DNA of 42,740 nucleotides from Bacillota bacterium. GTDB taxonomy: Bacteria > Bacillota > Desulfitobacteriia > Desulfitobacteriales > JAJXUE01. The notes beneath the pieces are model-generated. The model saw only the letters and a program-made list of their open reading frames with translations. It was not told where the DNA came from and made no database searches. Every line of letters starts with the position of its first letter. Position 1 is the stretch's first letter. Position numbers and translations under genes: made by a program. Shown here in pieces: positions 1-42,740 of the stretch. The DNA lies in the NCBI GenBank assembly GCA_021811155.1, contig JAJZPO010000018.1, positions 1-42,740 of the forward strand, read 5' to 3'.

Positions 1-32
1 GTTCCGCATAATTATTTCAATCCACACCGGTA

Positions 33-65
33 AAGTATACAGTATAAACCGGAAGTATACAGTAT
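33..65. repeat. Two direct copies of a 13-base motif after spoIIIAH
   Basis: The motif AAGTATACAGTAT occurs at 33-45 and again at 53-65, a period of 20 bases; the CCGG before each copy is also shared. It lies a few bases beyond the spoIIIAH stop codon. The window begins 32 bases earlier, so more copies could lie outside it. No terminator hairpin is visible here. Function is unknown. Confidence 0.6.
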
Positions 66-68
66 CAC

Positions 69-575
69 CTATTCGTGCGGCACTATGACCACGTTTTCCA
101 GGCGTACCCCGCTTGTTCTCACCGCAATATCCTGGAGCTGGGTAATTTGCGCAGTGGTAAACTGGCTCCCCAGGACAGTCAGTGTTACTCCGGCGTTATT
201 GATTGTGGCTACAGCGTCTTTAAAGCCTTTGGACAGCGCCTGGTTTTCGATTTCTCCCTCTTTGGCTATGGTCTGTGCTAATTCCAGCATTTGTTTTTGG
301 GCCGCTTTCCTGGTTTCAGCCGCCGTGTTGGAGTTGTTCAGCAGCTCGTTGAGAAGATCCCTTTGCTGCTGGCGCTGTATGTCCCTCTCCTGACGGAAAT
401 TAACGAAAAAGGCTGAACCGGTACCCTGTCCCGCAACTTCCAGCACCCCGCTCTTCTGCTGCGGCGCCTGCTGTTCTTTGCTGCCCGGGCGCAATACCCC
501 GCTGAAACCGAGGTAGATGCAGAATATGCCCACCAGGAAAAGGGCTGCCAGGCCTAAAGGTCTCACTCTTTTCAT
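69..575 (-). CDS. spoIIIAH: Stage III sporulation protein AH (SpoIIIAH)
   Basis: 168 residues. A single N-terminal membrane segment (about residues 8-27) is followed by a Gln/Asn-rich charged helix (about 65-115) and a C-terminal domain of the YscJ/FliF ring-building type. In the family, SpoIIIAH sits in the outer forespore membrane on the mother-cell side and binds forespore SpoIIQ across the intermembrane space, forming part of the feeding-tube channel. It is the last gene of spoIIIAA-AH and starts 3 bases after the spoIIIAG stop. Length and context fit the family well. Confidence 0.93.
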   Translation of the reverse strand: MKRVRPLGLAALFLVGIFCIYLGFSGVLRPGSKEQQAPQQKSGVLEVAGQGTGSAFFVNFRQERDIQRQQQRDLLNELLNNSNTAAETRKAAQKQMLELAQTIAKEGEIENQALSKGFKDAVATINNAGVTLTVLGSQFTTAQITQLQDIAVRTSGVRLENVVIVPHE

Positions 576-578
576 AAC

Positions 579-1163
579 CTATCGTCCCCCTTTGTTCATT
601 GCTTCGACCCTGACTTTGCCGGCCGGAATGCCAAGCAAAGTCTGGACCGATTTTAAAATATGTTCCATGACGTAGGGGTCTTTTGCCCCTTCAGCCACTA
701 CCAGCACTCCGGAGATTTGCGGACTGTGCTCTACGATTTTTACCGGTTGGGAACCGCCGCTGTTCGGGGTCCCGGCCAGGACCATCTGAACGTTGTCACT
801 GGTCTGGGTCTGGGTGCGTTTTTGTCCTTGCTGCGGCATTTCTTCCTGTACAGTATTGGAGTGGGTCTGGTTTGCGCCGAACTCGGAGCGGGTGCCGGAA
901 GCCAGGGTAACTGCAACTTTAACCTCCCCGACCCTGTCCATTTTCTGCAGTGCAGCCGCGATTTTATTTTCCAGAGCCGTCTCCAACTGCTCCAGTCCAC
1001 CCCTGTCCGCCGGTTTGGCCTGCTCCACAGGGGTGGACGGACTGGGGCTTCCCCAATTCCCTGTAAGTATTACAACAACGGCTGCAGCTGCAATCACCAC
1101 CAAGAGCGCCTGCAATTTTTTGCCTTCAGGCCCGCCACCTTTCAGCCAATTCAGCCAATCCAT
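579..1163 (-). CDS. spoIIIAG: Stage III sporulation protein AG (SpoIIIAG)
   Basis: 194 residues. A short cytoplasmic N-terminus (WLNWLKGG) precedes one membrane helix at about residues 18-36, then a Pro/Ser-rich linker and a ring-building-motif domain. That domain contains a low-complexity Gln/Thr-rich insertion (about residues 95-130), the region that forms the large beta-barrel in family members. SpoIIIAG forms a wide ring in the mother cell-forespore channel. The gene lies 27 bases downstream of spoIIIAF and 3 bases upstream of spoIIIAH, with the canonical order AF-AG-AH. Confidence 0.93.
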   Translation of the reverse strand: MDWLNWLKGGGPEGKKLQALLVVIAAAAVVVILTGNWGSPSPSTPVEQAKPADRGGLEQLETALENKIAAALQKMDRVGEVKVAVTLASGTRSEFGANQTHSNTVQEEMPQQGQKRTQTQTSDNVQMVLAGTPNSGGSQPVKIVEHSPQISGVLVVAEGAKDPYVMEHILKSVQTLLGIPAGKVRVEAMNKGGR

Positions 1164-1190
1164 CTTTCATTCCCCCTTGAAGTGTTCTTA

Positions 1191-1787
1191 TCACTGCCCG
1201 GCCCGGAAGTGGACCAGGACCTTTTCCGCCGCAATTCCCAACAAAGTTCCCAGCCTGCTCTGCAAGTCCTTGCTGATTCTTTGCTCCTCAGGACTCAGCG
1301 GTCTGGCGGCCTGAATGGATTTCCCCAACCCGTCGACCGGCTGGACCGGCTGGATATCTGAACCGGGAGCGCCCACGTAAACCTCCAGGCTCTCCACTTC
1401 CCCGCTTTGTTTGAGATTAGCTTGCAGCGAAACTTCCTTCACTCCCTGTACCGTCAAGGCCAGGGCCTTGGCCTGCTGCTCCAGCGCCTGTTTAAGTCCG
1501 TCCATCGCAGCCTGCTTACTTTTGTCCTTGAGGCTTTGCCCCTGCTGCAAGACCTGGGCCAGTTCCTGGTCACTCCCCGCTCCCGTCTCGGACCAGGCCG
1601 GAATCTCAAAACTGAGGGGCCTGTCCAGCAATTTGACCACAGGACCAAGCACAGCCATAAGCACAAACAGCCCCATAACCAACTGCACAAACCGCCGCAT
1701 GGAGTTGTTGGGCAAAAGCAGCTCCAGAAAACTCGCCAGCAGGATAACAATAGCAATATTGCGGACAATAGTCCGAACCGTATCCAT
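1191..1787 (-). CDS. spoIIIAF: Stage III sporulation protein AF (SpoIIIAF)
   Basis: 198 residues. Two membrane helices occupy the N-terminus (about residues 8-26 and 32-53), followed by a soluble domain with a ring-building-like C-terminal fold ending in the FRAG motif region. It is a membrane component of the SpoIIIA-SpoIIQ channel. The order of genes is canonical, but its separation from spoIIIAE is not: 394 bases of apparently non-coding DNA lie upstream, so AF, AG and AH may depend on read-through or on a separate start site. Confidence 0.9.
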   Translation of the reverse strand: MDTVRTIVRNIAIVILLASFLELLLPNNSMRRFVQLVMGLFVLMAVLGPVVKLLDRPLSFEIPAWSETGAGSDQELAQVLQQGQSLKDKSKQAAMDGLKQALEQQAKALALTVQGVKEVSLQANLKQSGEVESLEVYVGAPGSDIQPVQPVDGLGKSIQAARPLSPEEQRISKDLQSRLGTLLGIAAEKVLVHFRAGQ

Positions 1788-1850
1788 ACCATCACCTACC
1801 AGAAATAAGGTCCTACAAGGCGAAAGACAGAGGCTAAATCAATGTTTCTT

Positions 1851-2163
1851 ACGAAAAACGCTACTTAGGAGACGTGGCTGCTTCAGGGAGGATGAACTCT
1901 TCTGGAACAAATTTTCACCTGGTTCTGGAAGTCCGAGCCGCCGTGCTGACCGTAAGCCAAGAAATACCCTCCTCCACCCCACGAAATCAACAAGCACCAT
2001 TTGGAGCCAAGATTTCGCGGGGACCCCGGCTGGCGGCGGATTTGTCAGGCCACGGGTTAGACATAGGATCATAACGTAAGTCGAACCTGGACCGAGAATT
2101 GAAAATTTGTGGAAGAAGTGTTCATCTGACTGCCACATATGACCCTAGATCAGCGTTTTTCGT
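1851..2163. repeat. 313-base segment with 12-base terminal inverted repeats
   Basis: ACGAAAAACGCT at 1851-1862 is the exact reverse complement of AGCGTTTTTCGT at 2152-2163. The segment is too small to encode a transposase and lies in an intergenic position of the spoIIIA operon, so it resembles a MITE-like or other non-autonomous element. No obvious target-site duplication was found. The element status is an inference. Confidence 0.45.
1977..2022 (-). repeat. ATTTCG-GGGG family hairpin, copy 1
   Basis: The arms CCCCACGAAATC (1977-1988) and GATTTCGCGGGG (2011-2022) pair over 12 positions around a 22-base loop. The one mismatch on the plus strand (A opposite C) becomes a G-U wobble in minus-strand RNA, which suggests selection on an RNA made in the direction of the operon. 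Two further members lie at 23150-23197 and 23231-23277. Confidence 0.6.
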
Positions 2164-2181
2164 GCTTTCATCGGATGATCG

Positions 2182-3390
2182 CTAGCGTAGCATCACCGTC
2201 AGATTGCCCGTGGCCAAGATAATCGACACGGCCATGAAGAACATAATGGCCACTGATGCGACACAGGCAAACACCAGTGTCAGGCTGGAGCTCATGGCCT
2301 GCAGAGCATCCGCCAGGGAAGAATTGCCCAACGGTTGGACCAGAGCGGAGGACACCCGGTAAATGAGCATTATGGCCACAATTTTTAGCACAGGTATCAG
2401 GCAGAGCAGCAAAATAACAATAATGCCCACCAGACCGATGGCGTTTTTCAAGAGCAATGCCGACCCGACCACCAGTTCAATCGCATCGGAAAACCAGCGC
2501 CCGACCACCGGCACAAAAGCGTCTGTGGCAAATTTGGCAGAACGCAGGGCCACCCCGTCACTGATAGAACCCGCCACACCTTCAACAGTCATGATGCCGA
2601 TAAAGATAGTCAGGCTTAATCCCAGCACCGCCTTACTGGCAAAATCCAATAAGGATGCCAGTTTTGAAACCTTGAGCTGGTCGGAGATTTGATTGACTAT
2701 AGCCAGGATCGCTCCTAAAAACACCAGGGGCAGCACAATATCTTTGATTATAGTTGAGATAAAACTCAGGGCGGAGATAATGAAAGGGTGAAAGATTGCG
2801 GCAGTGGTAAAATTCCCCAGGGCCACCAATAACGTCAAAAGGACGGGCAGAAGGGCCTGCATAAACCCCACCATGTCGTCAATGGCCTTTTTTCCCGTGT
2901 CAACAGCCAGAGTCAGGGAAGCGAGGGCCAGGGTGATCAGGACAAGATAGCTCATGGTTTGGGCCACTTTACTGACATTGCCTTCAAAGGAGTTCTGCAG
3001 ATGCTGTAAAACACCGCACAGCACAGCCAGAGCGACCAGCTTGGCCATCAGTCCCGCGCTTGCCCCCACTTCCCTGAACAGGAGTTTGATGATGCCGGCA
3101 AAGAAGGCCTGGGGACTGAAGTCAATTTTCCCCGCCTTGAGGTTTGCCAGCAAGTTGCCCAGGTCCAGTTGCGGGAAATAGCTGCGGGTTTCCTGGTCAA
3201 TTTGGTTAATAAAGCCTTGAACCTTGCTCAGGTCTATGCTCTCCAACTGTGCCTGAACTTTTTGCTCCGTATTTCCCAAGGCCCCAGAACCCTCGGCCAG
3301 AAGCGGCGGCGTATGCAGGAAGGCAGAACTTGTCCAAAGGGCAAACAGAAGCAGCAAAAATCTGGAATATCTTGCTCTCAAAACCTGCAC
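2182..3390 (-). CDS. spoIIIAE: Stage III sporulation protein AE (SpoIIIAE)
   Basis: 402 residues, a normal family length. An N-terminal signal-like segment (about residues 8-32) is followed by a soluble stretch and then by about seven or eight hydrophobic helices through the C-terminal two thirds. SpoIIIAE is the polytopic membrane protein of the SpoIIIA complex, proposed as its transport core. It follows spoIIIAD by 53 bases. The final strong helix ends near the C-terminus, so the protein looks intact despite the insertion just downstream. Confidence 0.93.
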   Translation of the reverse strand: MQVLRARYSRFLLLLFALWTSSAFLHTPPLLAEGSGALGNTEQKVQAQLESIDLSKVQGFINQIDQETRSYFPQLDLGNLLANLKAGKIDFSPQAFFAGIIKLLFREVGASAGLMAKLVALAVLCGVLQHLQNSFEGNVSKVAQTMSYLVLITLALASLTLAVDTGKKAIDDMVGFMQALLPVLLTLLVALGNFTTAAIFHPFIISALSFISTIIKDIVLPLVFLGAILAIVNQISDQLKVSKLASLLDFASKAVLGLSLTIFIGIMTVEGVAGSISDGVALRSAKFATDAFVPVVGRWFSDAIELVVGSALLLKNAIGLVGIIVILLLCLIPVLKIVAIMLIYRVSSALVQPLGNSSLADALQAMSSSLTLVFACVASVAIMFFMAVSIILATGNLTVMLR

Positions 3391-3443
3391 CTCCTTCAGA
3401 CGGACAGGGGGGCTGCAATTTACCGGTTTCCCTTCCGGACGAC

Positions 3444-3830
3444 TCAGGGAATCAACCGGATGATAGACTCCATGATGGCTGCAATTATAGGCAGGGACAG
3501 GACCATCACCAGGACCTTGGCTGCAAACTCAACCTTGGCCGCTATAGCGCTCTCCCCGGCGTCCCGGCAAACCTGTGCCCCGAATTCCGCTATGTAAGCA
3601 ACGCCCACAATTTTCAGCACTGTAGCCAGGTAGAAGGAATTTACCTGGGCATGATCGGCAAGGTCCCCCAGTACGTCCACAACTGCCTTGATTTTTGTCG
3701 CCACGAGCAGGAAAATTATTACGCCGGCAGCCACACTTAACAATACAGCTATTTCCGGACGCTGGTTTTTCAGCAAAACCACCAGAACCGCGGCGATGAG
3801 CCCAAATCCCACGATTTGTACTATTTCCAT
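3444..3830 (-). CDS. spoIIIAD: Stage III sporulation protein AD (SpoIIIAD)
   Basis: 128 residues with four predicted membrane helices (about residues 4-21, 28-46, 62-82 and 101-124). It opens with the typical MEIVQIVGFGLIAAVL-type segment. SpoIIIAD is a small integral membrane subunit of the mother-cell side of the sporulation channel and resembles SpoIIIAC. The start lies 12 bases after the spoIIIAC stop, and the gene is intact. Confidence 0.92.
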   Translation of the reverse strand: MEIVQIVGFGLIAAVLVVLLKNQRPEIAVLLSVAAGVIIFLLVATKIKAVVDVLGDLADHAQVNSFYLATVLKIVGVAYIAEFGAQVCRDAGESAIAAKVEFAAKVLVMVLSLPIIAAIMESIIRLIP

Positions 3831-3842
3831 GGGTACCCGCCC

Positions 3843-4040
3843 CTAATAGAGGTTGAAAACTTGTTTCACCAGGCCGAAGAGCTGGCCGATAAACTGCACC
3901 ACCAGGATGAGCACTACCACAACTCCCCCCAGGGTCAGGAGTTGAGCCTGTTCTTCCTTGCCGGCCTGTTTTAAGACCATGTTCAGTACTGAGATCAGGA
4001 TGCCGATACCGGCAATTTTAAAAACCAAATCAAAGTTCAA
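3843..4040 (-). CDS. spoIIIAC: Stage III sporulation protein AC (SpoIIIAC)
   Basis: 65 residues forming a helical hairpin of two membrane segments (about residues 5-24 and 35-58) joined by a short charged loop (KQAGKEEQAQ). This matches the very small SpoIIIAC membrane protein of endospore formers, related to the first half of SpoIIIAD. It sits between spoIIIAB and spoIIIAD with gaps of 15 and 12 bases, so co-transcription is expected. Confidence 0.92.
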   Translation of the reverse strand: MNFDLVFKIAGIGILISVLNMVLKQAGKEEQAQLLTLGGVVVVLILVVQFIGQLFGLVKQVFNLY

Positions 4041-4055
4041 GCTGCGCCACCTCTT

Positions 4056-4568
4056 TTACAAGATTACCAGGACAATCGCAGCCCCGGCCAAAAAACCCAT
4101 ATACCGCCACACGCGGGCAAGTTTCCGGCTTTGTTCTTCTGCCAGTTCCTCCGCCGCCAGCAAACGGGTACAGCCGAGACGCAGCTTCTTTTTCTCTTCG
4201 GTCCGGTCCGTGGTTCCCAGCCCGATGCCGATATGCAGAACAGTGCGCCAGTCCTCAGCGGTAAGGCAAAAGTCCCGCTTCAGTTCCTCGCCAGCCTTTT
4301 GCCAGGCTGCGCCGGCGGGGATGCCCCGGGAGATCTGGTCAGCTACGGCAAGAAAAAACTTGCTGGCCGGCTCTTCAACCCCGTTGACGGCTCCGGCCAG
4401 GGCCTCCGGCAAAGGTGTGGAGCTGTAGCTTATTTCAGTTTCCAGCGCCCACACAGCCTGGTGGAAGGCCCTCAGCTGCCTGGGCCGCAGGGTATAGCTC
4501 CGGGCCATCAAGAGCCCAAAGGCGCCGCTCCCTGCCAATATGGCCAAGAGGCCCAAAAGCCTGATCAT
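4056..4568 (-). CDS. spoIIIAB: Stage III sporulation protein AB (SpoIIIAB)
   Basis: 170 residues. It has an N-terminal hydrophobic segment (about residues 3-22), a helical cytoplasmic body and a C-terminal helix (about residues 150-170). The body is related to the GspF/PilC fold in family members. With the SpoIIIAA ATPase it is thought to form the motor-platform pair of the sporulation channel, parallel to PilB/PilC. Its ATG overlaps the end of spoIIIAA by 4 bases, indicating translational coupling. Confidence 0.92.
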   Translation of the reverse strand: MIRLLGLLAILAGSGAFGLLMARSYTLRPRQLRAFHQAVWALETEISYSSTPLPEALAGAVNGVEEPASKFFLAVADQISRGIPAGAAWQKAGEELKRDFCLTAEDWRTVLHIGIGLGTTDRTEEKKKLRLGCTRLLAAEELAEEQSRKLARVWRYMGFLAGAAIVLVIL

Positions 4569-5599
4569 GCATGCTCCCTCCCCCGCAGCACCAGGGGCGC
4601 TGTGAGGATATCCCTGCCCGTGGCGGGGTCCCAGACCCTTTCCACCGTCCCAACCCCTTGCCTGCGGCTTAAGACTACCCCGCGGCGGAAAACCCCTGTA
4701 CCCAACAACTCCCGCAGCACCGGTTTGCGCTTGATGTCCTGCTCATCCTGCCCGTGCACTGTTGTGATTACCGTGACCCCGCCGTTTACAGCTTCCTCCA
4801 GGGCTGTGATGTCCTCCCGCCTGCCCAACTCGTCTGTAACGATTACTTGGGGAGACATCGCCCGCAAGAGCATGACCATTCCCTGGGATTTGGGGCAGCA
4901 GTCGAGAACATCCGTCCTGGGCCCCAGATCATTCTGGGGTATGCCCTCCCAGCATCCCGCCAATTCACTGCGCTCATCGACTACTCCTACATTTAAGCCT
5001 GCAAGGCCTGCCTCAGGCTCGCCGCTGCTCAAAATCCGGATCAGGTCCCGCAGCAGGGTGGTCTTCCCCGCCTGGGGCGGCGAGATGATCAAAGCACTCT
5101 GGACAATTGATTTTTCAATAAGATAGGGCAAGAGCTTGCGCCCTACCCCCTTGATCTCCTTCGCTATGCGCACATTAAGACTGGATATGTGGCGCACTGT
5201 CTTGACGTACCCGCCCTCCACCACAACTTTTCCGGCCAGGCCTACCCGATGGCCGCCGCGCAATGTGAGAAAGCCGTTTCTCAATTCATCTTCCCAGGCG
5301 TAGATGGAGCTGCGGGTCATAATCTCCACACTGGAGCGGACTGCCTCGGGGGTCACCGGGAATCCTTTGACCAAGTCACTACCGATCTTCCCCCCAGGAT
5401 ATACTGTGAACTCCAGGTTCCCCCTGCGCAGGAGCAGCGGCTGGCCGGCTCGCATTCGGATTTCCTCCAGCTCTCTCAGCGAACCTGCGGGCAAGCCCCT
5501 TAACAAAGAAGCTAGGGGCGGGGCCAGGAGGGATATTACTTCCAGGGAGAGCCGGTCCTCGGACGGCGCGTGCTTGCTTCCAGGCTTAAGGGCAGGCAC
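4565..5599 (-). CDS. spoIIIAA: Stage III sporulation protein AA, secretion-type ATPase
   Basis: The reading frame is open up to 5770, but I place the start at a GTG at 5597-5599. AAGGAG lies 8 bases upstream of it, and the extra 57 upstream residues are unlike the family. This gives 344 residues. A Walker A motif (PPQAGKTT, about 174-181) and a Walker B/His region (VIVTDELGR, then VITTVHGQ) identify a GspE/VirB11-like ATPase. In the family it powers the SpoIIIA complex in the mother cell and is needed for sigma-G activity. It heads the operon, and a terminator lies upstream at 5771-5798. I could not find a convincing sigma-E promoter in the gap. Confidence 0.93.
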   Translation of the reverse strand: MPALKPGSKHAPSEDRLSLEVISLLAPPLASLLRGLPAGSLRELEEIRMRAGQPLLLRRGNLEFTVYPGGKIGSDLVKGFPVTPEAVRSSVEIMTRSSIYAWEDELRNGFLTLRGGHRVGLAGKVVVEGGYVKTVRHISSLNVRIAKEIKGVGRKLLPYLIEKSIVQSALIISPPQAGKTTLLRDLIRILSSGEPEAGLAGLNVGVVDERSELAGCWEGIPQNDLGPRTDVLDCCPKSQGMVMLLRAMSPQVIVTDELGRREDITALEEAVNGGVTVITTVHGQDEQDIKRKPVLRELLGTGVFRRGVVLSRRQGVGTVERVWDPATGRDILTAPLVLRGREHA

Positions 5600-5770
5600 C
5601 TGGCTCACTCCTTCTTCCCAAGTGAAAACTCTGATAAAGCAATCGCTAATCAGACAGAGCCATTTCAGACGGTACTCCGGCGCTTTGCTAATAGATATGT
5701 CCGGTTGGACAGCTTTAGAACGGTTCGCCGGCTTGGTGACCCACAAGGTCATGGTTGTTTCCTGAGGCAA

Positions 5771-5798
5771 AATAAAAACCGTACCTTTGGAGGTACGG
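5771..5798 (-). terminator. Intrinsic terminator after pilus-tip module 1
   Basis: In minus-strand RNA an 8-base-pair stem (CCGTACCT/AGGTACGG, 5779-5798) with a 4-base loop is followed by TTTTTATT. It lies 38 bases past the stop of the PilX-like gene and separates the pilin module from spoIIIAA. Confidence 0.9.
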
Positions 5799-5835
5799 CG
5801 CTAAGAAAACCAAATGCTTTTTTTGAAGCCTGTCC

Positions 5836-6498
5836 CTACGGGTCAGGGGGCGTGTAAGCCTGTTCCCAGGCAAAGCGTCCTACTTCATTGTAAGAGACAA
5901 GGGCTATCTGGGTGGGTGAATCGGGAATTTCAGCCGGCACAAATTTTACGTTGACCACGGCTTCAATCCGGGATCTTACCCTGGAGGTCTGGCTCCCCCT
6001 GACAAGCTTATAGGTCCCAACGCTTTGCACGGTGATATTGTTGACCAGTATCCTGGGATCAACGGTATCCGGAGTTGTGAAATTGTACTCGATGACCCAG
6101 GTATACCCGGCAGTGGCAGTGTCACCGGTAGTGGGGTTAACGACATCAAAGGTTCCGTTCGCTGACGAATAATATACCGTACCCCCGCTGGTGGTTATGT
6201 TCAGGTTGTTGGAGGGCAGGAGTTTGTCCGCAGGCAGGCCAAAATCAGGATCTGTGATGTCTCCCAGATGGCTGCTTGGATGCTGGATAGAGTATTTTAC
6301 CTCAAACAAAGCGTTCTGCAGCCCCGAGTCCGCAGCGTATTTGGACTGCCACTTGTTGACCAGGCTGTTGTTGAGTTTCAGCTCCCCGGTAAGCTGCACC
6401 AGGTAAACGCTGATGAATATGGAAAATACGGCGATGCTCAGCAAGGCCAGAGGGAGAGCGTAGCCGCTCTCCCTTCGGGTTATTGTGTCGAGTCTCAA
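5836..6498 (-). CDS. PilX/GspK-like prepilin-type protein, module 1
   Basis: 220 residues from a TTG start (6496-6498), supported by a GAGGGGATGG ribosome site. The N-terminus carries RRESG followed by a long hydrophobic helix (YALPLALLSIAVF, about residues 12-32), then ALFEVKY-type alpha-helix sequence after a KYAADSGLQNAL motif typical of PilX_N proteins. The Glu at mature position 5 is absent, as in GspK-like tip subunits. The C-terminus ends in a beta-rich region. It is the last gene of module 1 and is clearly paralogous to the protein at 9056-9685. It probably sits at or near a pilus tip together with the two upstream products. Confidence 0.8.
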   Translation of the reverse strand: MRLDTITRRESGYALPLALLSIAVFSIFISVYLVQLTGELKLNNSLVNKWQSKYAADSGLQNALFEVKYSIQHPSSHLGDITDPDFGLPADKLLPSNNLNITTSGGTVYYSSANGTFDVVNPTTGDTATAGYTWVIEYNFTTPDTVDPRILVNNITVQSVGTYKLVRGSQTSRVRSRIEAVVNVKFVPAEIPDSPTQIALVSYNEVGRFAWEQAYTPPDP

Positions 6499-6514
6499 AT
6501 TTCCATCCCCTCGC

Positions 6515-8173
6515 TCATTGCTGGTTGATGGTAAAGAGCGCTTTGGCGTTACCGTCGGTGACCGTAACCCCCAGGTACCCGGGCGCTATCTTGTCGCCGC
6601 TCATGGGGACATTGTTTGTGACCAAGAGCGGGGCATCACTGTCGGCCACATTGTTGACCCACAGCCTCAGGCGGTACTGCTCCGCGTTTTGGTCCCAGTC
6701 GGTCTTGGCCCGCAGGGTGGCCTGGCTGCTGAACCCGGCAATGCTGCCAGCCAGTCTCATGGAACCCTTTTCGCCGTAATAAACGTTACCGCTCTTGTCG
6801 ATACCGAAACCGGTATACTTACCCCCATTGGCATTGTTCACACCGTTGTAGAACAGGGTCAGGATGGCCAGGCTGCCGGAGTCTCCGCCGCCGGTAAACG
6901 TGACACCTACCTGGTAGTCGAAGTTCTGAACCTGGCGGTTGTAGTAGAGAACCTTGTCATTGCAGTTGCCTTTCTTTGTGATCTGGCGGACGCTGTCATC
7001 GACAGAGCCAAAGCCGCTGACATTGCCCCTGTCGATGCACCAGTCCCCCTGATTGTCATCCCTGTCATCGCCCTGCCACTGATGCTTGTTCGGGCTGTCA
7101 TCCGCTTCATTCGCGTGCGAAGTCCCGCTGGACCTGACTGTGAACGCGTTGGGCTCATTGACTATTTCAGACTCGCCGTTGCCGAGAACTTGAGGGGTGA
7201 TTGTCCAAACATCGTAGGTGGTATTATCGGTCACAGCGCTCTTCGCCAGGCTGATGTGCAGCGTATAGTCATCCTTGGCCCTGACCTCATCGGAGAGGCG
7301 GCCGTTGCCTATGTTGGAGAAAATGATAAGGTTCGAGTCGGAGTCACTGTAATTTCTGGGGTCAAATGCGGCGCCATGCTTGACGATGATTACCTTTGTA
7401 TCCTGGGCGCGATGCCCGCTGTCAGTGTGACTGAAGTGGGTGTATTGGCCAGTGATCTTGACATTAGCCACACTGGTGGTGCTCAAACGCCCTTCATCGT
7501 CGTCGTAGTCCTCATCGTCCTCCTCACAGGAGCCGGTGCGAGCCCAGTTAAACTGCTGCACATTGATGGAAGGAATATTGTCACCGGTTCCTCCGCTGCC
7601 CTGATTGTTATTGCCTCCGCCGGTATGGCGGAGCACAATGGGACTGTCATGAATGCCGGCCACCCTGGCCATGGCCGTGTCCTGAAAGGTCATAACCGAG
7701 TCACCGACCTTGACTGTTATCTCCATCTGGACGCGGTCGGCTACGGTTCCGGTCCTGGTGAGCGGGGTAAAAGCCGCCAGGTTGATGGCGTGGATCAAAA
7801 AGGTCTTAACCCCGTTCTCCTGCAGGTAAATCTCCTGTTTATCCGCTGAACCGTCATAACCGTAAACTTTGCTGACAACTCCCCTGTCATTTAGAATCTG
7901 GATGGTATCACCCGTAGTGGTATTTCCCACCGAAGAGATTACATTAATTCCCGGAGCCTGCTCAATATCGCTCACCATCCTGGTCAGCACCTGCCTGGCG
8001 CTGATGCGGCTGTCCATCTCGTCGCGCTGCCTGGCCAACAGTTTTTGGCCGCTGCCTGTGGCGTTCACCAAGGACAAGCCGATTACCGTCAAAATGGTTA
8101 TGCTGGCCAGAACTTCAACCAGGGTAAAACCTTGTTGACGTTTGGATAATCTGGCAAACAAACGATAGAACAT
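6515..8173 (-). CDS. Large PilW-like prepilin with lectin-like C-terminal region, module 1
   Basis: I place the start at ATG 8171-8173, with GGAGG 8 bases upstream; an in-frame GTG lies 9 bases earlier. The product is 552 residues, about three times the length of an ordinary minor pilin. A class III leader ending KRQQG precedes FTLVEVLASITIL. The middle is beta-rich with an acidic run (CEEDDEDYDDDEG). The last 190 residues, with motifs such as LYYNRQVQNFDYQV, LTLFYNGVNN, YGEKGSM, LRLWV and PGYLGVTV, resemble a concanavalin A-like jelly roll. A role as a pilus-tip adhesin is inferred. The paralogue is at 9701-11251. Confidence 0.82.
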   Translation of the reverse strand: MFYRLFARLSKRQQGFTLVEVLASITILTVIGLSLVNATGSGQKLLARQRDEMDSRISARQVLTRMVSDIEQAPGINVISSVGNTTTGDTIQILNDRGVVSKVYGYDGSADKQEIYLQENGVKTFLIHAINLAAFTPLTRTGTVADRVQMEITVKVGDSVMTFQDTAMARVAGIHDSPIVLRHTGGGNNNQGSGGTGDNIPSINVQQFNWARTGSCEEDDEDYDDDEGRLSTTSVANVKITGQYTHFSHTDSGHRAQDTKVIIVKHGAAFDPRNYSDSDSNLIIFSNIGNGRLSDEVRAKDDYTLHISLAKSAVTDNTTYDVWTITPQVLGNGESEIVNEPNAFTVRSSGTSHANEADDSPNKHQWQGDDRDDNQGDWCIDRGNVSGFGSVDDSVRQITKKGNCNDKVLYYNRQVQNFDYQVGVTFTGGGDSGSLAILTLFYNGVNNANGGKYTGFGIDKSGNVYYGEKGSMRLAGSIAGFSSQATLRAKTDWDQNAEQYRLRLWVNNVADSDAPLLVTNNVPMSGDKIAPGYLGVTVTDGNAKALFTINQQ

Positions 8174-8178
8174 TAAAC

Positions 8179-8610
8179 TCACCTCCCTAGTAATTCAGTT
8201 GTCAGGTCCACGTGCCTGTCCTGGCCCGACCAGTTGTCGTGCCACTGTACCGTCACCGTAACCAGCATATCGTTGTACTGATAAGCCCTGTGCTGTGAAT
8301 ACCTAGTCTCCCTTTGCACTGGCGTAACCCAGCGGGTAAAAGTCTTTGTGCGGTTTGCCTGGGTATACTTCTCTATGGTTTGGGGAGATGTGACAAAATC
8401 CGAGGTGGAGGAGTGGGAAGTTGACAGCATTTCTTCCAGGTAATCGGTAGCCAGGCTCATGGCAATGGTTCTCTCCTGAGCCTGTTGGCTGAGCATCACA
8501 CCCCGGTTGATCATCTGGACTAAGGGAATTAGCACAACAACCAATATGACCGCTGCCACAACCACTTCCACCAGGGTAAATCCGGACTCACCTGCAAGCT
8601 TGGCGCGCAT
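8179..8610 (-). CDS. PilV-like minor prepilin, module 1
   Basis: 143 residues, start ATG 8608-8610 with GGGAGGTG just upstream. The short leader MRAKLAGESG precedes FTLVEVVVAAVILVVVLIPLV, a typical type IV prepilin cleavage and assembly motif with Glu at mature position 5. A helical stretch (SLATDYLEEML) resembles PilV/GspI minor pilins. It is the first gene behind a c-di-GMP-I-type riboswitch and its terminator (8624-8654). The paralogue at 11256-11720 has the same position in module 2. Confidence 0.85.
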   Translation of the reverse strand: MRAKLAGESGFTLVEVVVAAVILVVVLIPLVQMINRGVMLSQQAQERTIAMSLATDYLEEMLSTSHSSTSDFVTSPQTIEKYTQANRTKTFTRWVTPVQRETRYSQHRAYQYNDMLVTVTVQWHDNWSGQDRHVDLTTELLGR

Positions 8611-8623
8611 CTCACACCTCCCT

Positions 8624-8654
8624 CAAACAAAAACTTGTCCGCACACCGGACAAG
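8624..8654 (-). terminator. Riboswitch-controlled terminator 1 (expression platform)
   Basis: In minus-strand RNA, CTTGTCCG and CGGACAAG pair over 8 bases around GTGTG, followed by TTTTTGTTTG, immediately before the ribosome site of the PilV-like gene. The 5' arm region GTCCGG (8646-8651) is also complementary to CCGGAC inside the aptamer (8682-8687), providing mutually exclusive structures. Confidence 0.88.
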
Positions 8655-8677
8655 CTGGGAGAGAACTTGATTCTCCC

Positions 8678-8823
8678 GGCAGTCCGGCTGGCCTAACCAT
8701 ATGTCGAGGTTCGAAGTGTGAAGCACGCTGTTCGATCTCATTCGACTCCGTGCCTAAGGCTTCTACCTTGACCTGGCCGTAGCTCCGTGACTTTGCGTCA
8801 CCAGATTTCCCTGGTTTTGCCCT
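8678..8823 (-). promoter_or_regulatory. c-di-GMP-I (GEMM-I) type riboswitch aptamer 1
   Basis: In minus-strand RNA the hallmarks appear in order. GGCAAAACC opens the domain. A hairpin with a GAAA tetraloop (CCAGG-GAAA-TCTGG) follows, then GACGCAAAGTC, ACGGAGCTA, a long variable arm, and AGCCGGACTGCC closing against GGCA. The arm is about 80 bases, much longer than usual, with nested pairings CCA/TGG, GTC/GAC, AGGT/ACCT, GAAG/CTTC and GCACG/CGTGC. A terminator follows at 8624-8654. The ligand is inferred from the conserved core. The aptamer leads a minor pilin operon and closely matches a second copy at 11783-11923. Confidence 0.88.
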
Positions 8824-9013
8824 TAACAGGTAATTTTTTCAAGTGTTTTTATTCTTTGTATTCTGCATCTGCGCGTTGTTTCCTGCCGGATTAGAAAACT
8901 TTTTGAAAAAAAATTGGTTTTTACCCGCTCATGGCGGTGTTTTGCCGAAATGTTTACTTTATTAGCTCTTTTCCGATATAGGGGCAGGGCTGCTGCCTTT
9001 CTGGCACAGCGAA
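8824..9013. other. Spacer upstream of riboswitch 1
   Basis: This AT-rich spacer should contain the promoter of module 1 on the minus strand. I see A/T runs and a possible GC-rich hairpin around 8930-8962, but no sigma-A or sigma-D promoter with both elements at good spacing. No gene is present. Confidence 0.4.
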
Positions 9014-9040
9014 AGCCCCGAAACGAATTGTTTCGGGGCT
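9014..9040 (-). terminator. Strong hairpin ending module 2
   Basis: A perfect 11-base-pair stem (AGCCCCGAAAC at 9014-9024, GTTTCGGGGCT at 9030-9040) with a 5-base loop begins 16 bases past the stop of the PilX-like gene at 9056. On the minus strand only TTTCGCT follows, so the U-tract is weak and some read-through into module 1 is possible. Confidence 0.7.
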
Positions 9041-9055
9041 CATCACCAGAAAAAA

Positions 9056-9685
9056 TCAATTTTCCCAGGCAAACTTCGTCGTCACTGTTTGCTGCGATAC
9101 AGTTTGGATATTGACCGCTGAGTCAGGAATGTTTAGAGGTACAAAAGTTACCTGCACACTCTGCCCGATCCGGTATTGGGTGCCGCCGGAGTTCAGGGTA
9201 CCCACGCTCTCTATCACGAGATTGTAGGTCAGGGTATTCTGATAGGTTGCTGTGCCGGTCGTGGTGGCAGGTGTAGCAGGTTCGGTGCCGTTGGAAATGA
9301 CGGCCCATTTATAGCTGCCTACCGGTTGGCCGCCCGTGTCCTTCAGAGTCCCTTGGTGGGAAGAAACGACAGGAGCGGCCAGGTTCAGGTCGTTGACGCC
9401 TGGCAGCAGGGTGACGCCGTCAGCGCCAAAAGCGTTTTTTGTCAGGTCCCATGCGTAAGTCTTTCCGCCGTTTTCTATGGCTGTCTTAATGTTGTAGAGG
9501 GCATTTTCAACTCCCGATTCCGCCACGTAGCGGGCCTGCCAACTTTTGACCAAGCCATTGTTCACTCGATACTCATTGGTCAGGATGCTGAAATAGACGG
9601 TAATCAGGATCGAGAAGACTACCAGACTCAGCAGGGCAAAGGGGAGCGCATACCCCCTCTGCCCGGTCACCACGTTAAACCGCAC
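9056..9685 (-). CDS. PilX/GspK-like prepilin-type protein, module 2
   Basis: 209 residues from a GTG start (9683-9685) with GGGGTGG upstream. The N-terminal GQRGYALPFALLSLVVFSIL helix and the following RYVAESGVENALYNIK motif match PilX_N proteins and closely parallel the module 1 protein at 5836-6498. Glu at mature position 5 is missing. The C-terminal half is beta-rich and ends in TTKFAWEN. The gene closes module 2 and starts 15 bases after the large prepilin gene. It is probably a tip-associated minor subunit, with no sign of decay. Confidence 0.8.
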   Translation of the reverse strand: MRFNVVTGQRGYALPFALLSLVVFSILITVYFSILTNEYRVNNGLVKSWQARYVAESGVENALYNIKTAIENGGKTYAWDLTKNAFGADGVTLLPGVNDLNLAAPVVSSHQGTLKDTGGQPVGSYKWAVISNGTEPATPATTTGTATYQNTLTYNLVIESVGTLNSGGTQYRIGQSVQVTFVPLNIPDSAVNIQTVSQQTVTTKFAWEN

Positions 9686-9700
9686 AAATCCACCCCATTT

Positions 9701-11251
9701 CTAGTATCTGGTTACGGTAAACGTGGCATTTGTTTTCGAGCTGGTAACAGTTACACCCAGGTAGCCAGGGCCCAAAAGCCCGCTGTTATCTGTGGGAACC
9801 TTATAGATCGTGGCGACCGGCTTGTCCGAATCCTTAACATTAGTGACCCAGAGTCTCAGCCTGGGCTGCTGCCTGTCCGTGTCAAAGTCGGCTTTAGCCC
9901 GCAGCACAGCCTGGCCGCCGGAATAGTTGGACTCACTGCTCGGAATTTGGGTAAAGGAACCCTTGGCTCCATAGAATACCCCGTACTGGTTGACCCCAAA
10001 ACCGTAGTACCAGCCTCCGCCGCCGTTCGTATTATTCAAACCGTTGTAGAACAAGGTCAGGAGCGCCAATTGGTCAGTTTTGGAACCGCCGCTGGAAATG
10101 TTTACAGTCACCTGGTAGTCAAAGGTAGTCACCGGGTGGTTATAATAAAGAATTTTATCATTAGCGTTGACGTTTTTGGTAATTACCTTGTTGAAGCAGT
10201 CAACTCGGCCAAAGCCTTGCACATCCCCCCGGTCCGCCACCCAGTCCGGTGTATTATCGCTCTTCCCGTCATCCCATGAGGTGTCGTCAGGTCCGGAAGT
10301 TGTGCCGGTCTGATTCTTGCCGCCCTGGAAGCTCCCCGTATTTACGCTGAGCGCCCCCAGCATGAAAGCCTTCTCAGGTTGATTTCCGAAGATATTAGGA
10401 GTAATTGCCCAGACACCGTAAGTGGTGTTGGTCACGTTACTAGACTTCAGTTCGAACCAAATGTTAGTCCCAGAACCGTCAGTACGGATAATCTTGGCGC
10501 TGCTGCCGTTGTTGGCATAGATTACATTGTCGCTGTTTCCCAGTTTTGAACCTTGCGGCACAAGCACAACGTAAGTGCTGGAATCAACCTTGGTATCAAA
10601 GTGGGTATCTACAGCCGAAATATGGATGGTTTGCTGTGCGTGGTATCCATCGACGTCGTTGTCGTCGTCATCGTTTTCGTCATTGTTCTCAGTATTCACC
10701 TTGACCACCCCGTTAAACTGCACGTTGTTCGGAGCCACCATGGTGATGCGGGGCACTCCTGTGGTGTTGAAGTTTACGGAGCGGCACACGGCGGTGTCAC
10801 TCAAGGTCATCTGGGAACTGCCCACGGAAACCGTCATGGAAATGTTAACCTGGTCGTTTTTCCCGGGCGGGCTGAAAAACGCCGTACTGATAGCATGGAT
10901 GAGATAGATTGTCTGCCCGTTGTTGTCTTTAAGGTATACCTGTTTCTTAGTACTGTCAAAACCGTAAGTAAGGGTTGTGTTATCCTGCTCAGTCAAGAGA
11001 ATGGTTTGAGGATCAATTACATTCGAGTATTTGGCTGACTGGATGTCCTTCACCATGCGCGTTAAAACCGCCCTGGCGCTAACCCGGCTGTCCATTTCAT
11101 TGCTCTGCCTGGAGAGAAAAACCTGGCCTTTGCCGGCAGCGCTCAGCACCGCCATGCCGATTACTGAGAGGATCACCACGCTGGCGGTGACTTCCAACAG
11201 GGTAAAGCCCCGTTCTCGTTTGAGCCATAGCTTCAACAGCCTTGTTAACAT
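9701..11251 (-). CDS. Large PilW-like prepilin with lectin-like C-terminal region, module 2
   Basis: 516 residues, ATG start with GGGAGGTG upstream. The leader MLTRLLKLWLKRERG precedes FTLLEVTASVVIL, a clear prepilin peptidase site. After the pilin-like N-terminal 150 residues comes an acidic run (NDENDDDDNDVDG, near residue 200) that might bind cations. A C-terminal domain of about 180 residues (YYNHPVTTFDYQV, LTLFYNGLNN, YGFGV, LRLWV, GPGYLGVTV) resembles LamG/concanavalin A-like folds. It aligns along its whole length with the module 1 protein but differs in the central insertions. The adhesin role is inferred from architecture only. Confidence 0.82.
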   Translation of the reverse strand: MLTRLLKLWLKRERGFTLLEVTASVVILSVIGMAVLSAAGKGQVFLSRQSNEMDSRVSARAVLTRMVKDIQSAKYSNVIDPQTILLTEQDNTTLTYGFDSTKKQVYLKDNNGQTIYLIHAISTAFFSPPGKNDQVNISMTVSVGSSQMTLSDTAVCRSVNFNTTGVPRITMVAPNNVQFNGVVKVNTENNDENDDDDNDVDGYHAQQTIHISAVDTHFDTKVDSSTYVVLVPQGSKLGNSDNVIYANNGSSAKIIRTDGSGTNIWFELKSSNVTNTTYGVWAITPNIFGNQPEKAFMLGALSVNTGSFQGGKNQTGTTSGPDDTSWDDGKSDNTPDWVADRGDVQGFGRVDCFNKVITKNVNANDKILYYNHPVTTFDYQVTVNISSGGSKTDQLALLTLFYNGLNNTNGGGGWYYGFGVNQYGVFYGAKGSFTQIPSSESNYSGGQAVLRAKADFDTDRQQPRLRLWVTNVKDSDKPVATIYKVPTDNSGLLGPGYLGVTVTSSKTNATFTVTRY

Positions 11252-11255
11252 AGGC

Positions 11256-11720
11256 TCACCTCCCGACTAGTTCACTGGTTAGGGCCACCTGTCTGGTGAC
11301 TCCTGCTGTATTGTCCTGCCAGGACACCTTTACCGTCACCAGCATGTCATAAAAGATATAGGCTCCGTTTTTTGTCGGATAGGAGTCTTGAGGGGTGTAA
11401 CTTGCAGAAGTGGTAAACGCTTTGGAAAGATTTGCTTCAACGGTTTGCGTTGTAGTCTGGCTTTGAATTATCCCCGCCAGAGTAGCATTCGTAACAAAAT
11501 CATTGGGCTGCTGGGGATACTGGGCCTTAATCCGCTCCAACTGCTGCATGGCCAGGCCCATGGCGACAGTCCTGGTCTGGGCTTCCTGGCTCAGCCGCAT
11601 GCCCCAGCTAATAACCGTGACCAAAGTCATCAAAGCTACCGTGAGGATGATGGCAGCTATCATGACTTCCACCAAAGTAAATCCGGTCTCATTTGAGCGC
11701 TCCCGGTGCAGAACTTGCAA
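11256..11720 (-). CDS. PilV-like minor prepilin, module 2
   Basis: The frame is open to a TTG at 11735, but that codon lies in the terminator tail. I prefer a TTG at 11718-11720, preceded by GGGGGGTGG, giving 154 residues. The leader QVLHRERSNETG is followed by FTLVEVMIAAIILTVAL, with Glu at mature position 5. The helical MGLAMQQLERIKAQ stretch fits PilV/GspI-type minor pilins. It is the first gene after riboswitch 2 and its terminator and is paralogous to 8179-8610. The non-ATG start and the ribosome site right after the terminator suggest tight expression control. Confidence 0.82.
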   Translation of the reverse strand: MQVLHRERSNETGFTLVEVMIAAIILTVALMTLVTVISWGMRLSQEAQTRTVAMGLAMQQLERIKAQYPQQPNDFVTNATLAGIIQSQTTTQTVEANLSKAFTTSASYTPQDSYPTKNGAYIFYDMLVTVKVSWQDNTAGVTRQVALTSELVGR

Positions 11721-11733
11721 TAGTCCACCCCCC

Positions 11734-11763
11734 AAAAGAAAACTGCCCGCAGGTAACGGACAG
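11734..11763 (-). terminator. Riboswitch-controlled terminator 2 (expression platform)
   Basis: In minus-strand RNA, CTGTCCG and CGGGCAG form a 7-base-pair stem (one G-U pair) around TTACCTG, followed by TTTTCTTTT. The 5' arm GTCCG (11757-11761) is complementary to CGGAC at the 3' edge of the aptamer (11787-11791). This is the same arrangement as in riboswitch 1. Confidence 0.85.
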
Positions 11764-11782
11764 GCGGAACCCCCATCTACCT

Positions 11783-11923
11783 GGCGGTCCGGCCGGCATA
11801 GCCAGATCTTGAGGGGTCCAGCACGGCGTCAGATCTCAATCGGATTTCGTGCCTCGGACTTCGTACCTCTAAGCTGGCGTTAGCCCCGTGACTTTGCGTC
11901 ACCAGGTTTCCCTGGTTTTTGCC
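11783..11923 (-). promoter_or_regulatory. c-di-GMP-I (GEMM-I) type riboswitch aptamer 2
   Basis: In minus-strand RNA: GGCAAAAACC, then a GAAA-capped hairpin (CCAGG-GAAA-CCTGG), TGACGCAAAGTCACGGGGCTA, an extended arm of about 80 bases, and GGCCGGACCGCC at the 3' edge. The core matches copy 1 almost exactly. The arm differs in sequence but keeps pairings (CCAG/CTGG, CTU..GAGG/CCTC..AAG, GTCC/GGAC, GCACG/CGTGC), so it looks conserved as structure. It precedes the first prepilin gene of module 2. The ligand c-di-GMP is inferred from the core motif. Confidence 0.88.
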
Positions 11924-12105
11924 TTTTTCAGATTGGATTTGTTCTGGCTTTTATTATTTTTTCGACATGCCCGCGAATTTTCCCCGGGGCTTCCATATAA
12001 ACGGGTCCGAAACACGTATAATTGGGTAATTCATATCCTTGAACTTGAACCCTGTTTTTCACGGCACGCTGCACGCCGTTTAGATGGTGTGGTCCCATAA
12101 CAGAA
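11924..12105. other. Spacer upstream of riboswitch 2
   Basis: No gene is visible. On the minus strand, TTCAAG and TATACG with a 17-base spacer (about 12015-12045) could be a weak sigma-A promoter. A TGTCGAA heptamer (11961-11967) matches a Spo0A box core, but one such heptamer is expected by chance in a window of this size. Both are low-confidence candidates. Confidence 0.3.
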
Positions 12106-12131
12106 CAGCAGGACCTGGAGCGGTCCTGCTG
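12106..12131 (-). terminator. Terminator-like hairpin after the CD1247-like gene
   Basis: A perfect 10-base-pair stem (CAGCAGGACC at 12106-12115, GGTCCTGCTG at 12122-12131) lies 6 bases beyond the stop codon at 12138. On the minus strand it is followed by TTCTGTT, a modest U-rich tail. Confidence 0.75.
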
Positions 12132-12137
12132 TCATTA

Positions 12138-12560
12138 TCAGATATCATAGGTTTGGGGCTCGGTGTAATCCAAGGTGTCTTCATCAATAAAAACCACTGT
12201 GTCGCAGTTAGGGCAGGTAAGCTCGGTAACGCCGTCCTCATCCAGAATCTCCGGGTCGAAATATACTGTTTCATGGCAATTTGGACAATCGATTTCCAGC
12301 ATGTCCTCATCATCCATATCCCTTGCCAGGGAACTATCTTCATAAACTTCCCCTTCCAGGTCGTTAAGATCCTCGTCCAGGGTTTCCACATAGGTTTCCA
12401 GTTCGGAATGGGCTTCCCTCAGGTCGGAAACAGACAGGGCGATATCCTGCAGCAGGTTAATCATCCCGTTCAACACCTTGCCCTCTTTGGAATCCTTCCC
12501 CAAATCCAAACCTTCTGCCAGGCCCTGCAGATAAGCGGCCCGTTCCGTCAACTCGCGCAT
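12138..12560 (-). CDS. CD1247-type conserved clostridial protein with a C-terminal zinc ribbon
   Basis: 140 residues, ATG start with GGAGGTACC upstream. The N-terminal half (MRELTERAAYLQGLAEGLDL and following helices, to about residue 75) matches the conserved N-terminal domain of a small protein family of Clostridia represented by C. difficile CD1247. The C-terminal half has two CPNC motifs about 29 residues apart (about 92-95 and 115-118), consistent with one zinc ribbon. Its function is not established. A DNA- or RNA-related regulatory role is only a guess. It follows efp in the direction of transcription. Confidence 0.75.
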   Translation of the reverse strand: MRELTERAAYLQGLAEGLDLGKDSKEGKVLNGMINLLQDIALSVSDLREAHSELETYVETLDEDLNDLEGEVYEDSSLARDMDDEDMLEIDCPNCHETVYFDPEILDEDGVTELTCPNCDTVVFIDEDTLDYTEPQTYDI

Positions 12561-12623
12561 GGCGGTACCTCCTCTAAGCTTTTGACTAGAAGATAGTATG
12601 CCACCACGCCCCCATTTTAAACA

Positions 12624-12681
12624 AGAGGCCGTTGAAAAACTGCGTCCGGCTTCGCGCTATACTTGTTTTTGAACGGCCTCT
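12624..12681 (-). terminator. Long inverted-repeat hairpin downstream of efp
   Basis: AGAGGCCGTTGAAAAA (12624-12639) pairs with TTTTTGAACGGCCTCT (12666-12681) over 16 positions with one G-G mismatch. The loop is 26 bases and GC-rich. Its position between efp and the next gene suggests terminator or processing function. The wording TTTTTCAACGGCCT resembles hairpins scattered between genes in other bacterial genomes, so it could be a dispersed element. Confidence 0.55.
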
Positions 12682-12690
12682 GCTGAGATC

Positions 12691-12748
12691 TTTCTTATGA
12701 AAAATGCTACTCGGGAGAAATGTTCATCCGACTACCACAGATGACCCT
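12691..12748. repeat. Short dispersed repeat, uninterrupted copy
   Basis: This segment aligns with 1845-1872 (TTTCTTAYGAAAAAYGCTACT and onward) and then directly with 2117-2146 (GTTCATCYGACTRCCACA and onward). The spoIIIA copy therefore carries about 240 extra bases in the middle. No coding function was recognised. Confidence 0.55.
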
Positions 12749-12766
12749 CATCCCCTTTTAGGAACA

Positions 12767-13324
12767 CTAAGCCCTTTGGACATAAGTGCCGGTACGGGTA
12801 TCGATGATCAGGACATCGCCGGTGTTGACAAAGAAAGGCACCTGCACCACGGCCCCGGTTTCCAGGGTTGCGGGCTTGGAGCCGCCGGTTGCTGTGTCCC
12901 CGCGCACGCCTGGCTCGGTTTCAGCCACCTGCAATTGCACGGAATTGGGCAAGTCAATGCCGATTACATTTCCCTGGAAAAAGACAGTGCCTATGGACAT
13001 GTTCTCTTTCAGCCATTTGACTCCATCGCCGATTTGTTCGGCGGTAAGAGTATACTGTTCATAGTTGTTGGTATCCATCACAACGAAATTATCTCCGTCT
13101 TTATACAGGAACTGCATCTCACGCCTTTCAATCCTGGCCCTGGGAACCTTTTCACCTGCGTTGAACTTGCGTTCCACCACTGCTCCTGTCTTGACGTTTT
13201 TCAACTTGGTGCGGACGAAGGCCGCACCCTTACCGGGTTTGACATGCTGAAACTCCACCACCTGAAAGACTTCGCCTTCAAGTTCAATTGTCGTTCCGGT
13301 ACGAAAATCATTGGATGAGATCAT
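12767..13324 (-). CDS. efp: Translation elongation factor P
   Basis: 185 residues, the usual length, with an N-terminal KOW-like domain and two OB-fold domains. The loop that reaches the ribosomal P-site carries Lys32 within KPGKGAAF, the position modified in many bacteria. The C-terminus has the conserved [17 protein letters not shown] ending. EF-P relieves ribosome stalling at consecutive prolines. It lies downstream of the M24 peptidase gene, the same pairing seen near spoIIIA in many Firmicutes, although pilin modules separate them from spoIIIA here. Whether the Lys32-modifying enzyme is encoded elsewhere cannot be seen. Confidence 0.97.
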
Positions 13325-13408
13325 TTAATGGTTCCTCCTAATTTATCTTTGACTTTAGTAATGCCCTTCAGGCATTTTTTGATGCCGGCCCGGGCATGCG
13401 CAAACACA

Positions 13409-14512
13409 TTATAAGATTATCAGTTCTTTTGGCGACTTGGTGAGCAGACTGCAGCCGTTCTCTGTGACTACAACCATATCTTCAATCCTCACCCCGCCCC
13501 AGTCAGGCAGATAAATTCCCGGCTCGACCGTGACTACCATGCCGGGTTCCAATACTCTTAGCCCCGCCGGGCTTAGCCGGGGTTCTTCATGTACCGCCAG
13601 CCCCACGCTGTGACCCAGACCGTGGCCGAAATTTTCGCCATAACCGCTCCGGCTGATGATCTCCCGCGCAACCTTGTCCACTTCCTGGCCGCTCATCCCT
13701 GCTCTGAGCGCTGACAAGGCCGCCATTTGAGCTTCCAGGACCACCCGGTAGATTTCCCGCTGCTTGTCCGACGCTTCGCCTATTACCACTGTTCTGGTTA
13801 TGTCGGAACAATACCCGTTCACCACACAGCCAAAGTCCATGGTGAGAATGTCACCCCTGGCTGCCCTTCGCCCGCTCGCCACACCGTGGGGCAAGGAAGA
13901 GCGGGGACCGGATGCTACAATGAACTCAAAGGCGGAAGCTGATGCTCCGTTTCTACGCATGAAAAACTCCAGCTCGAGCGCGATCTCAAGCTCTGTCATG
14001 CCGGGCTCCAGCCAGGTCAGAATGTGGGAAAAGGCCCTGTCAGCCAGTTCACAGGCACGCCGTATCTCAGCCAGTTCCACATCTTCCTTGATGCTGCGCA
14101 GGTTTTCGACGAACCCAGCAACCGGAACCAGCCTGCTCTCTGTGAACTTTTCCTGCAACAACCGGAACTGTTCATAGGTGACAAAATTCTGTTCAAAAGC
14201 CAGATTGGCCAGGCCCCGGGCATAACCTGCCAGGTCATCCCATATCACCTGCCCGTGTTTTATCACCCTGAAAGATGGCGCCTGTGCCGCGGCCTGTTCC
14301 ATGTAGCGAAAATCAGTAAATAAGAGCGCCTCAGAAGAAGTAATGAGAAGCGCACCGGAGGAGCCGCTAAAGCCGCTGAGATAGCGCCTGTTATCCGGCT
14401 CCAGGATAAGAATACCGTCTAATCCCTGCTCGAGCAATTGTTTTCTAAGTTTTTTCAGCCTGTCCAGCCAAAACACCCCCGTGTTGTTACTTCTCCCGGC
14501 CATTTTCGGCAA
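13409..14512 (-). CDS. M24 family Xaa-Pro peptidase (PepP/PepQ/YqhT type)
   Basis: About 367 residues. An N-terminal creatinase-like domain (about 15-145) precedes the pita-bread catalytic domain. Metal ligands are visible in order: TMDFGCVVNGYCSDITR (two Asp), GHGLGHSVGL (His), EEPRLS and TVEPGIYLP (Glu). It is expected to remove N-terminal residues before proline in the cytoplasm. The start is uncertain: TTG at 14510-14512 has GAGAGGG about 5 bases upstream, and ATG at 14501-14503 is an alternative. It lies immediately upstream of efp, as yqhT does in Bacillus. Confidence 0.93.
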   Translation of the reverse strand: MPKMAGRSNNTGVFWLDRLKKLRKQLLEQGLDGILILEPDNRRYLSGFSGSSGALLITSSEALLFTDFRYMEQAAAQAPSFRVIKHGQVIWDDLAGYARGLANLAFEQNFVTYEQFRLLQEKFTESRLVPVAGFVENLRSIKEDVELAEIRRACELADRAFSHILTWLEPGMTELEIALELEFFMRRNGASASAFEFIVASGPRSSLPHGVASGRRAARGDILTMDFGCVVNGYCSDITRTVVIGEASDKQREIYRVVLEAQMAALSALRAGMSGQEVDKVAREIISRSGYGENFGHGLGHSVGLAVHEEPRLSPAGLRVLEPGMVVTVEPGIYLPDWGGVRIEDMVVVTENGCSLLTKSPKELIIL

Positions 14513-14536
14513 ATTAGCCCTCTCAATACCTAAGAA

Positions 14537-14565
14537 ATTTTACCATAATTTTTGACTATTGTGTA
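14537..14565 (-). promoter_or_regulatory. Candidate sigma-A promoter for the M24 peptidase and efp
   Basis: On the minus strand, TACACA (14560-14565) and TAAAAT (14537-14542) are separated by 17 bases, 4/6 and 5/6 matches to consensus. It lies between the upstream terminator at 14592-14619 and the peptidase start, where a promoter is needed. Confidence 0.45.
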
Positions 14566-14591
14566 GGTCTTATGCATTGTGCCTGGCGCTC

Positions 14592-14619
14592 AAACAAAAA
14601 ACCTCCTGATAAGGAGGTT
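14592..14619 (-). terminator. Intrinsic terminator ending the pil operon
   Basis: In minus-strand RNA, AACCTCCT/AGGAGGTT form an 8-base-pair stem (14600-14619) with a 4-base loop followed by TTTTTTGTTTG. It sits 7 bases past the stop of the LysM gene. Confidence 0.93.
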
Positions 14620-14626
14620 GGCTGAA

Positions 14627-15079
14627 TCACTGGCGGGGAGAGTGAACGATATCGATGTTGGAAATCATCACCTGGGTTTCGGAGAGGGTGACATCGGGGT
14701 TGCGCACCACGGTGTGCACCTCCGTCCTGGGCAGAATGATATGGACTTCATGGGGGACATTGTTGTCAATCACCCTTTTCAGCTCAAAGTCTATTCCTGC
14801 GATATTTACCCCGATGTGGTCCATGTTTTTGCCCGTAAAACACTCGCCTTCCAGCGGTGAATCGCTGTAGCTGCTTGCACCCGGATTGCTGCCAAAGCGG
14901 GTCTTCGGATTGCCTTTTGCTCCTGGCAGTTTCACTACCTGGCCTATTTCCAGCTTATCAGGGTCCACCCCTGGGTTTAACCGCAGCACCTGGTCAAGAC
15001 TCGTCCCCAAACGTTTAGCCAGGAGATAGAAATTATCTCCTGGCTTGATTTTATAGGTACCGGCGCTCGCATCGCTCAT
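14627..15079 (-). CDS. LysM-domain protein at the end of the pil operon
   Basis: 150 residues, ATG start with AGGAGG upstream. An N-terminal LysM repeat (TYKIKPGDNFYLLAKRLG to GQVVKLPG, about residues 8-53) is followed by a Ser/Gly linker and a C-terminal domain of about 75 residues that I do not recognise (KNMDHIGVNIAGIDFELKRV and onward). There is no obvious signal peptide. LysM modules bind N-acetylglucosamine polymers such as peptidoglycan. Its place directly behind pilM-N-O suggests a role analogous to PilP/FimV-type pilus-cell wall connectors, but that is inference. A sporulation role is an alternative. Confidence 0.7.
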   Translation of the reverse strand: MSDASAGTYKIKPGDNFYLLAKRLGTSLDQVLRLNPGVDPDKLEIGQVVKLPGAKGNPKTRFGSNPGASSYSDSPLEGECFTGKNMDHIGVNIAGIDFELKRVIDNNVPHEVHIILPRTEVHTVVRNPDVTLSETQVMISNIDIVHSPRQ

Positions 15080-15125
15080 CAGGCATTCCTCCTCTGATTA
15101 GCATATGCCTGCTTTTGCCAAATGT

Positions 15126-15746
15126 CTACCCTGCAAAGGGGTCAGCTTTGCCCTGAGACTCCACCATAGGCTGGTAAGCGTAACCCGGCAGGGGTGTCCT
15201 GGCGAAATAAATCTGGACGGTCATAGTCCCCCCCATGGCTTTGTCAGCTTTGTTCAGGGAAAAGTCCCCTACGGTATAAGTGCGCTGGGCGCTGTTCTCC
15301 AGCGCCTTGACCACGTTAAAGACTGAGGCGTAGCTGCCGGAAAAGCCTATTCTGACTTGCCGGCGATCCAGCTCCGGGTCCAATCCTTTGGCGGCTGCTC
15401 CGCTATCCAGAGCAATATTCTTTACTGCGACGCCGTTGGCCAGAAAAGTATTTTCTACATCCTGCATTACTGTAGGCAGGGAGTCAACAGTTGGCAGTTT
15501 ATGCTGCAGGTCTGAGGCCTGGGTACCCAGGCTAGCCTTCAACCCATCATAGTCCTTTTGTTTTGCCAGGAGCGCCTTGTTTTTGCCCACCTCGGACTCC
15601 AGGCTCTGGATTTTATCTTTGGCATCCGAGATCCGGCTGTCATAACGGGTAAACCAGAAAGAATAAAAGCCGTAAACGAGCAGGGCCAGCACAGCGACCA
15701 TAGCGATAACTTTTTCCCTGGGCTGGAGTTTGATGCCTTTAATCAC
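15126..15746 (-). CDS. pilO: Type IV pilus inner-membrane protein PilO
   Basis: 206 residues. It has a short cytoplasmic N-terminus, one membrane helix (about residues 14-33), a coiled coil (about 36-80) and an alpha/beta C-terminal domain. This is the standard PilO layout. PilO pairs with PilN outside the membrane and links the PilM ring to the rest of the machine. Its ATG overlaps the pilN stop by 4 bases. Sequence identity in this family is low, so the name rests on topology and gene order M-N-O. Confidence 0.85.
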   Translation of the reverse strand: MIKGIKLQPREKVIAMVAVLALLVYGFYSFWFTRYDSRISDAKDKIQSLESEVGKNKALLAKQKDYDGLKASLGTQASDLQHKLPTVDSLPTVMQDVENTFLANGVAVKNIALDSGAAAKGLDPELDRRQVRIGFSGSYASVFNVVKALENSAQRTYTVGDFSLNKADKAMGGTMTVQIYFARTPLPGYAYQPMVESQGKADPFAG

Positions 15747-16288
15747 TTGCCCTGGCCCCCTTTCGCGTAATTCAGCTTGATTTCAGCCTGCACCGGTTTG
15801 CCTGCATCATGAGACAAAGACTGGATGGTGACGGCAGAAAAATTCTTTTCCTGCTTGAGAGAGTCCATGAATTTTTCAACAGGCACGAAAGAAACCGCTT
15901 CCAGGCGGATATCTATGCCCCCGTCTTTAATATTGACGCTGGTGAGGCTGACCCCGGCCGGAGTACGGGCCTGGATTCCGTTCAAAACCACATTGGTGCC
16001 CAGGCCGGAACTTGCCAGTTTTTTAAGCACGTTCTGCTCTTGGTTCACTTGTTCCTGCATCTGCTGCACTTTTTGGATGTCGGCAACCTGTTTCCTTACC
16101 CGGTCCAGGTCGATCTGGGCTGCCGCCTGGTCGTTATTCAGGGAATAGAGATAGATGAACTGCCATGCCCCCAACCCCGCCATGGCAATCACTGCCAGGA
16201 TTGCCAGCCACTGCACGACCTTGTGCGCCACAGATGCGGCTGGGGGACGGAATTCCCGGGTCAGTAAGTTAATCTGGACTTGAGCCAT
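15743..16288 (-). CDS. pilN: Type IV pilus assembly protein PilN
   Basis: 181 residues. The N-terminal MAQVQINLLTREFRPP contains the INLL motif that PilN inserts into PilM. A membrane helix follows at about residues 27-49, then a coiled coil (about 50-88) and a ferredoxin-like periplasmic-type domain. The ATG overlaps the pilM stop by one base (TAATG). PilN anchors cytoplasmic PilM to the membrane and heterodimerises with PilO. Confidence 0.9.
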   Translation of the reverse strand: MAQVQINLLTREFRPPAASVAHKVVQWLAILAVIAMAGLGAWQFIYLYSLNNDQAAAQIDLDRVRKQVADIQKVQQMQEQVNQEQNVLKKLASSGLGTNVVLNGIQARTPAGVSLTSVNIKDGGIDIRLEAVSFVPVEKFMDSLKQEKNFSAVTIQSLSHDAGKPVQAEIKLNYAKGGQGK

Positions 16289-17304
16289 TATTTTAACCCC
16301 CTGACTGCCAGACCCAGGGCCGGCGCAAACACGGTCTTAAAGGCCTCCAGGTTGGCCGGCGCCGCCAGCCGCTTGGGAATTTTGAGCTTGTCGTCCAGGC
16401 TCCCTAATGTGACCGGCAGTTCAAGCCTGCCGGCGAGATAGTCAACCAGTTTAGCCAGTTGGGCCCCCCCGCCGGCCAGGACCACCTGCTGCACCGAATG
16501 CTCCTTGTTCTGGCTCTGGTAAAAATCGATGGAGCGCTTCAGTTCACCGGCCAGATCATTCATCAGGCTGTTGGCCTCAGCGGGCAAATCGCCCGCCAGT
16601 TTGCGCTCTTCCGCTTCTTCCGGGCCAATGGAGCGCTCCATCACCAGCGCCCGGGTAAAGCGCTGGCCGCCAAAGGAAATGCTGCGGGTAAAGCGGGGCA
16701 CATCTCCCTCAAACAGGCAGATGTGGGTGTGGGCTGCGCCCACTGAGGCGATGAGATCAAGACCCCCTGCTGTGATCTTGCGGTTTCTTTTAAACAGGAT
16801 CCTCGCCAGGGCCAGGGCCTCCAAATCAAACACCTTGGGCTGCAGCTTGGCCTGATTAAAGATATAGAGCAGCTGCTGGACAACGGACTTGCGGGTAGCC
16901 ACCACCAGCACTTCTGTCTGCTTCGCTCCTTTGTTTTCCCCTACCACCGCATAATCCAGGACCAGGTCTGTGGGCGGTATGGGAATCTGGCCTTCGGCCT
17001 GAAAGCGGACAGCGCTGTCCAGCTCCTTTTTCTTCATCGCGGGCAGGGACATCTGGCGCACAAACACATACTGGCCGGGGACAGTGGCCATCACATGGGG
17101 ATTCTTCACCCCCAGGGTGTTCCATACCATGTGGATGGCTCCCGTCACCTGTTCCGGGTTGCGGATAATGCCGCCTTCAATGGCCCCTGCAGGGGTGGGC
17201 ACAGCGGCAAACTTCTTCAATTCCCTGTTGGAGCCAACCACTACCCCCTTCACCGAATAACTGCCCACATCGATGGCCACGGTATCAGAGGCGAATAATC
17301 CCAT
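16288..17304 (-). CDS. pilM: Type IV pilus actin-like ATPase PilM
   Basis: 338 residues with the actin/FtsA-like fold. AIDVGSYSVKGVVV forms the first phosphate loop, a second appears around LIASVGAAHTHICLFEG, and VVLAGGGAQL gives the adenosine motif. The family is cytoplasmic, binds ATP and recruits PilN and the extension ATPase to the pilus base. Its place between pilD and pilN is the common pilus order. The protein looks complete. Confidence 0.94.
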   Translation of the reverse strand: MGLFASDTVAIDVGSYSVKGVVVGSNRELKKFAAVPTPAGAIEGGIIRNPEQVTGAIHMVWNTLGVKNPHVMATVPGQYVFVRQMSLPAMKKKELDSAVRFQAEGQIPIPPTDLVLDYAVVGENKGAKQTEVLVVATRKSVVQQLLYIFNQAKLQPKVFDLEALALARILFKRNRKITAGGLDLIASVGAAHTHICLFEGDVPRFTRSISFGGQRFTRALVMERSIGPEEAEERKLAGDLPAEANSLMNDLAGELKRSIDFYQSQNKEHSVQQVVLAGGGAQLAKLVDYLAGRLELPVTLGSLDDKLKIPKRLAAPANLEAFKTVFAPALGLAVRGLK

Positions 17305-17337
17305 TGAAAAAACCTCCTTTACGCTTGCACCCTTCTC

Positions 17338-18087
17338 TCATTGCCAGCCAAGAAATTTTAAATATAAGTTAATTAACTGCTGCCCGAAAAACAGGGCCGC
17401 CAAGCTCCCCAGGGCCAGGTACAGGCCAAAGGGCAGCTGGGTTTTGCGGTTTCCTCCCCGCAGGGTTATCACGACCAGCCCGGCCAGGGAACCGGCCAGA
17501 GCTGCCAGGAATATGGCTAACCCAACCAAGGGCCAGCCCAGAAAGACTCCCAGCATCAGGGCAAGCTTGATGTCCCCTTCCCCCATGCCGCCGGGATAAA
17601 AGAACCAGATAAGGAAGAAAAACAGGGCTGCGCCCAGGCCTGAGGCCAGAGCCTGCCAAAAGGGCGCCGTCCCGGGCAGGAAGGAAAAAGCGAGACCCAG
17701 CACAGCCCCGGGCAGGACTATGATGTTCGGGATAATCAGGTGTTCCAGGTCGATAAGGGCTATTACCACCAGCAGGCAGATAAAAATCAACCTGGCCAGG
17801 AGCGGCCAGCTGAGGCCGCAATTCAGGTAATCGGCCGCAAAGAGCAGGCCGGTTGCGGCTTCAACCAACGGGTAGCGCCAGGATATATGGGAACGGCATT
17901 GCCGGCACTTTCCAGTCAAGAAAAGATAGCTAAGCAAAGGGATATTGTCGTACCACTTAAGGACGCAGCCGCAGGCGGGGCAGTGGGACCCCGGCCAGGC
18001 GACGGATTCCCGGCGGGGAATCCGGTAAATGCAGACGTTGAGAAAGCTGCCGATAATTAGGCCGAACAGTAGGAATATTATGCTCAT
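17338..18087 (-). CDS. pilD: Prepilin peptidase / N-methyltransferase PilD
   Basis: 249 residues. The N-terminal domain has the zinc-binding CPAC and CRQC pairs (about 35-73) needed for the methyltransferase half. The A24 aspartyl protease residues lie in ALIDLEHLIIPN and GMGEGDIKLAL. About seven to eight membrane helices are predicted. It removes the leader peptides of the many prepilins in this window and methylates the new N-termini. It lies between pilA and pilM behind a strong intergenic hairpin that may lower its level relative to pilA. Confidence 0.95.
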   Translation of the reverse strand: MSIIFLLFGLIIGSFLNVCIYRIPRRESVAWPGSHCPACGCVLKWYDNIPLLSYLFLTGKCRQCRSHISWRYPLVEAATGLLFAADYLNCGLSWPLLARLIFICLLVVIALIDLEHLIIPNIIVLPGAVLGLAFSFLPGTAPFWQALASGLGAALFFFLIWFFYPGGMGEGDIKLALMLGVFLGWPLVGLAIFLAALAGSLAGLVVITLRGGNRKTQLPFGLYLALGSLAALFFGQQLINLYLKFLGWQ

Positions 18088-18117
18088 CTAATACACCGTT
18101 TCCGCAATAAATTAAGG

Positions 18118-18146
18118 GAGGCAGAGGCAACCAGGGCCTCTGCCTC
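18118..18146 (-). terminator. Intergenic hairpin between pilA and pilD
   Basis: A perfect 11-base-pair stem (GAGGCAGAGGC at 18118-18128, GCCTCTGCCTC at 18136-18146) lies 17 bases after the pilA stop. On the minus strand it is followed by CCTTAATTTATT rather than a clean U-tract. It may act as a partial terminator or mRNA-stabilising structure, giving more pilA than pilD-M-N-O mRNA. Confidence 0.6.
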
Positions 18147-18163
18147 ATAGATCTTCGATTAGA

Positions 18164-18628
18164 TTAGCTGCCGCTCGACCAAGCTGGAGTTGAACCTACA
18201 CTGGTACCGCTTAGCTTGTAGACACTAACATTTCCGTTAGCGTTAACTACAAATACACTGTCAAAGTAAGTCGTTCCGCCGGTTCCTTGCGAAACAGCCG
18301 GCTGCGAGTTGAGATATTTTACATGGTTCAGAGATTGAGTAGTGGCACTAGAATCATCAAGTAATGTTTTAACTACTTCACTTGAAGTAATAGTAGTACC
18401 AAAAGGATAGGCTCCATTGTCAACATAATAACGGTCAATGGCATCTTTGATGGTTTTGCCGGTTGCAATATCCGCTTTCAGTTTGGAGTTGTCAATGATA
18501 CCAGCAAACTGTGGGATAGCGACAGCGGCCAAGATGCCGATGATCACGACGACCACCATCAGTTCGACCAGGGTGAAGCCTTTTTCTTCCTGGCGCAGCC
18601 TGCGCAGGGCCTGAGCAAATTTGTACAT
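18164..18628 (-). CDS. pilA: Major type IV pilin PilA
   Basis: I take ATG 18626-18628, with GGGAGG 8 bases upstream, as the start, giving 154 residues; the longer frame to 18727 lacks a ribosome site. The leader is MYKFAQALRRLRQEEKG, cut before FTLVELMVVVVIIGILAAVAIPQF, with Glu at mature position 5. An alpha1 helix of about 50 residues is followed by a Ser/Thr/Gly-rich globular domain without cysteines. The gene follows pilC after a structured leader of 234 bases and is the only ordinary-length GspG-like pilin in this operon, so it is most likely the main fibre subunit. Confidence 0.9.
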   Translation of the reverse strand: MYKFAQALRRLRQEEKGFTLVELMVVVVIIGILAAVAIPQFAGIIDNSKLKADIATGKTIKDAIDRYYVDNGAYPFGTTITSSEVVKTLLDDSSATTQSLNHVKYLNSQPAVSQGTGGTTYFDSVFVVNANGNVSVYKLSGTSVGSTPAWSSGS

Positions 18629-18862
18629 AATCTTAACCTCCCATAAAAAATATTTCTTTTTCCCGGTGAAACCACCTGGCGCTTCCGGCCAGTCCCTGTC
18701 CCCGGGTAGACCTTCGGGACTCCCCACCGCTCAGCGGCCCGGTTGAGAGCCAAGCCCCTACATCATGACTCCGCTCCGGCTGGGGTAAGCCGGGCTGCCG
18801 CGGGCACCTCCTTCCACTTTGGACTCCTATTTTGGCAAGCAATGAATATTGCCCCAAAATAC
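18629..18862 (-). promoter_or_regulatory. GC-rich structured leader of pilA
   Basis: This 234-base gap between pilC and pilA contains several potential stems on the minus strand: CCGGCT/AGCCGG with a short loop near 18775-18795, CCGCT/AGCGG near 18725-18740, and CTGGC/GCCAG near 18675-18695. These are followed by a pairing GGTG/CACC just before the ribosome site. I could not match it to c-di-GMP-I, c-di-GMP-II or another riboswitch class I know. It may be an untranslated leader with its own promoter. Confidence 0.4.
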
Positions 18863-20068
18863 TTATTTGATCTGGCTGAAGATGCTGAACATGGGGAGCA
18901 TGATGCTGGCCACGATCCCCCCGACGACTACAGCCAAAAAGATAATCAGGAAAGGCTCGATCAGAGAAGTCAGGCTGTCCACCATCACCTTGACCTCCCG
19001 GTCATAAAAATCGGCGATGCGGTTGAGCATGGTTTCGATGGCGCCGCTCTCTTCCCCTACGGCAATCATCTGGGTAACCATGGGCGGGAACACGCCCGAG
19101 GCCGTGAGCGGGCCGGAAATGCTCTCACCCTCTTTGATGCTGTCCCTGGCAGCCGCAATTCCCCTGGCCACGACGGCGTTCCCGGCCGTTTTCTCCGTGA
19201 CCTCCAGGGCCAGGAGGATAGGCACCCCGCTCTTGACCAGGGTGCCCAGGGTCCTGGTAAAGCGGGCCACGGCAATTTTTAAGATCATCGGCCCGAAAAC
19301 GGGCATGCGCAGCGCCCAGGAGTCAAGCTGCTGACGGCCCTGCGGCGATTTACGGTAGCGGTTAAACATGTAAATGAGCACAACCAGGGCGCCAATCATG
19401 TAAGGGAAGTAAGCGCGCATTACATTGCTCAGGCCGAGGACAAATGTGGTTATGGCCGGCAGCTTAGCGCCAAACCCCTTGAACATTTCAGCGAACTGGG
19501 GAATGACGAAGATAATCAATACATTGACCACTACCAGGGCAAATACCGAAATCACCGCCGGATAGGTGGTAGCTGATTTGATTTTTTCCCGCAGCTCATG
19601 TTCCTTGTCAAAGTGCTCCGCCAGCCGCTCCAGGGCCTCGTCCATTACCCCTCCCACTTCCCCGGCGCGGATCATGTTCACAAACAGCTGGGGGAAAATC
19701 TTGGGATGGGCGCCAAAGGCCTGGGAAAGGGAGGAACCTTCCTCCACGCTCTTTTTAACCTGGAGCAGGATGTTCTTAAAGGTTTTGTTTTCCTGCTGCG
19801 CGCAGAGGATTTCCATACAGCGCAAGAGGGCAATCCCGGACTGGATCATGATGGCGAACTGGCGGCTGAAAATGGCGATGTCCTTGAGTGTGACCTTGGG
19901 ACCGAAAGAGATATTGATATCCCTGGACGAATCCTTGGCCTGAACCGAAATGATAATATACCCGGCTTCCCGCAGCCGGTCCACAACATTTTTTTCATTG
20001 TCGGCTTCGATTGTCCCGGCCAGGGCTTTGCCGTTCAGGTCCCGCACCTTGTAGCTGAAAGTTGCCAC
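18863..20068 (-). CDS. pilC: Type IV pilus platform protein PilC
   Basis: 401 residues from a GTG start with GGAGG upstream. The protein has two repeated GspF/PilC domains (about residues 65-190 and 268-393), each with the IALL(R/A)-type and AEHF/RIADFYDREV signatures, and three hydrophobic segments around 168-190, 218-240 and 372-395. PilC sits in the membrane under the growing fibre and is turned by the PilB and PilT ATPases. It lies 12 bases after pilT. Confidence 0.95.
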   Translation of the reverse strand: MATFSYKVRDLNGKALAGTIEADNEKNVVDRLREAGYIIISVQAKDSSRDINISFGPKVTLKDIAIFSRQFAIMIQSGIALLRCMEILCAQQENKTFKNILLQVKKSVEEGSSLSQAFGAHPKIFPQLFVNMIRAGEVGGVMDEALERLAEHFDKEHELREKIKSATTYPAVISVFALVVVNVLIIFVIPQFAEMFKGFGAKLPAITTFVLGLSNVMRAYFPYMIGALVVLIYMFNRYRKSPQGRQQLDSWALRMPVFGPMILKIAVARFTRTLGTLVKSGVPILLALEVTEKTAGNAVVARGIAAARDSIKEGESISGPLTASGVFPPMVTQMIAVGEESGAIETMLNRIADFYDREVKVMVDSLTSLIEPFLIIFLAVVVGGIVASIMLPMFSIFSQIK

Positions 20069-20080
20069 CGGGTACCCTCC

Positions 20081-21142
20081 TTAAAAGCCAAAACTGGTTT
20101 TCTTCAGCGTCTCCGGGTCAAGCATTTTTCTTTCCGCCTCGTCATAGGTAATCAGGCCCGCTCCGTAAAGGTCCAGGAGGCTCTTGTCCATGGTCTGCAT
20201 GCCGTACCTGGCGCCGGTCTGAATCGCCGTGTAGATCTGGTGGGTCTTTCCTTCCCGGATCAGGTTGCGGATAGCGGCAGTGGCCACCAGCACCTCAATG
20301 GACGCCACCCGGCCGGTGCCGTCTGCTTTAGGCAGGAGCTGCTGTGCCACCACCCCTTGCAGGACTGCTGACATGAGCACCCGGATCTGCTGCTGCTGGT
20401 CTGAGGGGAAGACGTCGATAACCCGGTCCACGGTCTGGGTCGCATCGTTGGTGTGCAGGGTGGATAAAACCAGGTGGCCGGTTTCCGCCGCTGTCAGGGC
20501 CGTTGAGATGGTCTCCAAATCCCGCAGCTCGCCCACCAGAATCACGTCAGGGTCCTGGCGCAGGACCGCCCTTAAGGCTGCAGAAAAGCTTTGCGTATCG
20601 GAACCCAGCTCCCGCTGGTTGACCAGGCTTTTTTTATGGCGGTGCAGATACTCGATAGGGTCCTCCAGAGTGATGATGTGGGCGCGGCGGTTGGCATTGA
20701 TATAGTCAACAATAGAAGCCAGGGTCGTGGACTTGCCGCTTCCCGTGGGACCGGTCACCAGCACCAGTCCTTTGTGGAGCTTGGCCAGCTCCAGAATCAC
20801 CGCCGGCAGCCTCAGGCTTTCAAAAGACGGAATGCCAAAAGGAATTATCCGCAGGACCAAGCCAACAGAGCCCCGCTGGCGGAAGACGTTGACGCGGAAG
20901 CGCCCCACCCCGGACAGGCTGTAGGAAAAGTCAACTTCACCCGTTGCGGCAAACCGCTCCTTCTGCTCGTGATTCATCATGGAGAAGGCCAGCTGCTTGG
21001 TGTCCTCCCCTGAAAGGTTGGTGGAGCCTACCGTAACCAACTCGCCGTGAATGCGGAAGGCCGGAGGGCTCTCCACCGCCAGGTGAATATCGGAAGATTT
21101 CTTTTCCGCGGCTACCCGCAGAATATCCTGGATTGTAAACAT
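20081..21142 (-). CDS. pilT: Pilus retraction ATPase PilT
   Basis: 353 residues. Walker A GPTGSGKST is at about 131-139, followed by an Asp box (EDPIEYLHRHKKS), Walker B (ILVGELRD) and a His box (GHLVLSTLHTNDA). The AIRNLIREGKTHQ motif near residue 290 is characteristic of PilT and separates it from PilB. It disassembles pilin at the fibre base, supporting twitching and DNA uptake. It lies 11 bases after pilB in the same operon. Confidence 0.96.
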   Translation of the reverse strand: MFTIQDILRVAAEKKSSDIHLAVESPPAFRIHGELVTVGSTNLSGEDTKQLAFSMMNHEQKERFAATGEVDFSYSLSGVGRFRVNVFRQRGSVGLVLRIIPFGIPSFESLRLPAVILELAKLHKGLVLVTGPTGSGKSTTLASIVDYINANRRAHIITLEDPIEYLHRHKKSLVNQRELGSDTQSFSAALRAVLRQDPDVILVGELRDLETISTALTAAETGHLVLSTLHTNDATQTVDRVIDVFPSDQQQQIRVLMSAVLQGVVAQQLLPKADGTGRVASIEVLVATAAIRNLIREGKTHQIYTAIQTGARYGMQTMDKSLLDLYGAGLITYDEAERKMLDPETLKKTSFGF

Positions 21143-21153
21143 CTAAACCATCC

Positions 21154-22827
21154 TCAATAGGTGGAAATTACGGTCATGGCCTCTTCCAGGGTGGTAAGAC
21201 CCGCCCTGGCCTTGGCGATGCCGTCCATTCTCAGGGTCTGCATCCCGGTCAGTACTGCGGCCCGTTCTATCTCGGCTGTACTGGCCCGGGCCAGAACCAT
21301 ATCCTTGATCTCCTGGTTGTACACCAGGAGTTCCTGCACGGGTATCCTGCCCTGGAAGCCTGTGTTGTTGCAGAGGCGGCAGCCTTTGCCGCGGTAAAAG
21401 GTCAAATCGTCCTCAACGCCAAGCCTTTTGGCAAGCGCGGGGGAAATCTGATAGGCTTCCTTGCAGTGCGGGCAAATCTTGCGCACCAGCCTCTGAGACA
21501 TAACCCCGATGATGGAAGAAGAGATCAAAAAAGGTTCTATCCCCATGTCCATCAGCCTGGTGATGGTAGCAGCGGCGCTGTTGGTATGCAGGGTTGACAG
21601 GACCAAATGCCCTGTCAGGGCTGCGCCAATGGCTATAGACACAGTCTCAGTGTCCCGGATTTCCCCCACCATCACCACGTCGGGGTCCTGCCGCAGGATA
21701 GCCCTGAGGCCGCTGGCAAAAGTCAGACCCGCCTTGGCGTTGACATTGACCTGGTTGATACCGGTCAGGGTATACTCTACAGGTTCTTCCACCGAGATGA
21801 TATTGGTTTCTTCGTCATTCAACTCCTGCAGCGCCGAATAGAGGACGGTGGTTTTGCCGCTCCCGGTAGGGCCGGTAATCAGGAGCATGCCATTGGGCTG
21901 CTGAATCAGCTGGCGAAAGGTTTCGACCATGTCTGGCTGCATGCCCAGCGCGTCTATGGGGCGCAGGCTGCCCGATTTGTCGAGAATCCGCATCACAATT
22001 TTTTCCCCGTGCACGGTGGGGAGGGAGTTCACCCGCAGGTCAATTTCCTTGCCCTCCACCTTCATCGGGATGCGGCCGTCCTGGGGAATCCGCTTTTCGG
22101 CGATGTCCATACTGGCCATGATTTTGAGCCTTGAGAGAATTGCCGCCTGGGTTTTGCGCGGGGAGGACATAGCTTTGTGCAAAATGCCGTCGATGCGGTA
22201 ACGTACCACCACTTCTTTTTCCTGGGGTTCTACGTGGATGTCGCTGGCCCTGCTGGCCACCGCCTGGGCAATCATCGAGTTAACAAACTTGACAATAGGG
22301 CCTTCTTCGATGATTTCATCGACATCTTCTTCTTGCTGCAAGGTCTCTACTTCGGGACCGTAATCCTCCATCATCTTGTCAAAGGATTCCTTAACCCCGA
22401 GGTACTGCTTGATAGCCATCATGAGGTCAGTCTCAGCAGCCAGAACAGGCGTAATGTCGTTGCCCGTGGAAATTCTGATGTCATCAATAGCAAAAACATT
22501 AAGAGGGTCAACCATGGCCAATATCAACTTGTTTCCCCTTTTTCCAATGGGGATCACTTTATGGCGCAGAGCCAGGTTTTCGCTGATCAATTGGGCTGTC
22601 TGCGGGTCCACCGGAGTTTTGGCAATATTCACATAGGGAATGCCCAGCTGAAATTCCAAAACCGCCATCAGGTTGGGCTCTGACAGATATCCCATCTGGA
22701 CCAGAATAGTACCGATTTTCTCCTTGGCGTTGGCCTGCACATCGAGGGCTTCCTGCAACTGTTCCGGGGTGATTAGGCCGTGCTCAATTAAAATTTCGCC
22801 TAGAAGTTTGCGCCCGCCAATGCTCAT
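21154..22827 (-). CDS. pilB: Pilus extension ATPase PilB with tandem MshEN motifs
   Basis: 557 residues. Residues 8-31 (LLGEILIEHGLITPEQL to Q) and 37-60 (KIGTILVQMGYLSEPNL to Q) form two 24-residue MshEN-type motifs, known in MshE to bind c-di-GMP. Walker A is GPTGSGKTT (319-327). The Asp box, Walker B (VVMVGEIRD) and His box (GHLVLSTLHTNSA) follow, then a tetracysteine zinc site (CPHC, CRLC). It drives pilin polymerisation on the PilC platform. It leads the pilB-T-C-A operon. c-di-GMP binding is inferred from the motif. Confidence 0.95.
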   Translation of the reverse strand: MSIGGRKLLGEILIEHGLITPEQLQEALDVQANAKEKIGTILVQMGYLSEPNLMAVLEFQLGIPYVNIAKTPVDPQTAQLISENLALRHKVIPIGKRGNKLILAMVDPLNVFAIDDIRISTGNDITPVLAAETDLMMAIKQYLGVKESFDKMMEDYGPEVETLQQEEDVDEIIEEGPIVKFVNSMIAQAVASRASDIHVEPQEKEVVVRYRIDGILHKAMSSPRKTQAAILSRLKIMASMDIAEKRIPQDGRIPMKVEGKEIDLRVNSLPTVHGEKIVMRILDKSGSLRPIDALGMQPDMVETFRQLIQQPNGMLLITGPTGSGKTTVLYSALQELNDEETNIISVEEPVEYTLTGINQVNVNAKAGLTFASGLRAILRQDPDVVMVGEIRDTETVSIAIGAALTGHLVLSTLHTNSAAATITRLMDMGIEPFLISSSIIGVMSQRLVRKICPHCKEAYQISPALAKRLGVEDDLTFYRGKGCRLCNNTGFQGRIPVQELLVYNQEIKDMVLARASTAEIERAAVLTGMQTLRMDGIAKARAGLTTLEEAMTVISTY

Positions 22828-22931
22828 TTTACTTCTCCCGGAAAGGAAAAATTTCTATCGTTGAGTTGATTATTCTCCTATTACTCAGAAAATCCTCCTT
22901 TTCACAAACAAAAAAAATTACTAATGGTGGT

Positions 22932-22946
22932 AAATTGGACCAATTT
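22932..22946. promoter_or_regulatory. Palindrome in the likely pilB promoter region
   Basis: AAATTGG-A-CCAATTT is a perfect 7+7 palindrome. On the minus strand it overlaps a possible -35 TTGAAA, with CATTAG 17 bases downstream as a weak -10. The site could be an operator for pilB-T-C expression. The promoter elements are poor matches, so this is tentative. Confidence 0.35.
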
Positions 22947-22998
22947 CAACGCTATTAGACATTCGCAACAAGTTCTGGATTTCAGGTGGGAAAAGGCA

Positions 22999-23024
22999 CA
23001 AAAAAAACCGGCCTCCCGGTTTTT
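22999..23024 (-). terminator. Bidirectional terminator after the minor prepilin cluster
   Basis: A 9-base-pair stem (AAAAACCGG at 23003-23011, CCGGTTTTT at 23016-23024) with a 4-base loop. The minus strand continues into further T residues, and the plus strand also has a T-run. It separates the four prepilin genes at 23436-25012 from pilB. Confidence 0.85.
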
Positions 23025-23149
23025 GGACAGCATACAGGAATTCAGAATAGGACAAAGGGGACGGTTCTTGCCGTCCTAGCAAATCCTGTTGAATTTTGAT
23101 GCTGACTCACCTCACTTGCCGCAAACGTAGACGGCATTCATAAAGGGGC

Positions 23150-23197
23150 CCCCGCGAAATTTAGGCCCAAAAGACCAGTCCCAGGAATTTCGCGGGG
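23150..23197. repeat. ATTTCG-GGGG family hairpin, copy 2
   Basis: CCCCGCGAAATT (23150-23161) and AATTTCGCGGGG (23186-23197) form a perfect 12-base-pair stem with a 24-base loop. The neighbouring copy 3 keeps the stem with a paired base change. Confidence 0.75.
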
Positions 23198-23230
23198 ATA
23201 AGGAAGCGAGCATTCGTGCCAAATTGGGGT

Positions 23231-23277
23231 CCCCACGAAATTAAGTCCCAAGAGAAGTGCACCGGAATTTCGTGGGG
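23231..23277. repeat. ATTTCG-GGGG family hairpin, copy 3
   Basis: CCCCACGAAATT (23231-23242) and AATTTCGTGGGG (23266-23277) form a perfect 12-base-pair stem with a 23-base loop. Compared with copy 2, the fifth pair is A-T instead of G-C, a compensated change. Confidence 0.75.
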
Positions 23278-23402
23278 TAATCGGAAGGGCGCTCGCCGAG
23301 CATGCTAACGGCTCCTCCGTAATGCTTCTCTACGCAGAAAGAAAATTCACCCTTGAGCTTAGCGGCCTGTTTCATTACATCAGTGATGCCGTCAAACGGC
23401 AT
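23241..23402 (-). pseudogene. Small unidentified reading frame, possible gene remnant
   Basis: From ATG 23400-23402 this frame encodes 53 residues (MPFDGITDVMKQAAK and onward, with GEFSFCVEKHYGG in the middle) and stops inside hairpin copy 3. The open frame extends about 11 codons upstream (VEFGVGTQTC) without another start, and no ribosome site precedes the ATG. The composition looks protein-like rather than random. I do not recognise a family. It could be the decayed end of a lost gene, or chance. Confidence 0.25.
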
Positions 23403-23435
23403 GCAGGTCTGAGTTCCGACCCCAAATTCAACCCC

Positions 23436-23855
23436 CTAGTTAAACACTTCTTTATATGAAGCAACCTGCCATCCCCCGCTGGGATTGGGGATGATGATCA
23501 CTTCCAGCTTGCGCACTGCGGAGCCGCTTTTGCCGGTTGAGAGAACTGTAACACCAGGGTTTGGCGTCCCGAAATCCAGGCTGAAGGAGCCTGCGCCCAA
23601 AGTGTAGCTTGACTCCGGCCGCCAGTCCGGATCGATGGCCAGCTGGGAACGTGCCAGTTCAACCCCGGCTTCGGCCAGGTAGAGGGCCTGCTTGCTCTGG
23701 ACATAGCGGGTGGTCATGCGCAGATCCGCCTGGGCCAGATACAAGTAGGTCGAGGAAAGCAGAAAGACGGCCAGTACGGTAATCAGGCTAATCAGACTGG
23801 CTCCGCCTGCCTGATTCCCTCTTAGTCCGCCCGCCGTTTTATTGTCAGCTTCCAT
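23436..23855 (-). CDS. PilX-like prepilin-type protein
   Basis: 139 residues from ATG 23853-23855, preceded by GGGGTGG; the longer frame to 23900 overlaps the upstream gene further and lacks a ribosome site. A hydrophobic segment (SLISLITVLAVFLLSSTYLYLA, about residues 20-41) is followed by SKQALYLAEAGVELARSQL, the signature of PilX N-terminal domains. Glu at mature position 5 is absent. A beta-rich C-terminus follows. It is the last of a four-gene minor prepilin cluster and overlaps the preceding PilW-like gene by 34 bases. It is probably a minor subunit that primes pilus assembly. Confidence 0.82.
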   Translation of the reverse strand: MEADNKTAGGLRGNQAGGASLISLITVLAVFLLSSTYLYLAQADLRMTTRYVQSKQALYLAEAGVELARSQLAIDPDWRPESSYTLGAGSFSLDFGTPNPGVTVLSTGKSGSAVRKLEVIIIPNPSGGWQVASYKEVFN

Positions 23856-24283
23856 TGGTTTTCCACCCCGTTCTGCCTGGCTGTGATAACCACGTCCCAA
23901 CGCCCGGCCCCCATGTCGGCAAAGTCTACCTGTTCCACATAACTGGCCACCGGATTGGGGACACCGTCAGTTTCCTGGTACAAATCTTTTACACCGTTGT
24001 AGTCCTTGTCAGCAACATAGAAATATACGCTCTGGTTGTTGGAGCGGGTTACTTTTAATATCCCCGGCCCGGTGAGCGCAACGGTTTTTGCCTGCCGGAT
24101 TTCCCTGTCCAGCAAGCCGGCAGCGGCGCGGGCAGACTGCTGAGTCTCAATCTGACTGTTTCCCCTGGCGAATATTCTTGTCTGCAGGGTAAGGGTTTGG
24201 GCGGCGATGCTGACAACCAGGCCCATGAGCACCAGCGCCGCCAGGACCTCAATCAGGGTAAACCCCTTTTCTCGCCCGCCCAT
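23822..24283 (-). CDS. PilW-like minor prepilin
   Basis: 153 residues from ATG 24281-24283, one base after the upstream stop (TGACATG), so translation is probably coupled; no ribosome site is visible. The leader MGGREKG is followed by FTLIEVLAALVLMGLVVSIA, with Glu at mature position 5. An alpha-helical tail (ETQQSARAAAGLLDREIRQA) is typical of PilW/GspJ minor pilins. The C-terminal half is beta-rich and lacks the large lectin-like extension of the proteins at 6515 and 9701. It is third in the cluster of four. Confidence 0.85.
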   Translation of the reverse strand: MGGREKGFTLIEVLAALVLMGLVVSIAAQTLTLQTRIFARGNSQIETQQSARAAAGLLDREIRQAKTVALTGPGILKVTRSNNQSVYFYVADKDYNGVKDLYQETDGVPNPVASYVEQVDFADMGAGRWDVVITARQNGVENQWKLTIKRRAD

Positions 24284-24284
24284 G

Positions 24285-24668
24285 TCAGCGCCGCGAAAGG
24301 TAGGTTGCCAGTTCAACCCTGCCCGGGTCCGGTCCAAGCGACCAGCTGCAAGACAATCTGATTTCCAGAAGGTTTTCATTTCCGGCAACCCAGGAGCTAA
24401 ACACCTGTAAGCTCATGCCGTTTTCCAGCCTGGTTTCCACCGTTTGGCCAGGCTCAATCCTGCCGGAGGCCAGCCCCCCTTCTACTCCCATGCCTTTGAT
24501 TATTTCCAGTTCCGTCTGGGCCAGATTAACGGCTTTCGCCTTCCACTGGCTCAGGTACATAGTCCGGCGGGCGCCGGCTGAGACATGAAACAAAGTGGAG
24601 ATGCCCACGCTTAATATCAGCACTCCCACAACCGCGTCCAGCAGGACAAAGCCTCTTTCCCGTCTCAT
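24285..24668 (-). CDS. PilV/GspI-like minor prepilin
   Basis: 127 residues from ATG 24666-24668, which overlaps the upstream stop as ATGA. The leader MRRERG precedes FVLLDAVVGVLILSVGISTL, with Asp instead of Glu at mature position 5, which is unusual. The KAVNLAQTELEIIKG stretch matches PilV/GspI proteins. The rest forms a small beta-rich domain. Tight overlaps on both sides indicate one transcript. It is probably a minor pilin of the initiation complex. Confidence 0.83.
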   Translation of the reverse strand: MRRERGFVLLDAVVGVLILSVGISTLFHVSAGARRTMYLSQWKAKAVNLAQTELEIIKGMGVEGGLASGRIEPGQTVETRLENGMSLQVFSSWVAGNENLLEIRLSCSWSLGPDPGRVELATYLSRR

Positions 24669-25012
24669 GAACCTGTCACCCTTCCCGTGTTTGCATCCAG
24701 AACATAGGTTTTGCCGGTCGGGCTTGGGGGAATCCCGCTTAGATAGGGCCCGTCCCACCCCGGTATCCCGCCTGCCGGATTCTGCAAGAGGTAACTGAGT
24801 TCAGCCGGAATCACGCCTGTATCCAGGCGGAACTGCCTGACAGCCCCCTCAATCAGCTGAATGTTGGCCTTATCAGCCTTGTCACCCGCCTTGCCCAGCA
24901 TGGAGGTAACATTTGGCGCAGCGATAGTGAAAATCACCCCAACTATGATGATTACGGATAACACCTCAACCAGGGTGAAGCCCCGGCACTGTTTAATTAG
25001 TTTGCTGGACAT
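24665..25012 (-). CDS. GspG/PilE-like prepilin
   Basis: 115 residues. The leader MSSKLIKQCRG precedes FTLVEVLSVIIIVGVIFTIAAPNV, with Glu at mature position 5. The sequence then follows GspG-type pseudopilins: IQLIEGAVRQFRLDTGVIP, LQNP, GWDGPYL, and a C-terminal YVLDANTGRV. This resembles the major pseudopilin of type II secretion, so a secretion-like pseudopilus is an alternative to a pilus role. No second secretion ATPase or secretin is in the window. It is first in the four-gene cluster. Confidence 0.87.
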   Translation of the reverse strand: MSSKLIKQCRGFTLVEVLSVIIIVGVIFTIAAPNVTSMLGKAGDKADKANIQLIEGAVRQFRLDTGVIPAELSYLLQNPAGGIPGWDGPYLSGIPPSPTGKTYVLDANTGRVTGS

Positions 25013-25185
25013 GGCAACTCCCCCCCCGGACCGGCACAGAAAATGTTCGCACTTTGCCTGGGGTATTCCTCTCCTGCCCGGTAGTAATTACCGTCAGTTT
25101 CCTTTGATTTTCACCACCTTTCCCCATGTTCCGAACTATGTTTTAGCCACAATATAGAAAACCACAAATCTCACCTAATCAGGCG

Positions 25186-25220
25186 TAAAAAAAGTAAAGC
25201 GCCCTCAAAACGAGAGCGCT
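25186..25220 (-). terminator. Intrinsic terminator after aroB
   Basis: In minus-strand RNA, AGCGCTCTC/GAGGGCGCT (25198-25220, one G-U pair) with a 5-base loop is followed by TTACTTTTTTT. It lies 38 bases after the aroB stop and ends the aroE-to-aroB transcript. Confidence 0.92.
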
Positions 25221-25258
25221 TCAACAATCTTGATTATACGGGTTTTCGCCGGCTGCGG

Positions 25259-26338
25259 CTAGCAAACCGTCCTGAACGCCTGCAGGATGTCCTCCTGCTG
25301 CAAGCCCTGGAAAACTTCCGCTTTACCGATTTTGACGGGCAGGACAAACCGTATTTCCCCCGCTACAACCTTTTTGTCGTAAGCCAGGGCCTCATACAGC
25401 TCCCCGGGTGTCAGTCCTGTACCTGAAACGGGCAGCCCTGCCCGTTCCAGCAGGGATATGATTTCCTTCAAATCGTGTTCCGGCAAAATCCCCAAACTGT
25501 GGGACAGCCGGCTCGCCGCAGCAATCCCCAGGGCTACAGCCTCACCGTGCCGGTAACGGCAGTACCCGGTAACGCTCTCCACGGCATGGCCAAAGGTGTG
25601 GCCAAGATTGAGCACAGCCCGCAGTCCCTGTTCCAACTCATCCTGCTCCACCACCCCCACTTTTACCCGGCAGGAGCGGGCCGCCATCTCCGCCACGGAC
25701 GCATGGGAAGCAGCGAGTATTGCGGCCAGACTGTCGCGGATATAGTAGAAGAGAGAGGTATCGGCTATGATTCCATGCTTGATGTTCTCCGCCAACCCCG
25801 TCAGGAGTTCCCGGTAGGGCAGAGTCTGCAGGGTCTCCAAATCGCTCCAGACCAGCAGCGGCTGGTGAAAAGCCCCAATCAGGTTTTTCCCCCTGGCATG
25901 GTTTACTGCCACTTTGCCGCCGATACTGCTGTCTACCTGGGCCAGGAGAGTGGTAGGCGCCTGTACCAACGGCAGGCCGCGCAGGTAGGTCGCAGCGACA
26001 AAGCCCGCCATATCCCCGGTAACTCCCCCTCCAAGGGCAACCACCGCAGACCGCCGGTCAAGCCTGGCCGCGGCAGCAGCGTCAAACAGGCGCGAGGCTG
26101 TCTGCAGGTTCTTGTGCTCCTCCCCGTCCGGAATCACTTCCCTGGCCACTGTGAAACCTGCCTTTTCCAGGCTGCGGCTGACTTTATCACCGTAAAGCTT
26201 GTCTACAGAACTGTTTGAAACCAACAGGGTTTTGGGAGAAAGTCCATATTCGTTTAAAGCGGGTCCGAGCCCGCTCAGGATTCCTTCCCCAATACAAATA
26301 TCATACCCCGGCCCTAGATTAACCCTGACCTTTTCCAT
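25259..26338 (-). CDS. aroB: 3-Dehydroquinate synthase
   Basis: 359 residues. The NAD-binding region carries VVALGGGVTGDMAGFVAATYLRG, followed by QAPTTLLAQVDSSIGGK. Metal ligands are the Glu and His residues of ENIKHG, LNLGHTFGHAVE and RHGEAVALG. It converts DAHP to 3-dehydroquinate, the second step of the shikimate pathway. The start overlaps the end of aroK by 20 bases. It is the last gene of the aro transcript. Confidence 0.96.
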   Translation of the reverse strand: MEKVRVNLGPGYDICIGEGILSGLGPALNEYGLSPKTLLVSNSSVDKLYGDKVSRSLEKAGFTVAREVIPDGEEHKNLQTASRLFDAAAAARLDRRSAVVALGGGVTGDMAGFVAATYLRGLPLVQAPTTLLAQVDSSIGGKVAVNHARGKNLIGAFHQPLLVWSDLETLQTLPYRELLTGLAENIKHGIIADTSLFYYIRDSLAAILAASHASVAEMAARSCRVKVGVVEQDELEQGLRAVLNLGHTFGHAVESVTGYCRYRHGEAVALGIAAASRLSHSLGILPEHDLKEIISLLERAGLPVSGTGLTPGELYEALAYDKKVVAGEIRFVLPVKIGKAEVFQGLQQEDILQAFRTVC

Positions 26339-26864
26339 ACCCCTTCTCCTTCAGACGCTCAATGATAAGGTCTGCCACCTCATCGGGAGTCAGTTCGGAG
26401 GTATCTACCTCAATGTCTCCCTGCCGGTAGGCGAACTCCCTTTGCTCTAGAAGTATTTGAATTTCGGCGAGTGGATTCGCTTTGCGCAGCAAAGGCCGGT
26501 CCCCCTTCCGGGAGACCCGTTCAAGAATCACCTCCGGCGCTGCCCGCAAAGTAATCAAGACTCCGCTTCGCCTGAGCGCGGCCATGTTATCCGGATCAAG
26601 CGCTGCCCCCCCGCCAGTGGCCAGAACTATTCCGCTTAGGGCAGCCAATTTATGCACAACCAATTTTTCTTCCGACCGGAAGCGGATTTCGCGGTAGCGG
26701 GCAAAGATTTCGGGAATTTTCATACCTACCGCACTTTCAATTTCCTGGTCGGAGTCAAAAAATTCTCTGCCCAGCCTTTGAGCCAGGCGTTTGCCCACGG
26801 TGGTCTTTCCCGTTCCCATCATGCCCATAAGCACGATGTTTTTAAGTCCTCTTATATCTCTCAT
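26319..26864 (-). CDS. aroK: Shikimate kinase
   Basis: 181 residues. Walker [10 protein letters not shown] (about 14-22), the shikimate-binding FFDSDQEIE region, a RFRSEEK segment (Arg of the substrate site) and LATGGGAAL are all present. The lid carries RKGDRPLL. It phosphorylates shikimate with ATP. Its ATG overlaps the aroC stop by 4 bases, so aroC, aroK and aroB are translationally linked. Confidence 0.95.
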
Positions 26865-28015
26865 CTGGTCTTAACATACTCCCGGTAATTTCTTAACTCA
26901 GCCACCAAGTCTTCCATATGGTCCGCAGGGAATTTCTCCAAAAACGCATTGGAGATTTCCCAGGCAGCGGCAGCCTCGGCCACTACGGCGGCTGCAGGCA
27001 CGGCACAGATATCAGACCTCTCCACAGAAGCCCTGATGCTTTCCTTGCCGGCCATATCTACGCTCGCCAGGGGAGAATAGAGCGTAGGAATAGGTTTCAT
27101 TACTGCCCGGATAACCACGGGCTCACCATTGGTCATCCCGCCTTCGATGCCCCCTGCCCGGTTGGTCAGGCGGTAATACCCCCGCCCGGGCGCGTAGGCG
27201 ATCTCATCGTGAACCTGTGAACCCGGCAGGCTGCCGGCCTGAAAGCCCAGGCCAAACTCCACACCCTTGATGGCCTGGATGCTGAGCAAGGCCTGAGCCA
27301 GTCTGCCGTCCAATTTCCGGTCCCACTGCACGTAGCTGCCAAGACCGGGCGGCAATCCCTCAACCAGGATTTCCACTACCCCGCCCAGGGATTCGCCCTT
27401 CAGTTTTGCCTCGTCTATGGCTGAGATCATCCGTGCCCCTGCTCGTGGATCACCGCAGAACACTTCCGATGCCTCAACCCTGGCCCAAAAACCCGCATCC
27501 TTCCCGGCCGGGGCATACCCAACTCCGCCAATATTGAGTACATGTCCATGAATCTGAACTCCCAGCGCAGGCAGGATTTCCCTGACCACCGCCCCTACGG
27601 CCACCCTCATGGCTGTTTCCCGGGCGCTGGCCCGCTCCAGCACATTCCTGATATCCTGATGCCGGTACTTAAGCGCCCCTGACAGATCGGCGTGTCCAGG
27701 CCTGGGACGGGTTACTTTGCGCTCTTCAAGCTTGGCCCCAGGCTCCGGAGACATGAATTCCTCCCAGTTGGCCCAGTCTTTGTTCTCGACCAGGAGCGCA
27801 ATAGGGCTTCCCAAAGTAACTCCGCCTCTGACACCGGAGAGAATTCTGACCCTGTCCTGTTCAATTTTCATCCTGCCGCCTCGACCGTACCCCTTTTGAC
27901 GGCGTTTCAACTGTAAGTCGATTTTTTCAGCCGTCAGGCTCAACCCGGCCGGGACCCCCTCAAGAATCGCCGTCAGGGCCGGCCCGTGGGATTCGCCGGA
28001 AGTTAAAAACCGCAT
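26861..28015 (-). CDS. aroC: Chorismate synthase
   Basis: 384 residues. The FMN- and EPSP-binding signatures are clear: [16 protein letters not shown] at the N-terminus, [29 protein letters not shown], and the C-terminal [20 protein letters not shown]. It produces chorismate, the branch point for aromatic amino acids and folate, and needs reduced FMN. It lies 18 bases downstream of a pseudopilin gene that interrupts the aro series. Confidence 0.97.
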
Positions 28016-28033
28016 GTGTATTCGTCCCTTTTT

Positions 28034-28458
28034 CTATGATGATATTCTTACCCTGCCGGTAACCGGTGCGACAATAACCTTCAGGACTTTACCTTTCCTG
28101 TTCCCCAGGATGATAGTCGCCCCAATGGAAGGTGTGCCGGTAGGATAAAAAGAAATCTCCAGGTACCCGTTTTTAAGGACTATCCCCTCTTCCAACTGCA
28201 CATCTTCGTTCTGCACCCCGGCGTCTGACAGGCGGTACATGTTGGCGCTGGGGAAGAACTTAACCTGCTGCCATTTGTTCTCCGCGATAGCCTTTTCCCT
28301 GGTCTCGCGCAGGTCAGAGGCCAAGATCCTGGCGGCCTTGTCCAACTTGTAACTTTCCAAAGCCTCAGCTCCCACAGACAATGTGATTCCGCCCAGGATG
28401 GAAACCAGTACAAGCACGACCAGGACCTCGATCAGACTTATGCCCCGCTCCCCAACAT
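28034..28458 (-). pseudogene. GspH-like pseudopilin with an apparent -1 frameshift at its start
   Basis: The body encodes GISLIEVLVVLVLVSILGG, a prepilin cleavage and helix motif, then KLDKAARILASDLRETREKAI, a classic GspH/FimT feature, and a beta-rich end. In frame there is no ATG, GTG or TTG before the cleavage site. The well-placed ATG (28456-28458, after AAAAGGAGTGAGG) is one base out of frame. One more G in the G4 run at 28450-28453 would give Met-Leu-Gly-Glu-Arg-Gly-Ile-Ser-Leu-Ile-Glu-Val, a normal prepilin. This may be a true mutation, phase variation at a short homopolymer, or a sequence error. It sits between aroE and aroC. Confidence 0.75.
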
Positions 28459-28517
28459 CCTCACTCCTTTTAACCTGAAAATAGGCTTTTGGGTCTTCTC
28501 TAGCTTACAAGCTCTTT

Positions 28518-29411
28518 TCATCCCTTGATGGCGCCGTCAGTGACATGGGATGGACTGACAGCAGCCAGCAAGGCCTCGCGCATTGCTTCCACCGGCGCCG
28601 GCTTTCCTGTCCAGAGCTCGAAGGCCAGAGTTCCCTGATGCAAAAGCATTCCCAGCCCGTTGGCGGTAGTGCAGCCCTTGCTTTTGGCCTCCCGCAGCAG
28701 CCTGGTTTCCCAGGGATTAAAGATGGTGTCGCAGACAAAATTATGTGTGAACAGACGCGCGGGATTTATCGGAGGCTCACTGTCCACCTGCGGGTACATG
28801 CCCACCGGCGTAGTGTTCACCACCAGTGAACTCTGCTCCAGGGCCAGGTCCAGTTCCCTGACCTCCAGTCCAACTCCGGAAAACCGGCAGGGGAAGCGGT
28901 CCCCCAGCGCTTGAGCCAGCTTTTTGGCCCTCTCCGGGTTACGGTTGGCAATCGTCACGCTCTGGGCCCCGGCTGCTGCCAGGGCAGCGGCAATGGCCCG
29001 TGCCGCTCCCCCCGCCCCGAGGATCACAATGTTCCGCCCAGCCGGAGTGAAATCCCATAACTCGGACACGGAGCGCAAAAAACCCCTGCCATCCGTATTG
29101 AATCCTATCAGCCGGCCATCACGGTTTAACACAGTGTTTACTGCTCCCATGCCGGCCGCCTCCGGGTCAACCTCATCCAAAAATTGTAAAACAGCTTCCT
29201 TGTGAGGTATTGTAACGTTGAACCCGGCAAAGCCTAAAGCTCTCAGTCCCGCCACACCTTTGGGCAGATCCGGCGGCTCAAGCGGGAGCGGCAGGTAGCA
29301 GTGGTCAAGCTGCAAGAGTTCAAAAGCCTTGTTGTGCATTGCCGGAGATAACGAATGGCCAACCGGATAACCCACAATTCCGAAAAGCTTGGTCTTCCCG
29401 CTTATCTGCAT
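28518..29411 (-). CDS. aroE: Shikimate dehydrogenase (NADP)
   Basis: 297 residues. The substrate-binding N-terminus shows GYPVGHSLSPAMHNKAF and FNVTIPHKEAVLQFLDEV, with catalytic Lys and Asp, and NTDGRGF. The Rossmann domain has VILGAGGAARAIAAAL and an NRNPERAK NADP motif. It reduces 3-dehydroshikimate. It is the first enzyme gene behind a promoter and candidate attenuator (29435-29618). A GspH-like gene follows. Confidence 0.96.
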   Translation of the reverse strand: MQISGKTKLFGIVGYPVGHSLSPAMHNKAFELLQLDHCYLPLPLEPPDLPKGVAGLRALGFAGFNVTIPHKEAVLQFLDEVDPEAAGMGAVNTVLNRDGRLIGFNTDGRGFLRSVSELWDFTPAGRNIVILGAGGAARAIAAALAAAGAQSVTIANRNPERAKKLAQALGDRFPCRFSGVGLEVRELDLALEQSSLVVNTTPVGMYPQVDSEPPINPARLFTHNFVCDTIFNPWETRLLREAKSKGCTTANGLGMLLHQGTLAFELWTGKPAPVEAMREALLAAVSPSHVTDGAIKG

Positions 29412-29434
29412 ATTAGGACCACCTTTACAACGCT

Positions 29435-29470
29435 AAAAAAGCACAAAGGACACCCCGGTTAGAGGCGTCC
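29435..29470 (-). terminator. Leader terminator (attenuator) upstream of aroE
   Basis: In minus-strand RNA, GGACGCC/GGTGTCC form a 7-base-pair stem (29448-29470) followed by TTTGTGCTTTTTT, 23 bases before the aroE ATG. Its loop carries CTAACCGG (29455-29462), exactly complementary to CCGGTTAG at 29537-29544, so an alternative upstream pairing can open the terminator. Confidence 0.75.
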
Positions 29471-29536
29471 AAAATAACATGGCTCTCCTGCCGTACTTCC
29501 ATCCTACCTGTTGTTAAATCACATCAGACAACCCGG

Positions 29537-29544
29537 CTAACCGG
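29537..29544 (-). promoter_or_regulatory. Candidate antiterminator arm in the aroE leader
   Basis: CCGGTTAG on the minus strand is perfectly complementary to the terminator loop (29455-29462). The adjacent UACC can instead pair with GGUA that overlaps the Trp and stop codons of the tiny upstream ORF. This gives the three-way choice expected for ribosome-mediated attenuation. The mechanism is inferred. Confidence 0.5.
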
Positions 29545-29563
29545 TAAACCCTGGGCCATGCCC

Positions 29564-29578
29564 CTACCAAAAATACAT
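29564..29578 (-). CDS. Candidate leader peptide Met-Tyr-Phe-Trp
   Basis: ATG TAT TTT TGG TAG encodes Met-Tyr-Phe-Trp, one codon for each aromatic amino acid, in the leader of a shikimate-pathway operon. It lies only about 5 bases after the likely transcription start and has no ribosome site, so translation would have to be leaderless or nearly so. Chance occurrence cannot be excluded. Confidence 0.4.
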   Translation of the reverse strand: MYFW

Positions 29579-29589
29579 ATTTGCTGGTA

Positions 29590-29618
29590 ATGATACCATA
29601 GATGTATGCTTATCACAA
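29590..29618 (-). promoter_or_regulatory. Sigma-A-type promoter of the aroE operon
   Basis: On the minus strand, TTGTGA (29613-29618) and TATCAT (29590-29595) are separated by exactly 17 bases, 4/6 and 5/6 matches. The predicted start near 29583 gives a leader of about 170 bases before aroE. Confidence 0.75.
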
Positions 29619-29636
29619 CCCCATTGCCTGCAAGAG

Positions 29637-30461
29637 CTAAATGGTGTCCGCTTGGATCAGCTTTTGCAGGATACCCAGGACAGTCTTCAGGTCTTCAATC
29701 GGAACCTGTCCGGGCGCGGAACTGTTCTCACCAACAGCAAAGGTGACCGCAGAACCAAATATCCCTCCGACCAGCCGGGTCAGGGAGCCGTATCCCCCCA
29801 TGGCCATGGTTATGAGTGGAATCTTGCCTGTGTTTTTCGCTTCCAGCGTTGAGTTGAGCAAGGTTAGGACATCCTGCAAACTCTTTGACATCACCGCAAC
29901 CTTGGCGATGTCGGCGCCCAGATCTTCTGCTGCCGCAATCTTTGCCTTAATGGCAGCGGGAGATGGTGTGTACTCAAAGTTGTGGTACGACATGATCATT
30001 TTGATATCGTTGGCGAGGGATATTTTTCTCAAATCCTCCAGGTTTTCTTTCCTGTTGCTCAGTTCAAAGTCAATGATGTCAACGCTTTTGCTCCTGCAGA
30101 CAGCCGAGTGCACCTGGACAATCTCAGCCTCGCTGAGAGATATGGGCTCCCCACCTTCCCGGCTGGAACGAATGGTAAAAATGACCGGTATCTCGCCGGC
30201 GGTTTGCCTGATTTGTTTTGTAGCATTATCGACCTCCGCCGTTTTTGCAATGCCTGCAAAAAAATCTGCTCTCCACTCAATCATGTCTGGTTGTTTGCTC
30301 AAGACACTGGTCAGTTCGGAGAGTATTATCTCGACATTCTTTCCTATTAAAGGAGCGCATATCAGCGGCCGTGTTCCGGCACCAAGTTCCCTGCCCCTGA
30401 CATCAACACGTTTTGCCGGCTTGATAGCAATCAAGCTCCCTTCATTATCTCTGTATCCCAC
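29637..30461 (-). CDS. aroD: Type I 3-dehydroquinate dehydratase
   Basis: About 274 residues of TIM-barrel. The catalytic residues are visible: Glu in EWRADFF, His in SYHNFE and the Schiff-base Lys in DIAKVAVM, with the MAMGGYGSLTRL loop and a Ser/Pro-rich GENSSAPGQ lid. It dehydrates 3-dehydroquinate to 3-dehydroshikimate. The start is uncertain: GTG 30459-30461 lacks a ribosome site, and a TTG near 30434 lies right after AAGGGAG. It is upstream of the aroE promoter, so it is probably on a separate transcript with yqeG. Confidence 0.93.
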   Translation of the reverse strand: MGYRDNEGSLIAIKPAKRVDVRGRELGAGTRPLICAPLIGKNVEIILSELTSVLSKQPDMIEWRADFFAGIAKTAEVDNATKQIRQTAGEIPVIFTIRSSREGGEPISLSEAEIVQVHSAVCRSKSVDIIDFELSNRKENLEDLRKISLANDIKMIMSYHNFEYTPSPAAIKAKIAAAEDLGADIAKVAVMSKSLQDVLTLLNSTLEAKNTGKIPLITMAMGGYGSLTRLVGGIFGSAVTFAVGENSSAPGQVPIEDLKTVLGILQKLIQADTI

Positions 30462-30510
30462 CAGGCGTTTTATTTACAATCGGCTATTTCCTTCGCCTAT
30501 GAACTGGGCA

Positions 30511-31026
30511 TTATCTTCTGACTTTCGCTCCCTCAGGGAGGTCCATGGCCCAGAAAACCAACCTCTCCAGGCAGCGCATAAATCTTGTGCCAATCCACTC
30601 GCGCTTGCTGATTGGCAGCACCAATATTGTGTACATTCCCAGCCGGTTTCCGCCCAGCACATCGGTGAACAGCTGGTCACCGACCACCGCTGTATCGTTG
30701 ATGCCGGTCCCAATAACCTTTAATGCTTGGTGAAAGGCCCGCCGTCTGGGCTTTTTGGCCTTGTAAACAAATGGTATTCCCAGGGCGTTGGCGACTCCTG
30801 CCACTCTGTGCTCGCTGTTGTTTGACGCTACACAGCATTTTATACCATACTGCTTCAGGCCCTTGAACCAGCGGGTTACCTTAGGTCCAACCTCCATAGC
30901 ATTCCAGGGCGTGACAGTGTTGTCCAGATCAATAATTAACCCTTTGATACCTAACTCCTGCAGCTGCATAGGCGAGATGCTGTCCAATGACTCGACATAC
31001 ATATTGGGTCGCAAGTACGATAGCAT
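30511..31026 (-). CDS. yqeG: YqeG family HAD-type phosphatase
   Basis: 171 residues from ATG 31024-31026, with CGGAGGAA upstream; the longer frame to 31059 has no ribosome site. The HAD motif DLDNTVTPW holds the nucleophile Asp. VASNNSEHRV is motif II, the Lys is in KAKKPRRRAF, and VVGDQLFTDVLGGNRLGM is motif III/IV. The family (IIIA subclass) resembles mitochondrial phosphatidylglycerophosphate phosphatase, and yqeG commonly lies near shikimate genes in Firmicutes. Its exact substrate here is unproven. Confidence 0.9.
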   Translation of the reverse strand: MLSYLRPNMYVESLDSISPMQLQELGIKGLIIDLDNTVTPWNAMEVGPKVTRWFKGLKQYGIKCCVASNNSEHRVAGVANALGIPFVYKAKKPRRRAFHQALKVIGTGINDTAVVGDQLFTDVLGGNRLGMYTILVLPISKREWIGTRFMRCLERLVFWAMDLPEGAKVRR

Positions 31027-31064
31027 AATTCCTCCGCTGATGGAAAAAAACTGTAGCAAAATTC

Positions 31065-31070
31065 ATTATA
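31065..31070 (-). promoter_or_regulatory. Candidate -10 element upstream of yqeG
   Basis: A perfect TATAAT on the minus strand lies 39 bases before the yqeG ATG. No good -35 is present at 16-18 bases, so it is either a weak promoter or chance. Confidence 0.35.
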
Positions 31071-31183
31071 CACCAACCTGCTTCCCATATGCCAGAACTG
31101 CGGGCAGATTCTCAGAAATCACACTCTTGACCCGCTTGAAACGCAACTATGAAGGCTTGACTAGGAGTTATAGCCGCACCTGG

Positions 31184-31939
31184 TTAGTTCTCCGATTTCA
31201 TATCCTCCAAAAGCTTCTGAATAGCCCTTTTCTCAATTCTGGACACGTATGAACGGGAGATTTTCAGAGCCCGGGCGATTTCCCGTTGGGTCTTTCTGTC
31301 TTCCTTGTACAGTCCATACCTGAGTTCCAGCACCGTTCTTTCCCTTTTGGACAACTTTTTTACCTTCTCCAGCAGGTGTATTTGTTCAAAGTAGCTTTCC
31401 ACCACATCAGAAACCGCATCAGGATCGGTACCCAGGACATCAATCAGCGTTATTTCGTTGCCCTCTTTGTCAACGCCTATGGGGTCATAGATATACACCT
31501 CTCCCCTGCTTTTTTTCAGGGTACGAAGATGCATTAAAATCTCGTTTTCAATGCAGCGAGCCGCATAGGTGGCCAGTTTGGTCCCTTTGTTGGGGTCAAA
31601 GGTATTGATGGCTTTGATGAGCCCAATGGTACCGATCGAAATCAAGTCATCATTGTCCTCACCGGTACCATCAAACTTTTTGGTGATGTGGGCCACCAGC
31701 CGCAGGTTGTGCTCAATCAGCTTGTCCCTGGCCTCATCTCCGCCACCCTTGCCTAAACAGCTGAGATAATAGGATTCTTCCTCTTCACTCAAGGGTTGGG
31801 GGAAAGCATTATTGTTGATATAGGATACCAAGAGCGGCAATACCCTGGCGAGGGGTATCCCCCCCTTGACCAAGACCACCAAAAGCTTCGCAAACGGGAT
31901 GCCGCCTTTGACCAGAAGAGCCAGCAGCTCAGAAAGCAC
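31184..31939 (-). CDS. sigK: Sporulation sigma factor SigK with a lengthened pro-sequence
   Basis: 251 residues from GTG 31937-31939, with GGGAGGGG 7 bases upstream. From [14 protein letters not shown] onward it follows sigma-K closely: RNLRLVAHI-type region 2.1, [30 protein letters not shown], and region 4 [13 protein letters not shown] to [14 protein letters not shown]. Sigma-K directs late mother-cell transcription after the pro-sequence is cut by SpoIVFB. Here the pro-sequence is about 38 residues instead of about 20, because a 14-residue unit (VKGGIPxAxxLxxL) is repeated at 10-23 and 24-37. No skin element interrupts the gene. Confidence 0.94.
31829..31912 (-). repeat. Tandem 42-base duplication in the sigK pro-sequence
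   Basis: Codons 10-23 (31871-31912) and 24-37 (31829-31870) encode [14 protein letters not shown] and [14 protein letters not shown]. The DNA copies have diverged while the protein pattern is kept, which suggests an old, maintained duplication. Confidence 0.85.
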
Positions 31940-31973
31940 AAAGAATCCCCTCCCACTTTCAAGTGTTTTACAT

Positions 31974-32002
31974 TTTATGGGGAAGGGACACGAAATGTGC
32001 CT
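31974..32002 (-). promoter_or_regulatory. Candidate sigma-E promoter of sigK
   Basis: On the minus strand, CATAAAAT (31974-31981) matches the sigma-E -10 element and GCACATT (31996-32002) is a plausible -35, with a 14-base spacer. The start would be about 28 bases before the sigK GTG. sigK is sigma-E-dependent in other spore formers. The match is partial. Confidence 0.45.
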
Positions 32003-32100
32003 GTATCAAAGCTATTTTTGTAAAGAAATTTTGTCAGCCAGAGAAAGTTTTCCTCCGTGGAATCAGGTCGTGGACTTCGTCATTTGGGCGGTCAAAAGAG

Positions 32101-33747
32101 CTAATGAAACAGATCACTTGCTGCCTTTTGCCCGATCGTCTGAGCAACAAAGTCCCTGAACTGATCCGGAGATACAATTGTAAACTTGTATTTATCGTAA
32201 TAGTCTTTGACAAATTGCTTAAACTTGGTTTCTCCCATAATGACATACAGATTTTCGAAAAGCTTTTCTCCGTTGAGGTAGTGAATCTCCCTGTACGGAC
32301 CCCAGGAGCTAAAGTCTCCGATATTCCTGTTAAGACTTAAAATATTACTTCTGCTGGGTGTTTGGCCTTCTAACGCATATTTGGTAAAAAACTCTACTGC
32401 TCCTTCTTTCATATACGCGGCATTGAACGGATTATTACCTATTATGTTGTAGAACCACTGATGACCCACTTCATGGAAAACAGTTGGGGCAAGATTCGTT
32501 CGAATTGCTCTTTCAGAAACCAATATCATTGTAGAGTATTCCATTCCACTCAGGTACATATCATTTTCAACAATGTTCAGCTGTTTCCACGGGTATTCTC
32601 CAACATTGGCTTTGTAAAATTCCAAAGCCTTTCTTGCAGTATCCAGGACTTCCCCGGCACGCTCGCCCTGGGATACAAAGTAATAATGAATTTCAGTCTG
32701 ACCGTCCAGGGTTGAAACCTCGTGATAACCATGATTAATGAACAGAGGCAAATCCCTTACCTGCTCCAGCCTGGCGTGATACACTTTTCTCTCCCCATTA
32801 GCCACGACACTGTCAACATTGCTCAAAACCAAGCTATAATCTTTGGGTACGTCAATATTCACGTCATAGGTTGACGATCGGTCTAAAAACGGATCACCGA
32901 TTTCAGTTGGTTTGATTGGTTTCGAGTCTACACTTATTGTTGGCAGCCAATTCCCCAGCCACACCCCTCTGCTGTCTCCACCGGTTCTGTCGAGGATATA
33001 TGGAATTTTTGCTTTAAAGGAAATTGAAAGTTCAACCTGGCTTCCAGGCATGAAAACTGTCGGATCCAAAAAAACCCTGAGAAACTGACCTTGTACCTGG
33101 AAATTGAGTTTTTCCCCTTTCTGGTCTATTGCTTTAATATCGATGTAGCCGTCGTCAGAACCATGCCTGTACGCGTATGTTCTCATTTCGGAAGAATTTA
33201 AGGATGGATCATGAAATCTATTTAGATAAAGGTTAAAATCAACTTCTTTTCCAGTGCCAATAAAGGAAACAATCTCTTTGCCTTGAATGACCTTCTGGTC
33301 CGGGTAGAAACTTGCCTGAACAAGATAGTGCGGCAGGATGTCATCAGGCGGCTCAGCAACAACCGGTTTAACCCCGCTGCCGTCCCCAGCGGGTTTTACC
33401 AGGCCGGCAGCCAGTAATACCGCTAACAGCAAGCCTAATAGCAATCCTTTAGAAACAGACCGTAAACCGAATCCTTTATTTTCGACAACCAGGGTCCCTG
33501 CTTGATTTGATTTTTCTTCTTCTAGTTTTTTTTCAATTAATAACATATTGTTCCTGACAGTAAGTGATATCAAATCATCCGGGCGAAAAATTGTTGCTGC
33601 GATATTTGAGGCTCTTTCCATAACCTGAAGGGCCTCCTGCAGCCGTCCTTCACTGTACAATAAATTAAACTGCTCTTCCAAATCCATAATTATTTTTTTA
33701 TATGATTCAGGTGCGCGTCGTCCAATGATCATAGTCTCTTCACTCAC
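32101..33747 (-). CDS. Membrane-anchored M1-like zinc aminopeptidase
   Basis: About 548 residues. An N-terminal helical domain (1-80), probably cytoplasmic, is followed by one membrane helix (101-118) and a large outer region. The catalytic part has GMEYS (401-405, cf. GAMEN), the zinc site HEVGH (425-429) with the third ligand Glu448 exactly 18 residues after it, and a beta-sandwich domain before it. The enzyme should cleave N-terminal residues or peptides outside the mother-cell or cell membrane. The start is uncertain (GTG 33745-33747 or ATG 33730-33732; neither has a strong ribosome site). It sits between fapA and sigK, so a sporulation role is possible but unproven. Confidence 0.82.
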   Translation of the reverse strand: MSEETMIIGRRAPESYKKIIMDLEEQFNLLYSEGRLQEALQVMERASNIAATIFRPDDLISLTVRNNMLLIEKKLEEEKSNQAGTLVVENKGFGLRSVSKGLLLGLLLAVLLAAGLVKPAGDGSGVKPVVAEPPDDILPHYLVQASFYPDQKVIQGKEIVSFIGTGKEVDFNLYLNRFHDPSLNSSEMRTYAYRHGSDDGYIDIKAIDQKGEKLNFQVQGQFLRVFLDPTVFMPGSQVELSISFKAKIPYILDRTGGDSRGVWLGNWLPTISVDSKPIKPTEIGDPFLDRSSTYDVNIDVPKDYSLVLSNVDSVVANGERKVYHARLEQVRDLPLFINHGYHEVSTLDGQTEIHYYFVSQGERAGEVLDTARKALEFYKANVGEYPWKQLNIVENDMYLSGMEYSTMILVSERAIRTNLAPTVFHEVGHQWFYNIIGNNPFNAAYMKEGAVEFFTKYALEGQTPSRSNILSLNRNIGDFSSWGPYREIHYLNGEKLFENLYVIMGETKFKQFVKDYYDKYKFTIVSPDQFRDFVAQTIGQKAASDLFH

Positions 33748-33842
33748 TGTTTTTTTGACTATTTTCTACATCATTGGCCCAGTTCCTGCAAAAAGGGAAA
33801 ACCCAATTGTTTATCCCTGGTTGTATTGTTAGAGACGTCAAA

Positions 33843-33872
33843 GGCTATCCCAAACCTACTTATGGGATAGCC
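33843..33872 (-). terminator. Terminator-like hairpin after the FapA-type gene
   Basis: GGCTATCCC (33843-33851) and GGGATAGCC (33864-33872) form a 9-base-pair stem with a 12-base loop, 8 bases past the stop codon. On the minus strand it is followed by TTTGACG, a short U-tract. Confidence 0.6.
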
Positions 33873-33880
33873 CCTTACTT

Positions 33881-35272
33881 TTATGAGAGCAACGGTGAAA
33901 TGTTAATTTCATGCTTGATTAGCCTGATACAGGCGGATCTTATTGGGTCTTTTATCACTATGCTTCTAAGCCCCAGGGTAATCTTAGTCCTGGGAAATAT
34001 CGTTTCCTTAACCATGATCCGGCATGACGGAAGGTTTAGTTTTTCTTCCAGCCTTTCTATTTCATCGGATAGGAGCATGATTTCCCTGGCCAGTTTGGCT
34101 TCAGTTGCGGTAACCTGAGCAAGAAGGTTTAATTGTTCAGCATTCATAACCGCACCGGAATCTTGCATTCCCTTCAACAAATTAGCCGCTTTCACCGCTT
34201 TGTCATAATGGCTCTCTTTTTCTTTCCGCTCCTCAAGCAGCTTTATCCAGGCCTGCCTTATCTCAGGGTTTACACCTACTTCCAATTCACAGGCAGCCAT
34301 GGGTGAGCCAACAACTTTACACTTAATATATTCCCCCGCTCGAAACATCCCACCCATCAGAGCGCCTTTCCCAGCAACCACTATAGCCCTGTTAGCATTT
34401 ACATGGCTGTTTAGAACAGCATGTCCGACGTTTACATCTCCCCCTGCATCTATTCTGGCATTTTCTATGAATTTGGCGTATACACTGCCTTTTACTTTAA
34501 TCATAGACTTTGCACTGCCAATTATTCCGTTCCTCACTTTTAAATTGCCATCACACACAACTGTACCGCCCGAAACATTGCCGAGTACCTCAACGTCGCC
34601 GCTGGCGGTTACTGTGAATCCGTCAGTAATCTGGCCGGTAATAAAAACACTGCCGTTAACGTTAATATTTCCTGTAGCGAAATCAATATCTCCCTCAACT
34701 TTATGCACGTCAGAAATGTCAATTCTGTTGCCTACGACCACAGCATGCCCTCTGGAGGCAGCTACAGCGAGTTGTCCATCGTTCTTTAATTCAACATTTT
34801 TACCGGCAATTATGTTTACGTTTTTTCCTGGTTTAGGCGGTATCTCCTTCCCCGTTACCGTATACCCTGGAATTCCTTGAGTTGACGGAGTTCTAATCGC
34901 CAAAACCTCGCCTATTTCCACATTACGGATCAGATTTAGGTTATAAAAATCGACTCTGCCGTCATTCATGATCGCTGGGGCATAGCCCGAAGGGAGACAC
35001 TTGAATTCAATGTTGGCATCGTCACCGTGAACGGCCTCAGTACCTTTTGCAATTAAAACAGGCGCAGGTGATGGAGATTGGAGAACTCTGGCTATTTCCT
35101 CTTGCAAAATTCCATACACAATGTTATTAGACTTAAGGGCATTGTCGATTTCTTGCCGCGTAATTGTTCCGGCTGAAGGGGATTCTACTGATATATATGC
35201 TTCCATCAGATTTCTGTCCAGCTCTACTATAATCCCAAAGTCGACCTGTCGAGCCCCTTCTTCCTTCATCAT
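33881..35272 (-). CDS. FapA/DUF342 family protein
   Basis: 463 residues from ATG 35270-35272, preceded by GAGGATGGAG; the frame is open to a GTG at 35299. The N-terminal domain (about 1-130) leads into a right-handed beta-helix with many Gly/Val/Asn/Asp turns (about 135-350), then a coiled coil (about 375-420) and a small C-terminal domain. This is the DUF342 'flagellar assembly protein A' layout. In Vibrio, FapA influences polar localisation of glucose PTS protein and flagellation; the function in Clostridia is unknown. It follows the flagellar rod genes after a 270-base gap. Confidence 0.85.
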   Translation of the reverse strand: MMKEEGARQVDFGIIVELDRNLMEAYISVESPSAGTITRQEIDNALKSNNIVYGILQEEIARVLQSPSPAPVLIAKGTEAVHGDDANIEFKCLPSGYAPAIMNDGRVDFYNLNLIRNVEIGEVLAIRTPSTQGIPGYTVTGKEIPPKPGKNVNIIAGKNVELKNDGQLAVAASRGHAVVVGNRIDISDVHKVEGDIDFATGNINVNGSVFITGQITDGFTVTASGDVEVLGNVSGGTVVCDGNLKVRNGIIGSAKSMIKVKGSVYAKFIENARIDAGGDVNVGHAVLNSHVNANRAIVVAGKGALMGGMFRAGEYIKCKVVGSPMAACELEVGVNPEIRQAWIKLLEERKEKESHYDKAVKAANLLKGMQDSGAVMNAEQLNLLAQVTATEAKLAREIMLLSDEIERLEEKLNLPSCRIMVKETIFPRTKITLGLRSIVIKDPIRSACIRLIKHEINISPLLS

Positions 35273-35542
35273 GTTGTCTCCATCCTCTCTGAAATTCACA
35301 TTTTGTTTTAAACCGGGATGGATTGTACCCGCAACTCAGGGCAATAGTCCATGCTGATTTGAAGCAACAGGCAAAACAGTTTGCTTCGCAGCAGAAAATC
35401 CGTCGGAATTTTCTGTCTTTGGCGAAGACGGGCTAAAGAGTGGCCTTCAAACAGCAAAACATATCCATTCTTCCGCCCATATTCTCTCAGGGGAAGTTCG
35501 ATCGGAAGATATAAAAACGGAGGGTGGAACAATGCCAAAAGA
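35273..35542. other. 270-base gap with a bulged hairpin between flgF and the FapA-type gene
   Basis: No convincing gene is present; a 76-codon frame on the minus strand lacks a ribosome site. A composite hairpin spans 35384-35427: inner stem CAGAAAAT/ATTTTCTG (8 base pairs) and outer stem CTTCGC/GCGAAG (6 base pairs) separated by an asymmetric bulge. No U-tract follows, so it may be a processing or stabilising element at the end of the flagellar transcript. Confidence 0.45.
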
Positions 35543-36301
35543 TTAAAGTTTGCCTATCTCGTTTGCCGCTTTTTCCATATTGCTGTCCAGAGTTTGGATT
35601 ACTTTTTGGTTAGCTTCATAACTTCTTAATGCAGTCATCATCGCCCCCATTTCCCGGGCGACATCAACATTTGATTGCTCGAGAAACTTTTGTTTAACGC
35701 TATAGCTTCTGGCAGCAAGCGGCGGACTCTGGCTGGTAAACAGATTGTCTCCGGCTTTGCGCAAGGCATCCGGCGGAAAATCGACAATAGCCAGCCGGTC
35801 AATTGCCTGTCCGTTTTGAGTTATTGTCCCGTCCGCCAGGACCGCAAAATTGTCTGATGTTAGCCCGCTCACCGGACCTTTTACTCCCATAACTTTATAA
35901 CCCTGGCTGGTTACCAAGTTACCCGCACCGTCCAACTGGAAGTTGCCGCTGCGGGTATATTTGACACCATCAGGCGTGGAGATACTAAAAAACCCCTGAC
36001 CGGCTAAGGCCAAATCAGTAGAATTGTTTGTGGCAACAAGCGGGCCGGCGCTAAATCCGGAAGTAATCCTGTCAATTACAACCCCTGAATCCACTGCTCC
36101 GATTGGAGCGCTATTATTGGCAATTGTCCCCGGTTTCCCAGCTTCCATTCTCAGCATTAGTTCCTGGGAAAATGTTTTGGCAACACCAATATCCCTTTTA
36201 TAGCCAGGGGTATTCACATTAGCGAGATTATCGGCGACAACATCATTAAGGTGTTGTGCCGCCAGCATACCGGAAGCTCCCAGGTACAATCCTCTAAACA
36301 T
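35543..36301 (-). CDS. flgF: Flagellar hook-basal body protein (FlgF/FlgG type)
   Basis: 252 residues. The N-terminus MFRGLYLGASGMLAAQHLNDVVADNLANVNTPGYKRD contains the rod/hook ANNxANxxTPGYK motif. A central FlgE/F/G domain (LALAGQGFFSISTPDG) and the C-terminal VDVAREMGAMMTALRSYEANQKVIQTLD coiled segment complete the family pattern. It is expected to be a proximal or distal rod protein. It is paralogous to the gene at 36724-37488; I give the name flgF because FlgG is the better fit there, so the two labels could be exchanged. It starts 18 bases after flgB. Confidence 0.85.
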   Translation of the reverse strand: MFRGLYLGASGMLAAQHLNDVVADNLANVNTPGYKRDIGVAKTFSQELMLRMEAGKPGTIANNSAPIGAVDSGVVIDRITSGFSAGPLVATNNSTDLALAGQGFFSISTPDGVKYTRSGNFQLDGAGNLVTSQGYKVMGVKGPVSGLTSDNFAVLADGTITQNGQAIDRLAIVDFPPDALRKAGDNLFTSQSPPLAARSYSVKQKFLEQSNVDVAREMGAMMTALRSYEANQKVIQTLDSNMEKAANEIGKL

Positions 36302-36319
36302 TTCTTACCTCCAGGCCAA

Positions 36320-36718
36320 TCAAGGCTTTTCACTGATTACCATGCGCAGGAGAGCCAGTTGGGATGATATCAGCTGGGTCAGGGAATTGTGGTAGATTCC
36401 GTTCTTAGCCAATTCTGTCATCTGTTGGTCCATGTCAACGTTGTTTCCGTCAGGTCTGATAGAGGTGTTTGTTTGTGTTACGATCCGGGGTTGGACCTGC
36501 GTTGGGTCCGGATTGCCAAAATGGGCTGGGTTTGTCCTGGTCAAAGGCAGCGTGTCACCCTGCTGCAGGCTTTCGTTCAACAAATCCTCAAACACTACGT
36601 TACTTTGCTTAAACCCTGGAGTATCAATATTGGCAAGATTGTTAGCGATAACGTTTTGCCGTTCACTTGCTGCGTTTAGGCCCATTTCCAGAACCTTGAG
36701 GTTTGTGGTCTCAAACAT
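36320..36718 (-). CDS. flgB: Flagellar rod protein FlgB
   Basis: 132 residues from ATG 36716-36718, with AGGAGG 8 bases upstream; a GTG at 36727 is an alternative. The N-terminal ANNLANIDTPGFKQSNVVFEDLL and the C-terminal DGNNVDMDQQMTELAKNGIYHNSLTQLISSQ are clear FlgB signatures. FlgB is the membrane-proximal rod protein. Its place is odd: flgB normally leads a flgB-flgC-fliE operon, but here it lies between flgG and flgF with neither partner beside it. Confidence 0.87.
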   Translation of the reverse strand: MFETTNLKVLEMGLNAASERQNVIANNLANIDTPGFKQSNVVFEDLLNESLQQGDTLPLTRTNPAHFGNPDPTQVQPRIVTQTNTSIRPDGNNVDMDQQMTELAKNGIYHNSLTQLISSQLALLRMVISEKP

Positions 36719-36723
36719 CTCCA

Positions 36724-37488
36724 TCACCTCCTGAGATTATTAGCTATTCCCAGCATTTGATCCGCATTGGTAACAACCCGCGCATTCAGCTGGTATGCTC
36801 GCTGGGCCTCAAGCATAGCAGTCATGGCATTGGCCAAGTCAACGTTGGCGCTTTCCTGGTATCCCTGTCTGATTGAACCAAACTCCCCTGTACCGGGCGC
36901 CCCAACCACAGGCGCCCCCGAATTGACATCCGGCTGGTACAGAGAGTCCCCGATTTTAGTCAGGGCAGGGGGATTGGGGAAGGTGGTCAGAGTGATCTGA
37001 CCTATCTGACTTACCGTCCCCTGTTGGTTCAACTTGGCCAGGATTCGGCCATCTGCCGTGATGGACACTTCTGCTCCGGCCGGAACAGATATTTGCGGCT
37101 CCAGGACTTGCCCTCCCGATGTGACCAGTCTTCCGTCCGGGCTCACTTGTAAAGTACCGTCTCTGGTGTAAGCGCTTTGTCCGTCTGCGGTGGTCACTTG
37201 AAAAAAGCCGTTGCCTTCTATAGCCAAGTCCAAAGGCCGTCCAGTGGCAATCAGCGTGCCTCCCGTAAACACAGCATGGGTACCTGTTACCCGGACCCCC
37301 TGTCCTACAAGCGGCGCTTGGTTTGGGGGCTGGTCCATCCTAATCTGACGGTAAATCAGGTCTGCAAAGTCCGGTACTGCCTCTTTATATCCCGGCGTGC
37401 TGACATTGGCGATGTTGTTGGCAATCAAGTCCAGCGCTCTCTGCTGGGCGGCCACTCCTGATTCCCCCGAGTTAAGGGCGGTTAACAT
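36724..37488 (-). CDS. flgG: Flagellar distal rod/hook-basal body protein FlgG
   Basis: 254 residues. N-terminal GVAAQQRALDLIANNIANVSTPGYKEAVPDFADLIYRQI, the central LDLAIEGNGFFQVTTADGQSAYTRDG domain and the C-terminal ESANVDLANAMTAMLEAQRAYQLNARVVTNADQMLGIANNL closely follow FlgG. It forms the distal rod that connects to the hook. The gene starts 18 bases after flgE and ends just before the flgB ribosome site. Confidence 0.9.
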   Translation of the reverse strand: MLTALNSGESGVAAQQRALDLIANNIANVSTPGYKEAVPDFADLIYRQIRMDQPPNQAPLVGQGVRVTGTHAVFTGGTLIATGRPLDLAIEGNGFFQVTTADGQSAYTRDGTLQVSPDGRLVTSGGQVLEPQISVPAGAEVSITADGRILAKLNQQGTVSQIGQITLTTFPNPPALTKIGDSLYQPDVNSGAPVVGAPGTGEFGSIRQGYQESANVDLANAMTAMLEAQRAYQLNARVVTNADQMLGIANNLRR

Positions 37489-37506
37489 TACTCAGCACCT
37501 GCCTTA

Positions 37507-38391
37507 CTAGCTGCGTTTGAGATTGATTAATTCCTCCAGCAAGCTGTCGGATACGGTAATTACTCTGGAGTTGGCTTGAAAGCCCCGTTGGGTAACTATC
37601 ATATCTGTAAATTCCTGGGAAAGGTCTACATTGGACATTTCCAATGCCCCAGGGATTACTTCGCCTGCTCCGTTGCTGCCTGCGACTCCTATGGTTGGTG
37701 CACCGGAATTGTTGGAAGCGCTGTAGTAATTGCCGCCATCTTTGGTAAGTCCGGCAGGGTTAGCAAAAACGGCAACTTGCAGTTGGCCGATTTTTCTGGC
37801 TGTAGTTGTAGGAGGAGTTGCTGTTGGGTCGTAAAAAATGCCTGTAATGGTTCCGCTATTGTCAATTGAGAAGGAAGTCAAACCCTCTGTTGCCGGACCG
37901 CCGCCTTGCGGGAATGGTTGGCCCTTCAACAATTTAATAGGTCCTGTCCCCGCAGGGGCTCCGGTTATATCAAACAGATTTGCTTGGACCAGAGCGCCGC
38001 TGCTCGGATCGACCAGGTTTCCGTTTGCATCTGTATCAAAAGCGCCGGCCCTGGTAAATACCTGTTTGCCGGCATCATTCAGTACAAAGAACCCGTCTCC
38101 CTGAAGCATGAGATCGGTATTCTTGCCGGTTGACTCTGCGCTGCCTTGGCTCATTATCGTGTCAATTGAACCAAGTGTTACTCCCAAGCCTACTTGCATC
38201 GGGTTTGTGCCACCTTGATTAGCGCTGGGAGCAGCTGCCCCTTGGACTGTTTGACTAAGCATGTCTTTGAAGGACGTTCTGCCTTCCTTGAAACCCACGG
38301 TGTTCACGTTGGCTATGTTGTTGCCGATTACATCCATCTTGGTCTGATGGTTGCGCAGCCCGGAAACTGCAGAATACAGTGAACGCATCAT
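37507..38391 (-). CDS. flgE: Flagellar hook protein FlgE
   Basis: 294 residues, a short hook protein of the Bacillus/Clostridia size. The N-terminus MMRSLYSAVSGLRNHQTKMDVIGNNIANVNTVGFKEGRTSFKDML and C-terminus EMSNVDLSQEFTDMIVTQRGFQANSRVITVSDSLLEELINLKR are typical. The N- and C-terminal helices build the D0 core. Its ATG overlaps the flgD stop by 4 bases, consistent with hook cap (FlgD) and hook (FlgE) co-expression. Confidence 0.94.
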   Translation of the reverse strand: MMRSLYSAVSGLRNHQTKMDVIGNNIANVNTVGFKEGRTSFKDMLSQTVQGAAAPSANQGGTNPMQVGLGVTLGSIDTIMSQGSAESTGKNTDLMLQGDGFFVLNDAGKQVFTRAGAFDTDANGNLVDPSSGALVQANLFDITGAPAGTGPIKLLKGQPFPQGGGPATEGLTSFSIDNSGTITGIFYDPTATPPTTTARKIGQLQVAVFANPAGLTKDGGNYYSASNNSGAPTIGVAGSNGAGEVIPGALEMSNVDLSQEFTDMIVTQRGFQANSRVITVSDSLLEELINLKRS

Positions 38392-38813
38392 AGTTGGTTA
38401 ACCCCCTTTATTTCAGTAATATTGTCAATTGGTATATTCAGCGGTTCAATGATAACTTGCCCCGCGTCAACCCTGACTCCAGTGACCACGCCGCTGACCG
38501 GCTGGTGGGTAGTGGAATCTGTACCTGTTACGTTTTTACCGATTAAACTACTGCCTTCGGTCAGGGCGCTTCGGAGCGCCATGGCATCCATTGCCATACT
38601 AATGTTTTGCAGCTGTTCCACTGAGCTGAATTGAGCCATTTGAGCGATGTACTGGGTGTCATCCTGCTGATTCATAGGGTCTTGGTTTTGTAGTTGGGCT
38701 ACCAACAGCTTTAAGAAATCATCTTTGCCCAAAGTTTGGTTCGCGGCGCTTGTTCCCGGCGTAGTGTTTGCACCCAGGGTAGTGCTCACACCAAAGATAT
38801 TGCCAATACTCAC
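38388..38813 (-). CDS. flgD: Flagellar hook-cap protein FlgD
   Basis: 141 residues from GTG 38811-38813, with AAGGAGG upstream. The core motif LGKDDFLKLLVAQLQNQDPMNQQDDTQYIAQMAQFSSVEQLQNI identifies FlgD. The C-terminal part is short, covering one beta domain (SSLIGKNVTGTD and onward) as in Gram-positive FlgD. It forms the scaffold for hook polymerisation. It lies 12 bases downstream of the FliK-like fusion gene. Confidence 0.94.
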   Translation of the reverse strand: MSIGNIFGVSTTLGANTTPGTSAANQTLGKDDFLKLLVAQLQNQDPMNQQDDTQYIAQMAQFSSVEQLQNISMAMDAMALRSALTEGSSLIGKNVTGTDSTTHQPVSGVVTGVRVDAGQVIIEPLNIPIDNITEIKGVNQL

Positions 38814-38825
38814 TTTGCTACCTCC

Positions 38826-40115
38826 TTATGCTAAGACGTCCAGGGCCTGGCCTGACTCGCCCATGATGCTATAATTTGCGGACTGGGCATCCTCTTCCTC
38901 GCTCCCTTGGTACCCGTCAGCCGGAGTTCCCCAATGTTCAGAAGAACCTTGCTGCGGGTTTTGCCGCAGTCCAACATCCAGTTGTCCCAGGTTTAACCCT
39001 TCACCGGCCAGAACATGGCGTAAATCGCCTAATTGGCTGTTAAGCAAGTCGGCAACATGGCTGTTGCTCACAATAATATGGGTATTAAGCTGACCATTTT
39101 CTAAACTTACTTTGAGTACCATAGAACCTAAATGTTCCGGTGAGAGCTTAACTTCAAAGCTCTTAACCTTGTCGTTATCTGTATAACTCATTTCATTGTA
39201 AACATTTTTAAGAATTGGCGTAAAATCCTGTTTTAGATCCAGGGCTGCGGGCTGTACTTCCTGCCCTCCCGGCAGCACCGGCAAGTTAAGAACAGGCATC
39301 AACCGGCTCGTTTCGGGCTCTGTTTTATCGGAATTTGCCAGAGCAATTCCTTGCTTGGGGATGAACTTTGGCGAAACCTCTATGCTCAGCGTATTATCAG
39401 GCATTCCGCCCAAGTGGTTAATCTTGTCAATAAGTTTTACGGCGTAATTACGTTTAACCACTGCCACATTGGTACTGTACCCTCTGTTTAAAGCATCTTG
39501 GTAAATGGCCTGCTGCAAGGACAGAGGATTGAAATTGTGCAGTTCCTGAGGGGACAGGGAGGAAACACTTCTTCCCGTCGCTGCTTTAAAGGCGGATGCC
39601 AGAGCGCCTTGCCCGGAGTTGTAAGCATAGGCTGCTAAACCGATGTTACCGGCATATTTATCAAGGTATCCTCTAAGGATCTCCGCGCCGCGCATGATGT
39701 TTTGGGCCCGGTCAGCGAGGTTATATCCTGCCGAGTTTTCGGGGGCAATCTGCATAATGCCAATGCCTCCATAACGTTCCCTCTTTACCTGACCGTTTTC
39801 AAAATGCTCAGCTCCGGACTCTTGAATCATAAATGCCGCTAAAATCCTCTGATCAACACCTGTGGCTTTGGACGCTGCCGCCAGCTCGCCCGCAACCGCC
39901 TGCAGCCTGGCGCCGTATTCCTTGATTAAGGCATTATCCGCACCGGTGTTAATGCTTTGCGGTACACCCTGAGGGTTTGACAGCATCCCCAGACCAGGGT
40001 TTGCCAGCATGGCAAAAAACACTGCGTCAAAGCCGGATTTCTTAGTTTTGGCTTTTTGGGGTTGAATATTTTCCGCGCCGGATTGTTGCACGCTTTGAAC
40101 TGCAATGTCAGGCAA
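38826..40115 (-). CDS. Lytic transglycosylase-FliK fusion (hook-length control)
   Basis: 429 residues from TTG 40113-40115, preceded by GGGGGG. Residues about 72-235 form an SLT lytic transglycosylase domain with catalytic Glu99 in MIQESG, GGIGIMQ (116-122) and AYAYNSG (162-168). Residues about 295-385 form a FliK hook-length control domain, with VKLSPEHLGSMVLKV and the following VSNSHVADLLNSQL helix. The gene lies where fliK is expected, just upstream of flgD and flgE. A peptidoglycan-cutting activity joined to hook-length control is unusual; such activity is more often joined to FlgJ. There is no signal peptide, consistent with export by the flagellar apparatus. Confidence 0.88.
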   Translation of the reverse strand: MPDIAVQSVQQSGAENIQPQKAKTKKSGFDAVFFAMLANPGLGMLSNPQGVPQSINTGADNALIKEYGARLQAVAGELAAASKATGVDQRILAAFMIQESGAEHFENGQVKRERYGGIGIMQIAPENSAGYNLADRAQNIMRGAEILRGYLDKYAGNIGLAAYAYNSGQGALASAFKAATGRSVSSLSPQELHNFNPLSLQQAIYQDALNRGYSTNVAVVKRNYAVKLIDKINHLGGMPDNTLSIEVSPKFIPKQGIALANSDKTEPETSRLMPVLNLPVLPGGQEVQPAALDLKQDFTPILKNVYNEMSYTDNDKVKSFEVKLSPEHLGSMVLKVSLENGQLNTHIIVSNSHVADLLNSQLGDLRHVLAGEGLNLGQLDVGLRQNPQQGSSEHWGTPADGYQGSEEEDAQSANYSIMGESGQALDVLA

Positions 40116-40134
40116 TAAAATCCCCCCTTTCGCT

Positions 40135-40914
40135 TCAAATCAGTTTCTTTTTGACCCTGCTTAAGCGTCCTCTCAACCTTAGCACCGCCTGGGAATGAAG
40201 TTGGGATACCCTGGACTCGGAAACCCCGAGAACCCTGCCGATTTCCTTTAAAGTCAATTCCTCGTAATAATATAACGAAACTACGAGTTTCTCCTTGTCA
40301 GGCAACCGTTCGATCGCCCCTGCCAGGATGTTTTGGACCTCCTCTCGTTCAACCTGCAGAAACTCAGTGCTCGCGCCAGGGTCATTGACAATATCCTTTA
40401 GCGTAATGTCTTGTTCTGAATCCTGGCCCAAACTTTCTTCTAATGAGACCAAATTGATGGCCTTGATTTCATCCAGCCTTTTATAGTAATCGTTCAGAGA
40501 TAAGCCCAGTTCCGCGGCAACCTCAAAAGATTCAGGTGTACGGCCCAGTCTTGCTTCCAGCTGAAGCATGGCCCGTTCCAATTCCCTGGCCCTTATGCGC
40601 ACAGAGTTTGGGAACCAATCCATTTTTCTTAAACCGTCATAAATTGCCCCTTTAATCCGAATGGACGCATACGTTTCAAATTTCGCGCCCTTGTCTGACG
40701 CGTATTTTGACAGCGCATCTGCCAAACCTAAAATTCCATACCCGTATAAATCATTAACGTCTACATGGGGTGGCAGGCCTACGGCCATTCTTCCTGCTAT
40801 ATACTTGACCAGCGGAGCATATTGTTCAATCTGCTTAGGGTCAGGTTTATCCGGAAAAGTCTTACCGATAACACCGCTGAAAGTTTGTTCGTAGAATGCC
40901 AAACGATTATTCAC
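40135..40914 (-). CDS. sigD: Flagellar sigma factor SigD/FliA
   Basis: 259 residues from a GTG start with AGGAAGTAG upstream. Region 2 (PLVKYIAGRMAVGLPPHVDVNDLYGYGILGLADAL, then FETYASIRIKGAIYDGLRKMDWFPNSVR) and region 4 (LTLKEIGRVLGVSESRVSQLHSQAVLRLRGRL) are typical of sigma-28. It directs transcription of late flagellar and chemotaxis genes and is normally held by FlgM, which is not in this window. Its position after flhG matches the end of the Bacillus fla/che order, but here hook and rod genes follow. Confidence 0.95.
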   Translation of the reverse strand: MNNRLAFYEQTFSGVIGKTFPDKPDPKQIEQYAPLVKYIAGRMAVGLPPHVDVNDLYGYGILGLADALSKYASDKGAKFETYASIRIKGAIYDGLRKMDWFPNSVRIRARELERAMLQLEARLGRTPESFEVAAELGLSLNDYYKRLDEIKAINLVSLEESLGQDSEQDITLKDIVNDPGASTEFLQVEREEVQNILAGAIERLPDKEKLVVSLYYYEELTLKEIGRVLGVSESRVSQLHSQAVLRLRGRLSRVKKKLI

Positions 40915-40936
40915 CTACTTCCTATCGCTGGCCTTA

Positions 40937-41317
40937 CTAAGCTGCGCCCATCTTCTTAGCTAGGTTATCAAGTCTTTCGGGGTCATCCATGAGTGTTTGC
41001 TGCAAATTGTTATCGATTTGACCGTTTGTCCATTGCTCCTGTTCCAAGCGAACATCGATATTTTGACCGAGGTTTTGGCTGATAGCCTCATCGTTCCCAG
41101 CTTGTGAGAATATTGACTTCGCCACGGCGGCGGTTAACTTGCCAACACCCCACATGGCCAGTCCGGCTACAATTGTACGCAGCGTAACCGCTTGCCAGCT
41201 GGCGCCGGCGAAATAACTGGTAGCCAAAATCAAAATGCCGGTACCTATGCCCAGATAAGTAGGAAAGGCGGTTTGCCACCGGCCTTGTTCAGCCATGCTA
41301 CCCCCGTTTGCCTTCAT
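40937..41317 (-). CDS. Small membrane protein between pilZ and sigD
   Basis: 126 residues, ATG start with AAGAGGGG upstream, overlapping the PilZ gene by 4 bases. Two hydrophobic helices (about residues 19-40 and 43-64) are followed by a cytoplasmic-like acidic/amide-rich tail. I do not recognise a family. Conserved placement next to sigD and flhG would point to a flagellar role, for example a membrane adaptor, but nothing in the sequence proves this. Confidence 0.65.
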   Translation of the reverse strand: MKANGGSMAEQGRWQTAFPTYLGIGTGILILATSYFAGASWQAVTLRTIVAGLAMWGVGKLTAAVAKSIFSQAGNDEAISQNLGQNIDVRLEQEQWTNGQIDNNLQQTLMDDPERLDNLAKKMGAA

Positions 41318-41940
41318 ATGAGACCCCTCTTACGCAGTTCAAGTTGTTGCTTAAACACCCAGGAGATGATGTTATCTCTCTGCTTATCCTCCAGGTCCAG
41401 AAACCTGACTCCAATCTGATGTTTCCCCGGCTGCTCCAGCACATCCCGGACAACTTCACCCCGGCAGGCAAACACGAGTTTGTCACAATTAATGGATATA
41501 TCAAGCAGTGTACCCGGGGCCATGGGCCTGGGACAATAGAATTTTATGCCGCCGCCACTGACATCGATAGTCTTAGACTCAATAGAGTACTCCGTGTTCA
41601 CCTCATTGGCCGTTAGCGGCAGGCTGGCATCCACTCTTACAAAGGACCTTCGCTGGAAACGTCTGGTGTCGTTGGGAAAAACAATTTTGAATAGGGGGAT
41701 AGGATCGAAGAGTACCTGAGTAATCTCAGTGGTAGCGGCGAAGCACGCTACCCGGTCCCAGAACAGGATTGTAATGGATTCTCCAACCCGCAGCGGCAGC
41801 AGCCCCCCGCCTTCCAGGAATGGTATGCCCAGGGCAATACCGGTTTCCTGAACGTCTTCAACCTTAGTCCTATAGGTACCTTCCCAACCGGCGCGGAAAT
41901 ATTGCACTTCGATCATTTGACCAATAGAGATCTTACTCAT
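41314..41940 (-). CDS. PilZ-domain flagellar brake protein (YcgR/YpfB type)
   Basis: 208 residues, ATG start with GGGAGTG upstream. The N-terminal YcgR-like beta domain (about 1-95) is followed by a PilZ domain. The c-di-GMP motifs are visible: RRSFVRVDA (RxxxR) near residue 100 and DVSGGGIKF ((D/N)xSxxG) near residue 132. This family slows or stops flagellar rotation when c-di-GMP is high, by contacting motor or stator proteins. It lies 21 bases after flhG and is coupled to the next gene by an ATGA overlap. Confidence 0.92.
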   Translation of the reverse strand: MSKISIGQMIEVQYFRAGWEGTYRTKVEDVQETGIALGIPFLEGGGLLPLRVGESITILFWDRVACFAATTEITQVLFDPIPLFKIVFPNDTRRFQRRSFVRVDASLPLTANEVNTEYSIESKTIDVSGGGIKFYCPRPMAPGTLLDISINCDKLVFACRGEVVRDVLEQPGKHQIGVRFLDLEDKQRDNIISWVFKQQLELRKRGLI

Positions 41941-41961
41941 GCTTCACTCCCATGTATACAC

Positions 41962-42740
41962 CTAAACAGTGTTGTTAGTAAACCGCGACATCAGTCCTTG
42001 TAACAATTGGCGAATTCCTTTTCCAGGTGCAGCAGATTTATGCAAAACTCCAATAACGTCCTCGGCAAGGGTTTTTATGCAATGGCTTGCGGGAGCCTGG
42101 GGGAACGACACAACAAACGGCGTTTGGCGCATTACAGACTTGGTAACGAACTGGTCCTTTAAAACCATGCCAAAATATCTGACTTGATGGTGTAGAAACC
42201 GTTGTACCACCGCCTCAAATCTGGAAAAGGTTGCGTAGGCCTCTTCCTTGTTGCCGGCTTGATTAATCAGAATGCTGATTTTCGCGTCTTTGACCTGGTG
42301 CAGCAAAATCTTTACCAAACTGTAAGCATCCGTAACGGAGGTGGGCTCAGGGGTAACCACCACCACAACCTCGTCTGCACCCTCCAGCAGTTGAATAACG
42401 TGTTTAGATATCCCTGCTCCAGTGTCAATCAATAAGATGTCAGCTAAATCTTCCAAATACTGCATTTTTTCGATCAGCAGCTGCAGCCTGGCAGAATCCA
42501 GGTTTGCTACCATCTGGCCTGAAGCGCCGGGCAAAATTTTGATGCCCCCTGGCCCATCGACCAGGATTTCCGCTATAGTCTTGGTGTCTGTGATAACATC
42601 CTGTAAAGTGTCCTTGGGGGTAAGGCCGCAAATAACATCAATGTTGGCAAGTCCGAGATCCCCATCAAAGATGACAACGCGTTGCCCCAATTGGGACAAG
42701 GCAATCCCAAAATTCACGGTAAAGTTTGTCTTCCAGATCG
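41962..42740 (-). CDS. flhG: FlhG/MinD-like ATPase, 5' end cut by the window edge
   Basis: About 259 codons are visible, missing the N-terminus. The frame continues above the GTG at 42717 into KTNFTVNFGIALSQLG, the region after the Walker A P-loop. FDGDLGLANIDVICGL is the Walker A' segment, and ILLIDTGAGISKHVIQLL is Walker B. The C-terminus has the amphipathic tail expected for a membrane-targeting ParA/MinD protein. FlhG controls flagellar number and position with FlhF. The two codons before KT read Ile-Trp instead of the expected Gly-rich P-loop, probably an edge artefact. Confidence 0.88.
   Translation of the reverse strand, partial: IWKTNFTVNFGIALSQLGQRVVIFDGDLGLANIDVICGLTPKDTLQDVITDTKTIAEILVDGPGGIKILPGASGQMVANLDSARLQLLIEKMQYLEDLADILLIDTGAGISKHVIQLLEGADEVVVVVTPEPTSVTDAYSLVKILLHQVKDAKISILINQAGNKEEAYATFSRFEAVVQRFLHHQVRYFGMVLKDQFVTKSVMRQTPFVVSFPQAPASHCIKTLAEDVIGVLHKSAAPGKGIRQLLQGLMSRFTNNTV

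Follow-up and report, generated by a model that had tools for sequence, protein, structure and literature searches.

Two duplicated riboswitch-led minor-pilin modules in a type IV pilus cluster of a spore-forming Bacillota bacterium

Two consecutive minus-strand modules, module 1 at 11933-9056 and module 2 at 8831-5836, lie in the 42,740-nucleotide stretch of Bacillota DNA analysed here (the window). In order of transcription, each consists of a c-di-GMP-I aptamer (R1 or R2), an intrinsic terminator, and the genes of three proteins: V, a PilV/GspI-like prepilin; G, a giant prepilin; and X, a GspK/PilX-like protein (Table 1). The parts are all of known kinds. Their combination is new, and the locus is real, conserved and functional-looking. 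In the open-access literature, we found no paper linking a riboswitch to a minor-pilin tip set.

We consider it probable that each module encodes, as one riboswitch-led transcription unit, a single type IV pilus tip complex. In this reading, V would be an I-like minor pilin, G a J-like minor pilin extended by an Ig-like stalk and a ConA-like lectin, and X a K-like cap. These complexes would work with the pilus machine encoded upstream, which has its own plain minor-pilin set. Each leader would be a class-I c-di-GMP riboswitch with its own terminator. In module 2, the ligand would hold the 3' strand of aptamer P3, which otherwise pairs with the 5' arm of the terminator; the terminator would then form, and the lectin-tip genes would be off at high c-di-GMP. 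The same explanation has the whole unit duplicating in an ancestor of the genus, with most of the later divergence between the copies falling in the stalk, the promoter DNA and the platform.

Organization of the locus

The twin five-part order was proposed in a preliminary description of this DNA, and the RF01051 matches, terminators and prepilin motifs bear it out. The extent is slightly greater than was described: R1, the aptamer transcribed first, extends to 11933. A hairpin followed by a U-run does stand after each aptamer, as had been claimed. Terminator-like matches as a class are 9 against 8.0 in shuffles, and the count alone carries no weight; we accept three terminators because of where they stand, how strong their stems are and how well they are conserved in relatives. 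Between the modules is a hairpin whose T tail is weak, so that modules 1 and 2 are perhaps not fully independent units. A scan of the window for sigma-70 promoters gave matches no more numerous than in shuffles. Downstream of module 2, a terminator is followed by spoIIIAA. Just upstream of the modules is a pilus machine with PilB, PilT, PilC, PilA, PilD, PilM, PilN and PilO. Within the same cluster, a third minor-pilin set, V0-W0-X0, is without a riboswitch.

Table 1. Features of the two modules and of the third minor-pilin set, in window coordinates.
Feature	Position	Strand	Evidence or remark
R1 c-di-GMP-I aptamer, module 1	11780..11933	-	RF01051 60.5 bits, E 1.6e-9; 71-nt P3-loop insert; G at ligand-specificity position
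Intrinsic terminator, R1 expression platform	11743..11763	-	Terminator scan and folding
V1, PilV/GspI-like minor prepilin, 159 aa	11256..11735	-	TIGR02523 E 2e-10 (below curated cut-off); N_methyl
G1, giant modular prepilin, 516 aa	9701..11251	-	N_methyl; model and fold search of residues 325-516; domain-wise identity
X1, GspK/PilX-like, 209 aa	9056..9685	-	Position, GYALP N-terminus, paralogy with X2, homology to X of a distant family genome (G107)
Hairpin after X1, weak T tail; possible partial terminator between modules	9015..9039	-	Read from sequence; absent from terminator-scan list
R2 c-di-GMP-I aptamer, module 2	8675..8831	-	RF01051 62.1 bits, E 6e-10; 75-nt P3-loop insert
Intrinsic terminator, R2 expression platform	8632..8656	-	Scan and folding; 5' arm GUCCGG complementary to CCGGAC of aptamer P3 3' strand (antiterminator)
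V2, PilV/GspI-like minor prepilin, 143 aa	8179..8610	-	TIGR02523 E 1e-10 (below curated cut-off); N_methyl
G2, giant modular prepilin, 555 aa; likely start ATG at 8173	6515..8182	-	N_methyl E 6e-7; 44% identity with G1
X2, GspK/PilX-like, 220 aa	5836..6498	-	42% identity with X1
Intrinsic terminator closing module 2, before spoIIIAA	5778..5799	-	Terminator scan
V0-W0-X0, third, ordinary minor-pilin set of the same pilus cluster	23436..24758	-	No RF01051 match there

The V, G and X proteins

V1 and V2 match the PilV model TIGR02523 (E 1e-10 to 2e-10, below its curated cut-off), and GspI-type models match as well. The prepilin motif PF07963 (N_methyl) is present in the V and G proteins of both modules. 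X1 and X2 begin with GYALP and match no family model, GspK and PilX included. Below threshold, PilX_N matches X0 and the X protein of a sister genus (E 0.045-0.07), and GspK matches X0 (E 0.007). The PilX/GspK-like label of the preliminary description thus keeps its footing in gene order, the N-terminal motif and sub-threshold matches in relatives, and gains no family match for X1 or X2; on that order, motif and weak similarity, we treat X as putatively K-like. The trios have the features of a minor-pilin I-J-K set: prepilin N-termini, the I-J-K order, and a K-like member without the usual prepilin Glu. The order is the same in the third set and in the trio of the distant family genome.

G1 divides into a pilin module (residues about 1-160), a variable acidic middle (about 161-324) and a predicted ConA-like, lectin-like end (about 325-516); the corresponding end of G2 is at about 368-555. 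Its full-length structure was poor (pLDDT 47), and a model of the C-terminal 192 residues was used alone; that model, built with only the two window sequences, has pLDDT 61 and pTM 0.64. In a fold search with this moderate-confidence model, the top PDB matches were soybean agglutinin, ERGIC-53, laminin G and alginate lyase, mostly ConA-like (best E 1.8e-4, TM-scores 0.3-0.5). The lectin-like end that had been read from the sequence thus has some support at the level of the fold, and it has no Pfam domain above cut-off. Searches of solved-structure sequences with G and X returned nothing significant. The C-terminal end of G is accordingly modelled as a beta-sandwich that is lectin-like at the fold level, and it may bind glycans. 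The middle contains a THF motif like that in the IPT/TIG repeats of a distant homologue, which itself matches Pfam TIG (E 6e-8) and, weakly, laminin G. There are also Asp-rich stretches at equivalent places in the middle, at about residues 186-200 of G1 and 222-232 of G2 (DNDVDG, DEDYDDDEG), that resemble calcium-binding loops and have acidic counterparts in relatives.

The nearest known arrangement is the PilA/PilB/PilC tip complex of Streptococcus sanguinis, also of a Gram-positive type IV pilus, in which a modular lectin pilin is accompanied by a GspI-like small pilin (PMC9934059, PMC8179133). PilC joins a pilin to Ig-like and ConA lectin domains and is a glycan-binding tip pilin (PMC9934059), and modular pilins are widespread (PMC8179133). 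Unlike PilC, the lectin pilin here is J-like, has a K-like partner gene and an acidic middle, is present in two copies, and has a c-di-GMP riboswitch in front.

Since pseudopili share the I-J-K set and V, G and X weakly match GspI/J/K-type families, we considered that the modules might belong to a type II-like pseudopilus serving secretion. Against this, PilT and PilM-O are encoded in the same cluster together with a PilA-type pilin, in reading through the cluster we noticed no secretin, and a lectin-ended J-like subunit fits adhesion. A secretion role is in our judgement highly improbable, and we infer that V-G-X sits at the tip of the pilus.

Two other genes in the window bear on c-di-GMP. 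The pilus extension ATPase PilB (21154-22827, minus) has an MshEN domain (PF05157, 74.5 bits). Since MshEN domains are known to bind c-di-GMP, the second messenger may affect the pilus at the protein level besides acting through the leaders. A PilZ/YcgR-type c-di-GMP receptor gene is at 41314-41940 (minus).

Duplication and divergence of the modules

All parts were said to be paralogous, and they are, with aptamer DNA at 80% identity and proteins at 42-44%. V1 and V2 are 44% identical (shuffle z 38), G1 and G2 44% over 505 columns (z 116), and X1 and X2 42% (z 46). The paralogy of each remains significant after the first 45 residues are removed. A same-genus genome (G002) has both modules with the same neighbours, distributed over two contigs (L045, L085). 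In a sister genus (G001), a single module with a single riboswitch occupies the same site, between an EF-P/zinc-ribbon gene pair and spoIIIAA. In the G tree, whose root is set by a very long outgroup branch, the two modules group together and the sister genus falls outside (support 98/98). Trees of V or X alone do not settle the order of the duplication and the genus split. The G tree and synteny agree with the suggestion that the regulator was duplicated together with the tip genes: the whole unit, including the riboswitch, duplicated in the ancestor of the genus.

The five-part unit, which the preliminary description proposed to seek in related genomes, is found twice in the same-genus genome and once in the sister genus. 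In the distant family genome (G107), there is a V-G-X trio that includes TIG-like repeats and a lectin-like end and has no riboswitch near it; the homology covers the pilin module of G (probability 98.9) and most of the length of X (98.5). Therefore, the trio of proteins probably predates its riboswitch. In 74 genomes of the order and 399 of the phylum, no full-length relative of G occurs outside the family of the window, and the duplicated package appears limited to that one small bacterial family. A scan of genome contigs anchored on SpoIIIAA recovered distant Clostridia only and no members of this family. In a weak survey of 71 sampled c-di-GMP-I loci from the home genome, the order and the phylum, the sister-genus module was the sole case of a prepilin just downstream; the survey covered up to about 1.5 kb in one orientation from the best-scoring canonical aptamers and missed the window's own modules. 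A c-di-GMP-I-GGC riboswitch (RF03167; L129 15544-15462, minus) is present in another Bacillota genome, just upstream of a PilC-like gene in a type IV pilus cluster.

The divergence is uneven. Between G1 and G2, identity is 52% in the lectin-like end, 48% in the pilin module and 28% in the middle. Between R1 and R2, it is 84% in the aptamer core and 63% in the expression platform, and the upstream 120 nt are near background. Within each module, the two species of the genus share 94-95% of the core, 94-96% of the platform and 66-67% of the upstream 120 nt, and orthologues are 66-79% identical against 40-45% for paralogues. By these comparisons, the duplicates are kept distinct, chiefly in the stalk and in regulatory DNA. 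The P3-loop insert of the aptamers has a pattern of its own: paralogues in the window genome are 65% identical there, against 58% and 51% for the orthologues, whereas core and platform group by module. Patchy gene conversion is a possible cause.

Two copies might simply be redundant, supplying the same tip under the same ligand in two doses, with no alternation. That the lectin-like end is the best conserved region between modules and that the aptamer cores are nearly alike would fit. However, the copies have been distinct since before the split of the two species, and the upstream DNA is unrelated between modules while conserved within each. We regard a pure dosage effect as rather unlikely. 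On the preferred reading of one tip complex per module, nearly identical binding cores make the ligand alone no obvious chooser between the modules, and the differing upstream DNA and platforms make differential use possible. The two tips might divide their labour and might be alternative or additive, as the preliminary description suggested. Several paralogous minor pilin/PilY1 tip operons are also known from the Myxococcus xanthus genome, where it has been proposed that they provide differently controlled caps for different pili; those are PilY1-based and phosphorelay-controlled, not riboswitch-led (PMC9109919).

The aptamers and their expression platforms

The c-di-GMP-I type assigned to both leaders holds up, with RF01051 scores above the gathering score of 35 (Table 1); the leaders of the relatives score 65.9, 61.1 and 43.1 bits. 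No other RF01051 match occurs in the window at Rfam cut-offs. The P3 loops of R1 and R2 are each enlarged by an insert of about 70 nt. At what we take to be the discriminating position, by the numbering of the Vc2 structure, the base before the GC pair is G and not A (AAGGCA and GGGCA in the window), as in all five leaders. A discriminating position between c-di-GMP and cGAMP is supported by published work (PMC9262584). By this base, R1 and R2 are of the c-di-GMP type, with binding of the ligand predicted, and c-di-GMP is presumably their actual ligand. In Geobacter metallireducens, the pilM GEMM-Ib riboswitch likewise puts a GEMM-I fold on type IV pilus genes, though it senses cGAMP and is an ON switch (PMC9262584).

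Riboswitches of this class are common, being present in 298 of the 399 genomes of the phylum. The whole genome here has only four, and two of these are 3.1 kb apart, each before a paralogous trio, so their placement is not chance. One of the others precedes an HD-domain gene (HD_5; L087 9052-9139) and the other a flgC-fliE-fliF flagellar operon (L088 2022-1935). The stem after the flagellar aptamer overlaps the aptamer 3' strand without an abutting U-run and might be an ON design.

Two stretches are invariant in all five leaders, the aptamer strand GCCGGAC and the terminator arm UGUCCG. On folding, R2 of both species forms an antiterminator of seven pairs (GCCGGAC:GUCCGGU) before the terminator 3' arm is made. 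The chance of a seven-pair strand match is about 3% for one random arm, and so the weight rests on conservation and energetics rather than on the match alone. Imposing the aptamer on R2 makes the terminator more strongly preferred, by 12.6 instead of 3.5 kcal/mol in the window and by 12.3 instead of 2.2 in the same-genus relative. In a crude, home-made cotranscriptional model, uncalibrated against switches of known sign, terminator occupancy goes up with ligand, from 0.31 to 0.98 in the window and from 0.04 to 0.83 in the relative. In both species, the geometry is like that of Cd1 of Clostridioides difficile, the class-I OFF switch of flgB, in which aptamer and terminator coexist and the antiterminator takes the aptamer 3' strand (PMC6366702, PMC9262584). 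These models lead us to predict, for module 2 only, an OFF switch with a terminator when c-di-GMP is bound.

R1 behaves differently. Imposing the aptamer changes its terminator preference from 4.4 to 3.8 kcal/mol in the window and from 0.0 to 0.1 in the relative. Occupancy in the same home-made model goes from 0.47 to 0.46 in the window and, as in an ON switch, from 0.57 to 0.00 in the relative. For the sister-genus leader, the free-energy and cotranscriptional models give opposite signs. Leaders of opposite sign, one class-I switch ON and one OFF, would let c-di-GMP exchange one lectin tip for the other, a riboswitch-run adhesin toggle. Tip exchange requires leaders differing in sign, affinity or promoter, and the regulatory DNA does differ. 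Diverged platforms that are each conserved between species, a linker in R1 able to pair with either the aptamer strand or the terminator, and the ON-like result in one of two species all lean that way. The window's own R1, however, has no computed ligand effect, the folding model is crude and uncalibrated, and in C. difficile each of the seven functional class-I switches is OFF (PMC6366702). We judge a toggle of this kind quite improbable.

The pilus genes of C. difficile are under a class-II ON switch, Cdi-2-4 of pilA1, which has a type IV pilus target in common with the modules (PMC6366702, PMC9262584). Cd1 and Cdi-2-4 are also alike with the leaders here in pairing a c-di-GMP aptamer with a transcription terminator. 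Here, the switch before pilus genes is class I and not II, it precedes tip genes and not the major pilin, and it has a long P3 insert. Its predicted OFF action in module 2 is opposite to the ON control of the C. difficile pilus. The genome also offers, in two natural and closely related leaders whose platforms have diverged, a good test pair for how the sign of a class-I switch is set. If the explanation given here is right, c-di-GMP would be tied to the identity of the pilus tip and not to the number of pili, and the polarity predicted would run against the standard view that c-di-GMP promotes pili.
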